Assembly: GCF_012184385.1 (NCBI RefSeq)
Contig: NZ_VSRL01000017.1
Coordinates: forward strand, 1-64,000
Length of the DNA: 64,000 bases
Direction: 5' to 3'
DNA from: Lentzea indica
Lineage (GTDB): Bacteria > Actinomycetota > Actinomycetes > Mycobacteriales > Pseudonocardiaceae
The notes beneath the pieces are model-generated. The model saw only the letters and a list, made by a program, of their open reading frames with translations. It did no database searches and had not been told where the DNA came from. The position numbers and the translations under genes are program-made. This document shows positions 1-64,000 of the stretch, piece by piece (position 1 is the first letter of the stretch; every line of letters begins with the position of its first letter).

Positions 1-318
1 CACGCCGCCGCCGCGGTCGACCGCTCGCACCAGACCGGCCACCGCCTGCACCACGCCCACGCACTCGCCAGCCTGGCCACCGCCACCCTCCTCCTCGGTG
101 ATCGCGACACGGCCCAAGCCCGTGCGACAGCGGCGCACATGATCCACAAGGACGCGGGTGCCAGGGTCGGTGAGGCCGAGACCCTCGTCGTTCTCGCGCG
201 CTGCGCCACCGATCCGGAACGTGCGATGACCTACCTGCATGACGCCCAGAACCTTCTGGCACACGCGCATGCGGCAACCGATCACGTCGACGCGTTGATC
301 AGAACGCTGCGGACCTGA
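1..318 (+). CDS. C-terminal fragment of a TPR-type (possibly SARP/AfsR-like) regulator
   Basis: The reading frame is open from the first base and stops at TGA 316-318, so this is the last 105 codons of a gene beginning outside the window. The fragment is Ala/His/Arg-rich and helical, with repeats such as HALASLATATLLLGD and AMTYLHDAQNLL that look like degenerate TPR units. Such tails are common in large actinomycete AfsR/SARP or LuxR regulators, but no DNA-binding or NTPase domain is visible, so the assignment is an inference from repeat character only. Confidence 0.45.
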   Translation, partial: HAAAAVDRSHQTGHRLHHAHALASLATATLLLGDRDTAQARATAAHMIHKDAGARVGEAETLVVLARCATDPERAMTYLHDAQNLLAHAHAATDHVDALIRTLRT

Positions 319-430
319 CCACGTACGAGCCGAGCGTGAGCGTGTAGCCCTGGTCGGACCGCCACTTATGGCCGCCTCGCCAGAGGTCACTCGCCGTCTC
401 CATCGACTCTTGACGGGATGATCGACCGGG

Positions 431-465
431 TTGCATACTCGCTTAACCTCAAGTTAATCGATTAA
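431..465 (+). promoter_or_regulatory. Candidate promoter with LacI-type operator upstream of the fructan cluster
   Basis: A perfect 12-bp palindrome with a central CG, TTAATCGATTAA, lies at 454-465, 33 bp before the LacI-family start. Central-CG palindromes are the usual form of LacI/GalR operators. A TTGCAT hexamer at 431-436 sits 17 bp upstream of TTAATC at 454-459, so the operator would overlap the -10 box. Autoregulation and control of the downstream ABC/GH32 genes are inferred. Confidence 0.6.
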
Positions 466-498
466 ACACATCGGAGAGACGAAGGAGGGGGTGCCGCG

Positions 499-1533
499 AT
501 GGTTCGTGTCCGGATGTCCGACGTGGCGGCCCGTGCCGGCGTCTCCACCGCGACGGTGTCGATGGTCCTCAACGGGGTGAACTCGACGCGCATCTCGCCG
601 CAGACCCAGCAGCGTGTGCGCGAGGCGGCCGAGGCGGTCGGCTACAAGCCGAACTCCGTGGCCCGCAGCCTCCGGACCCAGCAGACCCGCATGGTCGGCC
701 TGATCTCGGACACCATTGCCAGCACGCCGTTCGCGGGGCGGATGCTGGCCGGCGCCAACGACGTGGCTCGCGAGCAGGGTCATCTGGTCGTCCTCGTCGA
801 CACCGAGCGTGATGTCGAGGCGGAGCGCCAGGCTCTGCAGGCCCTGAGCGGGCAACAGGTCGACGCCATCATCTACGCGTGCATGTGGCACCGCGTGGTC
901 GAGGTGCCGGAAGGGCTGCCGGGGGACGCTGTGCTGCTCGACTGTGCTCCGGCCTCGGGTGGCCGGGCCGCAGTCGTGCCGGATGAGCGCGCCGGTGGGA
1001 TGGCCGCGGTGCGGGAGCTGCTGGCAGCCGGGCATCGCCGGATCGCTTTCCTGGACGCGGAGAAACGGTTCGACCTCGTCGCCTCGCGGCTGCGGTACGA
1101 GGGGTATCTCGAGGTCCTCGCGGATGCGGGGATCGAGCCGGACCCCGCCTTGCACGTGCGCGCTGAACCGGTGGCCGGCGGTGGGCGGGAAGCAGCCCTG
1201 CGGCTGCTGGAGCTTCCGGAGCAGCGACGGCCCACCGCGATGTTCTGCTTCAACGACCGCATGGCGATGGGCGCCTACGCGGCCGCGCACCATTGTGGGC
1301 TTTCGATTCCCGGCGATCTGTCCGTCGTCGGGTACGACGATCAGCAGCTGATCGCGGCCGACCTCGACCCTCCGCTGACGACGGTCGCGTTGCCGCACTA
1401 CGAGATGGGCCGATGGGCGATGGAGGTGGCTCTCGGGTTGCTCAAGGGGGATCCGGCAGTCCCGCATCTCATGCCGTGCCCGATCATCCGGCGGGCCTCT
1501 GTGGGCCCGCCGCCGGCTCAGTTTGGCGACTGA
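499..1533 (+). CDS. LacI-family transcriptional regulator of the fructan cluster
   Basis: This 344-aa protein has the full LacI/GalR layout. An N-terminal helix-turn-helix (about residues 5-25, with SDVAARAGVSTATVSMVLNG) and hinge are followed by a periplasmic-binding-protein-like ligand domain ending in the usual LGLL...P.I.R region. The ATG follows a strong GGAGGGGG Shine-Dalgarno. It is the first gene of a cluster encoding an ABC sugar importer and two GH32-type hydrolases, so a fructose or fructo-oligosaccharide effector is likely. A matching central-CG palindrome lies just upstream. Family assignment is firm; the ligand is inferred from neighbours. Confidence 0.93.
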   Translation: MVRVRMSDVAARAGVSTATVSMVLNGVNSTRISPQTQQRVREAAEAVGYKPNSVARSLRTQQTRMVGLISDTIASTPFAGRMLAGANDVAREQGHLVVLVDTERDVEAERQALQALSGQQVDAIIYACMWHRVVEVPEGLPGDAVLLDCAPASGGRAAVVPDERAGGMAAVRELLAAGHRRIAFLDAEKRFDLVASRLRYEGYLEVLADAGIEPDPALHVRAEPVAGGGREAALRLLELPEQRRPTAMFCFNDRMAMGAYAAAHHCGLSIPGDLSVVGYDDQQLIAADLDPPLTTVALPHYEMGRWAMEVALGLLKGDPAVPHLMPCPIIRRASVGPPPAQFGD

Positions 1534-1574
1534 TCGACCGGCGGCGGATCTCACTTCGTTGCACTGCACTCCAC

Positions 1575-1594
1575 ATGGCAGTTGGCGCTGCCAT
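1575..1594. promoter_or_regulatory. Inverted repeat in the lacI-substrate-binding-protein gap
   Basis: A perfect 7-bp stem (ATGGCAG / CTGCCAT) with a 6-nt loop lies in the 115-bp gap between the LacI gene and the lipoprotein gene. It could be an operator or a small mRNA hairpin. It does not resemble the AT-rich LacI palindrome at 454-465. Confidence 0.3.
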
Positions 1595-1648
1595 CCGGCA
1601 CGGAGGCGACGGCTGGTCGCGCTCCGCGACAGAGAAAGAGACGTTACG

Positions 1649-2935
1649 GTGAAGCGTAAGTCCCTCTCGATCTTAGCAGTGGCGGGCTTTTCCGCGGCGC
1701 TCGCGCTCAGCGGTTGTGCTCGTGCGAGCCACGACGGCTCCTCGTCCGGCGGTCCCGGCGAGATCACGATGTGGACGCACTCGGCAGGCAATCCCGGTGA
1801 GCTGGCGGTGTACCAGCAGATCATCGCCGACTTCAACGCGTCCCAGAGCCAGTACAAGATCGTCCAGCAGAACTTCCCGCAGGGCTCCTACAACGAGGCG
1901 ATCACCGCGGCCGCGGCGGCGCGCAAGCTGCCCTGTCTGCTCGACATGGACGGTCCGGTGATGCCGAACTGGGCCTGGGCCGGCCATCTGCAGCCGTTGG
2001 GGCTGCCGGACGACCTGATCAGTTCTCTGTTGCCCACGACCGTCGGCCGCTACAAGGACACCGTCTACTCGGCCGGCTACTGGGAAGCCGCGCTGTCGAT
2101 CTTCGCGCGAAAGTCCGTGCTGGACAGGAACAGCATCAGGATCCCGACCGCCGACAAGCCGTGGACGCTGGACGAGTTCGACGTGGCCGTGACCAGGTTG
2201 AAGGCGAACGGCTACACCACGCCACTCGATCTGGGCGCCGCGGACAAGGGCGAGTGGTGGTCGTACGCGTACTCGCCGATGCTCCAGAGCACGGGTGGCG
2301 ACCTGATCGACCGCGGCACGATGAAGACCGCCGACGGCGCGTTGAACGGTCCGGACGCGGTGAAGTTCTTCACCTGGTTCCAGCAGGCGTTCAAGAACGG
2401 CTGGGCGGACAACGCGGGCCCGGTCGGCAACCAGCGGTTCATCGACGACAAGGTGGCTCTGAGCTACACCGGTGTGTGGAACGCCAAGGACGCACTCGCC
2501 GGCGTCGGTGACGACCTGCTGATCCTTCCGCCGGTGGACTTCGGCAAGGGCCCGAAGATCGGCGGCGGCTCCTGGCAGTGGGGCATCTCGGCCGGCTGCA
2601 AGAACGCCGACGGAGCCCGCGCGTACCTGACGTTCAGCTTCCAGGACAAGTACCTCACCGCCTTCGCCGACAGCCAGGTGGTCATCCCGAGCACGACGGC
2701 CGCCGCGAAGGCGTCGAAGTACTTCAGCGACAACGGTGCCCTGCACCAGTTCGCGGTGCTGTCGCAGAAGTTCGCCCTGGCGCGGCCCGCCACCCCCGGC
2801 TACCCGGTGATCTCCTCGACCTTCGAGAAGGCGGCGAAGGACATCATGAGCGGGGCCGAGGTGAAGTCCACTTTGGACACGGCGGTGCGAGCGATCGACA
2901 CTGACATCTCGTCGCAGAACGGCTACGGCTTCTAG
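1649..2935 (+). CDS. ABC sugar transporter substrate-binding lipoprotein
   Basis: The 428-aa product starts at GTG 1649 (KRKSLSILAVAGF) rather than at the upstream in-frame ATG, because only this start places a lipoprotein signal at the N-terminus. The lipobox is LSGC, with the lipidated Cys near residue 22. The mature part is a cluster-B extracellular solute-binding protein of the UgpB/MalE type, with ITMWTHSAG near the N-terminus. It should capture oligosaccharides outside the membrane and deliver them to the two permeases encoded next. No ATPase gene is present, so a shared MsiK-type ATPase elsewhere is expected. Fructo-oligosaccharide specificity is inferred from the GH32 neighbours. Confidence 0.9.
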   Translation: MKRKSLSILAVAGFSAALALSGCARASHDGSSSGGPGEITMWTHSAGNPGELAVYQQIIADFNASQSQYKIVQQNFPQGSYNEAITAAAAARKLPCLLDMDGPVMPNWAWAGHLQPLGLPDDLISSLLPTTVGRYKDTVYSAGYWEAALSIFARKSVLDRNSIRIPTADKPWTLDEFDVAVTRLKANGYTTPLDLGAADKGEWWSYAYSPMLQSTGGDLIDRGTMKTADGALNGPDAVKFFTWFQQAFKNGWADNAGPVGNQRFIDDKVALSYTGVWNAKDALAGVGDDLLILPPVDFGKGPKIGGGSWQWGISAGCKNADGARAYLTFSFQDKYLTAFADSQVVIPSTTAAAKASKYFSDNGALHQFAVLSQKFALARPATPGYPVISSTFEKAAKDIMSGAEVKSTLDTAVRAIDTDISSQNGYGF

Positions 2936-2944
2936 ATCGTCTCT

Positions 2945-2970
2945 CCCGCCGGGCGGCAGCGCCCGGCGGG
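2945..2970 (+). terminator. Intercistronic GC hairpin (attenuator) after the binding-protein gene
   Basis: A perfect 11-bp stem (CCCGCCGGGCG / CGCCCGGCGGG) with a 4-nt loop begins 9 nt after the stop codon. There is no U-tract. Hairpins here commonly stabilise the binding-protein mRNA or reduce permease expression relative to the binding protein. Confidence 0.6.
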
Positions 2971-3103
2971 CTGAGAGGGAAGGTGCCTCCCATGACGGCG
3001 ATCTCCTCGCCGGACACCCCGCGCGGCGAGCGCGGCCCCGAGATCTGTCTCTCGACGTAGGACCCGCGCCGATCTGCGCTCGGAGCGCCGTGCGGGATGG
3101 GCG

Positions 3104-3946
3104 ATGGCCGCCCCGGCGGTGCTTCTGCTGCTGGCGTTCCTGATCGTCCCGGTGATCCTCGGCTTCGTCCTGTCGTTCACCAACGCGAGGCTGATCTCGC
3201 CGGAACCGACCAGCTTCACCGGTGTCGACAACTTCGTCCGGGCTTTCACCGCCGACCCCACGTTCTTCCGCTCGCTGCTGAACACCTTCGCCTTCGCCGC
3301 CGTCGTCGTTCCGGTGCAGGCGGGGTTCGGGCTGGTCCTCGCGATCCTGGTGAACCAGAAGATCCGCGGCGCGGTGGCGTTCAGGGTCGTCTTCTTCATC
3401 CCGGTCGTGACCTCGATCGTCGTGGTCTCGATCCTGTGGAAGTTCATGTACCAGCCGGACGGGCTGATCAACTCTTTCATCGACTCGATCACCTTCGGTG
3501 CCTGGCAGGGCACCGCGTGGCTGAACAACCCGAGCACCGCACTCACCGCGATCATCGTGCTGTCCATCTGGCAGGCCGTCGGCTTCCACATGCTGATCTG
3601 GCTGTCCGGGCTGCAGACCATCCCCGGAGAGCTGTACGAGGCCGCGCGGATCGACGGTGCGGGTAGCTGGCGGCAGTTCCGCGACGTGACGTGGCCGTGT
3701 CTGCGACCGACCAGGGTGTTCGTGCTGATCACCATCACGATCGCGGCGCTCGGCCTGTTCGTGCAGATCGACGTGATGACCCAGGGCGGCCCGGTGGACT
3801 CCACCTCGACGCTGGTCTACCACGCCGTCCGCATGGGCTACCGCCAGCAGCAGATCGGCTACGGCTCAGCACTGTCGCTGGTGTTCTTCGTGCTGGTCCT
3901 CATCGTCGCGCTGGTGCAGCGCTTCCTGACCCGAGACAAGGACTGA
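3104..3946 (+). CDS. ABC sugar permease, MalF/UgpA type (apparent N-terminal frameshift)
   Basis: The protein is a six-helix inner-membrane permease with the cytoplasmic EAA loop (EAARIDGAGSWRQFRDVTWP) that contacts the ATPase. From ATG 3104 the first helix starts immediately, without the usual cytoplasmic tail. The better translation signal is ATG 2992 (after GAGGGAAGG), whose frame stops at 3058. Removing one C from the run at 3036-3039 joins that start to this frame through RSVSRRRTRADLRSERRAGW, a plausible permease N-terminus. The true gene is therefore probably 2992-3946 with a one-base insertion in the sequence. It pairs with the MalG-type permease 3 bp downstream. Confidence 0.85.
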   Translation: MAAPAVLLLLAFLIVPVILGFVLSFTNARLISPEPTSFTGVDNFVRAFTADPTFFRSLLNTFAFAAVVVPVQAGFGLVLAILVNQKIRGAVAFRVVFFIPVVTSIVVVSILWKFMYQPDGLINSFIDSITFGAWQGTAWLNNPSTALTAIIVLSIWQAVGFHMLIWLSGLQTIPGELYEAARIDGAGSWRQFRDVTWPCLRPTRVFVLITITIAALGLFVQIDVMTQGGPVDSTSTLVYHAVRMGYRQQQIGYGSALSLVFFVLVLIVALVQRFLTRDKD

Positions 3947-3949
3947 GCC

Positions 3950-4846
3950 ATGACAGTGCACCCTGTCGAGCGCGTGCTGCGCCGTCGCCAGCGGCTCTGG
4001 ATCTACCTGGCGATGGCAGGACTCGCCGTCTTCTTCCTGTTCCCGTTGGTGTTCATGTTCGTCTCCAGCCTGAAGCCCGACGGCCAGATCCTGTCCGACG
4101 TCGGCGGCTGGCGTGCGTTCCTGCCGCTCGGCGACATCAGCTTCCGCAACTACTCCGGGGTGTTCGACCGGGTGCCGGTCGGCCGGTTCCTGCTCAACTC
4201 GTTGTTCGTCACGACGGTCATCGTGGGCGCTGGGCTCGTGATCAACTCCATGGCGGGGTTCGCGATCTCCCGGTTGCGCTGGACCGGCCGCGGCGTGGTC
4301 CTGAGCATCATCATCGCCACCCTGATCGTGCCGTTCGAGACGATCGCGGTGCCGATGGTCTACTGGGTCTCGCAGCTGCCGACCCTGCTGTTGCAGAACG
4401 GGCAGCTCGTCTACGACTTCGGCTGGCTGGACTCGTACGAGGTGCAGATCGTCCCGTTCATCGCCAACGGCTTCTCGGTCTTCCTGTTCGCCCAGTACTT
4501 CTCGACCATTCCGACCGCGATCGACGAGGCGGCGCGGATCGACGGCGCGGGCTGGTTCACCATCTACCGGAAGATCGCCGTCCCGTTGTCGGGACCGGCG
4601 TTCGCCACGGTCGCGATCCTGACCTTCCTGCCTGCCTGGAACCAGTACCTGTGGCCCAGCATGGTCGTCCAGGACGAGAACCTGCGGCCGGTCATGGTCG
4701 GCATGCAGTATTTCTTCCAGGACAACACGGCGTGGGGCGAGATCATGGCCTACACGTCGATGATCACGCTGCCGGTGCTCGTGGTGTTCCTCGCCTTCCA
4801 ACGTGCTTTCGTCAGCAGCGTCGCCGCGAGCGGTGTAAAGGGCTGA
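3950..4846 (+). CDS. ABC sugar permease, MalG/UgpE type
   Basis: This 298-aa permease has about six transmembrane helices and the EAA motif (DEAARIDGAGWFTIYRKIAVP) typical of the MalG/UgpE partner subunit. It begins 3 bp after the MalF-type stop, indicating translational coupling in one transcript with the binding protein. Together they form a CUT1-type importer for oligosaccharides. The ATP-hydrolysing subunit is not encoded here. Specificity for fructans is inferred from the two GH32-type enzymes that follow. Confidence 0.92.
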   Translation: MTVHPVERVLRRRQRLWIYLAMAGLAVFFLFPLVFMFVSSLKPDGQILSDVGGWRAFLPLGDISFRNYSGVFDRVPVGRFLLNSLFVTTVIVGAGLVINSMAGFAISRLRWTGRGVVLSIIIATLIVPFETIAVPMVYWVSQLPTLLLQNGQLVYDFGWLDSYEVQIVPFIANGFSVFLFAQYFSTIPTAIDEAARIDGAGWFTIYRKIAVPLSGPAFATVAILTFLPAWNQYLWPSMVVQDENLRPVMVGMQYFFQDNTAWGEIMAYTSMITLPVLVVFLAFQRAFVSSVAASGVKG

Positions 4847-4888
4847 CGCGCGATCTCGTTCTCTCACACGACTTTTGAAAGGCTGTGG

Positions 4889-5845
4889 ATGTTCGCGCTG
4901 CCCGAATCCTGGGTCTGGGACTTCTGGTTCGCCGACGACGGCGAGCACTATCACCTCTTCTTCCTTTACGCCTCAAGGGCTTTGCGTGATCCCGATGCCC
5001 GCCACCACCGCGCGTCGATCGGCCACGCGGTCTCGACCGACCTGACGAACTGGACCCGGATCGAGGACGCGCTGGTCCGCGCGGACGCCCCGGCGTTCGA
5101 CGACCTGGCGACGTGGACCGGTTCGGTGGTGCGCCACCCGGATGGCACGTGGTTCCTGTTCTACACCGGCGCCACGTCCGCCCCAGAAGGCAAGAACGTG
5201 CAGCGGATCGGCTACGCCACCTCACCGGATCTCGTGACCTGGCACCGGGCTCAGGAGAACCCGGTGCTGGCCGCTGATCCCCGCTGGTACGAGACGCTGA
5301 ACGCCGGCGTCTGGCACGACGAGGCGTTCCGTGACCCGTGGGTGTTCGCCGACCCGGACGGCGACGGCTGGCACATGTTCATCACCGCCCGCGCCGGCTC
5401 CGGCGAACCGTTCGAACGTGGCGTGGTCGGCCACGCGGTCTCCTCGGACCTGCGGCGCTGGGAGCCGCGCCCGCCGCTGACCGTTCCCGAGCCGCGGGGC
5501 TTCGGGCAACTGGAGGTCATGCAGGTGGAGGTGGTGGACGGCAGGCCGATTCTGTTGTTCTCCTGCCTGGCCGAGCACGCCTCGTCCGACCGCAGGGCGA
5601 CCGGCACGACCGGTGGAATCTGGGCCGCCCCTGCCGACGGCCTGCTCGGGCCGTTCGACATCGCGGCCGCCGAACCCGTCACCGACGACCGCTTCTACAG
5701 CGGGCGCCTGATCCGCCGCCGGTCCGACGACCGGTGGGTGCTGATCGTTTTCCACAACCGCGGCGAGCACGGCTTCGTCGGCGTCATCAGCGATCCCATG
5801 CCGGTGGCGTGGGACGGCAAACGCCTCAGCGTTATCGGTTCCTAG
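4889..5845 (+). CDS. Cytoplasmic GH32-like beta-fructosidase / glycosyl hydrolase
   Basis: The 318-aa protein has the five-bladed beta-propeller pattern of GH32/GH43/GH68 enzymes. An acidic VWDFWFADDG near the start stands in the nucleophile position, and FRDPWVF is the conserved RDP motif that positions the substrate. A possible acid/base Glu lies in GFGQLEVMQ. There is no signal peptide, so it should act inside the cell on sugars imported by the preceding ABC transporter. It is shorter than canonical GH32 proteins and lacks the C-terminal beta-sandwich. The ATG follows GAAAGG. Some databases call such proteins simply glycosyl hydrolase family 32/43, and the exact substrate is uncertain. Confidence 0.78.
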   Translation: MFALPESWVWDFWFADDGEHYHLFFLYASRALRDPDARHHRASIGHAVSTDLTNWTRIEDALVRADAPAFDDLATWTGSVVRHPDGTWFLFYTGATSAPEGKNVQRIGYATSPDLVTWHRAQENPVLAADPRWYETLNAGVWHDEAFRDPWVFADPDGDGWHMFITARAGSGEPFERGVVGHAVSSDLRRWEPRPPLTVPEPRGFGQLEVMQVEVVDGRPILLFSCLAEHASSDRRATGTTGGIWAAPADGLLGPFDIAAAEPVTDDRFYSGRLIRRRSDDRWVLIVFHNRGEHGFVGVISDPMPVAWDGKRLSVIGS

Positions 5846-5860
5846 AGTTCTGGAGGTCGG

Positions 5861-7867
5861 ATGAGCTCAACGACGAGCGGACTTCGCCTACTGCGGATCG
5901 CGTTCGCCGCCGCACTCGTGCTGGCGACCGCAGCCGTGGGCCTGTCGAGTCCCGGCGGCGCCACCCCGGCGCCGGCAGCGGCCACTTATCGCGCGCAATA
6001 CCACTTCACAGTGCCCGACCGTTGGAAGAACGACCCTCAGCGGCCGGTGTACCTCAACGGGAAATACAACTACTACTACCTCTACAACGCCGACTATCCG
6101 ACCGAAGTCGGGACCGCATGGCGGCTGGCGACGACCTCCGACGGGGTCGCCTTCGCGGATCAGGGCATCGCCGCGCCGAAGAAGACGAACGCGAACCACG
6201 ACCTGTGGTCCGGATCCGTGGTCGTGGACACCGCGAACACGGCAGGCTTCGGCGCCGGTGCGGTGATCCAGCTCGTCACGCAGATGGATCACCCGACCCC
6301 CGCGCAGATCGCGAACGGCTCCGGGCCGCAGGCGCAGTTCCTGTGGTACTCGATCGACGGCGGCCGGACGTTCCGGCCGCACGGCGACACACCGGTGATC
6401 CCGAACGGCGGCCGAGGCGCCTTCCGCGACCCGAAGGTGATCTGGGACGCCGAACGCGGACGGTGGGTCGCGACGATCACCGAAGGAGACCGGATCGGGT
6501 TCTTCACGTCGCCGGACCTCAAGACGTGGACGCGACAGTCCGAGTTCGCGAGCACCTACGGCACGCTCGAATGCCCGGACCTGTTCCAGATCCGCGCCGA
6601 TGACGGCACCACGCACTGGGTGCTGGGCGTGAGCGCAAACGGCAGGGCGGCCGGGAAGCCGGAGACCTATGCGTACTGGACCGGTACGTTCGACGGGGTC
6701 ACGTTCACGGCCCACTCCTCTGTGCCGCAGTGGCTGGACCACGGCTTCGACTGGTACGCCGGGGTCACCTGGGAGGATCAGTCCGCGCCGTTGGACCGGC
6801 GGTTCGGAATGGCCTGGATGAACAACTGGGCATACGCGGACAACACACCGACCAGGGCTTCGGACGGCTTTAACGGAACCGACTCGATCGTCCGGCAGAT
6901 CACGCTCAAGCGCTACGCGGACGGGTATTCGCTCGTCTCCCAGCCGACTCCGGCCCTGGCTTCCCATGCCTCGTCCGTGACGAACCTCGGCACCATCGAG
7001 GTCAACGACGGCCTGCTGCCGCTGGCGTACCACGGCACGGCATACCAGCTGGAAACGGACGTCAGCTGGACCCAGCTCGACAACATCGGGCTGCAGTTGC
7101 GGGTGTCTGCGGACGGGACCCGGCACGCGGATGCCGGGATCTACCACGACTACAGCTATCTGAACCGGCGCCAGACCGGGCAGCCCGATCCCAGCGGGCC
7201 GCGGGGTGAGAGCCACGCTCCGTGGAATCCGGCGAAGACCACCGCGCACCTGAGGATCCTGGTCGACCGGACCACGATCGAGGTGTTCGTCGACGACGGC
7301 CGATACGTGCACTCCAGCCAGGTGTTCGCCGACCCCTCGGACACCGGCATCAATCTCTACGCCACCGGCGGCAGCGCCACCTTCGCCAACACGACGATCA
7401 CCGAGTTCAACGACCTGACCCAGCGCCCGGCCAAGGTGCTCTCGGGATTCGAAGGCTCCTCCTACGACCCCGGCTGGACCGCCACCGGCAGCTTCACCGG
7501 AACCGGGCCGGTGTCCTGGCACCTGCCGGGCATGGTCGGCAACGCGGCGCTGGACACGTTCGTCGGCGGCGGTGACCCGGCCACCGGCGCGATCACCTCA
7601 CCGGCGTTCACCCTGGACCGCGACCACCTGCACTTCCTGATCGCCGGCGGACACCATCCACACGGCTCACCAGGGGAGACCTCGATCAACCTGATCGTGA
7701 ACGGCCAGGTGGTGCGAACCGCCACCGGAGACGACACCGGGGTGCTCAGACCAGTCGATTGGGATGTCAGCGCTCTGCAGGGGCAGAGCGCCCGAGTGCA
7801 GGTGATCGACCAGGCCACCGGCACGTGGGGGCACCTCATGGCCGACCAGCTGCTGTTGAGCGACTGA
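5861..7867 (+). CDS. Secreted GH32 levanase/inulinase-type beta-fructosidase
   Basis: The 668-aa product starts with an Arg-containing signal peptide and an Ala-rich cleavage region (about residues 1-41). The GH32 signatures follow in order: WKNDPQ with nucleophile Asp58, FRDP with Asp190, and ECPDLF with acid/base Glu237. A C-terminal beta-sandwich (residues ~370-500) and an extra ~150-aa beta-rich module, possibly carbohydrate-binding, complete the protein. It should cleave levan or inulin outside the cell and feed the ABC importer. It starts 15 bp after the intracellular GH32-like gene and is the last gene of the cluster. Levan versus inulin preference cannot be told from sequence. Confidence 0.9.
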   Translation: MSSTTSGLRLLRIAFAAALVLATAAVGLSSPGGATPAPAAATYRAQYHFTVPDRWKNDPQRPVYLNGKYNYYYLYNADYPTEVGTAWRLATTSDGVAFADQGIAAPKKTNANHDLWSGSVVVDTANTAGFGAGAVIQLVTQMDHPTPAQIANGSGPQAQFLWYSIDGGRTFRPHGDTPVIPNGGRGAFRDPKVIWDAERGRWVATITEGDRIGFFTSPDLKTWTRQSEFASTYGTLECPDLFQIRADDGTTHWVLGVSANGRAAGKPETYAYWTGTFDGVTFTAHSSVPQWLDHGFDWYAGVTWEDQSAPLDRRFGMAWMNNWAYADNTPTRASDGFNGTDSIVRQITLKRYADGYSLVSQPTPALASHASSVTNLGTIEVNDGLLPLAYHGTAYQLETDVSWTQLDNIGLQLRVSADGTRHADAGIYHDYSYLNRRQTGQPDPSGPRGESHAPWNPAKTTAHLRILVDRTTIEVFVDDGRYVHSSQVFADPSDTGINLYATGGSATFANTTITEFNDLTQRPAKVLSGFEGSSYDPGWTATGSFTGTGPVSWHLPGMVGNAALDTFVGGGDPATGAITSPAFTLDRDHLHFLIAGGHHPHGSPGETSINLIVNGQVVRTATGDDTGVLRPVDWDVSALQGQSARVQVIDQATGTWGHLMADQLLLSD

Positions 7868-7874
7868 GCGGACA

Positions 7875-7911
7875 GATCGGAGGAGGACGGCGTGTCCGTC
7901 CTCCTCCGATC
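7875..7911. terminator. Strong terminator after the levanase
   Basis: A perfect 16-bp stem (7875-7890 with 7896-7911) with a 5-nt loop starts 7 nt after the levanase stop. There is no T-tract, as is usual in actinomycetes. Being symmetrical, it would also stop transcription from the opposite strand. Confidence 0.85.
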
Positions 7912-8240
7912 CCGGCCGAACGGTGGTCAGGAGCGCTAGCACCAGGCAGGCAGCCATGATCGCGGCCATGGGGAAGACGGTTGTCGCTCCCAGCACGCCC
8001 ACCAGAGGGGACACGGCGGCCCCGATGAGGAACTGGGTGCAGCCGAGCAGGGCGGAGGTGGCGCCGGGTGCCACGCGGCCGAGGTTCTGCGCGGCGGCGG
8101 TGACCGCGGTGCTCTGCACCTGCGGCCTGGTCGACCAGGACGGTGGCGGCGGGGGAACAAGAGTCCGTTGCCCACGCCGAACAACGCGGGCGCCACCAGT
8201 AGTAGCCGAATCGGGCCCGCAGCCGGTTGCCCTGCTACTA
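7905..8240 (-). pseudogene. Remnant of a Bcr/CflA-type MFS efflux pump (C-terminal part)
   Basis: Translation of the minus strand gives two adjoining frames. They read RLLLVAPALFGVGNGLLFP and then VQSTAVTAAAQNLGRVAPG and TSALLGCTQFLIGA, a good match to the last helices of Bcr/CflA drug exporters. The frame changes near 8170, the N-terminal two thirds are absent, and the 3' end runs into the levanase terminator without a proper stop. No start codon or ribosome-binding site is visible. This is a decayed gene fragment. Confidence 0.6.
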
Positions 8241-8280
8241 CTCCGCATAGTGGATTCAGTAGCCGTCTTCCTTGACTCAG

Positions 8281-8297
8281 ATACCCGGTAGGGGTAA
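8281..8297. promoter_or_regulatory. CsoR-type operator box
   Basis: ATACCCGGTAGGGGTAA is a 17-bp imperfect palindrome of the ATACCCC-N-GGGGTAT class bound by CsoR/RcnR-family metal sensors. It lies 41 bp before the start of the membrane protein gene at 8338. A second half-site (GGGATACCCC) follows at 8301-8310. No csoR gene is visible in the window. Confidence 0.55.
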
Positions 8298-8337
8298 GTC
8301 GGGATACCCCAGGCCCGTATCGACGGAAGGAGGCGGC

Positions 8338-9363
8338 ATGTCGGTCTTGAGTGATGAGCGACGCCGTGACCTGATCACCGGAGCGATCGGGACATGGCTC
8401 GTGGTCGCGCTCGTGAGTGACGGCTGGGCGCACTTCAACGTGCCGGAGCTGGAGAGTTTCTTCACGCCGTGGCACGCCGCGCTCTACGCGGGGTTCGCGG
8501 CGATGGCCGGGTGGATCGGGCTGCTCGTGTGGCGGGCTCGCGGCGCAGGCCACTCAATGCCGGACGGGTACCGCGGCGCGGCGGCTGGCGTGCTCGTGTT
8601 CGGCGTTGGTGGAGTCGCTGACCTGCTGTGGCACGAGATCTTCGGGATCGAGGTGGCGGTCGACGCGCTGGTGAGCCCGAGTCACCTGATGCTCGGCGCC
8701 GGCGGTCTGCTCATGCTGAGCTGTCCTCTCCGGGCAAGCGGTGTGCTTCGTGAGAACAAGCCGTGGCCGGCGGTGGCAGTGCTGTCGCTGGTTCTGTCCA
8801 CCGCGCTCATCGCGTTCTTCCTGCAGTACGCGTCGCCGTTCCCGATGCCGGCCGTGGTCGAGTCGTTCATCCCCACGCCCGAAGGCACACCGGGACACCT
8901 CCAAGCTGAGATGCCGGTCATCGCCGGCTTGAGCGGCTATCTCGTCACCACAGTGCTGTTCACCCTGCCGTTGCTGCTGATCCTGCGTAGCAGGGAGCGA
9001 TTCGCCGCACCCGCGACCGTGCTCGTCGGCCCGATCGCGTGGTTGCCGGTAGCCGTCGTCGGCTTCCCCTGGGTTCCGGTGGCCGGTGCTGTCGGGGCTA
9101 CCGCAGGGGCGATCGTCGCCGACTTCCTGCTGGCACGTGCGCGCACCGCGCTACCGATCATTGCCGGTGGCGTGTCGGTGCTGGTGTGGGCCGGTCAGCT
9201 GGCCGGGCTCGCGGTGGCCGACGCGCTGCGTTGGCCGGTGTCGTTGTGGGCGGGGGCGGTTGTGCTCGCCGGATTCACCGGCGCGGCTGTCAGCTTGCTG
9301 GCGGCTGTTAGCTCGGCGGACACGACAGCAGCATCAGTGTCACCAACGCCGCAGGCACGATGA
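8338..9363 (+). CDS. Polytopic membrane protein of unknown function under a CsoR-type box
   Basis: This 341-aa protein has about nine hydrophobic helices and no recognised catalytic motif. It starts at ATG 8338 behind GGAAGGAGG; the longer upstream frame has no ribosome-binding site. His residues occur at helix edges (WAHFNVPE, PWHAALY, LWHEIFG, SPSHLM), which is compatible with metal or heme contact but does not prove it. A CsoR-type palindrome just upstream and the convergent DUF2269 pair downstream suggest a metal-stress or envelope role. I do not recognise the family with confidence. Confidence 0.75.
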   Translation: MSVLSDERRRDLITGAIGTWLVVALVSDGWAHFNVPELESFFTPWHAALYAGFAAMAGWIGLLVWRARGAGHSMPDGYRGAAAGVLVFGVGGVADLLWHEIFGIEVAVDALVSPSHLMLGAGGLLMLSCPLRASGVLRENKPWPAVAVLSLVLSTALIAFFLQYASPFPMPAVVESFIPTPEGTPGHLQAEMPVIAGLSGYLVTTVLFTLPLLLILRSRERFAAPATVLVGPIAWLPVAVVGFPWVPVAGAVGATAGAIVADFLLARARTALPIIAGGVSVLVWAGQLAGLAVADALRWPVSLWAGAVVLAGFTGAAVSLLAAVSSADTTAASVSPTPQAR

Positions 9364-9395
9364 TGACGGAGGGCCTGTGGGACTGCCGGCCACAG

Positions 9396-9920
9396 CTACG
9401 GCACGACCGCCGTGCGCTGGCTGCCGCGTTGTTTCTGTTGCTTGCGCCACCCGTAGCGGGTCAGGCCGCGCGGCTTGTACACGGACAGGATCAAGGCCAG
9501 GAGTAGTACGACCAGGCCGCCGATGGAGTGGCCGAGGGTCCCCGGCAACTCGCGGGGGTCGCCGGCGGAGGCAGCTGCCTCCGCCAGGCGGCTCACGACA
9601 CTCGTCTCGATCAGCAGCACGGTCGTGGCCGCCAGGGTCAGCACGAGCTTGGCCAGGACCCAGTAGTGCCGGAACAGGCCCCAGGTGGTGCCCAGGGCGT
9701 TGATGATTCCGATGAGCACCGACACGAGCGCCAGCGGGACGATGGCGTAGCGGACGGTCACTTCCATGGCGAGATACATGGACCGCGTCAGCTGAACGTC
9801 CTGACTGATCACGGCGGTCACATCGAGAGCCAGGTAGGCGATCACCGCGCCGAGCCAGCCGACCGAGGTGGTGACGTGCGCGGTGAGCACGAGCTTGCGC
9901 ACGCGTGGCGGCATGGTCAT
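9396..9920 (-). CDS. DUF2269-type integral membrane protein
   Basis: The 174-aa protein has four transmembrane helices. Its pattern (KLVLTAHVTTSVGWLGAVIAY near the N-terminus, WVLAKLVLTLAAT mid-protein, GHSIGGLVVLLLALILSVYKPRG at the end) matches the DUF2269/predicted integral membrane family common in actinomycetes. Its start overlaps the stop of the small upstream gene by 4 bp (ATGA), so the two are co-translated. It is transcribed convergently with the membrane protein at 8338. Function unknown. Confidence 0.8.
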   Translation of the reverse strand: MTMPPRVRKLVLTAHVTTSVGWLGAVIAYLALDVTAVISQDVQLTRSMYLAMEVTVRYAIVPLALVSVLIGIINALGTTWGLFRHYWVLAKLVLTLAATTVLLIETSVVSRLAEAAASAGDPRELPGTLGHSIGGLVVLLLALILSVYKPRGLTRYGWRKQQKQRGSQRTAVVP

Positions 9921-10114
9921 GCATGCCCGCCGACGATGACGCCGGCCGACGACAGGTGGCGAGCGGGTCCGTGCTGCCCGCCGACTCCCGCCAACTGCAA
10001 GACGAGGAACAGCAGGACGAGAGCGCCGACGACGATCAGAGACACCTTCACCCAGCGCGGCATGCGTGGAGGTGACTCGTCGCCGCCAGCGGGATCGGGG
10101 GACTGGCTGGTCAT
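9917..10114 (-). CDS. Small single-helix membrane protein
   Basis: A 65-aa protein with a charged N-terminus (SPDPAGGDESPPRMPRW), one transmembrane helix (VKVSLIVVGALVLLFLVLQL) and a short outside tail with several His residues. It overlaps the DUF2269 gene by 4 bp and is probably an accessory to it. A GGAGG-type ribosome-binding site precedes the ATG. The divergent TetR gene starts about 90 bp away, so TetR control of this pair is plausible. Confidence 0.72.
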   Translation of the reverse strand: MTSQSPDPAGGDESPPRMPRWVKVSLIVVGALVLLFLVLQLAGVGGQHGPARHLSSAGVIVGGHA

Positions 10115-10145
10115 GCGGACCTCCTCTGCGTCATGCCGAGTTTAT

Positions 10146-10166
10146 CGAGACAATGTGTCGATGTCT
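10146..10166. promoter_or_regulatory. Candidate TetR operator in the divergent promoter
   Basis: CGAGACAATGTGTCG (10146-10160) is an imperfect palindrome, and AGACA / TGTCT half-sites extend it to 10166. It lies between the small membrane protein (minus) and the TetR gene (plus), 42 bp before the TetR start, the expected position for an autoregulated TetR operator. Confidence 0.5.
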
Positions 10167-10207
10167 AACTGAAGTGTCACGGCATCATCACTGCGTATAC
10201 TGCGTGG

Positions 10208-10792
10208 GTGCCGAAGCTGTGGAACGAGACGATCGAGGCGCACCGCCGCGACGTGCGTGAGGCGATCCTGGACACCACCGCTGAACTGGTGGCCGAACAC
10301 GGCCTGCTGTCGGTGACGATGTCGCGGATCGCCGAGAAGACCGGCATCGGACGGGCCACGCTCTACAAGTACTTCCCGGACGTTGAATCGATCCTGAGCG
10401 CGTGGCACCAACGGAAGATCTCCGCCCACCTCGCCGAGCTCACCGAACTCCGGAACGGGGCAGGCGACCCCGGTGAACGGCTCGAAGCGGTGCTCGCGGC
10501 CTATGCGCGGCTGTCGCGCGGCCGCTTCTCCCACGCGCACCCCGGCCACGAGCTCGCGGCGGTCCTGCACCGGAGTGCGCACGTCACCCAGGCGCACAAG
10601 CATCTCCGCGACCTGATCAAGGGCTTGCTGAACGATGTGGCGGCAACCGGCAAGCTGCGGGACGACGTCGCGGTCGACGAACTCGCCGGCTACTGCCTGC
10701 ATGCGCTCGGTGCGGCGAGTGAACTTCCTTCGGAGGCGGCGGTGGACCGTCTCGTCGCGGTGACCATGGCGGGCTTGCGCGCGGCCGTCTGA
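10208..10792 (+). CDS. TetR/AcrR-family transcriptional regulator
   Basis: The 194-aa protein has a classic TetR helix-turn-helix (VTMSRIAEKTGIGRATLYKY, about residues 37-56) and an alpha-helical ligand domain. The C-terminus ends in VDRLVAVTMAGLRAAV. It is divergently transcribed from the small membrane protein/DUF2269 pair, with a dyad in the shared 90-bp promoter, so those genes are its likely target. GTG start chosen as the only start before the DNA-binding domain. Confidence 0.9.
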   Translation: MPKLWNETIEAHRRDVREAILDTTAELVAEHGLLSVTMSRIAEKTGIGRATLYKYFPDVESILSAWHQRKISAHLAELTELRNGAGDPGERLEAVLAAYARLSRGRFSHAHPGHELAAVLHRSAHVTQAHKHLRDLIKGLLNDVAATGKLRDDVAVDELAGYCLHALGAASELPSEAAVDRLVAVTMAGLRAAV

Positions 10793-11001
10793 CTCCGCTT
10801 CGGGGCCTGTACGTGGCCGTGCTTCACCGCCGCGCGACGAGTTGATCTCATGACCAAGAACAACTGTCGTGCGCTGAAAAAAGTTCGAAGCAAGATAGTA
10901 GGCCATTGGGGTGACTCGGGTCACACTGTTGGGGTTTGCGTCGATTACTCCTCATGGGGGTAGCAACGGCGCTGCCCCTTGCCCGAAGGGAGTGGCCTGC
11001 T

Positions 11002-12372
11002 GTGAACCGACTACGGCGGCTGACCACCGTCGCTCTCCTCGTTGCCGCTGTGCTGGTGATCCCAGCCACGGCCAATGCGCACGACCCGGAAGACGGCGGA
11101 ACCCACCCGCCGACCGGTGGTGGTGCGCCGGACCTGCACAGCGCGAACATGACCTTGCTGGAGAACCTGCCCAAGGTCGACACCGCGACTCAGTCCGACC
11201 TCGCGTTCGAAGGGAACTACGCCTACGCGGGCACCTTCAGCGGTTTCCGCGTCATCGACATCTCCAACCCCGCGGCTGCGCAACAAGTGGCCTTCAAGCC
11301 GTGCAACGGCGGGCAGGGTGACGTGTCGGTCTACAACGGACTGCTGTTCGTCTCGGTCGACACGCCGCAGAGCAAGCCCGAGTGCGACAGCGTCAACACG
11401 CCGGCGACCAACCCGGCGGCGTGGGAGGGCGTGCGGATCTTCGACGTCCGCGACCCTGCCAACATCAAGCACATCGCGTCCGTGCGCACCGACTGCGGCT
11501 CGCACACCCACACGCTCGCGCCAGCGGGCAAGGGCAGCCTGTTCGTCTACGTCTCGTCGTATGCGGTGACGACCACGTCGATGGGCCCGAACTGCCAGCA
11601 GTTCCACGGCAAGATCTCGGTGATCCACGTGCCGCTGCAGAACCCGGCGAACGCGCAGGTCGTGTCGACTCCGCCGACCACCGGCGTGACGGTGTTCGAC
11701 CCGGCGCGGCTCGAGTTCGCCAACCCGGCGCTGCAGCCCACCACGGGCTGCCACGACATCACCGTCCTCACCCCGTTGAACCTCGCCGCGGCCGCGTGCC
11801 TGAGCGTCGGCCAGATCTGGGACATCAGCGATCGGGCGCACCCCAAGGTGCTGCACACCCTGACGACACCTCAGGTGCAGGCCTGGCACTCGGCGCAGTT
11901 CACGTGGGACGGCAAGCGCGTGACGTTCGGTGACGAGGCCGGCGGTGGCGTGATTCCGCGCTGCCGGGCCGAGGACCCGCCGACGAAGGGTGCGGTGTGG
12001 ACCTACGACGTCGCTTCCGGAGCGGAGCTGGGTCACTACAAGCTGCCACGCTTCGAGAACAGCGTGTGCACCATGCACAACTTCAGCTACGTGCCCGGCA
12101 TCGACCGCGACATCCTCGTCTCCGCCGCGTACACCGGCGGCACGACCGTCGCGGACCTGACGGATCCGGCCAGCCCGGTGGAGATCGGCTTCTACCGCGC
12201 GGGTGACCCGATCGCGGCCAACACGTGGTCCACGTACTGGCACAACGGCTTCATCTACGCCAACGACATCAACCGGGGTCTGGACGTGTTCGCGCTCGAC
12301 CACCCGGCCGTCGCCGGTGCCGCGTCGCTGCAGCGCGACAACCCGCAGACCCAGGAACGGCTCTTCCCGTAG
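11002..12372 (+). CDS. Secreted LVIVD-repeat beta-propeller protein, paralogue 1
   Basis: GTG 11002 is preferred over the in-frame ATG 10936 because AGGGAG precedes it and it opens a Sec signal peptide (RLRRLTTVALLVAAVLVIPATANA). The 456-aa protein contains LVIVD-type propeller blades such as YAYAGTFSGFRVIDISNPAAA and VRIFDVRDPANIK, plus conserved Cys (FKPCNGG, TDCGSH, TGCHDI, CTMHNF). It should fold as an extracytoplasmic beta-propeller with disulphides; no enzymatic activity is known for the family. It is followed 16 bp later by a paralogue, and a third relative closes the operon. Upstream (10793-11001) there is only a promoter-length gap. Confidence 0.85.
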   Translation: MNRLRRLTTVALLVAAVLVIPATANAHDPEDGGTHPPTGGGAPDLHSANMTLLENLPKVDTATQSDLAFEGNYAYAGTFSGFRVIDISNPAAAQQVAFKPCNGGQGDVSVYNGLLFVSVDTPQSKPECDSVNTPATNPAAWEGVRIFDVRDPANIKHIASVRTDCGSHTHTLAPAGKGSLFVYVSSYAVTTTSMGPNCQQFHGKISVIHVPLQNPANAQVVSTPPTTGVTVFDPARLEFANPALQPTTGCHDITVLTPLNLAAAACLSVGQIWDISDRAHPKVLHTLTTPQVQAWHSAQFTWDGKRVTFGDEAGGGVIPRCRAEDPPTKGAVWTYDVASGAELGHYKLPRFENSVCTMHNFSYVPGIDRDILVSAAYTGGTTVADLTDPASPVEIGFYRAGDPIAANTWSTYWHNGFIYANDINRGLDVFALDHPAVAGAASLQRDNPQTQERLFP

Positions 12373-12388
12373 CCGAGGAGGTTTCCGC

Positions 12389-13768
12389 GTGTCCCGAAGA
12401 ATCTTTCGAACTGCGGGTGCGCTCGTGGCAGCGAGCATCCTGATCACCCCGGCGACCGCGGTCGCCGACCACGCCACGAACCCGCACTCCCCGAACATGC
12501 ACGCCAAGGGCCACAGCCCGCACCCGGCCACGTTCCTCGGTGAGCCGGACGGTGTCCGGCACGTCAACTCCGACATCGCCTTCCGCGGCAACCTGGCGTT
12601 CCACGGCAACTACGACGGGTTCCGCATCGTCGACATCGCCGACCCGGACAACCCGGCCGAGATCGTGCACCAGCGCTGCAACGGCGATCAGGGCGACATC
12701 GTCGTGTGGGAGAACATCCTGGTCCGCGCCTGGAACTCCAAGAAGGCCGTACCGCGCGACTGCGACGGCCAGACCGTCCCGGCCGGCTGGGAAGGCGTGC
12801 ACGTCTTCGACATCAGCAACCTGAGCAACCCGAGCCTGGTCGCCTCAGTGGAACTGCCGTGCGGCTCGCACACCCTCACCGCCGCCCCGGACAACGGCCG
12901 GTTGATCGTCTACAGCAACAACTCCAGCAGCACCGGCTGCGGCACGAGCGGCAACCTGGCGCTGGAGAACGTGCTCGGCGACTTCATCGACGTGATCGAG
13001 GTGCCGTTCGCACAGCCGGAGAACGCGAACCTGCTCCGGCGTGAGCCGCTGGCCGGTCCGATCACCAACGTGCGCACCGGATGCCACGACATGGGCGTGA
13101 TCCTCGGCAGCGTCAACCTGGCCGCCTGCGCCAGTGCCGACGCGACCAACGTCTTCGACGTCGGCGCCAACGCGCATCCCGGCGGCAGCCTCGCCGACCC
13201 GGTGTTCCTCTACACCGTCAGCGAGCCGGGTGTCGGCCAGGCGGGCACCAACGGCCGCTGGCACTCGGCGACGTTCAGCTGGGACGGCAAGGTTCTCGTC
13301 CTGGGTTGGGAACCCGGTGGCGGCTCCGAGCCCGAGTGCCAGAGCACCGACCCGGACGTTGACAAGAGCATGTTCTTCTACGACGCCCACACCGGCGCCA
13401 AGCTCGGCCAGTGGGCTCTACCGCGACCACAGGACGGCGTCGCGGAGAACTGCACCATCCACAACTACAACATCGTGCCGCTGCGCAACGGCCGCTACAT
13501 CGCGGTCGGCGGGCACTACCAGGCAGGCACCTGGGTCACCGAGTTCACCGACCCGGCCCACCCGGTGACGATCGGCTGGTCCGACCCGCCCGCGATCAGC
13601 CCGCCCGACCTTGGCGGCGCTTGGTCGTCGTACTGGTACGACAACTTCATCTACGAGTCCAGCATCACCGAAGGACTCAACGTGTACCGGCTCAGCGGCG
13701 ACGCCACCGGCGGCGCCGTCCGGCTCGGTCACCTCAACCCGCAGACGCAGGAGTTCTCCCTGCCGTGA
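12389..13768 (+). CDS. Secreted LVIVD-repeat beta-propeller protein, paralogue 2
   Basis: GTG 12389 follows GAGGAGG and opens a signal peptide (SRRIFRTAGALVAASILITPATAVA). The 459-aa product repeats the blade pattern of its neighbour (DIAFRGNLAFHGNYDGFRIVDI; GVHVFDISNLSNP) and shares the Cys and the TGCHD and HSATFSWDG motifs. It is clearly a tandem duplicate. The last residues NPQTQEFSLP parallel NPQTQERLFP of paralogue 1. It is probably exported and retained in the cell wall. Function unknown. Confidence 0.85.
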   Translation: MSRRIFRTAGALVAASILITPATAVADHATNPHSPNMHAKGHSPHPATFLGEPDGVRHVNSDIAFRGNLAFHGNYDGFRIVDIADPDNPAEIVHQRCNGDQGDIVVWENILVRAWNSKKAVPRDCDGQTVPAGWEGVHVFDISNLSNPSLVASVELPCGSHTLTAAPDNGRLIVYSNNSSSTGCGTSGNLALENVLGDFIDVIEVPFAQPENANLLRREPLAGPITNVRTGCHDMGVILGSVNLAACASADATNVFDVGANAHPGGSLADPVFLYTVSEPGVGQAGTNGRWHSATFSWDGKVLVLGWEPGGGSEPECQSTDPDVDKSMFFYDAHTGAKLGQWALPRPQDGVAENCTIHNYNIVPLRNGRYIAVGGHYQAGTWVTEFTDPAHPVTIGWSDPPAISPPDLGGAWSSYWYDNFIYESSITEGLNVYRLSGDATGGAVRLGHLNPQTQEFSLP

Positions 13769-13777
13769 CATCAGACC

Positions 13778-13805
13778 CTGGGCCCCGTCGGACGACGGGG
13801 CCCAG
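13778..13805 (+). terminator. Hairpin between LVIVD paralogues 2 and 3
   Basis: A perfect 12-bp stem (CTGGGCCCCGTC / GACGGGGCCCAG) with loop GGAC starts 9 nt after the stop and ends 31 nt before the next start. It is likely a partial terminator or attenuator between co-oriented genes. Confidence 0.7.
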
Positions 13806-13836
13806 TTCGAGGGGGCTCAACGAGGAGACAGAACCA

Positions 13837-15741
13837 ATGAGAACCAGACGGCTCTTCACCGCACTCGCCGCGGCCGCGCTGGCCGCCGCGATGGCGGTAC
13901 CCGTGGCGGCACACCCCGGCCAGCACGGCCCCCTCGACGGACACCTGCTCGGTCCGGGCGCGTGGGGCGACCTGCAGCTGTTGGGCAAGGCCGACCTGAC
14001 CAACACCGACGACCTGATCGCCGACGTGGCCATCGACCCCCGCACGACGCACGCCTACCTGGCGAACTGGGGCAAAGCCACCTGTGACGCCAACCGCGAG
14101 GACGGCGACCCCGATGCCGGCGCCTACGTCGTCGACATGACCGACCTGGCGAACCCGAGGCAGATCGGGTTCATCCCGCACTCCCAGGACAGCCGGCCTG
14201 GCGAGGGCATGCAAGCGCTCCAGATCGACACGAAGTTCTTCAACGGCACCATGCTTGTGATGAACAACGAGCAGTGCGGCAAGAACGGCCGGGGCGGCGT
14301 CTCGCTGTACGACGTCAGCAACCCGAGCAAGCCGAACAAGCTCTCCGAGCACTTCGGTGACCGCGCGAACCTGTCGCTGGGCGACGCCAACGACATCCAC
14401 AGCGCGTTCGCCTGGGACGCGGGCGACAAGGCGTACGTGGTGACGACCGACAACTTCGAGTCGGGCGGCCCGGACGTCGACATCCTGGACATCACCAACC
14501 CGAAGCGGCCGCGACTGATCCGCGAGATCGACGTCGACGCCGAGTTCCCTGGTCTGACCCAGACCAACCTGGGCCTCACCCAGGTCTTCCTGCACGACAT
14601 GGTCGTCAAGAACATCGGCGGGCACCAGGTCATGCTGCTGTCCTACTGGGACGGTGGCTACGTCCAGCTCAACGTCGACGACCCCGCCAACCCGACGCTG
14701 ATCGGCGACACCGACTACCTCCACCCCGATCCCCAGCTGCTTGAGTCGACCGGTGTCGCGCGCACCGCGGAGGGCAACGGGCACCAGGCCGAGTTCACCG
14801 CCGACAACCAGTACTTCATCGGCACGGACGAGGACTTCGCGCCGTACGGAGCCACGAACTTCGCCATCACCAGCGGCCCCAGCACCGGCTCGTACTCGTC
14901 GGTGCCGGTACCTGGTTCCACGCCGATCGTCGTCCTCGCCGACGACAAGCTCAACGGACCGGTCGTGTACGGCGGCTACGGCTGTCCGAACTCGGCGCCG
15001 ATCCCGTCGCCTGCCTCGATTCCCGGCTACGAGGCGTCGCTGCAGGCCGGTGAGGAGAAGATCGTGGTGCTGCAGCGCGGCCCGACCGGTGACCCGAGCG
15101 CACCTGAGGCAGCCTGCTTCCCCGGCGAGAAGGCGCATCAGGCCGTGCTCGCCGGCTGGGAGGCCGTGGTGTTCGTCCAGCGGCACGGCGGCACCGAGAA
15201 CCCGCCGTTCTGCGGATCGGGCGCATTCGTCGACGCCGTTGTCGGCGTGTGCACGAACCACGAGGCGTACCACAAGATGTTCGGCACGCCCGTCAGCTTC
15301 ACCTACCCCGACGGACCGGCGATCGGCACCGTCGGCGAGCGGGTCGAAGCCACCGCGGCGTTCGACGGGTGGGGTTACGTGCACCTGTTCAGCAACCAGG
15401 CGGACGCGAACAAGAAGTTCGCCGAGCTGGACACGTTCGCCATCCCCGAGGCCATGGACGAGGACTACGCGGTCGGGTTCGGTGACCTGAGCGTGCACGA
15501 GGTCGCGACCGACCCCAACGACCCGAGCCGCGCCTATCTGTCGTACTACTCGGGCGGAATGCGCTCACTGAGGATCCAGTGCACCGGCCCGAACAGCTGC
15601 GAACTGATGGAGAGCGGTGGATACCTCGCGCCCAACGGCAACGACTTCTGGGGCGTCGAGGCGTTCACCCGCAACGGCAAGACCTACGTCGCGGGCAGTG
15701 ATCGCGACGACGGTCTCTACCTCTTCGCCACCGGACCGTAG
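13837..15741 (+). CDS. Large secreted LVIVD-repeat protein with a PA-domain insertion
   Basis: ATG 13837 follows GAGGAGA and starts a signal peptide ending at AVPVAAHPG; the longer open frame upstream is out of register with the previous gene. The 634-aa mature protein has LVIVD blades (GAYVVDMTDLANPRQIGF, PDVDILDITNPKRPRLI, YVQLNVDDPANPTLIG). A protease-associated-like insert follows (about residues 375-490), with GEKAHQAVLAGWEAVVFVQR. PA domains bind protein or peptide partners, so a scaffold or surface-binding role is likely; no protease domain is visible. Third gene of the LVIVD set. Confidence 0.85.
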   Translation: MRTRRLFTALAAAALAAAMAVPVAAHPGQHGPLDGHLLGPGAWGDLQLLGKADLTNTDDLIADVAIDPRTTHAYLANWGKATCDANREDGDPDAGAYVVDMTDLANPRQIGFIPHSQDSRPGEGMQALQIDTKFFNGTMLVMNNEQCGKNGRGGVSLYDVSNPSKPNKLSEHFGDRANLSLGDANDIHSAFAWDAGDKAYVVTTDNFESGGPDVDILDITNPKRPRLIREIDVDAEFPGLTQTNLGLTQVFLHDMVVKNIGGHQVMLLSYWDGGYVQLNVDDPANPTLIGDTDYLHPDPQLLESTGVARTAEGNGHQAEFTADNQYFIGTDEDFAPYGATNFAITSGPSTGSYSSVPVPGSTPIVVLADDKLNGPVVYGGYGCPNSAPIPSPASIPGYEASLQAGEEKIVVLQRGPTGDPSAPEAACFPGEKAHQAVLAGWEAVVFVQRHGGTENPPFCGSGAFVDAVVGVCTNHEAYHKMFGTPVSFTYPDGPAIGTVGERVEATAAFDGWGYVHLFSNQADANKKFAELDTFAIPEAMDEDYAVGFGDLSVHEVATDPNDPSRAYLSYYSGGMRSLRIQCTGPNSCELMESGGYLAPNGNDFWGVEAFTRNGKTYVAGSDRDDGLYLFATGP

Positions 15742-15753
15742 GGGTGAGCGGCG

Positions 15754-15784
15754 CGAGCCGGGCGAGGACACCTCGCCCGGCTCG
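15754..15784 (+). terminator. Terminator after the LVIVD operon
   Basis: A 14-bp stem (core GAGCCGGGCGAGG / CCTCGCCCGGCTC) with loop ACA begins 12 nt after the stop of the PA-containing LVIVD gene. It separates this operon from the TetR/MFS unit. Confidence 0.85.
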
Positions 15785-15836
15785 TCGTCGAGGGCTCAGT
15801 CCGTACCCTGGATCCAAATCTCCGGAAGGGGTGGAT

Positions 15837-16517
15837 GTGGGTTCGCGGCGTGGGAAAACCGCAGACGACGGGAAGGCTGCGGTCCGGATGGGCCGACCGC
15901 CCCTGGTCGATCGGGAGGCGATCATCCGGGTTGCACTGGAGATCGGGTTCTCGCGGCTCACGATGCCCGCCGTGGGGGAGCGGCTGGGGATTTCGCACTC
16001 CACGTTGTATCGGTACTTCCGGAGCCGGGACGACCTCGCGGCCGCGGCGGTCGACCAAGCGGTCAATGCGATCGAATGGCCGCAGCCCGGCGAGGACTGG
16101 CGTGCCTACCTGGCGGAAACGGCGTGGGCACATTGGCGTCTCTACTCGGCACACATCGGTTTGGCGAGGGAGATCACGGCGTTGCGGGTCATAGGACCTG
16201 CCTTGGTCAAGCGTGACAACCAGACCGGAGTCCGCCTTCTGGAGTGGGGATTCGATCCGGTTGACGCCGTGCTCGTGGTGGACATGTTGGCGGAGCTGGT
16301 CACCCAGGCGTTTCTGGCCGCGCCGGAACAGGCTGATGGCGCGGTCGACCTGCTTCAGCGACGTCGGCAGGAGCTCATCGGCCCGTGGATCGATCAGTAC
16401 GACCCACGCCTGCGGGAGGTGCTCGTCGGCGCCGTGTCCGGGCCCACTGCCGCTTGGTTCGAGCGGAAGCTGACCCTTTTCCTTGACGGCGTGGCAGGTC
16501 GTCGAGCTGCTCGCTGA
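15837..16517 (+). CDS. TetR-family regulator of the adjacent MFS exporter
   Basis: The protein (226 aa from GTG 15837, just after GGAAGGGG) has a TetR helix-turn-helix (LTMPAVGERLGISHSTLYRYF) and a TetR_C-like ligand domain. ATG 15888 (MGRPPLVDREAI) is the alternative start and looks typical for the family; the still longer frame from 15744 overlaps the terminator and is rejected. It is directly followed by a DHA2 MFS exporter with a TetR-like dyad in between. It is probably a local repressor responding to the exported compound. Confidence 0.85.
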   Translation: MGSRRGKTADDGKAAVRMGRPPLVDREAIIRVALEIGFSRLTMPAVGERLGISHSTLYRYFRSRDDLAAAAVDQAVNAIEWPQPGEDWRAYLAETAWAHWRLYSAHIGLAREITALRVIGPALVKRDNQTGVRLLEWGFDPVDAVLVVDMLAELVTQAFLAAPEQADGAVDLLQRRRQELIGPWIDQYDPRLREVLVGAVSGPTAAWFERKLTLFLDGVAGRRAAR

Positions 16518-16532
16518 GTTGCGGTAACTTTG

Positions 16533-16545
16533 TGACAGAGTGTCA
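16533..16545. promoter_or_regulatory. TetR operator candidate before the MFS exporter
   Basis: TGACAGAGTGTCA is a perfect 5-3-5 dyad located 42 bp upstream of the MFS start and 16 bp after the TetR gene. The position and form suit repression of the exporter by the TetR protein encoded immediately upstream. Confidence 0.6.
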
Positions 16546-16586
16546 TTAAGTCGCCCTGTCACGTTGCCGAACCCAGGGGAGGGGCA

Positions 16587-18026
16587 GTGTCACAGTCGAA
16601 GTCGGCGCCGTCGGCTGTCGAGAGCCCGGAAGTCCAGACACCAGATCCCCGGCGTTGGGGAACGCTGGCTGTCGTTGTCTCCGCGCAGCTCCTGATCGTT
16701 CTGGACTCGTCGGTCGTCACCATCGCACTGCCGTCGGCACAGGCCGAGCTCGGTATGTCCGACTCGGCCAAGCAATGGGTCGTCGCCGCGTACACCCTGA
16801 CGTTCGGGGGTTTTCTCCTCGTCGGTGGTCGCCTTGCGGACGTGCATGGCAGAAAGAAGATCTTCCTGCTCGGCTTGCTCGGCTTCGCGGTGACCTCGGC
16901 GCTCGGAGGGCTTGCCGTTGGACCGGTCATGCTTCCCCTGGCTCGTGCGGCGCAGGGAGTGTTCGCCGCGTTGCTCGCTCCTGCCGGGTTGGCGTTGTTG
17001 ACGACGGCGTTCAGCGATGCGCGCGAACGTGCTCGCGCCTTCGGCATCTTCGGTGCCGCAGTCGGATCGGGGATGGCCGTGGGCATGGTTCTCGGCGGTG
17101 TCCTCACCGAAGTCGGGTCATGGCGATGGTGCCTGCTCGTGAACGTTCCGTTGGTACTGGTCATCCTCGTTCCCGCCGTTCGGTTTCTCGCCGAGAGCCA
17201 GCGCGAAGCCGTGATCAAGTACGACCTGCCCGGCGCGATCACCGGCACGCTCGGTGTCGGAACGTTGATCTACGGCCTCAGCGAGGCTGAAACCGTGGGC
17301 TGGAGTCATCCGTCCACGGTCGCGTTCGGACTGGCCGGACTGGCGCTGCTCGTCGCATTCGTCGTCATCGAACGCAGGTCGGAACGGCCGATGATGCCGC
17401 TGCGCATCGTGGTTGACCGCGTGCGCGGTGCCGGGTACGCCATCGTGTTTCTTGCCGGAGCTGCGCTGCTGGCGTTCTACCTCTTCCTGACCTACTACCT
17501 GCAACTCGTCCGCGAGTACTCGCCGCTGCTGACCGGACTGGCGTTCCTGCCCAGTGCTGTCGGCGTCTTCCTGGGCTCGCTGGGGGCCGGCCGGATCCTC
17601 GGTCGAACGGGTCCGCGAGCTGTGCTGACCACAGGTCTGTTGCTGGGTGCGGCCGGCATCGCCTACCTCGGCGTGCTCGACCGGGCCAGTGGCTTCTGGT
17701 CGGTGGTCTTCCCCGCTCTGATGGTGAGCGGCCTGGGCATCGGAGCTGCCCTCACCACGGTCACCAAGATCACGCTGGACGGCGTGCCGTCCGGCGACGC
17801 GGGTGTCGCCAGCGCACTGACCAATGCGATGCGCCAGATCGGCGGAGCGGTTGGTGTGTCGGCGCTCAACGTCGTGGCGCTGTCCGTCACCGCGGCGAAA
17901 GGTGATTCGGGAGACGACGCGCTCACAGAAGGCTATGTTGCGACGTTTGTCGTGGGCGCTGGGCTTCTCGCGCTCGCATCGGTCATCGCCGTTGTCATGA
18001 CCGGCTCACGACGTGTGCGTGGATAG
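16587..18026 (+). CDS. DHA2-family (14-helix) MFS drug/small-molecule exporter
   Basis: The 479-aa protein has about 14 helices and DHA2/EmrB-type signatures. These are motif A GGRLADVHGRKKI after helix 2, LDSSVVTIALPSAQAELG in helix 1, and the motif-C-like FGAAVGSGMAVGMVLGG region. It should export drugs or hydrophobic metabolites by proton antiport. GTG start after GGGGAGGGG. A TetR gene and dyad lie upstream and a strong terminator follows, so this is a self-contained resistance unit. Confidence 0.92.
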   Translation: MSQSKSAPSAVESPEVQTPDPRRWGTLAVVVSAQLLIVLDSSVVTIALPSAQAELGMSDSAKQWVVAAYTLTFGGFLLVGGRLADVHGRKKIFLLGLLGFAVTSALGGLAVGPVMLPLARAAQGVFAALLAPAGLALLTTAFSDARERARAFGIFGAAVGSGMAVGMVLGGVLTEVGSWRWCLLVNVPLVLVILVPAVRFLAESQREAVIKYDLPGAITGTLGVGTLIYGLSEAETVGWSHPSTVAFGLAGLALLVAFVVIERRSERPMMPLRIVVDRVRGAGYAIVFLAGAALLAFYLFLTYYLQLVREYSPLLTGLAFLPSAVGVFLGSLGAGRILGRTGPRAVLTTGLLLGAAGIAYLGVLDRASGFWSVVFPALMVSGLGIGAALTTVTKITLDGVPSGDAGVASALTNAMRQIGGAVGVSALNVVALSVTAAKGDSGDDALTEGYVATFVVGAGLLALASVIAVVMTGSRRVRG

Positions 18027-18048
18027 TCGGCCCAGCGGCTGGCAGGAA

Positions 18049-18082
18049 GTGGTCCGGCTCGCGGACGTGCGAGCCGGACCAC
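18049..18082. terminator. Terminator between MFS exporter and copA remnant
   Basis: A perfect 14-bp stem (18049-18062 with 18069-18082) with a 6-nt loop lies 22 bp after the MFS stop and just before the convergent copA fragment stop. It would serve both strands. Confidence 0.85.
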
Positions 18083-18086
18083 CGGG

Positions 18087-18373
18087 TCAGACGGTCTGCT
18101 TGTTCGCGCTGCGGAATCCCCGCAGGCGCAAGCTGTTGCTCACCACGAACACCGACGAGAACGCCATCGCGGCGCCCGCGATCATCGGGTTGAGCAGGCC
18201 GAGTGCGGCCAGCGGTAGTGCGGCCACGTTGTAGGCGAAGGCCCAGAACAGGTTGCCCTTGATGGTGCCGAGCGTCCGGCGCGACAACCGGATCGCGTCC
18301 ACCGCGGCCCGCAGGTCACCCCGGACGAGGGTGAGGTCGCTGGCCTCGATGGCGACATCCGTGCCGGTACCGG
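18087..18373 (-). pseudogene. C-terminal remnant of a copper-translocating P1B-type ATPase
   Basis: The minus strand reads [20 protein letters not shown] and then [38 protein letters not shown] and LRLRGF. This is the extreme C-terminus of CopA-like ATPases, from just after the GDGxNDxPAL motif through the last two helices. The homology stops abruptly at about 18373, and residues further upstream in this frame are unrelated. The phosphorylation, ATP-binding and metal-binding domains are missing, so it cannot pump. The deletion end coincides with the 5' truncation of the divergent pseudogene. Confidence 0.85.
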
Positions 18374-18379
18374 TGACGG

Positions 18380-18883
18380 GGGACCGGTGCCAGGTGGCGC
18401 GGACGTTGCCGGCCTGCCCCGCACCGGTGCCCTGCACCGGGCCACCGACGGGATGCGTCGTCGACGATCCCACGACGGCTGGGTGCCTCACCGCGGCCAC
18501 CGCACATGCGCTGCAACAGATTCGCAGCGCCTTCGGGTCGCAGATCATTTCGGCCAGTCATTTCGGCCAGCTGCTGGGGCGCGCGCCCGGAAACACCGTT
18601 CAGCGACCATCCGACCGGCAAGGCTTGTGACGTGTTCCCTGACAAGTTCGGTGTGTTCCCCGTCGGCGAGCGGCTCGCGGCGGGCTGGCGGATGGCTTCT
18701 TGGACGCGGGCGTACGCGGGCCCTCTGAAGATCCGCTACATCATCTGGCAGGGGCGTTACTGGGATCCGACCACCGGCGACCAGGGTGGGTGGCGTGAGA
18801 AGTACACCGGCGCGGGGGTGTACGACGTCTCCAGTCCCACCGGCGGTCACTACGACCACGTCCACATCAGCTTCACCGCGTGA
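18380..18883 (+). pseudogene. Broken ARB_07466-like peptidoglycan/lytic domain protein
   Basis: Two frames together read [36 protein letters not shown], then CWGARPETPFSDHPTGKACD and GGHYDHVHISF. This is the zinc-peptidase-like domain found in actinomycete conjugation/lytic proteins, with SDHP and HYDHVH metal motifs. The frame breaks at an exact 13-bp tandem duplication (18545-18570); deleting one copy restores SQIISASCWGARP. The 5' end, including any signal peptide, is lost at the junction with the copA remnant. Confidence 0.75.
18545..18570 (+). repeat. 13-bp tandem duplication causing a frameshift
   Basis: TCATTTCGGCCAG occurs twice in direct succession (18545-18557 and 18558-18570). Thirteen bases shift the frame by +1. 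Reading through with a single copy gives an uninterrupted conserved domain, so the duplication is the inactivating change. Confidence 0.95.
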
Positions 18884-18898
18884 TCGAGGAGCAACGCG

Positions 18899-19477
18899 AT
18901 GGCAGGCGGCAGTCCACGAGGTGTTCTCCTAGCCGTGCTGGCTGCGGGTGGCCTGCTGCTGGTGTCCGTGTTGATCGACAGGGACACCAACGGAGAGCAT
19001 GCACCGGCGACCACTTCCTCCGCACCTCCGCCATCGTCCACAGAGGAACCTGCAGGGCCAGCGGCCCGGTCGGCGATAGCTCACACACCACAGGTGCCGC
19101 TCTCGGATGCACCGTCAGCGGCGGCGGGCACGAACTTCGCCGATCCCCGATCCGTTGCGATGGCCTATGTCGAGGCCGCGCATTCGGCTGAGCCGGCCGA
19201 GATCGGCCGTGCCAACCGCCGGGTGCTGCCGTATCTCGCGCCCGAGAACCCCGACAACCCGCGTGGCTCGCTGGTCGTGGATGCGGCAGGCAAGGCGGTC
19301 GTGATCAGCGTGGAGGTGGCCGTCGGCAACGAGGACCAGTCGGCGGCGACCACGAAGGCGACGTGGCGATCAGGCGACGGTCAACTCCGCGAAACGTTCG
19401 TCACGCTGCGCCGCCAACCGGATGGGCGGTGGCTCGTCACGGCCGAGTTGGCGCGGTTGCAGCCTGCCGACCGGTGA
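18899..19477 (+). CDS. Hypothetical membrane-anchored protein, possible conjugation accessory
   Basis: The 192-aa protein has one N-terminal helix (GVLLAVLAAGGLLLVSVLI), a Ser/Pro/Ala-rich linker to about residue 75, then an alpha/beta domain (DPRSVAMAYVEAAH ... DGRWLVTAELARLQPA). That layout resembles NTF2/SnoaL-like secreted domains often encoded next to ARB_07466-type proteins in actinomycete conjugative clusters. It begins 15 bp after the broken upstream gene with a GAGGAG ribosome-binding site, so the two were probably one transcript. No specific function can be assigned. Confidence 0.65.
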   Translation: MAGGSPRGVLLAVLAAGGLLLVSVLIDRDTNGEHAPATTSSAPPPSSTEEPAGPAARSAIAHTPQVPLSDAPSAAAGTNFADPRSVAMAYVEAAHSAEPAEIGRANRRVLPYLAPENPDNPRGSLVVDAAGKAVVISVEVAVGNEDQSAATTKATWRSGDGQLRETFVTLRRQPDGRWLVTAELARLQPADR

Positions 19478-19486
19478 GCGTCCTGT

Positions 19487-20425
19487 TCAGGCCGGACAGG
19501 CGACGGCCACCACGGCGAACATCGCGCCCGCAGCGACCAGCACGGGGAGAACCATCGCGGTGACGCCCGCCAGCCCGCAGGAGAACAGCTGGCGGCGTCG
19601 GCTTGCGGGAGCTGGTCCGTCGAGCAGCCGCTCGACGCGCACGTCCATGGAGGTACCGCTCATCGCCAGGGCCGTGCCCGGCGCACCGTGGCGAGACACC
19701 TTGAGCAGGGCGCTCCGCACCGCGTCCGCGCCACATTCGCGGACAGCCGCCGCGTCCGCGACCAGTTCCACCAGCTCACGCAGCATGCCGGGTGCCAGCT
19801 TGAACAGCGGCAGAAACGGGAAAGCGCTGGCCATCGCCTCGCCGATCGCGACGATGAGATGGTGGCGACCCGTCAGATGGGCGCGTTCGTGCGCAAGCAC
19901 GGCGTCCACCTGGGCACCGGTGAGCTTCCTGGCCAGGCCGTCCGTCGCGACGATGACGCCAGGGCGCCCGGTGAGGCTGAACGCCAGCGGTTCGTCGTGC
20001 TCGAGCCACAACGTCTCGCCGTCGCGCCGTGCGGCGACGCGCAGGACCGCGAGGTGGTCCTCACGCCTGCGCGCTCGTCGCCGCGCACTACCCACCGCGC
20101 CCACGACCAATCGCACACTCAGGCCGAGTAGCAGCAGGGCGCCCACGACGCCGCTGACCGCCTCGACGCTGGGCGGAGTGCCGTGCCGGACCGAGGACCA
20201 GCAGTTGCCCAGCGCGGCGAGCAGGGTCTCCCCGAACCCGTGGTTCGGGAGAAGAAGAAGGACGACACCGCCGAGCGTGGTGAGAGCCACGGCCGCCGCC
20301 GACGTCAGCCACGCGATCACCGCGACCAGTGGATCGCCCCCGTTGACGACCCGGCGAGCCAGGACCGTGGGAGCTAGCCAGCTCATCAGCGCCGCGCCGA
20401 TCAGCAGCGAGACCGCGACCGTCAT
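19487..20425 (-). CDS. M56-family (BlaR1-like) membrane metallopeptidase
   Basis: The 312-aa protein has several membrane helices and the gluzincin motif HERAH (VLAHERAHLTGRHH) characteristic of M56 peptidases, with a downstream ELVADAAAV zinc-ligand segment. M56 proteins of this size lack the penicillin sensor of BlaR1 and usually pair with a BlaI repressor, which they inactivate by proteolysis. Its start overlaps the BlaI stop by 4 bp (ATGA). Signal unknown; nearby DUF305 and metal-type genes hint at envelope or copper stress. Confidence 0.9.
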   Translation of the reverse strand: MTVAVSLLIGAALMSWLAPTVLARRVVNGGDPLVAVIAWLTSAAAVALTTLGGVVLLLLPNHGFGETLLAALGNCWSSVRHGTPPSVEAVSGVVGALLLLGLSVRLVVGAVGSARRRARRREDHLAVLRVAARRDGETLWLEHDEPLAFSLTGRPGVIVATDGLARKLTGAQVDAVLAHERAHLTGRHHLIVAIGEAMASAFPFLPLFKLAPGMLRELVELVADAAAVRECGADAVRSALLKVSRHGAPGTALAMSGTSMDVRVERLLDGPAPASRRRQLFSCGLAGVTAMVLPVLVAAGAMFAVVAVACPA

Positions 20426-20787
20426 GAGGCGGACGACCTCTTCTTCTTAGGAAGGGCTCGGCGCAGGAGCTCGGACTCTCGCTCCGTCGCCGACTGCGCG
20501 AAGTGCATCAGCACGGCTTCGGGATCACCGGAGGAGACGAGGACGTCGCGGACGGTGCGGGCGGCTGCCTCGGCGCGACTGAACGCCGGCTCGTACCGGT
20601 AGGCCTTGCCTTCGAGTTCGCGGGTGACCCAGCCCTTGCGGTGCAGGTTGTCGAGCACGGTCATCACGGTGGTGTACGCCAGCTTCTTTCCCGTTTCGAG
20701 GCGGTCGAGCACGTCGCGCACCTTGAGCGGGTGCTCCTGCCACAGGACGTTCATCACCGCGGCTTCCAATTCACCAAGTCCGTGCAT
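20422..20787 (-). CDS. BlaI/MecI/CopY-family transcriptional repressor
   Basis: The 121-aa protein has the BlaI winged helix (LGELEAAVMNVLWQEHPLKV; LAYTTVMTVLDNLHRKGWV) and a C-terminal dimerisation region. It is preceded by GGAGGA and followed by the overlapping M56 peptidase gene, the standard two-gene arrangement. A CTAC...GTAG dyad sits 42 bp upstream of its start. Similar dyads upstream of the NlpC/P60 gene and near the DUF6153 gene suggest further targets. Confidence 0.92.
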   Translation of the reverse strand: MHGLGELEAAVMNVLWQEHPLKVRDVLDRLETGKKLAYTTVMTVLDNLHRKGWVTRELEGKAYRYEPAFSRAEAAARTVRDVLVSSGDPEAVLMHFAQSATERESELLRRALPKKKRSSAS

Positions 20788-20828
20788 CGTTCCTCCTGGC
20801 CGAGAGGATACGGCAGAAGGACTAGTTA

Positions 20829-20850
20829 CTACTACGATTCGCTATAGTAG
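20829..20850. promoter_or_regulatory. BlaI-type operator of the blaI-M56 operon
   Basis: A 22-bp dyad with CTACTA at 20829-20834 and TAGTAG at 20845-20850 lies upstream of the BlaI gene on the minus strand. CTAC/GTAG half-sites are typical of actinobacterial BlaI operators. Autoregulation is the likely role. Confidence 0.65.
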
Positions 20851-20867
20851 CCAGCGGCAGAGGAGAG

Positions 20868-20908
20868 CGTTCAGACCGGGGCGAACACGGTTTGCTCCGG
20901 CCTGAACG
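20868..20908 (-). terminator. Terminator of the DUF305 gene
   Basis: An interrupted stem pairs CGTTCAG (20868-20874) with CTGAACG (20902-20908) and CCGGGGC (20876-20882) with GCTCCGG (20894-20900), leaving an 11-nt loop. It lies 14 bp past the DUF305 stop on the minus strand. Confidence 0.75.
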
Positions 20909-20921
20909 TCTTGCGGTGCTT

Positions 20922-21524
20922 CTACTTCAGCAGGCCCTGCATCTCGGTGATCTCAGCCTGCTGCGCGGTGATGATGTCCTGCGCGAGCTTCTTGCTCTCG
21001 GCGTTGCTGCCCTTCTCGATGTGAGTCTTGGACATGTCGATCGCACCCTGGTGGTGCTTGATCATCATTTCCATCCACATGCGATCGAACTCGGCGCCTG
21101 TGGCCTTTCCGAGCTTGGCCATCTCCTCGGCGGTCATCATGCCGTTGCCGCTACCCATTGAGCCGTGGTCCATTCCGGGCATCGACGACACCGTCGGGGA
21201 GGCACCCCACTTGGAGAGCCACGCCGTCATCGTCTTGATCTCCGGGTCCTGCGCTCCCTCGATGCGCTTGGCGAGATCGGTCACCTTTGCGTTCGTGGTC
21301 TTGCCCGGCACCATCTTGGCCATGTCCACCGCCTGCTGGTGGTGGGCGATCATCTCCTGGGCGAACTGCACGTCGTGATCGTTGTGGTCCGCCGCCTGCT
21401 GGCCGGAAGCCGGGGTTGAGGCAGCGGTCGAGTTGTGCTGCATGCCCCCCATGTCGTTGCTGCTGCCGCACCCGGTGACGAGCGCGACAGTCGCGAAGCC
21501 GGCGACGATCAGAGACTTCCTCAT
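20922..21524 (-). CDS. DUF305 lipoprotein, Met/His-rich
   Basis: The 200-aa protein has a lipobox (LVTGC, Cys19) and two DUF305 ferritin-like helical repeats, each with the FAQEMIAHHQQAVDMAKMV / MMIKHHQGAIDMSKTHI signature. A Met/Gly/His linker (MPGMDHGSMGSGNGM) lies between the repeats. DUF305 proteins are exported and often found with copper-resistance genes; periplasmic/cell-wall copper binding has been proposed. The ATG follows GAAGGAAG. No CsoR box is visible in its short upstream region. Confidence 0.9.
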   Translation of the reverse strand: MRKSLIVAGFATVALVTGCGSSNDMGGMQHNSTAASTPASGQQAADHNDHDVQFAQEMIAHHQQAVDMAKMVPGKTTNAKVTDLAKRIEGAQDPEIKTMTAWLSKWGASPTVSSMPGMDHGSMGSGNGMMTAEEMAKLGKATGAEFDRMWMEMMIKHHQGAIDMSKTHIEKGSNAESKKLAQDIITAQQAEITEMQGLLK

Positions 21525-21579
21525 TGGTGGTTCTTCCTTCTGTGCTGGGAAAGTGACTTGCCTCTGGGAACCGGGCCGA

Positions 21580-21975
21580 TCACAACCTCAACACGCACAG
21601 GGAGCTGAGCAAGTCGCGACCGCCTCTGGGCGGCGGTCGTTCGGGAGCGCGTGGCCACGCCGCCGACGCGAGGATGCGACCCGCGATCGGGCGCGCTGTG
21701 CGCAGCAGCAGCCACACGAGCAAAAGCAGAGATACGACGGCGCAGAGCACGGCAACGCAAAGGTGCAACATCTCGTGCGTCGGCTGCGGTGCCGGATCCT
21801 CGGACGGCGGCGCGTGGTGCGCACTCGTGGACATGGACCCGTGTGCGAGCGACACGTCGCTGCTCACGTTGACGTGGTGCATGCCGACGACACCGAGGAA
21901 CAGGACGCACAGCAGGACCCACTGGGTCGCCCTGCTGTGCATGCCCATGTAACTACCGTACCTAGTAGGTTGCAT
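21580..21975 (-). CDS. DUF6153-type small membrane protein
   Basis: A hydrophobic N-terminal segment (WVLLCVLFLGVVGMHHV), a His/Ser/Pro-rich middle (AHGSMSTSAHHAPPSEDP) and a second helix (CVAVLCAVVSLLLLVWLLL) match the short DUF6153 proteins found beside DUF305 genes in actinomycetes. ATG 21975 overlaps the TGA of the upstream MFS gene (TGATG), suggesting coupled translation. ATG 21948 or 21942 (MHSRATQW) would give the more usual N-terminus but lack a ribosome-binding site. Function unknown, probably metal-related. Confidence 0.7.
   Translation of the reverse strand: MQPTRYGSYMGMHSRATQWVLLCVLFLGVVGMHHVNVSSDVSLAHGSMSTSAHHAPPSEDPAPQPTHEMLHLCVAVLCAVVSLLLLVWLLLRTARPIAGRILASAAWPRAPERPPPRGGRDLLSSLCVLRL
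21953..21968. promoter_or_regulatory. Possible BlaI-like half-site pair near the DUF6153 start
   Basis: CTACCGTACCTAGTAG has CTAC and GTAG ends 8 bp apart, similar in content to the operators at 20829 and 25089 but with shorter spacing. It overlaps the first codons of the DUF6153 frame, so it may be fortuitous. Confidence 0.3.
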
Positions 21976-23228
21976 CACTGCTTTCTACGGGTCAGCGCTC
22001 CAACCGGTTCAACAGCCGACACGCGGTTGAGCGCGCGCAGGCTCCACGCGCAGAACAACCCAAGCGCAGTCAGGGCCAGCCACGGCAACGCGGGCACCCC
22101 CGCGGCGCGCGCCAGGTCGAGCGCGGTGCCGGTGAACAGGTTTCCGGCGAGGATGCCGACGCCCACCACCGTGTTGTAAAGCCCGTAGTGGGTGGCGACG
22201 AGCCGATCGCCCGACAGCGCCACGATCGTGTCCATCTCGAACGGGAACACGACCATGGTGCCGAACGCCACCAACGTCGCGGACAGCAGCACCGGCACGT
22301 ACGCCACCACTCCGCTGGATGGTGTGGGCAATGCTGGAGGAAGGAAGGCAGCGGCCATCAACAACATCCCGATCACAAGTGATCTGTCGGTGCCGAACCT
22401 GCGCCGGAACCACCCGGTGACCCGCAGCTGCCCGACGATGGCCAGCACACCGGAGACCGCGAACAACGCGGCGACCAGCACGGTGCCGCCGACACCGTCA
22501 CCTGCGACGCGGCGTGCCTCCAGCGGGAGCGCCAGATAGATCTGGAACGACAGCACGTACGAGCCGATCATCGCGACGGCGAACAGGACGAACCTGCGGT
22601 TTCCGAACACGCCGCGCCAGTCCTCGAGCACGGAGCTGTCGGTGCGAGTCGTGGCCTTGCGTGCCGGGAGAGACCTGATCTGCAACACGGTCAGCACAGC
22701 GAACACAACGGCGGCGACGGCGCAGGTCAGCGAGAAGTCGACGCCGGTCAGCACCAACCCGATGAGCGGGCCGACCAGGATTCCGGTCTGGTAGAAGACG
22801 TTGAACAAGGCGAACGCCTCGACGCGCCGTGGTCCGGCGTCGTTCGCCACGTAGGCGCGCACCGCCGGGTTGAACAGAGCACCGGCGAATCCGGTGGCCG
22901 CCGAGGCGATGATGAGCGCGGGCAACGTGTCCACGAAGCCGAGCAGCCCGAAGCCCGCTGTCCGCAGGGCACAGCCGGCGACGATCAGCGGTTTGTACCC
23001 CAACCGGTCCGCGAGCGTCCCGCCGATGAGGAACATGCCCTGCTGGGAGAAGTTCCGCACGCCGAGAACGAGCCCGATCGCCCAGCCGGCGAGCGCGAGC
23101 TCGCCGGACAGGTGGACGGCGAGATAGGGCATCAGCATGTAGAAGCCGACGTTGATGCTGAACTGGTTGAGCAGCAACAGTTGTACTGGCCGGTCGAATG
23201 AGCGGAACTGCCGAGCGATGTTCGTCAC
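21975..23228 (-). CDS. MFS transporter coupled to a PLP enzyme
   Basis: This 12-helix MFS protein (417 aa from GTG 23228) has motif A-like [13 protein letters not shown] and [20 protein letters not shown] near the end, typical of small-molecule exporters. GTG 23228 is chosen because it overlaps the stop of the PLP enzyme by 4 bp (GTGA); the frame extension to 23273 runs inside that gene. Tight coupling suggests that it exports the product, or handles the substrate, of the PLP enzyme. Its own stop overlaps the DUF6153 ATG. Confidence 0.88.
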
Positions 23229-24346
23229 GACTGATGCCTCATCGGGTCCGCGACATTCCGGCAACGCGTCCACGCGGTGACCTCGCGATCGCTCGTGGCG
23301 AGGATCTCCTCCGGATCAGGCCTCGGAGCCGTTACGAGCAGCTCGTTCGCGGCGCAGTAGGTGTCGTTGTAGATCGTGTCGAAGTACCGGTGCGGACCGT
23401 CCGGGAAGACCGCTGCGATGCGTACATCGGGGTCGTGGGTGCGGGCCAGCCAGCTGGACACCACGGCCACCGCGCCGACGCTCCACCCACCGCTGGCGTG
23501 GTGCCGGGACGCGAGTCTGCGGCAGGCCCACACAGACTCGGCGGCGTTGACCCAGTGCACCTCGTCGAACGCCGCGTAGTCGACGTTGCGCGGGAAGATG
23601 CTGGACCCCAGACCGCGCATGAGGCGCGGCCGCGCGGGCTGACCGAAGATCGTCGAGCCGATGGTGTCGACGCCGACCAGCCGCAGGGCGGGGAAGTACT
23701 CCCGCAACACCCGCGACACGCCTGCGGAGTGCCCGCCGGTGCCGACGGAGCACACGAGCACGTCGACGCGGCCGAGCTGCGCGACGAGCTCCAACGCGAG
23801 CGACTCGTAACCCGCCACGTTGTCAGGGTTGTTGTACTGGTCCGGGCAGTACGAGCCGGGCGTCTCCTCGAGGATCTGCTCGACGCGGTCGCGCCGGGCC
23901 TGCTGCCAGCCGCCGCTCGGATGCGGAGCGGGGACGAGATCGACGACGGCGCCGTGCGCCTGCAGCATCTGCTGCACGATCGGCTCCATGCCGGGATCGG
24001 TGACCAGCGTGACCGGGTGGCCGTAGACGATGCCCGCGAGGGCGAGACCGAGGCCGAGGGTGCCGCTGGTCGACTCGACGATGGTGCCGCCGGGTGCCAG
24101 CTCGCCGCGTTCGCGAGCCTTGGCGATCATGTGCAGTGCCGGGCGGTCCTTCATGCCTCCGGGGTTGAAGCCTTCGAGCTTGGCCCAGAACCCGTGCGGA
24201 GACAGGCCGGACAGGTCGTCGATCCACTGGACCGGGGTGTTGCCGACCACCGACGCCGGGCTGTGGCAGCGCGGTGCGGACGACGACGTGAGCATGCGTG
24301 CGGGAGGAACGGCCAGCGTGCCGGGCTGGCCCTGGGTGACGAGCAT
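23225..24346 (-). CDS. PLP-dependent cysteine synthase-family enzyme (possibly Cds1-like desulfhydrase)
   Basis: The 373-aa protein is a fold-type II PLP enzyme. The Schiff-base Lys66 is in [13 protein letters not shown], the phosphate loop is [12 protein letters not shown], and the glycine-rich [12 protein letters not shown] follows. ATG 24346 (MLVTQGQPG) follows TTGAGGA; the longer open frame upstream is non-coding. The ESTSGTLG loop differs from the TSGNTG of true O-acetylserine sulfhydrylases and recalls the mycobacterial L-cysteine desulfhydrase group, but a diamino-acid or metallophore-precursor synthase is also possible. It is followed by a coupled MFS gene and preceded by a His-rich exported protein. 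Confidence 0.85.
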
Positions 24347-24403
24347 GGTGTCCTCAAGGTTGTACGCGTGGTTCGGAAGACGTGATCGTGGGCAGCACGA
24401 ACT

Positions 24404-24435
24404 GGCGAAACCGGGGTTGTTGCCCGGGTTTCGCC
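24404..24435 (-). terminator. Intercistronic hairpin between the His-rich gene and the PLP enzyme gene
   Basis: A perfect 9-bp outer stem (GGCGAAACC / GGTTTCGCC) continues past one mismatch into a 3-bp GC inner stem. It lies 19 bp after the His-rich gene stop and 58 bp before the PLP gene start, a possible attenuator. Confidence 0.5.
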
Positions 24436-24453
24436 TGCACTGCTGCGCGCTGA

Positions 24454-24897
24454 TCAGTTCCGCGCGACGCTGAGGAGAACCAGGAGCTGGCGGCCCGCTC
24501 TGGGAGGACCGCTTGTGCGTGACCAGAAAGCCGTGCCGGGTCCACTCGGGACGGTCGAGGTCCCGCTGCCGAGGCTGGCCGGAACGTCGTGGCTGGATTG
24601 CGCTTGCCACGCCGTGTCGTCCGGGCGATGCAGCGCACGGTCGAGCGCGGCCTTGCGGTGGAAAGGCTCGCGGTCGTGGTGACAATGGTCGGAAAGTGCG
24701 GGCTCCGCGGCATGCGCGAGGCTGTGGCTGTGTGCCGAGTCAGCCGTGTGTTCGTGGCTGGGAATGGCCGAAGCGTGGCCTTCAGCGGAGCAGAGCGTGC
24801 TCAAGACGAAGAACGACAGCACGGCCAGCACGACGGCCAACGCCGTCGATCGGATGCCACCGAGTGTCGTCGTCTGAATCCGCACGGTTACGAACAT
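24454..24897 (-). CDS. His-rich exported small protein
   Basis: From ATG 24897 (MFVTVRIQ) the 147-aa product has one hydrophobic segment ([19 protein letters not shown]). A His-rich region follows ([20 protein letters not shown] ... [11 protein letters not shown]) and then a basic/Pro tail. The His clusters suggest metal binding outside the membrane. The family is not recognised, although such proteins occur near DUF6153 genes. It heads the PLP/MFS/DUF6153 gene run, with the TGTCCA...TGGACA palindrome 37 bp upstream. The ORF extension to 24957 has no ribosome-binding site. Confidence 0.6.
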
Positions 24898-24933
24898 ATC
24901 GCGATCGTGATACGGGCGGGAATCGCTCGATCG

Positions 24934-24948
24934 TGTCCATTGTGGACA
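24934..24948. promoter_or_regulatory. Perfect palindrome upstream of the His-rich/PLP/MFS operon
   Basis: TGTCCATTGTGGACA has perfect 6-bp arms around a 3-bp centre and is followed by CATATG. It sits 37 bp before the His-rich start, in the divergent region shared with the NlpC/P60 gene. It is a probable operator for an unidentified regulator. Confidence 0.5.
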
Positions 24949-25088
24949 TATGATCACCTGTAATGCCGTGTTTGTCCTGGACGATCCACATGGTGTGGCG
25001 AAGTGTCGCCATGTTCGCTGTCAAACGTGAATGCCGAAGTCGTGCAGGGGATGGCGGACCAGTCGTGTTCCGGGTCACACGGCCTGAC

Positions 25089-25107
25089 CTACTAGGCTGC
25101 CTAGTAG
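25089..25107. promoter_or_regulatory. BlaI-type operator upstream of the NlpC/P60 gene
   Basis: CTACTAGGCTGCCTAGTAG is a perfect 9-1-9 palindrome with CTAC and GTAG ends, 78 bp before the NlpC/P60 start. It resembles the dyad in front of the blaI-M56 operon 4.2 kb away, which suggests that this cell-wall hydrolase is part of the BlaI regulon. Confidence 0.65.
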
Positions 25108-25184
25108 ACAAACGCCGTGACGTTGCCGTAACTTGCGCCAAGGCATCGGGGGAGGCCTGTTCCCGACTACGGAGGTACGGCGAC

Positions 25185-26192
25185 GTGACGTCGCATCAAC
25201 TCAAGCGCGGCAAACGAGGTGCACTGGCGGTTGCGGCGGTCCTGGTGGTTGTCGGCAGCGGCTCCGGCTCTGCTGGCGCCCAGCCCGCGGGCGATCCTGT
25301 CGAACAGTACGAGGAGCTGAGCGGGCAGGCGGAGAAGCTCAACGACGACGTGCTCAAGGCTCAGGAGAACCTCGACGCCAAGAAGGCCGAGCTGACCAAG
25401 GCCGCCGCGGACCTGAACCAGGCCAAGCAGGCCGAGGAGCAGCTGCGCGGTCAGGTCGATGTGCTCACCGAATCCACTTTCCAGGGCGCACAGTTCAACG
25501 GGCTCTCGGCGATGCTCGTCAGCGACTCCCAGCAAGACTTCCTCAACCGGATGTCCGCGCTGGAGATGCTGGCGGCCGACAACGCGGAAGCGATGGACAA
25601 GCTGTCCGCCGCGGTGGCTCAAGCGAATGACGTCCAGCAGCGCGCCGAGAAGGCGGCCAACGAGGCGGCGGCGGTCGCTGACGACCTCAAGAAGCGCAAG
25701 TCCGAACTGGACGGCCGGATCGTTGAGCTCCGCAAGGCTGTGAACAACCTCAGCTCGGCTCAGAAAGCCGGGCTCGGATTCGGTCAGGTCAAGGACGCCG
25801 GCACCTACCTGGGGCCTCCCGGTGCGGCCAACACGGCACTGCAGGCGGCCCTGTCGAAGCGGGGCTCGCAGTACCAGTGGGGCGGCAACGGCCCGAACGC
25901 CTTCGACTGCTCCGGTCTGACGAAGTGGGCTTACTCGACGGCCGGAGTCACGCTACCTCGCGTCGCGGTGGACCAGTACCGAGTTGGCAGGCCGGTGGCC
26001 CAGAACGAGCTCCAGCCTGGTGATCTGGTGTTCTACGACGACGGCACCGGTAATCCCGCCGCGATCCACCATGTCGCCATGTATGTGGGCGAAGGCAAGA
26101 TGGTGGACGCGCCCACCGAGGGGCAGCTGGTGGACGTGCGTGCGATCCGCGGCGACGGCCACTACATCGGTGCCCGGCGGATCGTCGGCTGA
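25185..26192 (+). CDS. Secreted NlpC/P60 cell-wall endopeptidase (RipA-like)
   Basis: GTG 25185 follows GGAGG and opens a signal peptide (RGALAVAAVLVVVGSGSGSAGA); the long frame upstream to 24963 is non-coding. The 335-aa protein has a coiled coil (about residues 35-190, with Glu/Lys/Ala heptads) and a C-terminal NlpC/P60 domain. The catalytic Cys is in FDCSGLTKWAY and the His in IHHVAMYVG. Such proteins cleave D-Glu/DAP bonds in peptidoglycan, held in check by the coiled coil. An M23 peptidase gene follows 4 bp later, so they form a peptidoglycan-remodelling pair under a BlaI-type operator. Confidence 0.92.
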   Translation: MTSHQLKRGKRGALAVAAVLVVVGSGSGSAGAQPAGDPVEQYEELSGQAEKLNDDVLKAQENLDAKKAELTKAAADLNQAKQAEEQLRGQVDVLTESTFQGAQFNGLSAMLVSDSQQDFLNRMSALEMLAADNAEAMDKLSAAVAQANDVQQRAEKAANEAAAVADDLKKRKSELDGRIVELRKAVNNLSSAQKAGLGFGQVKDAGTYLGPPGAANTALQAALSKRGSQYQWGGNGPNAFDCSGLTKWAYSTAGVTLPRVAVDQYRVGRPVAQNELQPGDLVFYDDGTGNPAAIHHVAMYVGEGKMVDAPTEGQLVDVRAIRGDGHYIGARRIVG

Positions 26193-26196
26193 CTCG

Positions 26197-26931
26197 ATGT
26201 CCCGACACGCACGAACCGTTACGCCGCACCGCTCCACGCGCCTGTCGACCCACGTGTTCATCGCCGGCGTTGCGGCTGGAGCCGCCGCGGCGGCCTTTCA
26301 GTTCGACATCGCACCACAGGATGCGTCGGTCCGCGCACAGGACCAAGTCCTGTTGTCGGCCAACCTGTCTGGTGTGGACGGTGTAGGCGGTTACAGCGCC
26401 GGGCCGAACCTGTTGCGGGTTCGCCAGCCTGGCCACGACGAGGTGGAGCGGCTCAACACGAGTCTGCGCATCACCGAACAGCGTGAGGCGGAAGCGGCCG
26501 CAAGGCGCAAGGCCGAGTACGAGGCGGAGCAAGCGCGCAAGATCAAGGTCTTCGCACCGACGCAGGGCACGATCACCTCCAACTACGGTCCCCGGTGGGG
26601 AACGACGCACTACGGCCTCGACATCGCCAACCGCATCGGAACGCCGATCAGGTCAGTCATGGACGGCGTCGTCACGGACGCGGGACCGGCCAGCGGCTTC
26701 GGACTGTGGGTCAGGATCGAGCACACGGACGGAACCACTGCCGTGTACGGCCACATCAACAGCTACGCCGTGCGCGAAGGCCAACGGGTGAGTGCCGGCC
26801 AGGTGATCGCCCAGGTCGGGAACCGCGGCATCTCCACCGGTCCGCACCTGCACTTCGAGATCTGGGATCAAGCCGGGAGAAAGCTCGATCCGTTGGCGTG
26901 GTTGCAACAACACGGAGTGCAGATCGCATGA
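26197..26931 (+). CDS. M23 (LytM/gp13-like) peptidoglycan endopeptidase
   Basis: ATG 26197 lies 4 bp after the NlpC/P60 stop. The 244-aa protein has an N-terminal hydrophobic stretch (VFIAGVAAGAAAAAF), a charged helical region (RITEQREAEAAARRKAEYEA) and a LytM domain. Its zinc ligands are in HYGLDIAN and GPHLHFEI, and both HxH and HxxxD motifs are intact. It should cut peptidoglycan cross-links. A decayed copy of the same domain type lies at 30838-30945. Confidence 0.92.
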   Translation: MSRHARTVTPHRSTRLSTHVFIAGVAAGAAAAAFQFDIAPQDASVRAQDQVLLSANLSGVDGVGGYSAGPNLLRVRQPGHDEVERLNTSLRITEQREAEAAARRKAEYEAEQARKIKVFAPTQGTITSNYGPRWGTTHYGLDIANRIGTPIRSVMDGVVTDAGPASGFGLWVRIEHTDGTTAVYGHINSYAVREGQRVSAGQVIAQVGNRGISTGPHLHFEIWDQAGRKLDPLAWLQQHGVQIA

Positions 26932-27076
26932 GCCGCCTGAGCTCCTGGACTGGTCCGAGGGCGACATCGTCATCGGCGTCGCATCGGATGGAATCGTGTA
27001 CGCGAGCGGAGATTCCGCCATCCACGCTTCCGCCGACAGCGGCAGCACCTTCACGGTTCGCCCGTCGCTGAATTGA
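26927..27076 (+). pseudogene. C-terminal remnant of a BNR-type (F510_1955-like) protein
   Basis: In the frame CAT GAG CCG from 26927 the sequence reads ELLDWSEGDIVIGVASDGIV and SADSGSTFTVRPSLN, then stops at TGA. The S.DSGSTFT Asp-box pattern is that of beta-propeller glycosylhydrolase-like lipoproteins common in actinomycete metal islands. Only about 50 codons survive and the fragment overlaps the M23 stop by 5 bp, so the 5' part was deleted at that junction. Confidence 0.5.
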
Positions 27077-27119
27077 TGCTCCAATCGGGTACTGGTCCTG
27101 ATAGGAGCATTGAACGTCG

Positions 27120-28085
27120 TCAGCTCAGACCGAAGAGCCGCTCCACGTTGCCGTGAGCGATCTTCTCCCGATCCGCGTCGTCGATCGGTGCGTTGTCGAG
27201 CAGCGCTCGGGCGGGTTCGTTCGGTGTATAGGGGTAGTCGACGGAGAAGATGATCCGGTCGGCGCCCAGCACGGCAAGCGCGCACTGCAGCGGCGGGAAC
27301 GTCGTGTAGCCGCTGGTGGAGATCCAGATGTTGGTGCGGAAGTAGTCTGCGACGGGTTGCCGGAGCTTGCTGCTGATCGGTGTGAGCACGGTGTCGATCC
27401 GGGCCAACGCGAACGGGATCATCTCGCCCATGTGACCGATGACCACCTGCAGTGCGGGAAACTCGTCGAAGATCCCGGAAACAATCAGCCGCAGCACGTG
27501 CAACGCGGTCTCGGAGTGCCATCCCCACGCCGCCGTGGCCAGGTGATCGGCGGCGATCTGCGGCAGACCGCTGAAGTACACGCCGGCGACCGCCGCCGGG
27601 GGAGCAGCCGGGTGCAGGTAGATCGGCACGCCGAGCTTCTCGGCTTGGCTCAGCACCGGCCGGAAGCGGGGATCGTCCAGGAAGTGGCCGTCGACAAGTC
27701 CGTTGACGAGCGCACCCTTGAACCCGAGTTCGTCGACGGCGCGCCGCAGCTCGACCGCGGCTGCGTGGGGTTCGCGCATCGGCAACGCGGTGAAGCCGGC
27801 GAAGCGGTGCGGGTGAGCAGCGACGATGCGCGCCAGAGCGTCGTTGGCCTCTGTTGCGCGTTGGATCGCTTCCGCCCCAACGAGGCGTTCTGCGCCGGGC
27901 ACGGTGTGGGAGAGGACCTGGAGGTCGATCCCTGCCGCGTCCAGGTCGCGCAGCCTTCCTGCCCCGACGTCTTCCAGGCGTTCCTGGACGCGGGCGAGCT
28001 GCGGGTGACGGCGAAGCGAAGCCAGGGCATCCGCACTCTGCAGGGCTGGGTGGGAGAAGTGTTCCTCGATGGCGATGACGCGCAC
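27120..28085 (-). CDS. Amidohydrolase-2 (ACMSD-like) family protein
   Basis: GTG 28085 (VRVIAIEEHF) is chosen because GAGGGGAC precedes it. The 321-aa TIM-barrel protein has IEEHFSHP at the metal-binding start (the usual HxH is replaced by EEHF), PIYLHPAAPP, VIGHMGEM and the terminal catalytic-type Asp in IIFSVDYPY. It ends GNVERLFGLS. These features match ACMSD/gamma-resorcylate-decarboxylase-like enzymes, which decarboxylate or hydrolyse small aromatic acids. Two CsoR-type boxes lie in its promoter region, shared divergently with the DUF4396 gene. Substrate unknown. Confidence 0.87.
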   Translation of the reverse strand: MRVIAIEEHFSHPALQSADALASLRRHPQLARVQERLEDVGAGRLRDLDAAGIDLQVLSHTVPGAERLVGAEAIQRATEANDALARIVAAHPHRFAGFTALPMREPHAAAVELRRAVDELGFKGALVNGLVDGHFLDDPRFRPVLSQAEKLGVPIYLHPAAPPAAVAGVYFSGLPQIAADHLATAAWGWHSETALHVLRLIVSGIFDEFPALQVVIGHMGEMIPFALARIDTVLTPISSKLRQPVADYFRTNIWISTSGYTTFPPLQCALAVLGADRIIFSVDYPYTPNEPARALLDNAPIDDADREKIAHGNVERLFGLS

Positions 28086-28111
28086 TGTCGGTGTCCCCTC
28101 AAACGGCCTTG

Positions 28112-28128
28112 ACACCCCTAGGGGGTAT
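28112..28128. promoter_or_regulatory. CsoR-type operator (amidohydrolase side)
   Basis: ACACCCCTAGGGGGTAT is a near-perfect 17-bp palindrome of the CsoR class. It lies 27 bp upstream of the amidohydrolase start on the minus strand. Confidence 0.7.
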
Positions 28129-28148
28129 GAGCGTATCTTCGCCACAGT

Positions 28149-28165
28149 ATACCCCCGCAGGGTAT
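28149..28165. promoter_or_regulatory. CsoR-type operator (DUF4396 side)
   Basis: ATACCCCCGCAGGGTAT is a second 17-bp CsoR-class palindrome in the same divergent promoter, 33 bp before the DUF4396 start. Two boxes in one intergenic region suggest independent control of both directions. Confidence 0.7.
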
Positions 28166-28197
28166 GTAAGCCGAGAGGTAAGGCAAGGGAACGGGTC

Positions 28198-28683
28198 ATG
28201 AATCACGCTGGTGCGCAATCAACTCTGACGAAGCTCGCCATCTCTGCGACGCTGCACTGCCTCACCGGCTGCGCGATCGGCGAGGTGCTCGGCATGGTCA
28301 TCGGCACCGCGCTGGGCTGGTCGAACCTGTCGACCATCGCGCTCGCGGTCGCCCTTGCCTTCGTGTTCGGCTACGCGCTCACCATCCGGCCCGTGCTCAA
28401 GTCCGGGTTGCCTCTCCGTGCCGCCATCGGCGTGGCGTTGGCCGCCGACACCGTGTCGATCGCCGTGATGGAGATCGTCGACAACGGGGTCATGCTGGCC
28501 GTGCCGGGCGCGATGGAAGCGGGCCTCGGCAGCTGGTTGTTCTGGGTGAGCCTCGCGTTCGCGCTGGCAGTGGCGTTCGTGGTGACGGTTTCGGTCAACC
28601 GCTGGCTGATCTCGCGCGGCAAAGGGCACGCGGTGGTGCACCAGTACCACGGTGGCGGCCATGAAGGTCATCACCAGCACTGA
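28198..28683 (+). CDS. DUF4396 membrane protein with His-rich tail
   Basis: The 161-aa protein has four helices and the DUF4396 signature HCLTGCAIGEVLGMVIG in the first helix pair, and it ends with a metal-binding-type tail (HQYHGGGHEGHHQH). ATG 28198 is preceded by AAGGGAA. A CsoR-type palindrome sits 33 bp upstream, so transcription is probably derepressed by copper or a similar metal. DUF4396 proteins are poorly characterised; metal transport or sensing is a reasonable inference. Confidence 0.88.
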   Translation: MNHAGAQSTLTKLAISATLHCLTGCAIGEVLGMVIGTALGWSNLSTIALAVALAFVFGYALTIRPVLKSGLPLRAAIGVALAADTVSIAVMEIVDNGVMLAVPGAMEAGLGSWLFWVSLAFALAVAFVVTVSVNRWLISRGKGHAVVHQYHGGGHEGHHQH

Positions 28684-28783
28684 GTGAACCGTGGCCGCGA
28701 GACGCTTGCGGCCACGGTCCGTCAAGATCTTCCGTTTCGCAGGGGTAGTTGTTACGCGATCGGGGCAGACGTCTGTCCGGTTG

Positions 28784-28800
28784 ATACCCCCTACCGGTAT
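28784..28800. promoter_or_regulatory. CsoR-type operator upstream of the MFS pseudogene
   Basis: ATACCCCCTACCGGTAT is a 17-bp imperfect palindrome of the same class as those at 8281, 28112 and 28149. It ends 12 bp before the MFS start codon, close enough to block initiation. Confidence 0.6.
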
Positions 28801-28812
28801 GGAGTACAAGAA

Positions 28813-30244
28813 ATGTCCAGTGTGGATGGTTCAGCCCGGCGCAGGTGGTGGGCACTCGCCCTCATCGCCGCGGCACAGTTCATGGTCATCATGGACACCT
28901 CGATCATCGGGGTGGCCCTGCCGCGGATCCAGGCGGATCTCGGCTTCTCGCAGGAGAACCTGTCCTGGGTCTTCAACGCCTACGTCGTCGCCTTCGGTGG
29001 ACTGCTCCTGCTCGGCGGCAAGCTGTCCGACCTGCTCGGCGCTCGCCGCATGTTCGCCACCGGCTGGCTGGTGCTTCTCGCAGGCTCCGTCATCGCCGGC
29101 GCCGCGAGTGAGATCTGGGTGGAGCTGCTCGGTCGCGCGGTGCAGGGCGCTGGAGCGGCGCTCATCGCTCCCTCCGCCCTGACCTTGCTGATGATGCTGT
29201 TCGGCAGTGAACCGGCGCAGCTCGGCAAGGCGCTCGCCGTCTACGGCGCCGCAGCCCCGGCCGGTGGCACCGCCGGTGTCTTCCTCGGCGGCGTGATCAC
29301 CGAGTACCTGAGCTGGCCGTGGGTGTTCTACATCAACGTGCCGATCGCGGTGATCGCCCTGATCGCCATCCCTGCCCTGATGCCCGCGGGTGCCGCTCAG
29401 CGCGGCTCGACCGACCTGTTTGGCGCGATCACCGTGACGGCCGGCCTCGCGGTCGCTGTCTACGCCGTCGTGCGTGCTCCCGAAGCGGGTTGGGCCTCGG
29501 CCGAGACGATCGTGGGCCTCGCCGTCGCCGTGGTGCTGCTGGGCTCGTTCCTGCTCATCCAGGCCAAGCGGAAGGCTCCACTGGTGCGGCTCGGCATTTT
29601 CCGCACACCCCAGCTCGGGGCGGCGAACATCGCGCAGCTGCTGCTCGGTGGCGCGTGGATCCCGATGTGGTTCTTCCTCAACCTCTACCTGCAGCAGGTC
29701 CTCGGCCTCGGCGCCTTCGCCAGCGGCTCGGCGCTGCTGCCGATGACCACCGCGATCATGGTCCTGATGGTGGTCGTCGCACCTCGCCTCACCGCGCGGT
29801 TCGGCGCCAAGCCGATGGTCGTCACCGGTCTCGTCGTGCTTGCCGCCGGCCTGGGCTGGCTGGCACTGGTGCGTCCGGACGGCAACTACTGGGTGGACGT
29901 CCTGGCCCGCGTCGCGCTGGCCGCCACCGGCATGGCGCTGGCGTTCATCCCTCGCTGGGTACCGCCATCGTCGAGCGCGCGCCCGGAGGAGGCGGCCTCG
30001 CGTCCGGCATCGTCAACACCAGCTACCAGATCGGGTCCGCACTCGGTCTGGCCGCGATGACCGCGCTCGCCGCCTCGTACGGCGTCGTCAGCTCGGTGAC
30101 GTCAACGCGCTGACCACCGGAGTGTCTGCCGCGTTCATCGGTGCCGCCGGCATCGCGATCGTGGGCGCGCTCGCCGCGAGCGGCACGCTGCGCGGCAGCC
30201 GTGCGGCCGTCCGTGACGCCGAGCGCGAGCCGGTCAATGCCTGA
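28813..30244 (+). pseudogene. DHA2-family MFS exporter with two frameshifts
   Basis: From ATG 28813 a 14-helix DHA2 transporter is readable (MDTSIIGVALPRIQADLGF in helix 1, GGKLSDLLGARRM as motif A). The frame breaks at the CCC run 29949-29951 and again near 30088; each break is a one-base deficit. Restoring one base at each joins FIP|SLGTAIVE...GGGLASGIVNTSYQIGSALG and then DVNALTTGVSAAFIGAAGIA to the stop at 30244. The gene is otherwise fully conserved, so sequencing indels are as likely as true inactivation. A CsoR-type box precedes it. Confidence 0.85.
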
Positions 30245-30310
30245 TCGTCCACCTCGGTTGCGCCCGCCTCACCACGGCGGGCGGCAACCCTTCCTCTCCA
30301 GGAGTTCCAC

Positions 30311-30835
30311 ATGCGACGGATCCCCGCCCTCACCCCGGCGGACGCCCCGGACAAGTCTCGTGAACTGCTCACCGAAATCATCACGCGACATGGTTCGGTC
30401 GGCGACATGGTGAGCACCATGGCCCACTCACCCGCACTGCTGCAGGGTTACCCGGACTTCTCGCGAGCGCTCAAACGCGTCAAGCTGCCGCGCGCACTCA
30501 GCGAGAAGATCTCCCTCGCCGCGCAGGAGTGGATCGGCTGTGGCACCTGCTTGGCAGCGCACATCGAGGCTGCCCGTGCGAACGGAGTCAGCGACAGCGA
30601 CATCGTCCTCGCCCGCCAGGGAACCGCCGTCGATCCACGTGAGGCGGCACTGATCGCCTTCGCGGTGCGCGTTCTCGCGGAGCCGTCCGGGATCTCAGAC
30701 GACGACATTGCTGGGCTTCGGGCACACGGCTGGAGCGACCGCATCATCGCCGATGTTGTTGGGGTGGTGGCTCTCAACCTGCTCACTGGCGCGTTCAACC
30801 TCGTCGCGGGCATCGAACCGGCACCGGTGCCCTGA
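30311..30835 (+). CDS. AhpD-like/carboxymuconolactone decarboxylase-family protein
   Basis: This 174-aa protein belongs to the AhpD/CMD helical family. It carries the redox motif CGTCLAAH (CxxC followed by His, about residues 77-84) typical of alkylhydroperoxidase-like proteins, and a helical tail with DRIIADVVGVVALN. It should reduce peroxides using its Cys pair. The ATG follows CAGGAG. It lies 66 bp after the frameshifted MFS gene and may be co-transcribed, thus under the same CsoR-type control. Confidence 0.9.
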   Translation: MRRIPALTPADAPDKSRELLTEIITRHGSVGDMVSTMAHSPALLQGYPDFSRALKRVKLPRALSEKISLAAQEWIGCGTCLAAHIEAARANGVSDSDIVLARQGTAVDPREAALIAFAVRVLAEPSGISDDDIAGLRAHGWSDRIIADVVGVVALNLLTGAFNLVAGIEPAPVP

Positions 30836-30837
30836 GC

Positions 30838-30945
30838 GGCCGCTGCGCTCCCGGATTTCCAAGCGCAGGTGGGGACCAGTCGACTCGCCGCGGTTGCCCA
30901 TCGCGGCGATGACCTGGCCGGCACTCACTCGCTGCCCCGCACGTA
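30838..30945 (-). pseudogene. Remnant of a second M23 peptidase domain
   Basis: The minus strand reads VRAGQRVSAGQVIAAMG and NRGESTGPHLRLEIRERSG. This closely matches VREGQRVSAGQVIAQVG and NRGISTGPHLHFEIWDQAG of the intact M23 gene at 26197. The catalytic HLH has become HLR and only about 36 codons remain without start or stop. It is a fragment of a duplicated or related M23 gene. Confidence 0.75.
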
Positions 30946-31123
30946 CCGCACAACTGAAAAGTCAACCAGCCGCCGAGCCGGACGAGGATCAGGTACAGCA
31001 GTCGACCACGCTTCACGATCATGCTCTTGTGGTTGTTGATGCGCGATCGCGTCAGGTGGGCGGCCCATTGCAGAGTTCTGACACCCACACGCAACCCGTC
31101 TACGAGGTCTTGAAGAGCTACGA

Positions 31124-31912
31124 GTGACGGTGGCGCGGATTGCCCTCAAGGACCAGTTCTTCACACGCGAGAAGGTTGAGCTGATCGGTGGCGAGATCGA
31201 GCGCGTGGACTCGGCGTTCCGGCGGGACGAGTTCGTCGCCGTCGTCGTCGCGCGGTTCCCGGAGCTCGAACTCAAGGCGCGCATCGACTGGATCGCCATG
31301 CGCCTGGAAAGGCATCTGCCGCACGACTTCCGGCGGGCAGCGGACGTGCTGGTGCGCTCGCTGCCCGCCCCAGCCGATCCGGCCCTCTCCGATGGCGACT
31401 TCGGTGACTTCATTTACGCGCCGTACGCCGAGTACGTTGCCCGGCGCGGCCGCACGGTCGAGGATCTCGACTTCTCGCTCACCGCCCTGCGTGAGATCAC
31501 CACACGGTTCTCGGCCGAGTTCGCGATCCGGCCGTTTCTCGACGCGTTCCCCGATCAAGTGCTGGCGACGTTGCTGGTCTGGACGAAGGACGAGCACTAC
31601 CACGTGCGTCGGCTGTGCAGCGAGGGCACGCGTCCCCGGCTCCCGTGGGCACGGAACCTGACACTGTCCTACGACGTCGGGATCCCGCTCCTCGACCGGC
31701 TCTTCGCCGACCCGACGCGGCACGTGACGCGATCCGTGGCCAACCACGTCAACGACATCGCGAAGAAGGACCCGGACCTGGCGCTCGACACGCTTGCGCG
31801 ATCGCGGGACACCGGACACCAACGGCAGCGTGAGATGCGCTACGTGATCCGCCACGCCGCCCGGACCCTGATCCGGGCAAACCACCCCCGCGCCCTGGAC
31901 CTGTTCGGCTAG
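31124..31912 (+). CDS. AlkD-like DNA alkylation repair protein (HEAT-repeat glycosylase)
   Basis: The 262-aa all-helical protein shows HEAT-like repeats and the conserved block HVTRSVANHVNDIAKKDPDL near residues 204-223, typical of the AlkC/AlkD DNA alkylation repair superfamily. These remove N3/N7-alkylated purines by base flipping-free contacts. The start is GTG 31124, with only a weak AGAG ribosome-binding site. It is convergent with the DoxX gene, the two stops overlapping by 4 bp. The 290 bp before it hold only the M23 remnant and no recognised gene. Confidence 0.83.
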   Translation: MTVARIALKDQFFTREKVELIGGEIERVDSAFRRDEFVAVVVARFPELELKARIDWIAMRLERHLPHDFRRAADVLVRSLPAPADPALSDGDFGDFIYAPYAEYVARRGRTVEDLDFSLTALREITTRFSAEFAIRPFLDAFPDQVLATLLVWTKDEHYHVRRLCSEGTRPRLPWARNLTLSYDVGIPLLDRLFADPTRHVTRSVANHVNDIAKKDPDLALDTLARSRDTGHQRQREMRYVIRHAARTLIRANHPRALDLFG

Positions 31913-32322
31913 CCGAACAGCGGCCCGGTGATGGTCAGGCCCAGCCCGGCGCCGTACCCGGCGTACAGCGCGAACAACAACAACGCGGCGCCGGCGAGTC
32001 CCACGTCCTTCTGGAACTGGACCATCTCCATCTGCTTGGCCTGAGCGTCGGTCTCCTTCCAGAAGCCGTGCATCAACACCGCCGTGGGCAGCAGGAACAG
32101 CGCCAGCAGCAACGCACCCAGATCCGCCCACACGCCGAGCAGGATCATCAGGCCACCCAGCAGGAGCACCACACCACCCGCGAGGACCGCGAGCTTGGCC
32201 GCGGGCACTCCCTTGGACCCGGCATAACCGGCCATGGCCTCGGTCTGGGTGAAGTGACCGAACGCCGAGCCGAGGAACAGCAACGCGAACAGAATCCGGC
32301 CGATCAGGGCGACTACGTCCAT
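31909..32322 (-). CDS. DoxX-family membrane protein
   Basis: The 137-aa protein has four helices and the DoxX pattern: IGRILFALLFLGSAFGHFTQ, GGLMILLGVWADLGALLLAL, MHGFWKETDAQAKQ and a C-terminal helix. DoxX proteins are quinol-linked membrane subunits or thiol/oxidative-stress partners. The ATG follows CTGGAGG. No partner gene is adjacent. Family assignment is firm, role unclear. Confidence 0.9.
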   Translation of the reverse strand: MDVVALIGRILFALLFLGSAFGHFTQTEAMAGYAGSKGVPAAKLAVLAGGVVLLLGGLMILLGVWADLGALLLALFLLPTAVLMHGFWKETDAQAKQMEMVQFQKDVGLAGAALLLFALYAGYGAGLGLTITGPLFG

Positions 32323-32422
32323 GACAACCTCCAGAGAGGGCCGGTCATATTCGTCCAGTGTTCAACCATCTCTACTGAGCTGCAACCCGCGAGCCTGGCC
32401 GTGATGTGTGCGGCGGTGCGCA

Positions 32423-32871
32423 TCAATTCCGGCACCGCATGGCCCCGCCAGGCCCGAGCCGGTCCAGACAGTGCTCCGCGCGCTCCCTGCCGCGGTCGAT
32501 CAGCTCGGCGCTGTGGGAGAAGTCCACCGGCAGCACCGGCAACTGTCGCAACCGTGGCACATCGAGCATCAGCGGTTTCGCAGACCGGTACAGGCCAATG
32601 TGGACGATCTGTCTGCCGGCGCGGAACCGTGTGCCCGGCGGTGAAGGGCGCGGGCGGTGAGCAGGGCCTGCATCGCCGCGGCCGGGCGGACGACGACCGG
32701 GCGCGGCGCGTCCACCATCCGCCCGCGCCGGAAGCTGGCTGTGGTGACCCCGATGACCGGGCGTTCCCAGGCCGCCAGCGGCCAGCGCGGCGGCGACTTC
32801 GGAAGATGAGAGACCGCCTGCCGCTGGGGAGTGAGCGGCGCCGCGATGCTGGACCAATAGCTGACAAGCAT
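32423..32871 (-). pseudogene. Unrecognised gene with a single frameshift
   Basis: The minus strand from ATG 32871 reads MLVSYWSSIAAPLTPQRQ, PVIGVTTASFRRGRMVD, PRPVVVRPAAAMQALLTA. A one-base deficit near 32632-32641 then shifts to RFRAGRQIVHIGLYRSAKPL and DVPRLRQLPVLPVDFSH, ending GGAMRCRN. Both halves have coding-like composition and join smoothly, so this is probably one gene of about 149 codons or the tail of a longer one. No family was recognised. It lies in the debris zone next to the duplicated kamA end. Confidence 0.4.
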
Positions 32872-32982
32872 CGTCCACTATGGAGGGAATGCTCTGTCTA
32901 CTGTGGACACTAGGGCCCCCTCCTGGGCCCTTTCTCGTCGAGGCCTAACGGCCACGACGGGTCTGAACAGGCAAAAACATGC

Positions 32983-33026
32983 CGATGGGGCCGTCTTTGG
33001 GAGTTGCTCCGAAAACGGCCCCATCG
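32983..33026 (-). terminator. Duplicated kamA-type terminator
   Basis: An 11-bp stem CGATGGGGCCG (32983-32993) / CGGCCCCATCG (33016-33026) is identical in its arms to the terminator behind the intact kamA gene. Confidence 0.85.
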
Positions 33027-33033
33027 TGTCCCG

Positions 33034-33149
33034 TCAGGTCTGGTCGGTCCACCACTTCTGGCCAGCCTCGCCGAGGGTGGAGATCGGGTCGTAGTACGGG
33101 TAACGGCGGTCCAACGCCTCCGGGTCCTCGAGCTCGATCCCGGTGCGGT
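33034..33149 (-). pseudogene. Truncated duplicate of the lysine 2,3-aminomutase C-terminus
   Basis: The minus strand encodes TGIELEDPEALDRRYPYYDP and ISTLGEAGQKWW and ends with the same stop as kamA (41808-43196). Only the last ~38 codons exist; upstream the sequence changes to an unrelated KAS III fragment. It has no start or promoter. It is the gene-end part of the direct repeat. Confidence 0.9.
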
Positions 33150-33182
33150 TGATTGCTGTCGTGCGGGTCGTTCAGCAATCCG

Positions 33183-33612
33183 TCGTTGAAGGGCTCCAAC
33201 CCGGCAGACGAGTCGCTTCACCCGGCGTCGTCCGTCGTGCTCGAGCTACTGGTGTTGCGGCGGTTGGTGCGGGAGCTCTACGCGGCGAGCGGGCGCACCC
33301 CGGCGTCGGCAGTCAGAGCGCACATCGCGGGCGTCCAAACAGTTGTGGCACAGGCACTTGTCGCGGCAGAGGCCAGCTCGATGACGTGCGTTGGGCGGTG
33401 CTGCCGTTGGTCGGCCGCACCGCCTTCCACTTCGGTTACGCCCGGCTCCCTGGGTTGGATCCGGTGCGCGCTGAACCTGGGTTGACCACCGGACACGTGG
33501 GCGCCGTCGCCTACCTCTTTGCGTCGGATTACCTGCGCGCAGGTCTGCTGGTGCCGGGGACAAGGTGGTGCTGATCGGTGTACGCGGTGGGTTCACGTCT
33601 CGTGCGCGGTTA
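33183..33612 (+). pseudogene. Remnant of a KAS III-like 3-oxoacyl-ACP synthase
   Basis: Three frames in series read LVLRRLVRELYAASGRTPAS, WAVLPLVGRTAFHFGYARLP, LTTGHVGAVAYLFASDYLRA, and GDKVVLIGVRGGFTS. The GDKV.LIGVGGGFT end block and TTGHVGA are typical of the C-terminal half of FabH-like ketosynthases from secondary metabolism. Each frame change is a one-base deficit (near 33370, and at the GGGG run 33556-33559). The N-terminal half with the active-site Cys is missing, so it is a true remnant regardless of sequence errors. Confidence 0.6.
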
Positions 33613-33621
33613 TGCAGGCCA

Positions 33622-35478
33622 CTACAGAAGCCCGTTGAGCCGGACGAACAGCGCCTGGAAGCGCAGACGGGAGGGCTCGTCGACCTCGTCGGGAAGCGTG
33701 CCGGGCGAGCGCATGAGGTGGTTTGCCGGTTGGTAGTGGTCGTAGCGGTGACCGAGTACGGCCTCCACCTGCTTAACGATTCGGCCGCCACCGCTGAGCT
33801 GGGACGGCGTGAAGGTGCCCACCCCGGACTCCTTCAGCAGCTTTAGGTACCAGTCGACCTCGAAGAGGTCCTCGATGTCGGCTTCGCCGGTGCCGGTCAC
33901 CTCGGTCAGGTGGACCAGCCGCTTCGTGTCGATGAGGCCCTTGGACGCCAGTTGGGCGATGCGCTGGTTGCCGTTGGCCGCGACGTCCATCAGCACGGCC
34001 ACGTTCAGGTCACTGCCGCCCAGCAGGGACACGAATGCCGGCACCTTGTCGAGCCCGCCGACGGGTGTGATCGTCCACTGCGGGTCGAGGGGTGTGCCTC
34101 CGGCTTGCCGGACGACCTCGCTCATCACGGTCAGGTACACGACGTCCGATGGGCCCTCGACGAGCAGTTGGTGCGGGCTGATCACGAGCGTCTGCGTCAT
34201 GTCGACACCGATGGCGCCGAGCAAGGGGAAGACCGTGTCGGCACGGGCAGCCCACACGTTGTCGCTCACCTTGGTGCCCTCATCGCCGACATCCTCGACG
34301 GTGCGGCACCGGTCGAGCTTGTTCTTTTGGATCATGAACAAGGAATGGGTGGTGTAGATGACCTGGTGGTGGGGCGCCAGCCGGTCTTCGATGTAGCGCA
34401 GCAGGTCGTCCTGAGCCTTCGCGTGGAGATTCAGTCCCGGCTCGTCGAGCAGGATGATCCTGCGGGCAGTGCCCGAGCCGAACTCGGAGAAGGCCGCGAG
34501 GAACGAGAAGAACCACAGGAAGCCCTTCGACCGCCCCTCGACCGGCAGGGTCACCCGATGCCGCTGGTTCTTGATCCGGACGTGCAGCCATGGCTCGCGG
34601 TGCGGTGGGTTCTGCGGGTTTGGCCTGAACTCGATGTCGAGCTCGACGGTCAGGTCCGGGTTCTGGGTCCAGTACTCGAGCAGCTGGTCGGTGAGCTCGT
34701 TGGCTGCGGCCTCGAGGGCGGCCTTGCGGCTCTCGTAGGACTCTTCAGTGAACTCGGCGGTGTCCACCCCGGCGAGACGCAGGAGCGAGAGCGCAGTGCG
34801 TTCCTCGGGACGCAGGTCGCGCTCGGGAACTTGCTGCAGCCGGTCGATCGAGACGGTTCCCGGCAGCACGTTGTACTCGTCGAAGTACTGGAACTGGGGC
34901 ATTCGTGCTTCGAGCAGGCCCCAAGCCTCCTCCTCGAGCGTTCGGCCGCCGAGGTTGTCAGCCACGGTCACGGCTGCCTCGGCAGCGGTGTCCGCGCGGA
35001 GAGCGTCAACAAGTTCCGTGACGGTGGTCGCCGCCGCGTAGGGACTGGGATCGAGGCCCGCTTTGGCGACTAGATGGCGTGCCGCCGCCAGTTCATCGAA
35101 GAAGGCGATGCGGTACAGCTTGGAGTCGTTGTACTTGCGGTACAAGGTGATCCGCTCACTAGTCAGCGCTTCAGGCCCAAGAACCTCGGTGACCGCCGTG
35201 ACATCGTCCGCGTCGAGCTGGAAAGTCATCCTGATGGGCTGAGCCGTGGAGATCTTGTCTTTGTCGCGCGACCGGTAGCGCCGAGGGTAGTCCCGTAGGT
35301 CCTCGAACGTGGTGATGTGTCCGCTCGACAACGGGTTGAGGCGGTACAAGGCCTCGAGCACGGCGGTCTTTCCGGACTCGTTCTTACCGACAAGAGCGGT
35401 GACGTCGCTGTTCAGCGTGAACTCGGTTGAGTCCGTGGCGCTCTTGAAGGTGGCGACGCGGGCAGACAGCAGCTGCAT
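33622..35478 (-). CDS. OLD-family ATPase/TOPRIM endonuclease (solitary)
   Basis: The 618-aa protein begins with an ABC/SMC-type ATPase: Walker A GKNESGKT at residues 31-38, signature-like VEGRSKGFLW near 313-322, and Walker B LLDEPG at 343-348, followed by TTHS. It ends with a TOPRIM nuclease domain (LLVEGPSDVVYL, ~438-449, and VLMDVAANG). This is the overcoming-lysogenization-defect architecture shared with GajA. No GajB/UvrD helicase or reverse transcriptase gene is adjacent, so it is best called a class 1-like solitary OLD nuclease with a probable anti-phage role. It is co-oriented with the CBASS operon, 310 bp downstream of its effector. Confidence 0.87.
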   Translation of the reverse strand: MQLLSARVATFKSATDSTEFTLNSDVTALVGKNESGKTAVLEALYRLNPLSSGHITTFEDLRDYPRRYRSRDKDKISTAQPIRMTFQLDADDVTAVTEVLGPEALTSERITLYRKYNDSKLYRIAFFDELAAARHLVAKAGLDPSPYAAATTVTELVDALRADTAAEAAVTVADNLGGRTLEEEAWGLLEARMPQFQYFDEYNVLPGTVSIDRLQQVPERDLRPEERTALSLLRLAGVDTAEFTEESYESRKAALEAAANELTDQLLEYWTQNPDLTVELDIEFRPNPQNPPHREPWLHVRIKNQRHRVTLPVEGRSKGFLWFFSFLAAFSEFGSGTARRIILLDEPGLNLHAKAQDDLLRYIEDRLAPHHQVIYTTHSLFMIQKNKLDRCRTVEDVGDEGTKVSDNVWAARADTVFPLLGAIGVDMTQTLVISPHQLLVEGPSDVVYLTVMSEVVRQAGGTPLDPQWTITPVGGLDKVPAFVSLLGGSDLNVAVLMDVAANGNQRIAQLASKGLIDTKRLVHLTEVTGTGEADIEDLFEVDWYLKLLKESGVGTFTPSQLSGGGRIVKQVEAVLGHRYDHYQPANHLMRSPGTLPDEVDEPSRLRFQALFVRLNGLL

Positions 35479-35787
35479 CTATGTGTTCTCCCTGATGCGG
35501 TATCGACGATGCTGCCCCGAACAGCGGAGGCAACGCTACGCCTGCTACCTCTCCCGTGCGCGCCAATTCTGGGCGTGTCGTGAGCGGTTTCCGCCGTCCG
35601 GTAACGGAAACCACCCAACTGCATGACCTCGGTGCAGGCCCAACCAGAGATCAGTCCATCCGACCCGACGAGATCCTTGGCTCCGGTGGGACGGGTGTTG
35701 GATGCACCTTGCGGGCACACAACCTCGGACTGGCGACCGGTGGGGCGGTCGGACGTGTGTGTCGCTAGGGGGCGCCAGTTCTACGTA
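35479..35787. other. Non-coding gap between CBASS effector and OLD gene
   Basis: No coding frame of convincing composition was seen in these 309 bp. A 7-1-7 palindrome, CTACGTACTACGTAG, overlaps the effector stop (35781-35795) and may act as a weak terminator hairpin. An AGGGAGAA ribosome-binding region precedes the OLD ATG, and the OLD promoter should lie here. Confidence 0.5.
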
Positions 35788-36756
35788 CTACGTAGGTGGA
35801 GTCGTGTGTTCAGCGAGTCGGGCACGGTGGCCTTCGGCTGTGTCGCCGAAGTCCCGCTCGTCGTCATCGCGGAAGCGCTTGTAGAACCACTCGGGCACTC
35901 GGGTGGGTTCGAGGCGTGTGCGGAACACGCCGTCCTGCACGTCGCGGGCCACGCCGCGCAGGCGATGCCACTCGTCCTCGGGGATGAGGCCGGGGCGCGC
36001 GTTGCGCAGTTCGGCGAGGACGAGCTTTCCCAGGTGTTCGCGTTCGTCTGCGACCTTGCGCTGTCCGGACCAGATCTCGTACGCGATCTGAAACGCGGCG
36101 AGCGAGGGAACGAAGAAGCTGAGCAGCGTGTCCAAGAGGGTGACGTTCGGGACGATCAGACAGATGACCACACCGAGGACGGTCCACGCGGCCGCCCCCC
36201 AGGCCACGAAACGGCTGTAGCGCCGACGTAGTCTCGCGTCCCAGGCGAGGTTCTGTTCCTGGGAAATGAAGATGTCGTAGGGATGGTGGACCCCGGTGGT
36301 GGGGTCGTACCAGCCGCCGGTGATGCGGCCATCCTTCTCACCACCAACCGGGAGTTTGCGCGCCAGCAGACGAACGTCCTGCTCGGGGATGCGGTCACCA
36401 GCCACAGTGGACCGCCACGGCAGGTCGAACAGGGCGGTGTCGAACATCTCCTGGAGAGTCGCACCCTCCTTGGCCGTGCGCGCGGCTTTGCTTTTGAGCC
36501 ACAACACGGACAAGAGGAACGAGGCCACGCCGATCACGGACATGATCGCCCGGCCGTGGCCGATCAGGGTGACCAGGACGCCGCCGAGGGCGATGATGAT
36601 CGGAGCGTTGACCCGCATGGCTTCCAGGCGTTGTCCTACAACGTGGCTTGCCGCCGCCGCTCGTTGCACGAGCACCATGTCGTCGTCGAGCTGACGCTCG
36701 TGGATCGCGCGGGGCGGCACGCCTCGGAAACCCTCGGGGTTGGTGGCGAGGTTCAC
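35788..36756 (-). CDS. CBASS effector: S-4TM-family pore-forming membrane protein
   Basis: GTG 36756 overlaps the CD-NTase stop by 4 bp (GTGA); the open frame beyond it is a shadow. The 322-aa protein has two pairs of helices (APIIIALGGVLVTLIG / IMSVIGVASFLLSVLWL and FVAWGAAAWTVLGVVICLIV / LLDTLLSFFVPSLAAFQIAY). They are separated by a cytoplasmic stretch with LQEMFDTALFDLPWRS and YDIFISQEQNLAWD, the pattern of S-4TM putative pore-forming effectors. It should open or disrupt the membrane when it senses the cyclic nucleotide made by the adjacent CD-NTase. Role follows family knowledge and operon position; ligand unknown. Confidence 0.82.
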   Translation of the reverse strand: MNLATNPEGFRGVPPRAIHERQLDDDMVLVQRAAAASHVVGQRLEAMRVNAPIIIALGGVLVTLIGHGRAIMSVIGVASFLLSVLWLKSKAARTAKEGATLQEMFDTALFDLPWRSTVAGDRIPEQDVRLLARKLPVGGEKDGRITGGWYDPTTGVHHPYDIFISQEQNLAWDARLRRRYSRFVAWGAAAWTVLGVVICLIVPNVTLLDTLLSFFVPSLAAFQIAYEIWSGQRKVADEREHLGKLVLAELRNARPGLIPEDEWHRLRGVARDVQDGVFRTRLEPTRVPEWFYKRFRDDDERDFGDTAEGHRARLAEHTTPPT

Positions 36757-37619
36757 GGCCTGGTCATCCTGTTCCCGAACAGCTTCTTCCACTCGTCGTA
36801 GGCGGCGCGTTCCTCGCCGTCGTCCTCCAGATCCACCGCTCGTTCGGCGATGGCGCGGGCTCCGTCGAGCGAGGACGCCGCGGCGATCTTCTCGCTGATG
36901 GTCATGACGCCGTTGACGTCGCCGCCCAGTTCGGCCGGATCCTGCCACTCGTCGTGGATGCGCTCCGCGGCGGTGGCCAGGAAGAGCACGATCTCGTCCT
37001 GATACCGGCCGAACGGCGTCTTCACCAGGGACATGGCCATGACCTCGAGCAGGAACGAGGGCGACACCGGCTCACCGAGCTCGCGGTTGATACCCTTGAT
37101 CATCTTCACGAACGGCACGTACTTGCCGTCGCAGTCGGAGTTCTTCGCGATGCTGAGCTCGTGGTGAACCTTGGGGTTGGTCGCGATCCAGCTCCCGGCG
37201 GAGGGGTCGGGAATGAAGTAGCCACCGTCCTCGCGCTTGAAGGCGGGGACCACATCGACCGACATGACCTCGTCGTCGGACCCGTAGGGGATCACGACAG
37301 CCATCCCGTCCTGCTCGGCGGCGCCCCACTTCTCCTGGAGGAGCCTTTCCAGGGCGTCGATGACCTGGTTGGGGCTTTGGTTTCGATACCCGGCCTGTGC
37401 GCCGTCTGCGTCCAGGACGACGAAGATGTCGACATCCTTAAGCTTCTTCGTCTTGGTGTCGCGCCGGTAGCTGCCGGTCAGGAAGTCGTCGGCGAGGTCC
37501 CAGTGCGACCTGACGAAGTCGCGAATGGCCACGTGGCGTGACGCCGCCTGTATCTGCTCGGTCGTGGTGATCTCGAGGTTGTGCTTCAGGTTGACGAAGG
37601 CGTCGTCGACGTAACCCAT
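36753..37619 (-). CDS. CBASS CD-NTase (SMODS-type cyclic oligonucleotide synthase)
   Basis: The 288-aa protein has the nucleotidyltransferase motif GSYRRDT with G49/S50, the catalytic acids D62 and D64 (KDVDIFVVLD) and the third acid D122 (SVDVVPAF). A helical C-terminal domain contains PFVKMIKGINRELGEPVSP and SFLLEVMAM. It should make a cyclic di- or trinucleotide alarm signal on phage infection. It lies between the HORMA gene (15 bp upstream) and the effector (overlapping downstream). Association with HORMA and TRIP13 suggests clade C or D, but the clade cannot be fixed by eye. Confidence 0.93.
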   Translation of the reverse strand: MGYVDDAFVNLKHNLEITTTEQIQAASRHVAIRDFVRSHWDLADDFLTGSYRRDTKTKKLKDVDIFVVLDADGAQAGYRNQSPNQVIDALERLLQEKWGAAEQDGMAVVIPYGSDDEVMSVDVVPAFKREDGGYFIPDPSAGSWIATNPKVHHELSIAKNSDCDGKYVPFVKMIKGINRELGEPVSPSFLLEVMAMSLVKTPFGRYQDEIVLFLATAAERIHDEWQDPAELGGDVNGVMTISEKIAAASSLDGARAIAERAVDLEDDGEERAAYDEWKKLFGNRMTRP

Positions 37620-37634
37620 GTCCGTGTCCCGATT

Positions 37635-38138
37635 TCAGTTGTAGAGGTAGCGCATGCCGGCGGAGGCGTGTGGCGCCGAGCCGAGGGTGCCGAAGGCGAT
37701 GCTGCGCAGACCCTGGGTTCCGGCGAGCTGTCCGGTGCCCCAGCCCGGTTGCGGTGTGCGGGGCTTCTTGAAGGTGCAGAAGAGCTGGAAGGTGGTGCCT
37801 GCCGGCACGCGGTCGAGCTTGGCCAGGAACCGGGCCAGGCGTGCCTGGGAGGCGGTGAACGCGGCGTCGCCGTCCCCGGAAGCGTGGTAGGAGACCGGGA
37901 ACTCGATCATCGGTGCCACGATGCCCGAGGGCTGGTGGCACTCGACCACGACGGAGCCGAGGGACTCCTCGATGATCCACGCCTTGATGGCGTTCTCGGT
38001 GATCACCCAGTCGCGCGTCAAGCTGGCGGTGTTGATCCCGAGGTCCGCGAGGATGCCTGAAATCGTGCCGAGAATGACGTCGGTCAGGTGGGTCGCGGTG
38101 TGCGTACGGGTGTAGCTGTAGGTGTGGGTTGACGTCAT
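37635..38138 (-). CDS. cap7: CBASS HORMA-domain protein (Cap7-like)
   Basis: The 167-aa protein matches the bacterial HORMA-1 pattern. It has an N-terminal THTYSYTRTHTATHLTDVIL helix, DWVITENAIKAWIIEESL, VVVECHQPSG, GDAAFTASQARLARF and the C-terminal safety-belt end LRSIAFGTLGSAPHASAGMR. In type III CBASS the closed HORMA binds and activates the CD-NTase, and the TRIP13-like ATPase disassembles the complex. Its ATG overlaps the upstream gene stop (ATGA). Assignment is strong from motif and context. Confidence 0.88.
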   Translation of the reverse strand: MTSTHTYSYTRTHTATHLTDVILGTISGILADLGINTASLTRDWVITENAIKAWIIEESLGSVVVECHQPSGIVAPMIEFPVSYHASGDGDAAFTASQARLARFLAKLDRVPAGTTFQLFCTFKKPRTPQPGWGTGQLAGTQGLRSIAFGTLGSAPHASAGMRYLYN

Positions 38139-38614
38139 CGCTGCTGCACCGCCCGTCGCAGGGCTTCGCGATCGATCAGAGGACCGGCACTCGCCGACTT
38201 GGCCTCAGCAGCCGGCGCAGTTTCGTCGGACAACCGGGCGTGGGCGTCGGCTGCGGCCTTCACCTGCTCCTGCAGCGGGACTGGCGAAGGCAGATAGATC
38301 ATGAAGCTGTCGGCGTCAGCCGCACCGGGCACGGGGTTGAGGTTCTCCTCCAAGGTCAATGCCGCCGTGCCCGACACCGTCGTGATCTCGCAGTGCACCT
38401 TGCCGGCGACCAATGTGACCGGGTGCCGCCGCAGATGCCCTCCCGCGACCAACATTCGGCCGACCGGCTCGGCCGCTGCCATGGCTTGAGCTGCTTCCTC
38501 GCGGGACAGCCCCGCGGATTGCGCCACTGTGTCCGCCACGAGGTCCGTGATCACGGTCCAGGTGGCACTGGCGCTACGTACCGGAGCTGCCGCGATCTCC
38601 CTAGTCCGGCGCAC
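38135..38614 (-). CDS. CBASS accessory protein, candidate second HORMA/closure-motif partner
   Basis: The 159-aa protein starts at GTG 38614, inside the end of the TRIP13-like gene, and overlaps the HORMA gene by 4 bp. It has a helical N-terminus (SATWTVITDLVADTVAQSAG), a beta-rich middle (GHLRRHPVTLVAGKVHCEIT, FMIYLPSPVP) and a charged, low-complexity C-terminal tail. Type III CBASS operons often encode a second HORMA-like protein (Cap8) or a peptide donor at this place. I cannot confirm the fold from sequence, so the role is inferred from position only. Confidence 0.65.
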   Translation of the reverse strand: MRRTREIAAAPVRSASATWTVITDLVADTVAQSAGLSREEAAQAMAAAEPVGRMLVAGGHLRRHPVTLVAGKVHCEITTVSGTAALTLEENLNPVPGAADADSFMIYLPSPVPLQEQVKAAADAHARLSDETAPAAEAKSASAGPLIDREALRRAVQQR

Positions 38615-39506
38615 TGGTCACCTCCTGCTGGTCGATTTCCGCGACCGCGTTGCGGACCGCGAGTGACAGGTCGTGTTCGGTGAGGCTCTCGGGGTCGAGG
38701 ACGGTGTCCAGCCGTTGGGCCATGGCCTCGAAAACCGCTTTGCGAGCGCGTCGGCCGTCCAGCCCGCGAGCGGTTTCGGCGATGCGGCCGATCGCGGGGG
38801 AGGTCGCCAGTTCCCCGAGGCCCGGGTAGATGTCCACGAGGGCGAGCAGCGTTCCGGCGAAGATCTCCCGCAACGCCTCCGGCTCGGGCAGAGGTACGAG
38901 GATCGCCGCGTCGGAACGTGAGAGGAACGCGTCGTCGAGCGCCGAGGTGAAGTTGCTGGTCGCGACGAAGAACAGGTGTGGGTGCGCCGTGGCGTTGTGG
39001 TCCAGGGCGGTGAGTACGGCGTCGGTGGCGCGGTGGACGTCGGCCGGGTTGGCTGACAGCGAGGCCGCAGATCGGGCAACCGCCATCGACTCGACTTCGT
39101 CCAGGATCACCACCGTCGCCATGCCGTCCGCGGCGAGGCCGGGCACGTATTCGCCGAGGAGCTCGCTGACCCGTTGCTGCGACTGCCCGTGCTCGGCACT
39201 CATCAGCCCGTGAGGGTTGATCTCGATCCTTCGGACCCTGCGTCCGGGAACGTACTGGGCGACCTGCGCGGGAAGTCCTCGCGCGAGGGTCGTCTTGCCG
39301 GTGCCGGGTAGGCCGTACAGCGTGCACAGCCCGTGCAAGGCCGTAACGGTGAACGGCAGCTCAGGGCGGACCAGCAGCGACAGCAGGGTCTGGTTGCGGA
39401 GCCGCTCCTTGACGCTCATTGGCGTCACGATGGCATCCCACAAGGCGTTCTCGGCCGAGTCGGCACCGATCACGTCGTCCGACAGCACGCACTCCTGAAC
39501 CTTCAA
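38601..39506 (-). CDS. cap6: CBASS TRIP13/Pch2-like AAA+ ATPase (Cap6-like)
   Basis: The 301-aa AAA+ protein has Walker A GLPGTGKT (65-72), the Pch2-type INPHGLMSAEHGQSQQRV, Walker B VVILDEVES (D136, E137) followed by the TRIP13-like AVARSAASLSANPADVHRAT, and a sensor/Arg-finger region ATSNFTSALDDAFLSRSDAA. TRIP13-like ATPases remodel HORMA proteins to reset CD-NTase activity. It is the first gene of the operon, starting at TTG 39506 after GGAG. Promoter in the 230-bp divergent gap shared with the HTH/ImmA gene. Confidence 0.9.
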   Translation of the reverse strand: MKVQECVLSDDVIGADSAENALWDAIVTPMSVKERLRNQTLLSLLVRPELPFTVTALHGLCTLYGLPGTGKTTLARGLPAQVAQYVPGRRVRRIEINPHGLMSAEHGQSQQRVSELLGEYVPGLAADGMATVVILDEVESMAVARSAASLSANPADVHRATDAVLTALDHNATAHPHLFFVATSNFTSALDDAFLSRSDAAILVPLPEPEALREIFAGTLLALVDIYPGLGELATSPAIGRIAETARGLDGRRARKAVFEAMAQRLDTVLDPESLTEHDLSLAVRNAVAEIDQQEVTSAPD

Positions 39507-39735
39507 CCTCGGCTCCGTTCTAGGCCAGGCGGGGGATGTCCACCTCAGTTTCGCACATGATCTTCCCTGAAGTAGGTAGCATACACACGTGTTCGTTCAG
39601 TACATGTGGCACACTTCATCTGGCGTGTCGGCCACAGACCGACTCGTCAGTAGCCAAGGTGTGCCTAAGATGCGAGCGGAGTGATCAAGATCTGAAACGT
39701 CCGCCTATGCGGGCGCACTGACGCGGAGACGAAAT
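39507..39735. promoter_or_regulatory. Divergent promoter of the CBASS operon and its regulator
   Basis: This 229-bp AT-richer gap separates the CBASS operon (minus) from the HTH/ImmA gene (plus). It contains the palindrome ACACGTGT at 39585-39592 and a TATGCT -10-like box on the minus strand (39574-39582 region). It is the natural operator site for the HTH protein. Confidence 0.5.
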
Positions 39736-40851
39736 GTGAGCGACTGGCAGCTGGACTCCGGCGACATCGCGGCCCTGTTCGACAGGGCACGGCTGCGGCT
39801 CGCACGTGAACTCCGGGGGCTGAGTCAAGTGCAGCTGGCCAAGGAGGCTGGTTCCGTCACCGCGGCCTCGATCAGCCAGTTCGAGAACGGGCACACAAAA
39901 CCCGCATCGTCGACAATGCACCGGCTCGCGGTCGCGCTACGGGTGCCCCTGGCCTTTTTCGCGGCTCCGGCTCGCCCTCCGGCGCAGGAAGAGATCAACG
40001 GGTACTTCCGTAGTCTCAGATCCACCGCCCCCAAGGACCGTCAGCAAGCGCTGGCCCACGTTCATCTCGCGCGGGAACTGACGCTCGAACTCGAGAAGTA
40101 CGTCCGGTTGCCCGAGCTCAACGTGCCGAGGTTCCCCGCGACGGAAGATCAGCCGCTCAGCAGTGCCGATGTCGTGCAGGCCGCGGCGCGGGTGCGCAGC
40201 TACTGGAACGTGCCGCGGGGTCCTGTTGCAGATGTAGTGAGGTTGCTGGAGCAGAACGGCGTTGTCGTCGCCCGATTCCGCGTCAGCATTGAGAAGGTCG
40301 ATGCGTTCTGCGTCGACTTCCCGGATCGGCCGGTGGTGGCGCTCGGGGCGGACAAGGGTCTTCGTGACCGTTCGCGGTTCGACGCGGCTCACGAGTTGGG
40401 TCATCTCGTTCTTCATGGTGCGGACGGCCCGGTAGCCGACAAGGCGACCGAGTCGCAGGCCAACGAGTTCGCAGCGGCGTTCCTCATGCCGGCCGAAGAC
40501 ATAGCGCACGAGCTCCCCGCTCGTCTCGACTGGCCGACGCTGCTTCGCCTGAAGGCCAAGTGGCACGTCTCGCTGGCCGCTCTCCTGGTCAGGGCGAAGA
40601 CGCTCGGTGTCATGAGCGACCACGTCTACGCGCAAGCGTGGAAAGCCTTGTCGGTGCGAGGATGGCGGAAGGTGGAACCTGGTCCTCTGGGCGCCCCCGA
40701 GGCTCCAGTCCTCCTGCAACGCGCCATCGAGGTGATGGAAACAACCGGGGTCTCGTTTGCCGAGTTCATCTGGAGATCCGGCCTTCCAGAAGCGGATGTC
40801 CGCGCGCTGCTTAACCGTGACATTAGCGAGCGGCCGCGCGTGGAGTTCTGA
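39736..40851 (+). CDS. XRE HTH-ImmA/IrrE metallopeptidase fusion, likely CBASS regulator
   Basis: The 371-aa protein has an N-terminal XRE helix-turn-helix (LRGLSQVQLAKEAGSVTAAS, ~26-45). A COG2856-type peptidase domain follows, with HELGH (H219-H223) in DAAHELGHLVLHG and the downstream ESQANEFAAAFLMP zinc ligand. GTG start after GGAGACG. Separate HTH (CapH) and ImmA-like (CapP) proteins are known to control CBASS in response to DNA damage; here both activities are in one chain, divergent to the operon. A general stress regulator is the alternative. Confidence 0.85.
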   Translation: MSDWQLDSGDIAALFDRARLRLARELRGLSQVQLAKEAGSVTAASISQFENGHTKPASSTMHRLAVALRVPLAFFAAPARPPAQEEINGYFRSLRSTAPKDRQQALAHVHLARELTLELEKYVRLPELNVPRFPATEDQPLSSADVVQAAARVRSYWNVPRGPVADVVRLLEQNGVVVARFRVSIEKVDAFCVDFPDRPVVALGADKGLRDRSRFDAAHELGHLVLHGADGPVADKATESQANEFAAAFLMPAEDIAHELPARLDWPTLLRLKAKWHVSLAALLVRAKTLGVMSDHVYAQAWKALSVRGWRKVEPGPLGAPEAPVLLQRAIEVMETTGVSFAEFIWRSGLPEADVRALLNRDISERPRVEF

Positions 40852-41678
40852 ACCCGGTCTCGCGCGACTCCTCATGGTTAGGCTGTTCATCTGCCTTCTG
40901 GCGCGGCATCGTTCGTGCTTGATGCCTCGTACGTCGCCTGCTAAATGGAAGTTTGACGTGGCGGAGCGCAGCGCAAGTCGTCGTATACGCAGGCGGTCTG
41001 CTCGCGCAGTATTCGCGACGGTTGGCCATCACCGAATTATTGAACTGACGAAAGTCTCCGAGGATGATCGCGACCCCAGCTAAGCTGGTTGGCTTTGCGT
41101 TCGACGCGATCTGGTTGTCGTGCGTGGTTGCGGCGGCAACCTCGTGTCCGTGCTGCTAAGAAGAGTGCGATGCAGGTCCTGCTCAACCGTGACCTGTTTG
41201 GGCCTCTATTGCTGCGGCTCTATAGAGGGGTCTCCACGTCCTCATGAATTCGCCGGTTCTCCAGCGGTAGTGCGGAAGACTCGGCCTTCTTGTTGTTGCT
41301 GAACCCGTCGCCCCGCCCGGACGACCTTGACCAACTCGGCGCGACCTCGTTGATGCCTATCGCGCCGAACTTACTGATGTAGTTGTCGAAAGCGCAAGCG
41401 CTAGATCCTGCACTAAATTGGTGCTGCTCGTCGACGAACTTTTTATCATGAATATGGTGCCACTGGACTCTCCGTGTCGTTCGGCGGTGCGATTTTTCTG
41501 CAGTTGCGACGTGGACGGTAGCAATCGTCGTTGACGCCTGACTGGTCTCGTCGAAGGTGGAGATCGGGCCGCAGCAGAGGGGATGGTCGAGTCTGGTCGT
41601 AAAGGCGAGTGTCGACCCGACGCTGTGCCAATGCTTGACATGGTGCGTCCACTGAGGACGCAAAGTTTGATCCACTTT
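40852..41678. other. Gene-free stretch at the right edge of the defence island
   Basis: About 830 bp of lower and uneven GC with no convincing coding frame on either strand. Near 41535-41575 a segment including GTGGAGATCGGG resembles the kamA 3' end again (minus-strand residues PISTFDETSQ versus PISTLGEAGQ), a possible third, highly decayed copy. No tRNA, integrase or att-like core was seen. Confidence 0.5.
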
Positions 41679-41923
41679 GGACTTTCTGGGCCCTTCTGGG
41701 CCCCTTGGCGTCGAGACTTAACGAGGTTCTATGGGGTCTGACCAGGTAAAACATGCCGATGGGGCCGCCTTCGGAGGTTGCTCCGAGAACGGCCCCATCG
41801 TGACCTGTCAGGTCTGGTCGGACCACCACTTCTGGCCGGCTTCGCCGAGCGTGGAGATCGGGTCGTAGTACGGGTAACGGCGGTCCAGCGCCTCCGGGTC
41901 CTCCAGCTCGATCCCGGTGCGGT
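41679..41923 (-). repeat. Right copy of the kamA 3'-end direct repeat (native)
   Basis: The native end of kamA plus its terminator and distal GGGCCC-rich sequence, repeated at 32905-33149 with a constant offset of 8774 bp. The intact gene continues to the right, so this copy is the original and the left one the truncated copy. Confidence 0.92.
41757..41800 (-). terminator. Terminator of kamA
   Basis: An 11-bp stem CGATGGGGCCG (41757-41767) / CGGCCCCATCG (41790-41800) encloses a second stem TCGGAG / CTCCGA with a GTTG loop. It begins 8 nt after the kamA stop on the minus strand. Confidence 0.9.
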
Positions 41924-43196
41924 AGTTCTTGGTCCAGTAGGAAATGCCCAGCTCACGGTCGTATTCGGCGAGCTGGTGCACCCACCGCTTCCCGACGTAC
42001 GGCACGTCGCACACAATCCGAGGCGTCGCATATCCAGGCAGGTAGCCCATGATCGCGTGCTGCAGTTCCTGCGCCTCCCACACCGACACCCGCCAGTGCT
42101 CGGCGTTGGGGATCATGTCGCACATGTAGAAGTAGTAGGGGAGGATGTTCGCTTCCCCTTGCAGCGCAAAGCAAAGGTCGAGCAGGTCGTCCGACGTCGC
42201 GTTGACGCCCTTCATCAGCACACCCTGGTTGCGCACGTCCCGCACACCGACCTCAAGGGCGGTCCGTGCGGCTTCGGCGACGAGAGGTGTCACTGACTGC
42301 GCGTGGTTCACGTGCGTGTGGATGGCCAGATTCACGCCACGGCGCGAAGCCGTGCGGGCAACGCGCTCCAAGCCCTCGACGACACGGGGCTGGATCCAGT
42401 GCTGCGGCAGACCGGCCAAAGCCTTGGTGGCCAGGCGGATGTCCCGGACGGTCTCGATGTCCAGCAGCCGCATGAGAAACGACTCCAGCTGCGGCCACGG
42501 CACGTTCGCCACGTCACCGCCGGAGACGACGACGTCGCGCACTCCGGGGGTCTTCTTCAGGTACTCGATCATCTGGTCCTGGCGGTCGACAGGCTTCAGG
42601 GAGAGCTTGTGCTTGTCGATCAACGGCGTGGAGTTGCCGACCAGGTCCATGCGGGTGCAGTGGCCGCAGTACTGCGGGCAGGTCGACACCATCTCGGCGA
42701 GGACCTTGGTGGGGTAGCGGTGGGTCAACCCCTCGACGACCCACATCTCGGCCTCGTGCAGCGAGTCGCGCTGGGAGTGCGGGTGCGACGGCCAGCGCGG
42801 GTCGCGGTCGGACTTCACCGGCAGCATGTAGCGGCGTACCGGGTCGGCGAGGAAGGCCTCGGTGAACTCGTCCGGGGTCAGTGCCGCGTCGACCGCCATC
42901 GTGTTGACCATCTGCGGCGGGATCAGCATCGACATCGTCGCGAACTTTTCCTGGTCCGCGGCCAGGTCGTCGTAGAACCTGTCGGTCAGCAGGTCGCCGG
43001 CGACCTTGCGGAGCTGCTTCACGTTCTTGACGCAGTTCACCCGCTGCCACTGGGCGTCACGCCACTGCGCCTCGGTCACGTGGGCCCAGCCGGGGAAGCG
43101 TCGCCAGTCGGGTTCGACCAGCTCCCGGCGGACGTAGGTGTACGGCTGGCGGTCCAGCCGCTCCAGCGCCGTGGGGGCGTCGTGCAGCGCAGTCAT
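41808..43196 (-). CDS. kamA: Lysine 2,3-aminomutase-family radical SAM enzyme
   Basis: The 462-aa protein has a radical-SAM cluster motif CPQYCGHC (C173, C177, C180), VVVSGGDVANVPWPQLE for SAM binding, and the KamA-type ELGISYWTKNYRTGIELEDP C-terminus. It should convert L-lysine to L-beta-lysine using an Fe-S cluster, SAM and PLP. The lysine-pathway genes kdd, kamD, kamE and kal lie 4 kb away on the other strand. It is longer at the N-terminus than clostridial KamA. A partial copy of its 3' end lies at 33034-33149. Confidence 0.88.
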   Translation of the reverse strand: MTALHDAPTALERLDRQPYTYVRRELVEPDWRRFPGWAHVTEAQWRDAQWQRVNCVKNVKQLRKVAGDLLTDRFYDDLAADQEKFATMSMLIPPQMVNTMAVDAALTPDEFTEAFLADPVRRYMLPVKSDRDPRWPSHPHSQRDSLHEAEMWVVEGLTHRYPTKVLAEMVSTCPQYCGHCTRMDLVGNSTPLIDKHKLSLKPVDRQDQMIEYLKKTPGVRDVVVSGGDVANVPWPQLESFLMRLLDIETVRDIRLATKALAGLPQHWIQPRVVEGLERVARTASRRGVNLAIHTHVNHAQSVTPLVAEAARTALEVGVRDVRNQGVLMKGVNATSDDLLDLCFALQGEANILPYYFYMCDMIPNAEHWRVSVWEAQELQHAIMGYLPGYATPRIVCDVPYVGKRWVHQLAEYDRELGISYWTKNYRTGIELEDPEALDRRYPYYDPISTLGEAGQKWWSDQT

Positions 43197-43226
43197 CCGT
43201 ACTCCTCAGGGTTGAGGTCGCGTAAA

Positions 43227-43242
43227 GATATCCTGTCATATC
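43227..43242. promoter_or_regulatory. Inverted repeat upstream of kamA
   Basis: GATATCCTGTCATATC has 5-bp arms around a 6-bp centre, 30 bp before the kamA start in the divergent kamA-fxsA gap. It could be an operator for a lysine- or stress-responsive regulator. Confidence 0.4.
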
Positions 43243-43326
43243 GCTAGCGTGCCGTAAATATTTCAGATCAAGGCCTGGTGGAGGGCAGGTCGGGAGCATT
43301 TGGGCGCTCTCGTGCGTTGTCCAGGC

Positions 43327-43791
43327 ATGCCTGTCTTCGCGCTGCTGCTGCTGGCGATGTTCGCCGAGATCGCGGTCATGATCGCCGTTGGCAATGCCAT
43401 CGGCGGGCTGTGGATGATCGCGTTGCTCCTGGTCGGCACCCTCGTCGGCCTGTCGCTCGTGCGCAGGCAGGGTGCGCAGACGATGGCCGCGTTCTCCGAG
43501 GCCGTGTGGAAGCGCCGGCAGCCGCACCAGGAGATGGCCGACGGCGTGCTGATCGCGGCGGCCGGTGCGTTGATCATGGTGCCGGGCTTCATCAGCGACG
43601 TGGCGGCGTTGTTCCTGCTGTTCCCGCCGACTCGCAGGCTCGTGAGCCGCAGGATCGCGCGCAAGGCGGAGGCGGCGGCGCTGAAGTTCGAGCACGAACG
43701 GCGCTTCGGGGCGGGTCAGGTCGTCGAGGGCGAAGTGGTCGACGTCGACGCGGACCCGGTGGTCATCACTGAGCGGCGCGAGCTGCGGTGA
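43327..43791 (+). CDS. FxsA-family membrane protein
   Basis: ATG 43327 (MPVFALLLLAMFAEI) gives the normal FxsA N-terminus; TTG 43300 after GGGAG is an alternative. The 154-aa protein has the FxsA core: an N-terminal helix, GLWMIALLLVGTLVGLSLVR, and ADGVLIAAAGALIMVPGFIS with the conserved PGF, then a cytoplasmic tail rich in charged residues. FxsA proteins are small membrane proteins linked to phage-exclusion suppression in E. coli; the role in actinomycetes is unknown. It overlaps the GNAT gene by 4 bp. Confidence 0.88.
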   Translation: MPVFALLLLAMFAEIAVMIAVGNAIGGLWMIALLLVGTLVGLSLVRRQGAQTMAAFSEAVWKRRQPHQEMADGVLIAAAGALIMVPGFISDVAALFLLFPPTRRLVSRRIARKAEAAALKFEHERRFGAGQVVEGEVVDVDADPVVITERRELR

Positions 43792-44348
43792 TCCGCGCGT
43801 ACCGGCCTTCTGACCTGGACGCGCTGTACGACATCTGTCTCGACACCGGCAACGGTGGCCTCGGCGCGCGCCATCTGTTCGACGACCCGCGCTTGCTCGG
43901 TCACGCCCACGTCGGCCCGTACGTCGCGTTTGAGCCGGACCTGGCGTTCGTCGTGGAGGACGACCTCGGGGTCTGCGGCTACGTCATCGCCGCGTCAGAC
44001 AGCGAGGCCTTTGAAGATCGATGTGACCGTGACTGGTGGCCTGACCTGCGAATTCGCTATCCCTTGACGCTGGATGCGAACCGGGTCGTTCAGCACATCC
44101 ACACTCCGCCGCGCGTCGACCTGATGCTGGCCAGGGACTATCCGGCGCACATGCACGCGAACCTGCTGCCGCGCGCGAAGGGCAAGGGGTTCGGCGGCGC
44201 GCTCGTTCGAACTGTGCTCGAACAGCTGGAGAAGGGCGTGCATGTGCACGTGCGGCACCACAACACGCACGCGATCGGCTTCTGGGAGCACATCGGCTTC
44301 CGCGTGGTCGACTCCGCGGAGAAACTCGTCCTCGGGTTGCGCCTCTAG
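43788..44348 (+). CDS. GNAT-family N-acetyltransferase
   Basis: The 186-aa protein starts with IRAYRPSDLDALYDICLDT, has the central LAFVVEDDLGVCGYVIAASD strand pair, the acetyl-CoA pyrophosphate loop in LPRAKGKGFGGALVRTVLEQ, and ends with NTHAIGFWEHIGFRVVDSAE. These are GNAT motifs. A similar domain is fused to bacterial O-GlcNAcases, so sugar- or protein-linked substrates are possible. GTG start overlaps the FxsA stop by 4 bp. Substrate unknown. Confidence 0.87.
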   Translation: MIRAYRPSDLDALYDICLDTGNGGLGARHLFDDPRLLGHAHVGPYVAFEPDLAFVVEDDLGVCGYVIAASDSEAFEDRCDRDWWPDLRIRYPLTLDANRVVQHIHTPPRVDLMLARDYPAHMHANLLPRAKGKGFGGALVRTVLEQLEKGVHVHVRHHNTHAIGFWEHIGFRVVDSAEKLVLGLRL

Positions 44349-44351
44349 CTG

Positions 44352-44747
44352 TTACGTGAGCAGGTCCTTCAGCAGCAGCTCGAAGTCGAGGACCTCGCGC
44401 CCGGCAGGCACCGCGGCGTAGGTGGAGTCCAGGAACCGGCGCAGTTCGTCTGCCGACAGGTGGAACACCGCGTGCGAGTCCTCGGTGAAGAGCTCCAGCA
44501 CGAGCACGTCCCCGTGTTCCGGCCGCAGCCGCACGTCTCCCATGCCGGCGGGCGACAGCAGCCCGTCCGAGAGCAACTCCCGCCCGACCAGCCAGGTCGA
44601 CTCCTGGTCCCGTGCGTGAAAACGCATGGTCACGGCGTGCGGATCGTCTGAGCGGTATTGGAAGTCGACGTTCATCGGCTCGATCGAGCCGTCCGGCCGA
44701 ATGAACTCAACGACGGTGGCCGTGCCCACGCGAGTCTCGTTGAACAT
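44352..44747 (-). CDS. SsgA-family sporulation/cell-division regulator
   Basis: The 131-aa protein has the SALP family pattern: DFQYRSDDPHAVTMRFH, WLVGRELLSDGLLSPAGMGD and LELFTEDSHAVFHLSADELR, ending DFELLLKDLLT. SsgA-like proteins help position FtsZ and cell-wall machinery during sporulation septation, and are restricted to morphologically complex actinomycetes, so it supports the taxonomic placement. The ATG follows GGAGGAACGG. Monocistronic, convergent with the GNAT gene. Confidence 0.93.
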   Translation of the reverse strand: MFNETRVGTATVVEFIRPDGSIEPMNVDFQYRSDDPHAVTMRFHARDQESTWLVGRELLSDGLLSPAGMGDVRLRPEHGDVLVLELFTEDSHAVFHLSADELRRFLDSTYAAVPAGREVLDFELLLKDLLT

Positions 44748-44848
44748 CGCCGTTCCTCCTCCGCTTCGAGGGTGCTGCAGTCCACACGGATGCCGGTTCG
44801 GATCGGTTCAACGCTTTCTCGAACTGTTCACGGGGTACCTGAAGTCGC

Positions 44849-45808
44849 ATGACGGTCTACGGCATCCACGCGTCACACGAGCAGATACACCCCGTCGGAC
44901 TGCTCGCCGCCGTGCGCAGGGCGGAGGAGGCCGGGTTCGGCGCGGCGATGAGTTCCGACCACTTCTCACCGTGGAGTTCGCGCCAGGGCCACTCCGGGTT
45001 CGCCTGGTCGTGGCTGGGCGCGGCCCTGCAGGCCACGACCCTCCCGTTCGGCGTGGTCACGGCCCCCGGCCAGCGCTACCACCCGGCGATCACCGCCCAG
45101 GCGATCGGCACGCTCGCCGCGATGTACCCCGGCCGGTTCTGGGCCGCGCTCGGCACCGGTGAGGCCAGCAACGAGCACATCACCGGCGACGGCTGGCCGC
45201 GCAAGGACGTCCGCACGGCCAGGCTGCGCGAGTGCATCGACGTGATCCGCGCGCTGCTCTCCGGCGACGAGGTCAGCCACGACGGCCTGGTCACGGTCGA
45301 CCGCGCCCGGCTGTGGACGTTGCCGGACGAGGCGCCCCAGCTGATCGGCGCCGCGGTGAGCCCGGCGACCGCACGGTGGTGTGCCGAGTGGGCCGACGGG
45401 CTGATCACCGTGAACGCGCCGCCGGCCAAGCTGCGCGAGGTGGCGGACGCCTACCGCGACGCCGGTGGCCGCGGCAAGCTCCACCTGCAGGTGCACCTGA
45501 GCTGGGCCTCCGACGAGGACACCGCGCTGGCGATAGCGCACGAACAGTGGCGCACCAACGTGTTCCGCCCGCCCGTGTGCTGGGACCTCGAACTGCCCGA
45601 GCACTTCGACGTGGTCGCCGAACACGTCACGCCGGAGCAGGTCGCCGAGGTCGTCGACGTGTCCGCGGACCTGAAGTGGCACGCCGAGCAGCTGCACCAG
45701 TACGCCTCGATGGGCTTCGAGGAGATCTACCTGCACCACGTGGGCCAGGACCTGATGCCGTTCGTCGACGCGTTCGGCGAGCACGTCTTACCGGAGGTGA
45801 CCAGGTGA
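44849..45808 (+). CDS. FMN/F420-dependent LLM-class oxidoreductase (TIGR03885-like)
   Basis: The 319-aa TIM-barrel protein has luciferase-like monooxygenase features: YGIHASHEQIHPVGLLAAVRR, SDHFSPW, RYHPAITAQAIGTLAAMYPG, FWAALGTGEASNEHITG and a flavin-binding LIGAAVSPATARW. The family is known in actinomycetes as a conserved partner of a GH13 gene, and here the next gene overlaps by 4 bp. The reaction and cofactor (FMN or F420) are not determined. ATG start with a weak upstream ribosome-binding site. Confidence 0.88.
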   Translation: MTVYGIHASHEQIHPVGLLAAVRRAEEAGFGAAMSSDHFSPWSSRQGHSGFAWSWLGAALQATTLPFGVVTAPGQRYHPAITAQAIGTLAAMYPGRFWAALGTGEASNEHITGDGWPRKDVRTARLRECIDVIRALLSGDEVSHDGLVTVDRARLWTLPDEAPQLIGAAVSPATARWCAEWADGLITVNAPPAKLREVADAYRDAGGRGKLHLQVHLSWASDEDTALAIAHEQWRTNVFRPPVCWDLELPEHFDVVAEHVTPEQVAEVVDVSADLKWHAEQLHQYASMGFEEIYLHHVGQDLMPFVDAFGEHVLPEVTR

Positions 45809-47307
45809 TCCGCACGTCCGACGTCTGGTGGAAGAACGCCGTTGTCTACTGCCTCGACGTGGAAACGTTCTCCGACAACGGCTTCCGCGGCTGCACCGAA
45901 CGAATCGACCACCTCCACACCCTCGGCGTCACGTGCGTGTGGCTGATGCCGTTCTACCCGACTCCTGAACGCGACGACGGCTACGACATCACCGACTTCT
46001 ACTCCGTCGACCCGCGCCTGGGCTCGCTGGGCGACTTCGTGGAGTTCGTGCGCGCGGCCCGCGACCGCGGCATGCGCGTCATCGCCGACCTCGTCGTCAA
46101 CCACACCTCCGACCAGCACCCGTGGTTCCACGACCCGGAGAAGCGCGACTGGTACGTGTGGGCCGACGAGCCGCCACAGGACGGGCCGAAGGGGATCACC
46201 TTCCCCGACAAGGAGAAGAGCCTCTGGGAGTACTCGGAGGAGGTCGGCAAGTACTACCTGCACCGCTTCTACAAGCACCAGCCCGACCTCAACGTGTCCA
46301 ACCCCGAGGTGCGCGACGAGATCGCGCGGATCATGGGTTTCTGGATGGAGCTGGGGCTGACCGGCTTCCGCGTGGACGCGGTCCCGTTCCTGCTGGAGCA
46401 CACCGACCGCATGGACACGGTGTCGCTGCCCGACCCCCATGACTACCTCACCGACCTGCGGGCGTTCCTCAACCGCCGCAACGGCGAGAGCGTGCTGCTG
46501 GGCGAGGTGAACCTGCCGTACAAGGACACGATGGCCTACTACGGCCAGGGCGTGGGCGACGAGCTGACGATGTGCTTCGACTTCATCGGCATGCAGGCGA
46601 TGTACCTGGCGTTGGCACGGCGGTCGAGCGGCCCGCTGGCCAAAGCCCTGCAGGAACGCCCGCAGCCGCCCCGCGACGGCCACTGGGCGACGTTCGTGCG
46701 CAACCACGATGAACTGACCCTGGACAAGCTGCCGGAGGACGAACGCCAGGAGGTCTTCGACGCCTTCGGCCCGGACCCGGAGATGCAGCTCTACGGCCGA
46801 GGCCTGCGCCGGCGGCTGCCCGGCATGCTCGACGGCGACCAGCGCCGCATCCGCATGGTCTACAGCCTGCTGTTCACGCTGCCGGGCACGCCGGTGCTGT
46901 TCTACGGCGAGGAGGTCGGGCTGGTGGAGGACCTGTCGCTGGAGGGCAGGCTGGCGGTGCGCGTGCCGATGGACTGGGAGTCGGCGAGGGAGCAGCTCTA
47001 TGACCCCGAGTCGCTGCTGGCGTGGATGCGGCTCCTGGTCGAGCGCTACCGGAAGTGCCCGGAACTGGCGTGGGGCTCCGTCCAGGTGCTCGACGCCGGC
47101 GACCCGGCCGTGTTCGCCCACCGCGCCGACTGCGACGGTGGCACGGTGATCGCCGTGCACAACTTCGCGGACCAGGAGATCAGCGTGCGGGTCCCGGCAG
47201 AAGGGGTGCTGACGGACCTGCTGACCGGCGGCGAGGTGAAGCCGGCCAAGAGTGGCGCCAAGGTGGACCTCGCGCCCTACGACTGCCGCTGGTTCCGCAT
47301 GACGTGA
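45805..47307 (+). CDS. GH13 alpha-amylase-family enzyme (trehalose synthase-like)
   Basis: GTG 45805 overlaps the LLM stop (GTGA). The 500-aa protein has GH13 regions in order: DLVVNHTSDQHPWF, the nucleophile Asp in GFRVDAVPF, the acid/base Glu in LLGEVNLP, and the transition-state Asp in VRNHDEL, then a C-terminal beta domain. The first region and DYDITDFYSVDPRLG-like segment resemble trehalose synthase (GH13_16), but the calcium/C-terminal part is shorter. It probably acts on maltose or alpha-glucans in the cytoplasm; no signal peptide. Confidence 0.9.
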   Translation: MIRTSDVWWKNAVVYCLDVETFSDNGFRGCTERIDHLHTLGVTCVWLMPFYPTPERDDGYDITDFYSVDPRLGSLGDFVEFVRAARDRGMRVIADLVVNHTSDQHPWFHDPEKRDWYVWADEPPQDGPKGITFPDKEKSLWEYSEEVGKYYLHRFYKHQPDLNVSNPEVRDEIARIMGFWMELGLTGFRVDAVPFLLEHTDRMDTVSLPDPHDYLTDLRAFLNRRNGESVLLGEVNLPYKDTMAYYGQGVGDELTMCFDFIGMQAMYLALARRSSGPLAKALQERPQPPRDGHWATFVRNHDELTLDKLPEDERQEVFDAFGPDPEMQLYGRGLRRRLPGMLDGDQRRIRMVYSLLFTLPGTPVLFYGEEVGLVEDLSLEGRLAVRVPMDWESAREQLYDPESLLAWMRLLVERYRKCPELAWGSVQVLDAGDPAVFAHRADCDGGTVIAVHNFADQEISVRVPAEGVLTDLLTGGEVKPAKSGAKVDLAPYDCRWFRMT

Positions 47308-47394
47308 CCCGGATTGTCAAGTGATGCTTGCGGTATCCAGACGCTTCACATGAAGATATTGTCGAGACGACGTCGTCGACCGAAGGATTTTCAG

Positions 47395-48405
47395 GTGAGC
47401 GCGTACGGACTGCACCGCGTCCTAGAGCCCCAGGGCGTCCTGCCCCAGCAGGCGTGGCGGCTGGACGCGGAACCCGTCCCCGCCGCCGACGAGGTGATCG
47501 TCGCGGTCGAGCGGCTCAACCTGGACGCGGCGTCGTTCCGGCAGCTCAGGGAAGAGCACGGCAGCGGGGTCAAGGTCCGGCAGGCCGTGCTGGACATCGT
47601 CGACGAGCGCGGCAAGATGCAGAACCCGGTCACCGGCTCGGGCGGCATGCTGCTCGGCACCGTGCTGGAGGTGGGGCCGGAGTCGCCGCTCGGGCTCAAG
47701 GCCGGCGACCGGATCGCGACGCTGGTCAGCCTCACGCTGACGCCGCTGCGGATCAACGACGGGCTGCAGGACTGGAGCGGTGAGGACGAGCAGGTGCCGT
47801 GCCGGGGGACGGCGGTGCTGTTCGGGCGGTCCATCGCGGCTGTGTTGCCCGACGACATGTCCAACGAGTTGGCGCTGTCCGTTCTCGACGTGTGTGGCGC
47901 ACCGGCGCTGACGGACCGTGTCGTCAGGAAGCATCCCGGCGGATCAGTGCTGGTCCTCGGCGGTGGCGGCAAGTCCGGGTCGCTCTCTCTCGCGGCTGCA
48001 CGTCAGGCAGGTGCACAACGCCTCGTTGCTCTCGTTCCGACTGAGAACGAAGCCGAGGAGGTCCGGAAGTCCGGGCTCGCGGACGAGGTCGTGATCGCGG
48101 ACGCCCGCAACCCCGTCGCGGTGGCCGAAGCCGTCGGCAAGCAGGTCGATGTCACGGTCGTGTGTGTGGACGTGCCGGGGTGCGAGCACGGCGCCATCCT
48201 CGCGACCGCGGACGGCGGGACCGTGATCTTCTTCTCCATGGCCACGTCGTTCAGCGCTGCCGCACTCGGCGCCGAGGGGCTGGCCGCCGACGTGGAGATG
48301 CTGGTCGGCAACGGGTATGTGCCTGGTCACGCCCAGTTCGCGTTGGACCTGGTCCGGACGCAGGCGGGTGTGCGGGCGCTGTTCGAGCAACGGCAGACTG
48401 CGTGA
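47395..48405 (+). CDS. kdd: L-erythro-3,5-diaminohexanoate dehydrogenase
   Basis: GTG 47395 follows AAGGA. The 336-aa protein has an N-terminal catalytic part (RLNLDAASFRQLREEHG, MQNPVTGSGGMLLGTVLEVG) and a Rossmann domain (GGSVLVLGGGGKSGSLSLAA), as in clostridial Kdd. It oxidatively deaminates 3,5-diaminohexanoate to 5-amino-3-oxohexanoate with NAD(P)+. It heads a run with an amidohydrolase, kamD, kamE and kal, all tightly spaced. A perfect palindrome GACGACGTCGTC lies at 47366-47377 in the promoter region. Confidence 0.9.
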   Translation: MSAYGLHRVLEPQGVLPQQAWRLDAEPVPAADEVIVAVERLNLDAASFRQLREEHGSGVKVRQAVLDIVDERGKMQNPVTGSGGMLLGTVLEVGPESPLGLKAGDRIATLVSLTLTPLRINDGLQDWSGEDEQVPCRGTAVLFGRSIAAVLPDDMSNELALSVLDVCGAPALTDRVVRKHPGGSVLVLGGGGKSGSLSLAAARQAGAQRLVALVPTENEAEEVRKSGLADEVVIADARNPVAVAEAVGKQVDVTVVCVDVPGCEHGAILATADGGTVIFFSMATSFSAAALGAEGLAADVEMLVGNGYVPGHAQFALDLVRTQAGVRALFEQRQTA

Positions 48406-48406
48406 C

Positions 48407-49945
48407 GTGAGTACGCAACTTTTGGTCGGCGGACGCATCTACGCACCGGATGCGACGGCCATGGCCGTCACGGACGGCATCGTCGTGTGGATCGGACAGG
48501 ACTCGGTCGGCCGCGCGCTGCACCCCGGCGCGGAGGTCATCGAGCTCAACGGCGCCTTTGTCGCGCCCGCGTTCGTCGATGCGCACGTGCACGCCACGAG
48601 TGCCGGGCTGCTCCTGACCGGCCTCGACCTGACGAAGACGTCCTCCGTGGACGAGCTCCTTGAGCAGGTGCGCCAAGCAGAAGGCCCCCTCGTGTGGGGT
48701 CACGGGTGGGACGAGACGCGGTGGCAGGAGAACCGGCCGCCGACGCGTGCGGAGATCGACGAGGCCGCACGGGGCAAGACGGTGTACCTGTCGCGCATCG
48801 ACGTGCACTCGGCCCTCGTCTCGTCGAACCTGATCACCGGGGAAGCCAAAGCGGCCGACGGTTACGACAACGACGGCCCTCTCTCGCGCGCCGCGCACCA
48901 CCTCGTGCGCGGTGCGGCCAAGGCCGCCATCACGTCTGAACAGCGCCAGGCCGCACAACGCGCGTTCCTCCGCCACGCCGCGTCGATGGGCATCGCGAGC
49001 GTGCACGAGTGCGCCGGCCCGGACATCTCCGGTGAGGACGACCTGCGCGAACTGCTCGCCTGCGACGAGGGCCCCGAGGTGGTGGCCTACTGGGGCGCCC
49101 ACGAGCTGCCCGACGTCCCCGTGCGCGGTCTCGCCGGCGACCACTTCGTCGACGGCGCGATCGGCTCCCGCACGGCCGCCCTCACCGAGCCCTACGCCGA
49201 CGCCGACACCACGGGCGCGCTTTACCTCGACGGCTCGCAGATCGCCGACCACCTGATCAAGTGCACCGAGATGGGTGCGCAGGCGGGCTTCCACGTCATC
49301 GGCGACGCCGCCATGGCCGCGATCATCGACGGTTTCGAGATCGCCGAAAAGGCCCTCGGCACCCCCGCCCTGGCCTCGGCGCGTCACCGCCTCGAGCACG
49401 TCGAGATGGTCTCCGCCGACCAGGCGCAGAAACTCGCCGTGTGGGGCGTCATCGCCTCCGTCCAGCCCCTCTTCGACGCGGAGTGGGGCGGACCGGCCGG
49501 GATGTACGTCCAGCGGCTCGGCAGCGAACGCGGTGTGGGGCTGAACCCCTTTTCACGTCTTGCTGCCGCGGGTGTCGTGCTGGCGTTCGGCTCGGACACC
49601 CCGGTTACCGCCATCGACCCGTGGGCCGCGGTGAAGGCAGGCGTGCACCACAAGACCGATGGCCACGGCATCTCCCCGCGAGCGGCCTTCACCGCCCACA
49701 CCCGTGGCGGCTGGCGCGCGGCGGGCGTGGACGACGGCCTGACCGGCACTCTCCAGCCCGGCGCGCCCGCGACGTACGCGGTGTGGGAGACCGGCGAGCT
49801 CGTCGTCGCCGGGAGTGACTCGCGGGTGCAGCGCTGGTCCACCGACCCGCGCTCAGGCGTGCCAGGGCTGCCCGACCTGACCGGTCCGGCGCCCGTCTGC
49901 GTGCGGACCGTCCTGAACGGCCGGACTATCTACGAAAGGAAGTGA
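48407..49945 (+). CDS. Amidohydrolase (YtcJ-like) embedded in the lysine operon
   Basis: GTG 48407 lies 1 bp after the kdd stop. The 512-aa protein is an amidohydrolase-3/YtcJ-type metal hydrolase: PAFVDAHVHAT (metal HxH), LVWGHGWDETRW, GFHVIGDAAM, ASARHRLEHVEMV and LAFGSDTPVTAIDPW with the catalytic Asp. Such enzymes hydrolyse amides or N-acyl/formyl groups. It is not part of the classical lysine fermentation set, so its presence between kdd and kamD suggests release of lysine or an intermediate from an N-substituted form, an inference only. Confidence 0.88.
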   Translation: MSTQLLVGGRIYAPDATAMAVTDGIVVWIGQDSVGRALHPGAEVIELNGAFVAPAFVDAHVHATSAGLLLTGLDLTKTSSVDELLEQVRQAEGPLVWGHGWDETRWQENRPPTRAEIDEAARGKTVYLSRIDVHSALVSSNLITGEAKAADGYDNDGPLSRAAHHLVRGAAKAAITSEQRQAAQRAFLRHAASMGIASVHECAGPDISGEDDLRELLACDEGPEVVAYWGAHELPDVPVRGLAGDHFVDGAIGSRTAALTEPYADADTTGALYLDGSQIADHLIKCTEMGAQAGFHVIGDAAMAAIIDGFEIAEKALGTPALASARHRLEHVEMVSADQAQKLAVWGVIASVQPLFDAEWGGPAGMYVQRLGSERGVGLNPFSRLAAAGVVLAFGSDTPVTAIDPWAAVKAGVHHKTDGHGISPRAAFTAHTRGGWRAAGVDDGLTGTLQPGAPATYAVWETGELVVAGSDSRVQRWSTDPRSGVPGLPDLTGPAPVCVRTVLNGRTIYERK

Positions 49946-49948
49946 CTC

Positions 49949-51517
49949 ATGGCGTTGCTCGACCTCGACCCGAAAGTGGTCGCAACCGCGCGCGAACTCG
50001 CGGCGCGGGCGGCCGAACCGGTGGTGTCCATCGCGAAGGCGCACACCACCGTTGCCGTCGAGCGCGCCACACTTCGCCTGGCAGGCATCACCGGTGCGGA
50101 CTCCACGCACCGCGCCGGTGACGTGCCGTGGGTCAACCGCGTGATCGACACGGTCCGCGAGCAGTGCGGCCTGGAGCACGGTGTGGTGCTCCCCGCCTTC
50201 CACGCACTGCGCGAGAACAACTTCGGCACGCTCACCGAACTCGCGGAAGCCACGGCAGCAGGCCAGATCCAGTTCAAGATCCCCACGGGCAAAGACCTGA
50301 CGGCGGCCCGCAAGGCAGCCACGTCAGCCGTCGCCAAGGGCATCAAGACGATCGACCGCAACCGGGCCCAGCGCGACAAGCTGATCCACAAACTCGGCGA
50401 TCCCGCCCAGCGTCCGTGGATCTACCTGATCGTCGCGACCGGCGACATCGACGAAGACGTCGTGCAGGCGCAGAACGCGGCACGCGCGGGCGCTGACGTC
50501 ATCGCGGTGATCCGCTCGACCGGCCAGAGCCTGCTCGACTACGTGCCGGAAGGCGCCACGCACCACGGCTTCGCGGGCACGTACGCCACGCAGGAGAACT
50601 TCCGGATCATGCGCGCGGCGCTCGACGACGTGTCGAAGGAGGTCGGCCGGTACGTGCGGCTGACCAACTACGCGTCCGGCCTGTGCATGCCGGAGATCGC
50701 GGTGCTGGCCGGGCTGCAGCGGCTCGACATGATGTTGAACGACTCGATGTACGGCATCCTGTTCCGAGACATCAACCCGATCCGCACGTTCGTCGACCAG
50801 CGCTTCTCCCGCCAGGTGCACGCACGCGCCGGCATCATCATCAACACCGGCGAGGACAACTACCTCACCACCGCGGACGCCGTCGACGCCGCGCACACGG
50901 TCACGGTGAGTCAGCTCCTCAACGAGCACTTCGCCCACGAAGCGGGACTGCCCGACCACCTGCTGGGCCTCGGTCACGCCTTCGAGATCAACCCGAAGGT
51001 GCCCGACTCGTTCCGCCTCGAACTCGCGCACGCGCTCCTCGCGCGCGAGCTCTTCCCGGACGCGCCGTTGAAGTGGATGCCGCCGACCAAGCACATGACC
51101 GGTGACGTCTTCAACGGCTATCTGCTGGACGGGTTCTTCAACCTCGCCGGTGTCCTGACAGGACAGTCCATTCTGCTCGTCGGCATGATGACCGAGGCGG
51201 TCGTGACGCCGTTCCTGTCCGACCGTGACCTCGCCTTGCAGAACGTCCGGTACGTGCTGAACGCGGCGGGCAGCCTCGCGGAGGACTTCCGCCCCGCACC
51301 GGACGGTCTCATCGTCAAGCGCGCGCACCAGGTGCTCGGCGAGGCCGTGGACCTGTTGGAGCGCATCGTCGACGACGGTCTGCTGAACGCGATCGCGGAC
51401 GGCACGTTCGGCCTGATGAAGCGTCCCGCCGATCAGGGCAAGGGCGCGGACGGGGTCATCACCAAGGCGGAGGCGTACTTCAACCCCGCGAGCGAGATGC
51501 TGGAGGCCGCGCAGTGA
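49949..51517 (+). CDS. kamD: Lysine 5,6-aminomutase alpha subunit
   Basis: The 522-aa protein matches KamD/OraS-type alpha subunits: KAHTTVAVERATLRLAGITG, PWIYLIVATGDIDEDVVQAQ, ADVIAVIRSTGQSLLDYVPE, GGFAGTYATQENFRIMRAAL-like, ARAGIIINTGEDNYLTTADA. With the beta subunit it moves the epsilon-amino group of beta-lysine to C5, giving 3,5-diaminohexanoate, using adenosylcobalamin and PLP. The ATG follows GAAAGGAAG, 3 bp after the amidohydrolase stop, and its end overlaps kamE. Confidence 0.93.
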   Translation: MALLDLDPKVVATARELAARAAEPVVSIAKAHTTVAVERATLRLAGITGADSTHRAGDVPWVNRVIDTVREQCGLEHGVVLPAFHALRENNFGTLTELAEATAAGQIQFKIPTGKDLTAARKAATSAVAKGIKTIDRNRAQRDKLIHKLGDPAQRPWIYLIVATGDIDEDVVQAQNAARAGADVIAVIRSTGQSLLDYVPEGATHHGFAGTYATQENFRIMRAALDDVSKEVGRYVRLTNYASGLCMPEIAVLAGLQRLDMMLNDSMYGILFRDINPIRTFVDQRFSRQVHARAGIIINTGEDNYLTTADAVDAAHTVTVSQLLNEHFAHEAGLPDHLLGLGHAFEINPKVPDSFRLELAHALLARELFPDAPLKWMPPTKHMTGDVFNGYLLDGFFNLAGVLTGQSILLVGMMTEAVVTPFLSDRDLALQNVRYVLNAAGSLAEDFRPAPDGLIVKRAHQVLGEAVDLLERIVDDGLLNAIADGTFGLMKRPADQGKGADGVITKAEAYFNPASEMLEAAQ

Positions 51518-52266
51518 CCGACTCCAAGAGGTACGTGCGGCCCTACGGCGACACCACCGGCGACGGCATGATCCAGACGTCGTTCACGTTGCCGATTCCC
51601 TTCGGCCCCAAGGCGGACGGCGCGGCGCAGCAGCTCGCGAACAAGATGGGCATGGACCCCGCGATGGTGGTCCACTCGCACCCCATCGGCGACGACTTCA
51701 CGTTCTTCGTCGTCTACGGCTCGGTGAAGCACCTCGTGGACCTCGACGAGGTCAAGGTCGTCGAGCGCGAGTACCCGCTGCTGAGCCCGGCCGAGGTCAA
51801 CACGACGCTCAAGAAGGTGTTGCGGCGCAAGCTGGTCGTCGTCGGTGGCTGCATCGGCACCGACGCGCACACCGTCGGCATCGACGCGATCCTCAACATC
51901 AAGGGCTTCGCGGGCGAGAAGGGCCTGGAGTACTACCGCGAGCTGAAGGTCGTGAACCTCGGCGCGCAGGTCTCGGTCCCAGAACTCGTCCGCCGCGCTC
52001 GCACCGAGAAGGCCGACGCCGTGCTGATCTCCCAGGTGGTGACCCAGCGCGACGCGCACATCCTGAACACCCAGGAGATGTCCGCGGCGTTCCGCGAGGC
52101 GATGGGGGACAGGCGGCCGCTGCTGGTCGCCGGTGGCCCGCGGTTCGATCCGTTGATGGCGGGTGAGCTGGGGGTGGATCGGGTGTTCAGCCGGGGAACC
52201 ACGCCGGGTGAGGTCGCGAGCTACCTTGTGCACGCGATGCAGGAGAAGAAGGGGGTCGCCGCGTGA
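51514..52266 (+). CDS. kamE: Lysine 5,6-aminomutase beta subunit, B12-binding
   Basis: The 250-aa protein has a dimerisation domain and a Rossmann-like cobalamin domain. The base-off motif is DAHTVG (D117, H119, G122), and the following [10 protein letters not shown] contains Lys130, in the place of the PLP-binding lysine of clostridial Kam[21 protein letters not shown] and [20 protein letters not shown] complete the B12 fold. GTG overlaps kamD by 4 bp and its stop overlaps kal by 4 bp, so the subunits are made in step. Confidence 0.94.
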
Positions 52267-52661
52267 GCGGGGCTTTGGTCGAAGGCTTTTCGGTGACGCA
52301 CCGCCGTTACGTGCCGCACTCGCACGCGCACTACGGCGGCAACCTGGTCGACGGTGCCTACGGGCTCGGCATGTTCGGCGACGTCGCCACCGAGCTGCTC
52401 ATCCACACGGACTCCGACGAAGGGTTGTTCGCGGGGTACAGCTCCGTCGAGTTCGCGGCGCCGATCCAGGCCGGTGACGTCGTCGAGGCCACGGCAACGT
52501 TGGTGCGCATCGGAAAACGCTCGCGCGAGATCGAGTTCGAGGCGCGCGTCGTGTGCCGTTCGGCGCCCGATCGTGGACCTTCCGCGGCGGACGTACTCGC
52601 TGAGCCGATCGTCGTAACGCGGGCCCGCGGCACGGTCGTCGCACCGAAAGCGGCCGAATAA
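52263..52661 (+). CDS. kal: 3-aminobutyryl-CoA ammonia-lyase (hotdog fold)
   Basis: The 132-aa protein is a single hotdog domain: [60 protein letters not shown] and [11 protein letters not shown]. It matches Kal of lysine-fermenting clostridia, which converts 3-aminobutyryl-CoA to crotonyl-CoA plus ammonia. Its GTG overlaps kamE. The preceding step (Kce, which makes 3-aminobutyryl-CoA) is not encoded in this window. Confidence 0.9.
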
Positions 52662-52689
52662 CAACAAAGTCACGACCGAACCGGCGGGC

Positions 52690-52729
52690 GTCCTGCTCCG
52701 AATCCCTGGCTGTTGGAAGGGAGCAGGAC
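52690..52729 (+). promoter_or_regulatory. Shine-Dalgarno-sequestering hairpin before the DUF4331 gene
   Basis: GTCCTGCTCC (52690-52699) pairs perfectly with GGAGCAGGAC (52720-52729), with a 20-nt loop. The 3' arm ends 1 nt before ATG 52731 and includes most of the GGAAGGGAGCAGG ribosome-binding region. Such a structure would block translation until melted or bound, a possible cis-acting switch for the DUF4331/TPR/NicO operon. Confidence 0.6.
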
Positions 52730-52730
52730 A

Positions 52731-54146
52731 ATGCCAACTAGCAACAAACAGCGATTACGGCGCGGTGCGATCGCCGCAGCCGTCGTCGCAGCGGCGGCGG
52801 CGATACCGGCAGCGGAGGCGTCGAGCCACCGCGAGGCGCCGCTGATCGCCGCGGACCCGGCGGTGGACAACACCGACGTCTACGCCTTCACCAGCCCGGA
52901 CAGACCCGACACGGTCACGCTCATCGGGAACTGGTTCGGACTGCAGGAACCCAACGGTGGCCCCAACTTCTACCCGTGGGCCACGGACGCCCGGTACGAC
53001 CTCAACGTCGACGCCGACGGCGACGCGGTGCCGGACAAGACCTTCCGGTTCACCTTCACCACCGACGACCGGCGTGGCGGCAAGTCGCCGACCTTCCTCT
53101 ACAACAACGGTCCGGTCACGTCGATCAACGACGACAACCTGTTGTTCCGGCAGAACTACAACCTCGAACTGATCGAGGGCAACAAGACCACCCCGCTGGT
53201 GCGCAACGGCAGGGCGGCGCCGTCCAACACAGGTCCCGCGTCGTTCCCGAACTTCGGGGCGATCAGGGACCAGGCGACGGCCAAGCTCCCCGGTGGCGGC
53301 CAGGTCTACGTCGGGCCGTCGGAGGACTCGTTCTTCCTGGACCTGCGGGTGTTCGACCTCCTGTACGGCGGAAACCTCAAGGAGGTCAACCAGGACACCT
53401 TGATGGGGTACAACGTCAACACCATCGCCATCCAGGTGCCCAAGACGATGCTCGCGCTGAAGGGCGACCCGAAGCGCAACCCGGTGATCGGCGTGTGGAG
53501 CGACACCGAGCGCCGCTCGCTCAAGCTCGAACCCGGCAAGGCGACCCCGCAGGGCGACTTCGTCCAGGTGTCGCGGCTGGGCAACCCGCTGGTGAACGAG
53601 GTCGTGTCCTCGGCACCCATCAAGGACGCGTTCAACGGGCTGCAACCCGTCAACGACGCGAGGGTGCAGGCGTTGCTGGACCGGGTCAACGATCCGGAGC
53701 TGGCCCGGCTGATCCAGGCGATCTACGGCATCCCCGCGCCGAAGACGCCGCGGGCCGACCTGGTGGAGATCTTCCTGACCGGGATCACCACGAAGGCGGG
53801 TGGCCCGATCAAGGCCGACCTCAACTCGCAGCTGAACAACGCGGACGTGGACCCGAAGAAGTTCGCGCCGTCGGAGATGTTGCGGCTCAACATGTCCACG
53901 CCGGTGACGAAGAACCCCAACCGGCTGGGCGTGCTCGGCGGCGATCTGCAGGGCTTCCCGAACGGCCGCAGGCTCGCCGACGACGTCGTGGACATCGAGA
54001 TCCAGGCCGTGGTCGGCGCGGCGCAGACCGGCAAGCTCGTGCCGGCGCTCGCCAAGGGTGACCGGGTGAACGGCAACGACGTTCGCTTCGGTGACAAGTT
54101 CCCGTACGTCGGACTGCCGAGCAACAGGGCGGTCAACTCCCGCTAA
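52731..54146 (+). CDS. DUF4331 exported protein
   Basis: ATG 52731 follows GGAAGGGAGCAGG; the upstream in-frame ATG 52713 lies in the hairpin loop and is less likely. The 471-aa protein has a twin-region basic signal peptide (KQRLRRGAIAAAVVAAAAAI) and the DUF4331 hallmarks: SSHREAPLIAADPAVDNTDV, DARYDLNVDADGDAVPDKTF and a C-terminal RLADDVVDIEIQAVVG. DUF4331 proteins are secreted with unknown function, frequently next to TPR and NicO/HupE-type genes as here. It heads an operon of four. Confidence 0.9.
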   Translation: MPTSNKQRLRRGAIAAAVVAAAAAIPAAEASSHREAPLIAADPAVDNTDVYAFTSPDRPDTVTLIGNWFGLQEPNGGPNFYPWATDARYDLNVDADGDAVPDKTFRFTFTTDDRRGGKSPTFLYNNGPVTSINDDNLLFRQNYNLELIEGNKTTPLVRNGRAAPSNTGPASFPNFGAIRDQATAKLPGGGQVYVGPSEDSFFLDLRVFDLLYGGNLKEVNQDTLMGYNVNTIAIQVPKTMLALKGDPKRNPVIGVWSDTERRSLKLEPGKATPQGDFVQVSRLGNPLVNEVVSSAPIKDAFNGLQPVNDARVQALLDRVNDPELARLIQAIYGIPAPKTPRADLVEIFLTGITTKAGGPIKADLNSQLNNADVDPKKFAPSEMLRLNMSTPVTKNPNRLGVLGGDLQGFPNGRRLADDVVDIEIQAVVGAAQTGKLVPALAKGDRVNGNDVRFGDKFPYVGLPSNRAVNSR

Positions 54147-54161
54147 GCGAAGGTGCCTCAG

Positions 54162-55193
54162 ATGTGGAAGACCATTCCGCTGCTGGCAGCTTTGCTCGCC
54201 GTTGCCGCCTGCGCCTCCCCGCAGGCGGCAACACCGGCCGCCACGCAGACCTCCTCCTTGCAGCGCAACGCAGAGTCGTTGCAGGCCAAGCTCCGCCGAA
54301 CCCCGGACGACGCCGCCGCGTGGGCCCAGCTCGGTGCCACGCACGTGGAACTCGCCCGAGTCACGTTCGATCCCCAGCACCACTCCCGCGCCGAGAAGGC
54401 GCTGACCGAGTCGTTGCGGCTCAAGCCGGACGGCAACGGTGAGGCGTTCATCGGCCGTGGTGCGCTCGCCAACGCGAAGCACGACTTCGCTGCCGCTCGC
54501 GACTGGGGCCAGCGCGCTGTTTCGGCGCTGCCGGACTCAGCACAGGCTCAGGGCGTGCTCGTCGACGCACTGACCCAGCTCGGTGACGATGCTGGTGCTT
54601 CCGTTGCACTGCAACGCATGCTGGACCTGCGGCCGGGCGTTGCCTCGTTCACCCGCGCTGCCTATCACTTCGAGTTGCACGGACGTCTGGACGACGCTCG
54701 GGACGCTCTCAACCGGGCGTTGGAGTCGGCTTCTTCGGCGGAGGAGGCGGAGTTCTGCCGCTTCCACCTGGATGAGCTGAAGGGGCGGACCAATGAGGAG
54801 GCGCTGGAGGTCTATCGCGGGCTGGTGGCGAAGGCGCCGTCACCGGAGTACCTGGTGAAGTACGGCAAGGCTCTGGACAAGGCCGGCAGGCCGCAGGACG
54901 CACGGGCGCAGTACGACCTCGCGCTGCAGCAGTTGCGTGCTCTCGGCGGCGACGACCTCACCGCCGCGTTGATCACGGCTGACCACGGTGATCCCGCTGA
55001 AGCGTTGCGGTACGCCGAGAGGGAGTGGGCCAAGCGGCAGAGCGTGTTCACCGCTGACGCGATGGCGTGGGCTCTGCACGTCAACAAGCGTTCCGCCGAG
55101 GCCCTGCCGTACTCGGACAAGGCGATCGCACTCGGTTGGCGTGACGCGGAAGTCCTGCGGCACCGCGAGGCGATTCTGGGGAGCCTGCGATGA
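54162..55193 (+). CDS. TPR-repeat lipoprotein
   Basis: ATG 54162 (after GAAGG) gives a lipoprotein signal with lipobox VAAC. The 343-aa product has about six TPR units (DDAAAWAQLGATHVELARV, EAFIGRGALANAKHDFAAAR, PDSAQAQGVLVDALTQLGDD, KAGRPQDARAQYDLALQQLR). TPRs mediate protein contacts, so it may hold the exported DUF4331 protein to the membrane or to the NicO-type protein. It overlaps the next gene by 4 bp. Confidence 0.85.
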   Translation: MWKTIPLLAALLAVAACASPQAATPAATQTSSLQRNAESLQAKLRRTPDDAAAWAQLGATHVELARVTFDPQHHSRAEKALTESLRLKPDGNGEAFIGRGALANAKHDFAAARDWGQRAVSALPDSAQAQGVLVDALTQLGDDAGASVALQRMLDLRPGVASFTRAAYHFELHGRLDDARDALNRALESASSAEEAEFCRFHLDELKGRTNEEALEVYRGLVAKAPSPEYLVKYGKALDKAGRPQDARAQYDLALQQLRALGGDDLTAALITADHGDPAEALRYAEREWAKRQSVFTADAMAWALHVNKRSAEALPYSDKAIALGWRDAEVLRHREAILGSLR

Positions 55194-56493
55194 GAGTGTT
55201 CTTGTTGGTGGTGTTCGGAATGCTGCTGATGGGCGGAGTGGCGCAGGCGCACCCGTTGAGCAACCTCAGCGTGAACCACTACGACGGCCTGCGGGTGTTC
55301 GCCGACCGGATCGAGCTGCGGTCCGTTGTGGACAGCGCGGAGATCCCGACCCTGCAGGACCGCGACTTCGTGGACGCCCGCAAACGCTGCGCGGAACGCG
55401 CGAAGTCGTTGGACGCCATGGCCGACGAGCGGCAGCTGACGTTCGAGGTGCGCGACGCCGATGTCGTGCGTCCGCCGGGCGAGGCCGGCCTGCCCACGAT
55501 GCGCCTGACCTGTGAGTACACCGCCGTTCTGCCGGTGCGCGGCGAGGTCGAGGTGACGTTCAGCGACTCCTACCTCAAGGACAAGCCGGGCTGGCGCGAG
55601 ATCACCGTCGTCGGCGTCGACATGGCGGTGTCCGGTGCACCGGCCGAGTCGGTCAGCAACGAGCTGCGGAGCTATCCGGAAGACCTGCTGTCATCGCCTT
55701 TGGACGTCCGGGCGGTGCGGTTCCTCGCTCAACCAGGTGAGGGGACTGTTGTAACCCCGCCTGGGGCACTGGGTGAAGCCACGAAGGCGGCCGTCGGACT
55801 GGTGGGTGATCTCACCCCGGTGGTCGGAATCGGTGCGGTCCTGCTGTCTCTGGTGCTGGGCGCGTCTCATGCCGCGCTGCCCGGCCACGGCAAGACCGTG
55901 ATGGCCGCCTACCTGGCGGGTTCGAGAGGAACCCGCCGCGACGCACTCCTTGTCGGCGCCACGGTCACCATCACCCACACGGCGGGGGTCTTGGTGCTGG
56001 GGCTGCTGCTCAGCGTGTCCAGCGTCATCGCCGGCGAGTCGGTTCTGCGCTGGCTCGGCGTAGCGAGCGGTCTGCTGGTCGCGGTGATCGGAGGAGTGCT
56101 GCTCCGCTCGGCGGTGCGGTCTCGTGGTCGTATGCGGCACGACCGCGGACATGGTCATGGGCATGGACACGGTCATGGTCATGGGCACCGCCGGGCGGGG
56201 CTCGTCGGAATGGGTGTCGCGGGCGGCCTGGTGCCGTCGCCGTCCGCGCTGGTCGTCCTGCTGGGCGCGATCGCGCTGGGCCGCACGTGGTTCGGCGTGG
56301 TGCTGGTGCTCGCCTACGGCGTGGGCATGGCGGCGACGTTGACCGCCGCAGGGTTGTTGCTGGTCTCGCTGCGGGACGTTTCGGGCCGCGCCTGGCCCGC
56401 TTCCGCAGGTTCGCGGACGTCACGCCGCTGGGCACCGCGGCGATGGTGATGCTCGTCGGAGTCGGTCTGGCCACGCGTGCGCTGGCCGGTTAG
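55190..56493 (+). pseudogene. NicO/RcnA-type metal exporter-like membrane protein with a late frameshift
   Basis: The protein has a signal peptide, an outside domain (~residues 22-195), then six helices of the NicO/HupE type with GASHAALPGHGKTVMAAYLA, an extended His/Gly loop (HDRGHGHGHGHGHGHGHRR) and AGGLVPSPSALVVLLGAIAL. The frame breaks at the GGG run 56373-56375; one missing base would restore GRFGPRLARFRRFADVTPLG to the stop at 56493. The His loop suggests nickel or cobalt. The break affects only the last ~40 residues and may be a sequence error. Confidence 0.82.
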
Positions 56494-56507
56494 TCAGGAG
56501 AGGGATC

Positions 56508-56819
56508 ATGAAGAGACTGATCGTGTTCGTGTTCGCGGCACTCGCTTTGACCGCGTGCAGCTCGGAAGGTGCGGCTGCTGCCCAGTTCGACGACCAACAG
56601 CAGGCCGACATCTCCTGTATGAAGCACCAGGACCAGAAGCCGGGTGAGGCGTACTTCGACGAAGGTAATTGGGACACCGTCGTCTCGTTGTCCATCCTCC
56701 GTTACTACACATCCAACGGCGAAAAGCCCTACTGTGACGGCAAAGCAGCCACGGAAGCCGATGAAGGCTGGCGCAAGCTGTACGTGCAGATGGGTGCGGA
56801 CCAGACCAATCTCCGGTGA
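56508..56819 (+). CDS. Small lipoprotein of unknown function
   Basis: The 103-aa protein has a lipobox (LTAC, Cys17) and a short mature domain with two Cys (ISCMKHQDQKPGEAYFDEGN ... YCDGKAATEADEGW) that could form a disulphide. It follows the NicO-like gene by 14 bp with an AGGAGAGG ribosome-binding site, so it belongs to the same operon. No family recognised. Confidence 0.72.
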   Translation: MKRLIVFVFAALALTACSSEGAAAAQFDDQQQADISCMKHQDQKPGEAYFDEGNWDTVVSLSILRYYTSNGEKPYCDGKAATEADEGWRKLYVQMGADQTNLR

Positions 56820-56894
56820 TTCGACCGCAACCTCCGCCGCGTTCCTCCGTTGGTCAATACAGAGGTAGTGACATGCCGGGGAGGATGGGGCGCA

Positions 56895-57247
56895 GTGAAG
56901 ATCGACCACCAAGGGGAAACACCTCCGTACGAGCAGGTGCGGGTGCACTACGCGCACGCGATCTCGAACCGAGAACTGCCGGTGGGCGCCAAACTGCCTA
57001 CGGTGCGCGCTCTGGCGAAGGACCTGGGTCTGGCGGTCAACACGGTGGCGCGTGCCTACCGTGAGCTGGAGGAGGCCGGCCTCGTCGAAACCAGGGCCGC
57101 GCGGGAACCGTCGTCAGCGCGAACGGCGACAGCAACCGCGAGCGCGTTCGTGCGGCGGCGGCCCAGTACGCGGCGATGTCCGCGGAACTGGGCCTCTCGC
57201 GGCAGGAGGCCCTGGAGATCGTCCGGGCGGCCCTGCGGGGCTTCTGA
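56895..57247 (+). pseudogene. YtrA-like GntR-family regulator with a frameshift
   Basis: GTG 56895 follows GGGGAGG. A GntR winged helix is clear (YEQVRVHYAHAISNRELPVG, KLPTVRALAKDLGLAVNTVA, RAYRELEEAGLVETR). The frame then breaks at the GGG run 57094-57096; one added G continues GRAGTVVSANGDSNRERVRA to LSRQEALEIVRAALRGF and TGA 57247. The full product would be about 118 aa, normal for YtrA-type regulators. A sequencing indel is likely. Target genes are unclear; YtrA-type proteins usually control adjacent ABC genes, none of which is here. Confidence 0.8.
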
Positions 57248-57561
57248 CAGCCGTCAGACCGCCTCGGCCGTGGGTCCGGCCAGGCGGCAGGTGACCGTTC
57301 GGCCGCTGTCGCCGAGCCGCGCGGCTACGGCGGCGAACCGGTCCCACTGCCGATGTCCAGTGCGCGGCTCTTCGCCGGTGGTCCCGCCACGCCGAAGAGC
57401 GCCGTCCGCCGACACGCCAGTGCTGTTCGTCCGAGGCGTCGAGACCACCTGAATCGACCCCGCTCATCACCCGTTCGCGCACCTCCCGATGCGTCTTGAC
57501 ACAGCTAGGCTGCGCCGTGGATCGTGAATAACTGATTCGTCAGTCAATTTAGGGGTGCGAG
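57248..57561. other. Intergenic region before the acyl-CoA dehydrogenase operon
   Basis: A 64-codon minus-strand frame (57254-57448) has no recognisable family and I do not count it as a gene. TTGACA at 57496-57501 may be a -35 box for the downstream operon. The only clear dyad is the one at 57531-57544. Confidence 0.5.
57531..57544. promoter_or_regulatory. TetR-like dyad before the acyl-CoA dehydrogenase operon
   Basis: ACTGATTCGTCAGT has perfect 5-bp arms and a TTCG centre, 18 bp before the ATG at 57562. Similar TGA...TCA dyads are bound by TetR-type regulators of fatty-acid and acyl-CoA catabolism. No matching regulator gene is in the window. Confidence 0.5.
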
Positions 57562-58728
57562 ATGGGGCGTACCGTCAGGGACGGCCTGCGGCTCACGGCG
57601 GAACAGGACCAGTTCGTCGAACTGGCGAGGGAGTTCGCCGCCAGGGAGATCCGGCCGCGGGCGCGTGCCGTCGACGAGGCGGACACCGAGTCGCCGCTCG
57701 ACGTCTGGGAGAAGGCGTCGGCGCTGGGGCTGACGTCGTTCATGATCTCCGAGAAGTTCGGTGGCGGCGGTGTCACCGACCTGCTGACCCAGGTTCTCGT
57801 CCAGCAGGAGCTGTGCCACGGTGACATCGGCATCGGCAACCTGATCACGTCCAACGGCTTCTTCAGCGCTCCCGTCGAGCACCTCGGCACGCCCGAGCAG
57901 CAGGAGCGGTTCCTCAGTCCACTCGGGACGGACCGGCCGCCGCTCACCGCCGTCGCCGTCACGGAGCCCGGCAGCGGGTCGGACGCGGCGAGCATCCAGA
58001 CGTCAGCGCGTCGTGAGGGCGGCGAGTACGTCCTCAACGGACAGAAGACCTGGATCTCCAACGCTCCCTACGCCGAGTTGTTCGTGATCTTCGCGACGGT
58101 GGATCCCTCGTTGCGATCGCGTGGTGTCACGGCCTTTGTGGTGCCGCGTGACACCCCAGGGCTCTCGGTCGGGCCGCCGTTCCGGAAAATGGGGCAGCGC
58201 GCGATCGTGAACGCCGAGGTGTTCCTCGACGACGTGCGCGTGCCCGTGGAGAACCGGCTCGGCGAGGAAGGCCAGGCGTTCGTCGGGCTGATGCGGACCT
58301 TCGACGCCTCGCGCATCCTCATCGGTGCGGCCACGACCGGACTTGCGCGTGCGGCTCTCGACTTCGCTTCCGGCTACGCGGCTGAGCGGAGGCAGTTCGG
58401 CGTGCCGATCATCCAGCACCAGGCGGTGGCGTTCCGGCTCGCGGACATGGCCACGCGCGTCGACACCTCGCACCTGCTGACCGTGCGCGCGGCGACGTTG
58501 TACGACGCGGGGCACGCCGTGGCGCAGGAGTCGGCGATGGCGAAGCTCGTCGGCTCGGAGAACGCCATGTGGTGCACGCACGCCGCCGTGCAGACGTTGG
58601 GGGGCTACGGATACTCCCGCGAGTACCCCGTCGAGCGGTGGATGCGCGACGCCAAGCTCGAGGAGATCGAGGAAGGCACCTCGGACATCCAGCGCCTCAT
58701 CATCTCCCGCGGTCTCGGTGCGAGATGA
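57562..58728 (+). CDS. Acyl-CoA dehydrogenase
   Basis: The 388-aa flavoenzyme has the acyl-CoA dehydrogenase sequence landmarks: LTAVAVTEPGSGSDAASIQT for FAD/substrate contact, YVLNGQKTWISNAPYAELFV, AAERRQFGVPIIQHQAVAFR and the C-terminal QTLGGYGYSREYPVERWMRD then EIEEGTSDIQRLIISR. It should oxidise an acyl-CoA to the 2-enoyl-CoA. Its stop overlaps the acyl-CoA synthetase start (ATGA). In this operon the substrate is probably the acyl-CoA made by the next gene product. Confidence 0.93.
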   Translation: MGRTVRDGLRLTAEQDQFVELAREFAAREIRPRARAVDEADTESPLDVWEKASALGLTSFMISEKFGGGGVTDLLTQVLVQQELCHGDIGIGNLITSNGFFSAPVEHLGTPEQQERFLSPLGTDRPPLTAVAVTEPGSGSDAASIQTSARREGGEYVLNGQKTWISNAPYAELFVIFATVDPSLRSRGVTAFVVPRDTPGLSVGPPFRKMGQRAIVNAEVFLDDVRVPVENRLGEEGQAFVGLMRTFDASRILIGAATTGLARAALDFASGYAAERRQFGVPIIQHQAVAFRLADMATRVDTSHLLTVRAATLYDAGHAVAQESAMAKLVGSENAMWCTHAAVQTLGGYGYSREYPVERWMRDAKLEEIEEGTSDIQRLIISRGLGAR

Positions 58729-60794
58729 TCTTCTCCGATCCCGCGTCCGTCGCGGTCGTCGGTGCCAGCGACGACCCGGCGAAATGGGGCCACTGGCTCG
58801 CCCGCGGCGCGCTGGCCGGTTCTTCGCGCCGTGCGGTGCACCTCGTGAACCACGGCGGCGGCTCTGTTCTGTCGCAGCCCACAGTCCGATCCCTCTCGGA
58901 ACTGCCTTCAGCGCCCGAACTCGTGGTGCTGGCCGTGCCCGCGGCTCACGTGCCGGCCGTGGTGGACGAGGCACTGGCGGTCGGCGTGCGCGGATTCGTC
59001 GGCATCACCTCAGGAATCGATGACAGGGTGATCGGCCGGATCCGTTCCGCCGGCGCTCGCATGCTCGGGCCGAACTGCCTGGGCGTGTTCGACGCGGCGA
59101 CGTCGTTGCACCTCGCGTGGGGCCAGTTCCAGCCGGGCTCGCTGGGCGTGGTGTCGCAGAGCGGGCAGGTCGGGCTGGAGATCGCCGGGCTCGCGGCGGC
59201 GTCGGGGATCGGGGTGTCCCGGTTCGTCTCGGTGGGCAGCCAGGTGGACGTGACGGCGGCGGAAGCGTTGCTGGACCTGGTCTCCCACGACATGACCACT
59301 GTCGTCGGTATATATCTGGAGAGCTTCGGTCCTGGGATCGTGACGGCCATGTCGGAGCTGCGCGCCGCCGGAAAACCGGTGGTGTTGCTGACGGTCGGAT
59401 CCTCCACTGCCGCACAGGAAGCCGCACTGTCACACACCGGCGCGCTGACGTCCCCTTTGGACGTTGTGGACGCTGCCTGCCGGCGGGCGGGCGCGGTTCG
59501 GGTGGCGACGCCCGCCGCGCTGGCCGACCTGGCCGCGGTGCTGTCCTCTGGTCCGCCGCGTGGTGCCAGGGTCGGGGTCGTCTCCGACTCCGGCGGGCAG
59601 GGTGCGATCGCAGCGGATCTCGCTGTCGCGGCGGGTTTGACGGTTCCCGCGTTGTCCGCTGTGGACGGTCTTCCGGTGGGCGTGTCTTCGCGGAACCCGA
59701 TCGACCTCGCCGGGGCGGGGGAGCAGGACCTGGTGAACTACTCCCGCGTGGTCGAAGTTCTTGTGCGCGGAGGTGAGGTCGACACGGTCGTGTTGTCCGG
59801 CTACTTCGGCAGCTACGGAGAGGACACGCCCTCACTGGAGGTCTCCGAGGTGGCGGTCGCCTCTCGGATCTGCGCGCTGGCAAGGGAAACCGGCGTTCCG
59901 GTGGTCGTGCACAGCATGCGTCCGGACTCGGCGGCGGTGCGGGCGTTGCGGGCCGGCGGCGTGCCGGTGCAGCACACGATCGAGCGCGCGGTCGCCGCAC
60001 TCGGTGACGCCGCACGGTTCGGCGCGCTTGATCAACGGTCCGTTGGCGCACCGACCGGCCAGGAACTGTCGGTGCTGCCTGGAAGAATTGAAGCTGGGGG
60101 ACCCCCTGGAGGGGACGCCTGCGTGAGCCTGCCGACGACCGCCGCGCCGTACCGGCCAGGCTACCTCGCGGCGCGCGAGCTGCTCGGCTTCGTCAGGTTC
60201 CCGAGGGCGCACGTGGTCACGTCGGCCGCGGAAGCGAAGGCGACCACCCTCACGGGTCCGTACGCGCTCAAAGCCGACTGGCTCGCTCACAAGAGCGAGC
60301 ACGGCGGCGTGAAGATCAACGTCACCGACCCCGCGGCGGCGTTCGAGGAGATGCGGGCCAGGCTCGGCCCCGGCACGTACGTCCTCGAAGAGATGGACAC
60401 GCGCGAGAACACCGTCGAGCTGATCATCGGCGCCAAGCGCGATCACTCGTTCGGTCCAGTGATTCTCGTTGGGGCGGGCGGCATCCACGCAGAGTTGTTC
60501 AGGGACACCGCGATCGAGCTCGCGCCCGTGACTCCCGCCACAGCGCGAGAGATGCTGGCACGCCTCGTCTCCGCCCCGCTCCTGTCGGGCTGGCGCGGCG
60601 CTCCCGAACCGGACGTGACAGCGTTGGCCCAGGTGATCGCACAGATTTCCGAGACGCTCGTGGCCAGACCCGACCTCGCGGAGATCGAGCTGAACCCCGT
60701 CCGCGTGGGGCCAGACGGCGTGCTGGCCGTGGACGCGCTGATCATCCCTTCGGGGGACACGTTGAACGACACGAGCGGACGACGCGTGGCATGA
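58725..60794 (+). CDS. NDP-forming acyl-CoA synthetase (acetate-CoA ligase family)
   Basis: The 689-aa protein fuses the alpha and beta parts of NDP-forming acyl-CoA synthetases. It has a CoA-binding Rossmann domain (SVAVVGASDDPAKWGHWLAR), ligase-CoA domains (MLGPNCLGVFD; SQSGQVGLEI; the phospho-His in ALSHTGAL) and a C-terminal ATP-grasp domain (YALKADWLAHKSEHGGVKIN; ILVGAGGIHAELFRD). It starts in the ATGA overlap with the dehydrogenase. Acid substrate unknown; the ThDP decarboxylase downstream suggests an acid derived from an amino acid. Confidence 0.9.
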   Translation: MIFSDPASVAVVGASDDPAKWGHWLARGALAGSSRRAVHLVNHGGGSVLSQPTVRSLSELPSAPELVVLAVPAAHVPAVVDEALAVGVRGFVGITSGIDDRVIGRIRSAGARMLGPNCLGVFDAATSLHLAWGQFQPGSLGVVSQSGQVGLEIAGLAAASGIGVSRFVSVGSQVDVTAAEALLDLVSHDMTTVVGIYLESFGPGIVTAMSELRAAGKPVVLLTVGSSTAAQEAALSHTGALTSPLDVVDAACRRAGAVRVATPAALADLAAVLSSGPPRGARVGVVSDSGGQGAIAADLAVAAGLTVPALSAVDGLPVGVSSRNPIDLAGAGEQDLVNYSRVVEVLVRGGEVDTVVLSGYFGSYGEDTPSLEVSEVAVASRICALARETGVPVVVHSMRPDSAAVRALRAGGVPVQHTIERAVAALGDAARFGALDQRSVGAPTGQELSVLPGRIEAGGPPGGDACVSLPTTAAPYRPGYLAARELLGFVRFPRAHVVTSAAEAKATTLTGPYALKADWLAHKSEHGGVKINVTDPAAAFEEMRARLGPGTYVLEEMDTRENTVELIIGAKRDHSFGPVILVGAGGIHAELFRDTAIELAPVTPATAREMLARLVSAPLLSGWRGAPEPDVTALAQVIAQISETLVARPDLAEIELNPVRVGPDGVLAVDALIIPSGDTLNDTSGRRVA

Positions 60795-62404
60795 GCATGA
60801 GCATGACCCCACCTCGCATCAGCGGGGGTGACGCGCTGGTGCGCGCCCTCGTCGCGCACGGCACCGAGCTGGTGTTCGGCATCCCCGGCACCCACAACCT
60901 CGGCATCTACCGCTACCTGGCCGAGCACGACGTCAAGCACGTCACACCCCGCCACGAGCAGGGCGCCGGTTTCGCGGCCGACGGCTACGCCCGCGTCACC
61001 GGCAAGCCAGGTGTCTGCCTCACCACGAGCGGCCCAGCAGTGCTGAACGCCATGACCGCCGTGACCCAGTCGTACTCCGACTCCGTGCCAGTACTTCTCA
61101 TCTCCCCGGGAATGCCCTTGCGCCACCCAGGCCGCGGCAACGGCACCCTGCACGAGGTGAGGCACCAGAGCGTCGCGCTCGAAGCCGTCATCGGCTACTC
61201 GAACCGCGTGCAGAGCGTCGCCGAAATCCCGCTCGCCGTCGCACAAGCCTTCGCGCACATGACATCCGGCCGTCCCCGCCCTGCCCACCTCGAGATCCCG
61301 CTGGACCTCATCGACACCGTCGAAAAGGCCAGCGAGGTGCCTCCCGTCCTGGTGGCCCACCCACCGGCCGACGCCGTCACGATCGCCGCGGCCGTGGGCC
61401 GGCTGAACGCGGCGGTGCGGCCAGGTCTGATCATCGGCGGCGGCGCCAAGGGTGCCGCAGAAGAGATCACCGCCCTGGCCGAACGCCTGGGCGCCCCGGT
61501 CGTCGCCACCGCCAACGGCAAGGGCACCTTCTCCGAACGCCACCAGCTCTCCATCGGCGCGGGCCTGCACCACAAGGCGGTGGCGGAGTTCGTGGCCGAG
61601 TGCGACGTCGTGATCGCCATCGGCACCGAACTGGCCTCCACCGACCTGTGGAACGGCCCGCTCAAGTTCCCCGGCGATCTCATCCGCATCGACGTCGACC
61701 CGGCCCAGATGATCACCAACGCCCTCCCGGACTACCGCCTGGTCGGCGACGCCCAGGCCACCGTCACGGCCCTGAACCAACGTCTGGGCAACGCCAAAAC
61801 CAGCGAGGACGCCACAAAACGCGCCGAGCGTTGGCAAAAACTCTTCCGCAAACACGCCCGCGCCCAGGGCGCACCCTGGCTCCCGCTCGTCGAGGCGATG
61901 CAGGAAGTCCTGGCCCCAGGCGCGATCATCGCCGGCGACAGCGCAATGGCCTGCTACTACGGCACTTTGTCCAACCTGCCCCTCGAAGGCCCGGCAAGCT
62001 TCCTGTACCCCACCGGCTTCGGCACCCTCGGCTACGGCCTCCCCGCGGCGATCGGCGCCAAGATGGGCGCTCCCGACCGCCAGGTCGTGGCCCTGCACGG
62101 CGATGGTGGCGTGATGTTCACCCTCCCGGAGCTCGCCACCGCGGCCCAGGAACGCTTGGCGCTGCCGGTGATCATCTGCGACAACGGCGGCTACGGCGAG
62201 ATCCGCCGCGAGATGGTCGACCGCAGCGAACCCGTGCACGGCGTGAACCTGCCGGGCGTCGACTTCGTCAAGGTCGCCAAGGGTCTCAACTGCCACGGCC
62301 TCACCGTGGACGACGAGGACAAGTTCGCCATCGCGCTGCGCAAGGCCTTCACCGCCGACCGCCCCACGGTGATCCACGTGATGGGCGACCTGGCAGGCGC
62401 ATAA
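60791..62404 (+). CDS. ThDP-dependent 2-oxo acid decarboxylase (AruI/acetolactate-synthase-like)
   Basis: The 537-aa protein has the three ThDP-enzyme domains: Pyr domain with catalytic Glu56 (TPRHEQGAGFAADGYARVTG), central domain (RPGLIIGGGAKGAAEEITAL), and PP domain (GDGGVMFTLPELATAAQ...DNGGYGEIRRE, the GDG-N motif). It resembles proteins annotated 5-guanidino-2-oxopentanoate decarboxylase. With the synthetase and dehydrogenase it could turn a 2-oxo acid into an enoyl-CoA via an aldehyde/acid. The link to arginine or lysine catabolism is an inference. ATGA overlap with the upstream gene. Confidence 0.85.
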   Translation: MSMSMTPPRISGGDALVRALVAHGTELVFGIPGTHNLGIYRYLAEHDVKHVTPRHEQGAGFAADGYARVTGKPGVCLTTSGPAVLNAMTAVTQSYSDSVPVLLISPGMPLRHPGRGNGTLHEVRHQSVALEAVIGYSNRVQSVAEIPLAVAQAFAHMTSGRPRPAHLEIPLDLIDTVEKASEVPPVLVAHPPADAVTIAAAVGRLNAAVRPGLIIGGGAKGAAEEITALAERLGAPVVATANGKGTFSERHQLSIGAGLHHKAVAEFVAECDVVIAIGTELASTDLWNGPLKFPGDLIRIDVDPAQMITNALPDYRLVGDAQATVTALNQRLGNAKTSEDATKRAERWQKLFRKHARAQGAPWLPLVEAMQEVLAPGAIIAGDSAMACYYGTLSNLPLEGPASFLYPTGFGTLGYGLPAAIGAKMGAPDRQVVALHGDGGVMFTLPELATAAQERLALPVIICDNGGYGEIRREMVDRSEPVHGVNLPGVDFVKVAKGLNCHGLTVDDEDKFAIALRKAFTADRPTVIHVMGDLAGA

Positions 62405-62454
62405 GTCCTTGATTTGACACGAAATGTACCGCGGTGACATGAGATCATCCCCCG

Positions 62455-64000
62455 ATGGCGGAGGATGACCTCGAGTTCAGCATCCAAGCCCGCGGCTGGG
62501 CGTCGGTCACGATCCTGCCCTCCGAGGTCAAAGACCTGCTGTGGGCTCAGGAACAGGCCGCGGACCTCCTGCCGTATCAGCTCCCGGGCGCCCGCCGGCC
62601 GTCGCTCGGCACGGTCTACGTGCGCCAGGACGTCGGCAGCGGCCTCGACGAGGCTCCGCCGGACCAGCCGCCCACACCGAAGCTCGACGAACACGGGCAG
62701 CTGGTCGAGGCTCCCACCGCACCCGCTGTCGTCAGGGTGGCGGTGCGGCCGCCCTCGAAACCGATGCGCTCGGTGCTCGACAACGACGACCACCTGGTGA
62801 TCACCGGAGGCCCCGGCCAGGGCAAGTCGACCCTCACGCTCCGCCTCACCGCCGAGATCGTCGCCGCGTGGTCAGCACGCGAGGACGATGCCGCCCCCAT
62901 CGCGGAACCCGTGCTGCCCCTGCGCATTCCGGCCAGGGTCCTGGCCGCCCATCTCGGCCGGTCGATCTCCCAGACGCTCGCCGACAGCGCCTCCGCGGAG
63001 TACGGCCGCTACCTGAGCGGACCACTCGACCCGTCCCTCTTCGCCCGCCGGGTGTCCGGTTGCCGCTGGCTGCTGCTGATCGACGACTGGACGAGGTGGC
63101 GGACAGCGACGCCCGCGCGGAGATCGTGCACACCCTGGCCGCCTGGTCGGCGAAGGACGCCTACCGCGTCCTCCTCACCACCCGACCTGCCGAAGGCGGC
63201 GTCCTCGCACCTCTGCAGCGCGCCGGCGCCGTTCGCTACGAGCTCCTGCCTTTCGACGAGAAAGCCCTGCGACGGTTTGCCGCGCACTGGTTCGAGGACG
63301 ACGACCAGACCCGCACGTTCCTCCGCCAGATCCGCGACGCCCACCTGTTCGAACTGGTCGCCGTGCCGCTGCTGGCCACCATCGCCGCGATCGTCTTCGA
63401 ACAGCACGGCGACCGCCCTCTGCCCGGCAACCAGTTCCAGCTCTACGAGTCCTATCTCGCGTTCATCAGGTCGTCTCGCTCCACACCTGTTGCGTTCGAA
63501 CACCACTGCACCGCACTGGTCGAACACCTCGGCCGCACGCGGCTCCGCTCCGACGTCCCCCTGACCACGGCCATCCGCGACTGGGCGCACTGCAACGAAG
63601 ACGCGGGCACGCAAGAAGAACTCATCGCACACCTCACGGCGGCAGGCCCGTTCGTCCCGCGCGGCGGCGACCTGACGTTCCTCCACCACAGCTTCGCGGA
63701 GCACGTCGCGGCGACGGCCGAGGCCCGTGACCTGCCAGCGGAGTTCGATCCGCAGAACCCGTCGATCGCCGAGTTCCTGCACCGGGCGCGACCGCTGGTG
63801 GAGGGCCGGTTCGCACGGGCGGTGCTCCTGCACTACACCCACCTGCACCCCGAACAGGCCGACGAACTGCTGCGGTGGCTGCACAACGGAACCTCCGAGC
63901 AGCACCTCCTCGCCGCCCGACTCCTCGGCAGGCACCTGCCCGCGAGCGAGTCTCTGGTCGACGAGTTCCTGACCACCGTGCGCGGCTGGGCGATGACCAC
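62455..64000 (+). pseudogene. STAND/NACHT-like NTPase, partial at window end, one frameshift
   Basis: The protein begins with a short effector-like N-terminus, then Walker A GGPGQGKST (118-126) and a Walker-B-like LLLID; the frame breaks near 63085, where one missing base would give LID.LDEVADSDARAEIVHT. After that it reads VLLTTRPAEGGVLAPLQ, LHHSFAEHVAATAEA and helical repeats to the window end. This is the NACHT layout used in signal-transducing and anti-phage ATPases (Avs-like or other). The C-terminus and repeat sensor lie outside the window. The frameshift looks like another homopolymer indel. Confidence 0.75.

Follow-up and report, generated by a model that had tools for sequence, protein, structure and literature searches.

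HORMA1 of an actinobacterial two-HORMA type III CBASS operon in Lentzea indica and the candidate closure motif in its C-terminal tail

Genes of the CBASS operon

The 64,000-nucleotide stretch of Lentzea indica DNA analyzed here (the window) contains a minus-strand operon with the gene order TRIP13, HORMA1, HORMA2, CD-NTase, and 4TM effector. The first gene (38601..39506, minus strand) encodes a TRIP13/Pch2-like AAA+ ATPase, Cap6, of 301 aa when read from the TTG that we used as its start codon; it matched the PADLOC TRIP13 model with E = 5.8e-121. The gene for HORMA1, the second HORMA protein (38135..38614, minus strand), starts with GTG and specifies 159 residues; its assignment draws on the ORF itself, PADLOC, a sequence profile, and an AlphaFold (AF2) model with fold searches. 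It is followed by the gene for HORMA2 (37635..38138, minus strand; 167 aa), which is of the peptide-clasping type based on matches to Pfam bacHORMA_2 (3.2e-17) and PDB entry 6P8S_A (1.7e-12) and on the belt strands of its model. Further downstream, a 288-aa CD-NTase (36753..37619, minus strand) was recognized as a CdnD-like oligonucleotide cyclase using Pfam SMODS (7.1e-23) and 6P8U_A, a CdnD (E = 6.9e-47). The last gene (35788..36756, minus strand) encodes a membrane effector of the S-4TM type, which has 322 aa with the chosen GTG as its start and matches Pfam S_4TM (3.4e-71) and PADLOC 4TM (1.1e-160). The window therefore holds TRIP13, HORMA2, and CD-NTase genes, the set by which a two-HORMA operon was recognized. 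By our own reading, the HORMA1 gene is of the Cap8 type. PMC10002423 names cap6, cap7, and cap8, although cap8 is said there to encode two HORMA domains.

An earlier note on this DNA had described a 159-aa ORF that overlaps both of its neighbors. Indeed, the HORMA1 ORF shares 14 nt with the TRIP13 ORF and 4 nt, ATGA, with the 167-aa HORMA2 ORF. Both overlaps recur among the 26 HORMA1 loci described below, the former being 14 nt in 24 loci and the latter 4 nt in 20, using start codons picked by script. For residues 6-128, dN/dS was ~0.21 among 15 close sequences, and given this purifying selection the ORF is not fortuitous.

Divergent from the operon is a plus-strand gene (39736..40851) for an XRE helix-turn-helix protein fused to an ImmA/IrrE peptidase (Pfam HTH_3 and Peptidase_M78). 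This fusion gene is present in each of the 14 close loci (L005-L018); of the 10 others, one gave a weak match. Its product is likely a regulator of the expression of the CBASS operon. It resembles a fused form of CapH and CapP, a DNA-damage-responsive controller described in PMC13373217. At the other end, the operon adjoins a gene (33622-35478, minus strand) for an AAA_15/OLD-like ATPase, in which a TOPRIM match fell below threshold. Among 24 loci, searched at E ≤ 1e-5 with flanks of up to 6 kb, a relative of this ATPase was found in L005 only; it is thus probably an accessory neighbor.

Relatives in genomes, plasmids, and phages

A species-genome collection was scanned with an alignment of three TRIP13 sequences, yielding 188 pattern matches and 24 loci that encode a relative. 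TRIP13, HORMA1, HORMA2, and the cyclase occur in this order in all 24, a figure that describes this TRIP13 subfamily and not type III CBASS at large because the bait operons had been found through HORMA1. A detectable 4TM relative is present in 23 of these loci. By our assignment, 23 loci belong to Actinomycetota; the remaining one is from a MAG labelled Acidobacteria. The window is close to Lentzea waywayandensis, whose TRIP13 is 91% identical to that of the window. With HORMA2 as bait, four genomes were retrieved from the 394 of the class, the window's own among them, and each of the four has a HORMA1 gene in the same gene order. Occurrence was sparse in other searches as well. HORMA1 itself was found in 2 of 60 relatives. 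Of two PADLOC HORMA models, PDLC00885 was found in two genomes of the genus (24 searched) and PDLC00881 in two of the phylum (396 searched); each of these three counts includes the window's genome.

The HORMA1 set used in the analyses below comprised 26 rows. Rows L001, L004, and L029 were left out as they are the window itself, as were L002, L003, L030, and L032, which, judging from equal identities, are apparently the same loci as L005, L027, L013, and L026. L007 and L008 have the same HORMA1 sequence, which leaves 25 distinct sequences among the 26 rows; both rows were counted throughout.

Searches of plasmids with HORMA2 returned one Rhodococcus and one Polaromonas record. Queried next, the HORMA1 of Polaromonas hit 11 plasmid records, its own among them. 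Nine of these were examined; all are from Pseudomonadota, and all nine loci have TRIP13, HORMA1, HORMA2, and the cyclase in this order. In 10 plasmid records, every annotated copy of the HORMA1 gene (8/8, Rhodococcus included) is labelled "hypothetical protein," and two records are unannotated at this position. Routine annotation accordingly overlooks a protein for which a structure has been solved. Scans of viral contigs with HORMA2 and HORMA1 alignments returned zero relatives, phage records contained zero relatives, and a library of viral structures had no match at E ≤ 0.001.

Three features of the plasmid loci are of separate interest. In the Rhodococcus opacus plasmid (L034:4465-4947), HORMA1 is annotated from position 4645, and its open frame extends from 4465 (160 aa). 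Read from 4465, the gene shares 14 nt with the annotated AAA gene, like the other loci, and the annotation probably places its start too far downstream. In the Polaromonas plasmid, the cyclase gene is followed, in place of 4TM, by a gene for a DUF6602 protein (L033:6374-7138; E = 1.4e-32), possibly an uncharacterized CBASS effector. Finally, two Rhizobium plasmids carry a small DUF2188 gene before TRIP13 and in the same direction (L036:140-376 and L037:141-377), in both cases at a two-HORMA operon.

Family and fold of HORMA1

The 159-aa protein can be identified with near certainty as HORMA1, here in an actinobacterial form, from a two-HORMA type III CBASS operon. The earlier note had found no family for it. 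This does not hold, as the PADLOC-DB "HORMA" model PDLC00885 matches the protein over its full length (E = 1.6e-89) and the structure of a homolog has been solved. The second PADLOC model, PDLC00881, matched the window HORMA1 with E = 3.7e-6, and both models matched all 26 HORMA1 relatives at a limit of E ≤ 1, the best value being 3.3e-97. Searches of Pfam and NCBIfam with HORMA1 yielded nothing significant; in Pfam, this included PF18173 (bacHORMA_2), which was not matched. Models of DNA polymerase II DP2 appeared in these searches (E = 0.043 in Pfam and 0.24 in NCBIfam) and were rejected, being under the curated cut-offs and covering ~33 residues.

The relationship to proteins of known structure emerged from a profile. 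Using phmmer, the single HORMA1 sequence returned from the PDB four cadherin matches only, with E ≥ 1.1; the profile was therefore needed. Built from the 26 HORMA1 sequences, it matched 6p8p_A (E = 2.8e-9) and 6p8s_C, which is named HORMA1 (1.2e-8), with the next match at 0.054. Both chains are from Pseudomonas aeruginosa, and sequence profile and fold together show that HORMA1 is homologous to P. aeruginosa HORMA1.

The AF2 model of HORMA1 has a mean pLDDT of 90.9. In VIA-align, it superimposed on 6p8p_A with Z 17.0 and an rmsd of 2.1 over 124 residues, and on 6p8s_C with Z 16.8 and an rmsd of 2.1 over 123. The HORMA core was also evident in alignments with HORMA2-deltaC (Z 9.2, rmsd 2.9, 112 residues) and with a Mad2 dimer (Z 7.5, rmsd 3.8, 120 residues), the latter being weak by itself. 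Foldseek gave four matches at E ≤ 0.001, all of them P. aeruginosa HORMA1 chains (6p8s_C, 1.0e-7). A confident fold unrelated to HORMA had been named in advance as an outcome that would count against a HORMA assignment; prediction of HORMA1 alone gave a confident HORMA fold. The suggestion of a divergent second HORMA is borne out by the profile match (E = 2.8e-9), the fold (Z = 17.0), and the PADLOC models in 26/26 relatives, and an unrelated new family is ruled out by profile and fold, which both point to HORMA1.

The HORMA-like core comprises residues 1-133 (38216..38614, minus strand), aligned to residues 3-134 of 6P8P. The model has strands at 2-8, 66-70, 73-80, and 105-107 and helices at 15-30, 38-47, 49-57, and 112-124. 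The "beta-rich middle" of the earlier note was thus right as to the presence of strands, but the model is a mixed α/β structure. Beyond residue 124 are a two-residue strand (128-129), a region of low confidence around residues 139-145, and a helix of modest confidence (149-158); strands of at least three residues are absent beyond residue 107 in this one predicted state. By contrast, the HORMA2 model (mean pLDDT 80.5), which aligned to P. aeruginosa HORMA2 (6p8r_C) with Z 22.9 and an rmsd of 1.9 over 160 residues, has two long C-terminal strands, 145-154 and 158-166, at the position of the safety belt. Based on the one predicted state, we read HORMA1 as a HORMA core that lacks a functional safety belt. 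Since belt-length C-terminal strands are missing from that state, we do not class it as a canonical peptide-clasping HORMA.

The C-terminal tail and a possible role for HORMA1

The core is followed by a variable flexible linker, residues 134-144 (38183..38215, minus strand), characterized by low pLDDT and higher dN/dS, and then by a conserved motif, residues 145-155 (38150..38182, minus strand), a candidate closure motif. Mean pLDDT in successive blocks from residue 131 was 73, 54, and 74, with values below 50 at residues 139-145. The tail is flexible and contains charged residues, in agreement with the disordered charged tail described previously. Among the 15 close sequences, dN/dS was 0.21 for residues 6-128, 0.38 for 129-144, 0.18 for 145-155, and 0.41 for 156-158. 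HORMA1 accordingly has a flexible end that bears a short, conserved motif, the feature by which a closure-motif donor was to be recognized.

Over the 26 HORMA1 rows, the conserved motif columns included D148 (26/26), L152 (24/26), I147 (22/26), and A151 (22/26). The motif, [ILV]-D-x-x-[AG]-[LF], is common to Actinomycetota and Pseudomonadota. When one Rhodococcus and nine proteobacterial HORMA1 sequences were added to the 26 rows to give 36 tails, the D column held D in 34 sequences and N in two. The pattern [ILVM]-D-x-x-[AGSR]-[LFVM] occurred within the last 20 residues of 32/36 tails, including 7/9 of the proteobacterial ones; the tails lacking the strict pattern were those of L014, L017, L037, and L042. 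In 1000 rounds of shuffling, the average number of pattern carriers was 0.48 and the maximum 3, a control that is a description and not an independent test, as the pattern was composed after the tails, including that of P. aeruginosa, had been viewed. In the alignment, the P. aeruginosa HORMA1 tail shows the same pattern. It looks disordered in 6p8p_A too, where 132/156 residues are modelled, up to residue 134.

From these sequence features, it is somewhat probable that the HORMA1 tail is a closure motif clasped by HORMA2, so that the closure-motif donor proposed in the earlier note is plausible as well. PMC9122588 lists a "Type III (2-HORMA)" class and states that the cyclase of type III CBASS is controlled by HORMA proteins and TRIP13 via HORMA-peptide binding. 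According to PMC10419184, operons with HORMA2 and HORMA3 need no dsDNA; the numbering there is unlike the HORMA1/HORMA2 numbering of the PDB. As for a physical complex between HORMA1 and HORMA2, the one source of support is the P. aeruginosa entry 6P8S, by analogy with which the window proteins may associate. According to its title and chain length, this "HORMA1:HORMA2:Peptide 1 complex" contains a HORMA1 chain of 133 residues, without the tail, and a separate peptide. As the chain has no tail, it is the HORMA1 core that contacts HORMA2 in this entry.

We favor, with moderate confidence, a model of two-HORMA type III CBASS in which HORMA1 acts as the carrier of a tethered closure peptide. The HORMA1 core would dock onto HORMA2, and its flexible tail would present [ILV]DxxAL for HORMA2 to clasp. 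Clasping would stabilize the closed form of HORMA2, which could then bind and license the cyclase; the resulting cyclic oligonucleotide would open the 4TM pore and the infected cell would be killed. TRIP13 would strip HORMA2, thereby holding the system off or resetting it. Counting against this model are the tail-less HORMA1 chain and the separate peptide of 6P8S, as well as the four tails that lack the strict pattern. A permanently tethered closure motif alone also leaves phage sensing unexplained.

Other roles for HORMA1 were weighed against the same data. In the manner of p31comet, it might be an adaptor whose core presents closed HORMA2 to TRIP13 and whose tail contacts TRIP13 or the cyclase, not the belt. 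The tail-less P. aeruginosa core complexed with HORMA2 and peptide in 6P8S would suit such a role, as would the match of the fold to Mad2 dimer entries (Z 7.5) and the 14-nt TRIP13 overlap in 24/26 loci, which suggests coupled translation. In eukaryotes, however, the adaptor is bound by the N-terminal domain of TRIP13. The alignment of the window TRIP13 to eukaryotic TRIP13/Pch2 in the PDB starts at query residue 20 and chain residue 134, and the open frame offers ~30 more residues upstream at most; it thus has no room for this domain. In addition, the complex of the single-HORMA system of E. coli MS115-1, HORMA:CdnC:Trip13 (6P8V), has no second HORMA in its title, and an adaptor role alone leaves the conserved motif at the extreme C-terminus unexplained. 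On balance, we consider the adaptor role unlikely.

That HORMA1 senses phage directly, by clasping a phage peptide and having HORMA2 relay the signal, would be in keeping with its HORMA core and its presence in every two-HORMA operon examined. Yet where the HORMA2 model has two long C-terminal strands, the HORMA1 model shows, past residue 107, only helix 112-124 and a strand of two residues, and the PDB entry of a CdnD:HORMA2:Peptide 1 complex names P. aeruginosa HORMA2, not HORMA1. Lacking a belt, HORMA1 is very unlikely to be such a sensor. The conservation of the tail is equally compatible with an inhibitory placeholder that, in uninfected cells, occupies the HORMA2 belt and keeps the cyclase off until a phage peptide displaces it. 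Such an arrangement would let a tethered ligand and control by phage coexist; however, the present data are neutral as to whether the tail activates or inhibits, and we give this reading little credence.

If the motif is indeed clasped by HORMA2, the question of what throws the switch moves from which phage peptide is bound to how tail binding and TRIP13 stripping are controlled. More tentatively, two-HORMA CBASS may possess a built-in closure peptide, carried by a belt-less HORMA and conserved across phyla, with which the operon itself loads HORMA2; phage might then alter loading or TRIP13 stripping and supply no peptide. HORMA1 is an already known kind of protein, whose identification clears one "unknown" from a defence operon; the tail hypothesis is a testable addition, for which the C-terminal motif provides one specific site.

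The operon is an actinobacterial counterpart of the two-HORMA system of P. aeruginosa ATCC 27853. Its HORMA1 shares with that of P. aeruginosa (6P8P, 6P8S) the fold, the partners HORMA2 and CdnD, and the tail pattern, although the two are ~18-20% identical in fold alignments and the P. aeruginosa motif ends LD..GF.K whereas the window motif ends ID..AL.R. The systems also differ in that the window operon is actinobacterial and has a 4TM protein as effector, the P. aeruginosa effector presumably being NucC. With HORMA2 and bacHORMA_2 (PF18173), HORMA1 has in common the HORMA core (Z 9.2 for HORMA2-deltaC) but not the two long C-terminal strands of the HORMA2 model. The fold is likewise that of Mad2 (Z 7.5), p31comet, and the meiotic HORMADs, but HORMA1 has a reduced belt and 7% identity to Mad2, and it would work on a cyclase and not on checkpoint proteins. 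The layout of HORMA1 recalls that of the meiotic HORMADs, which combine a HORMA core with a C-terminal closure motif.
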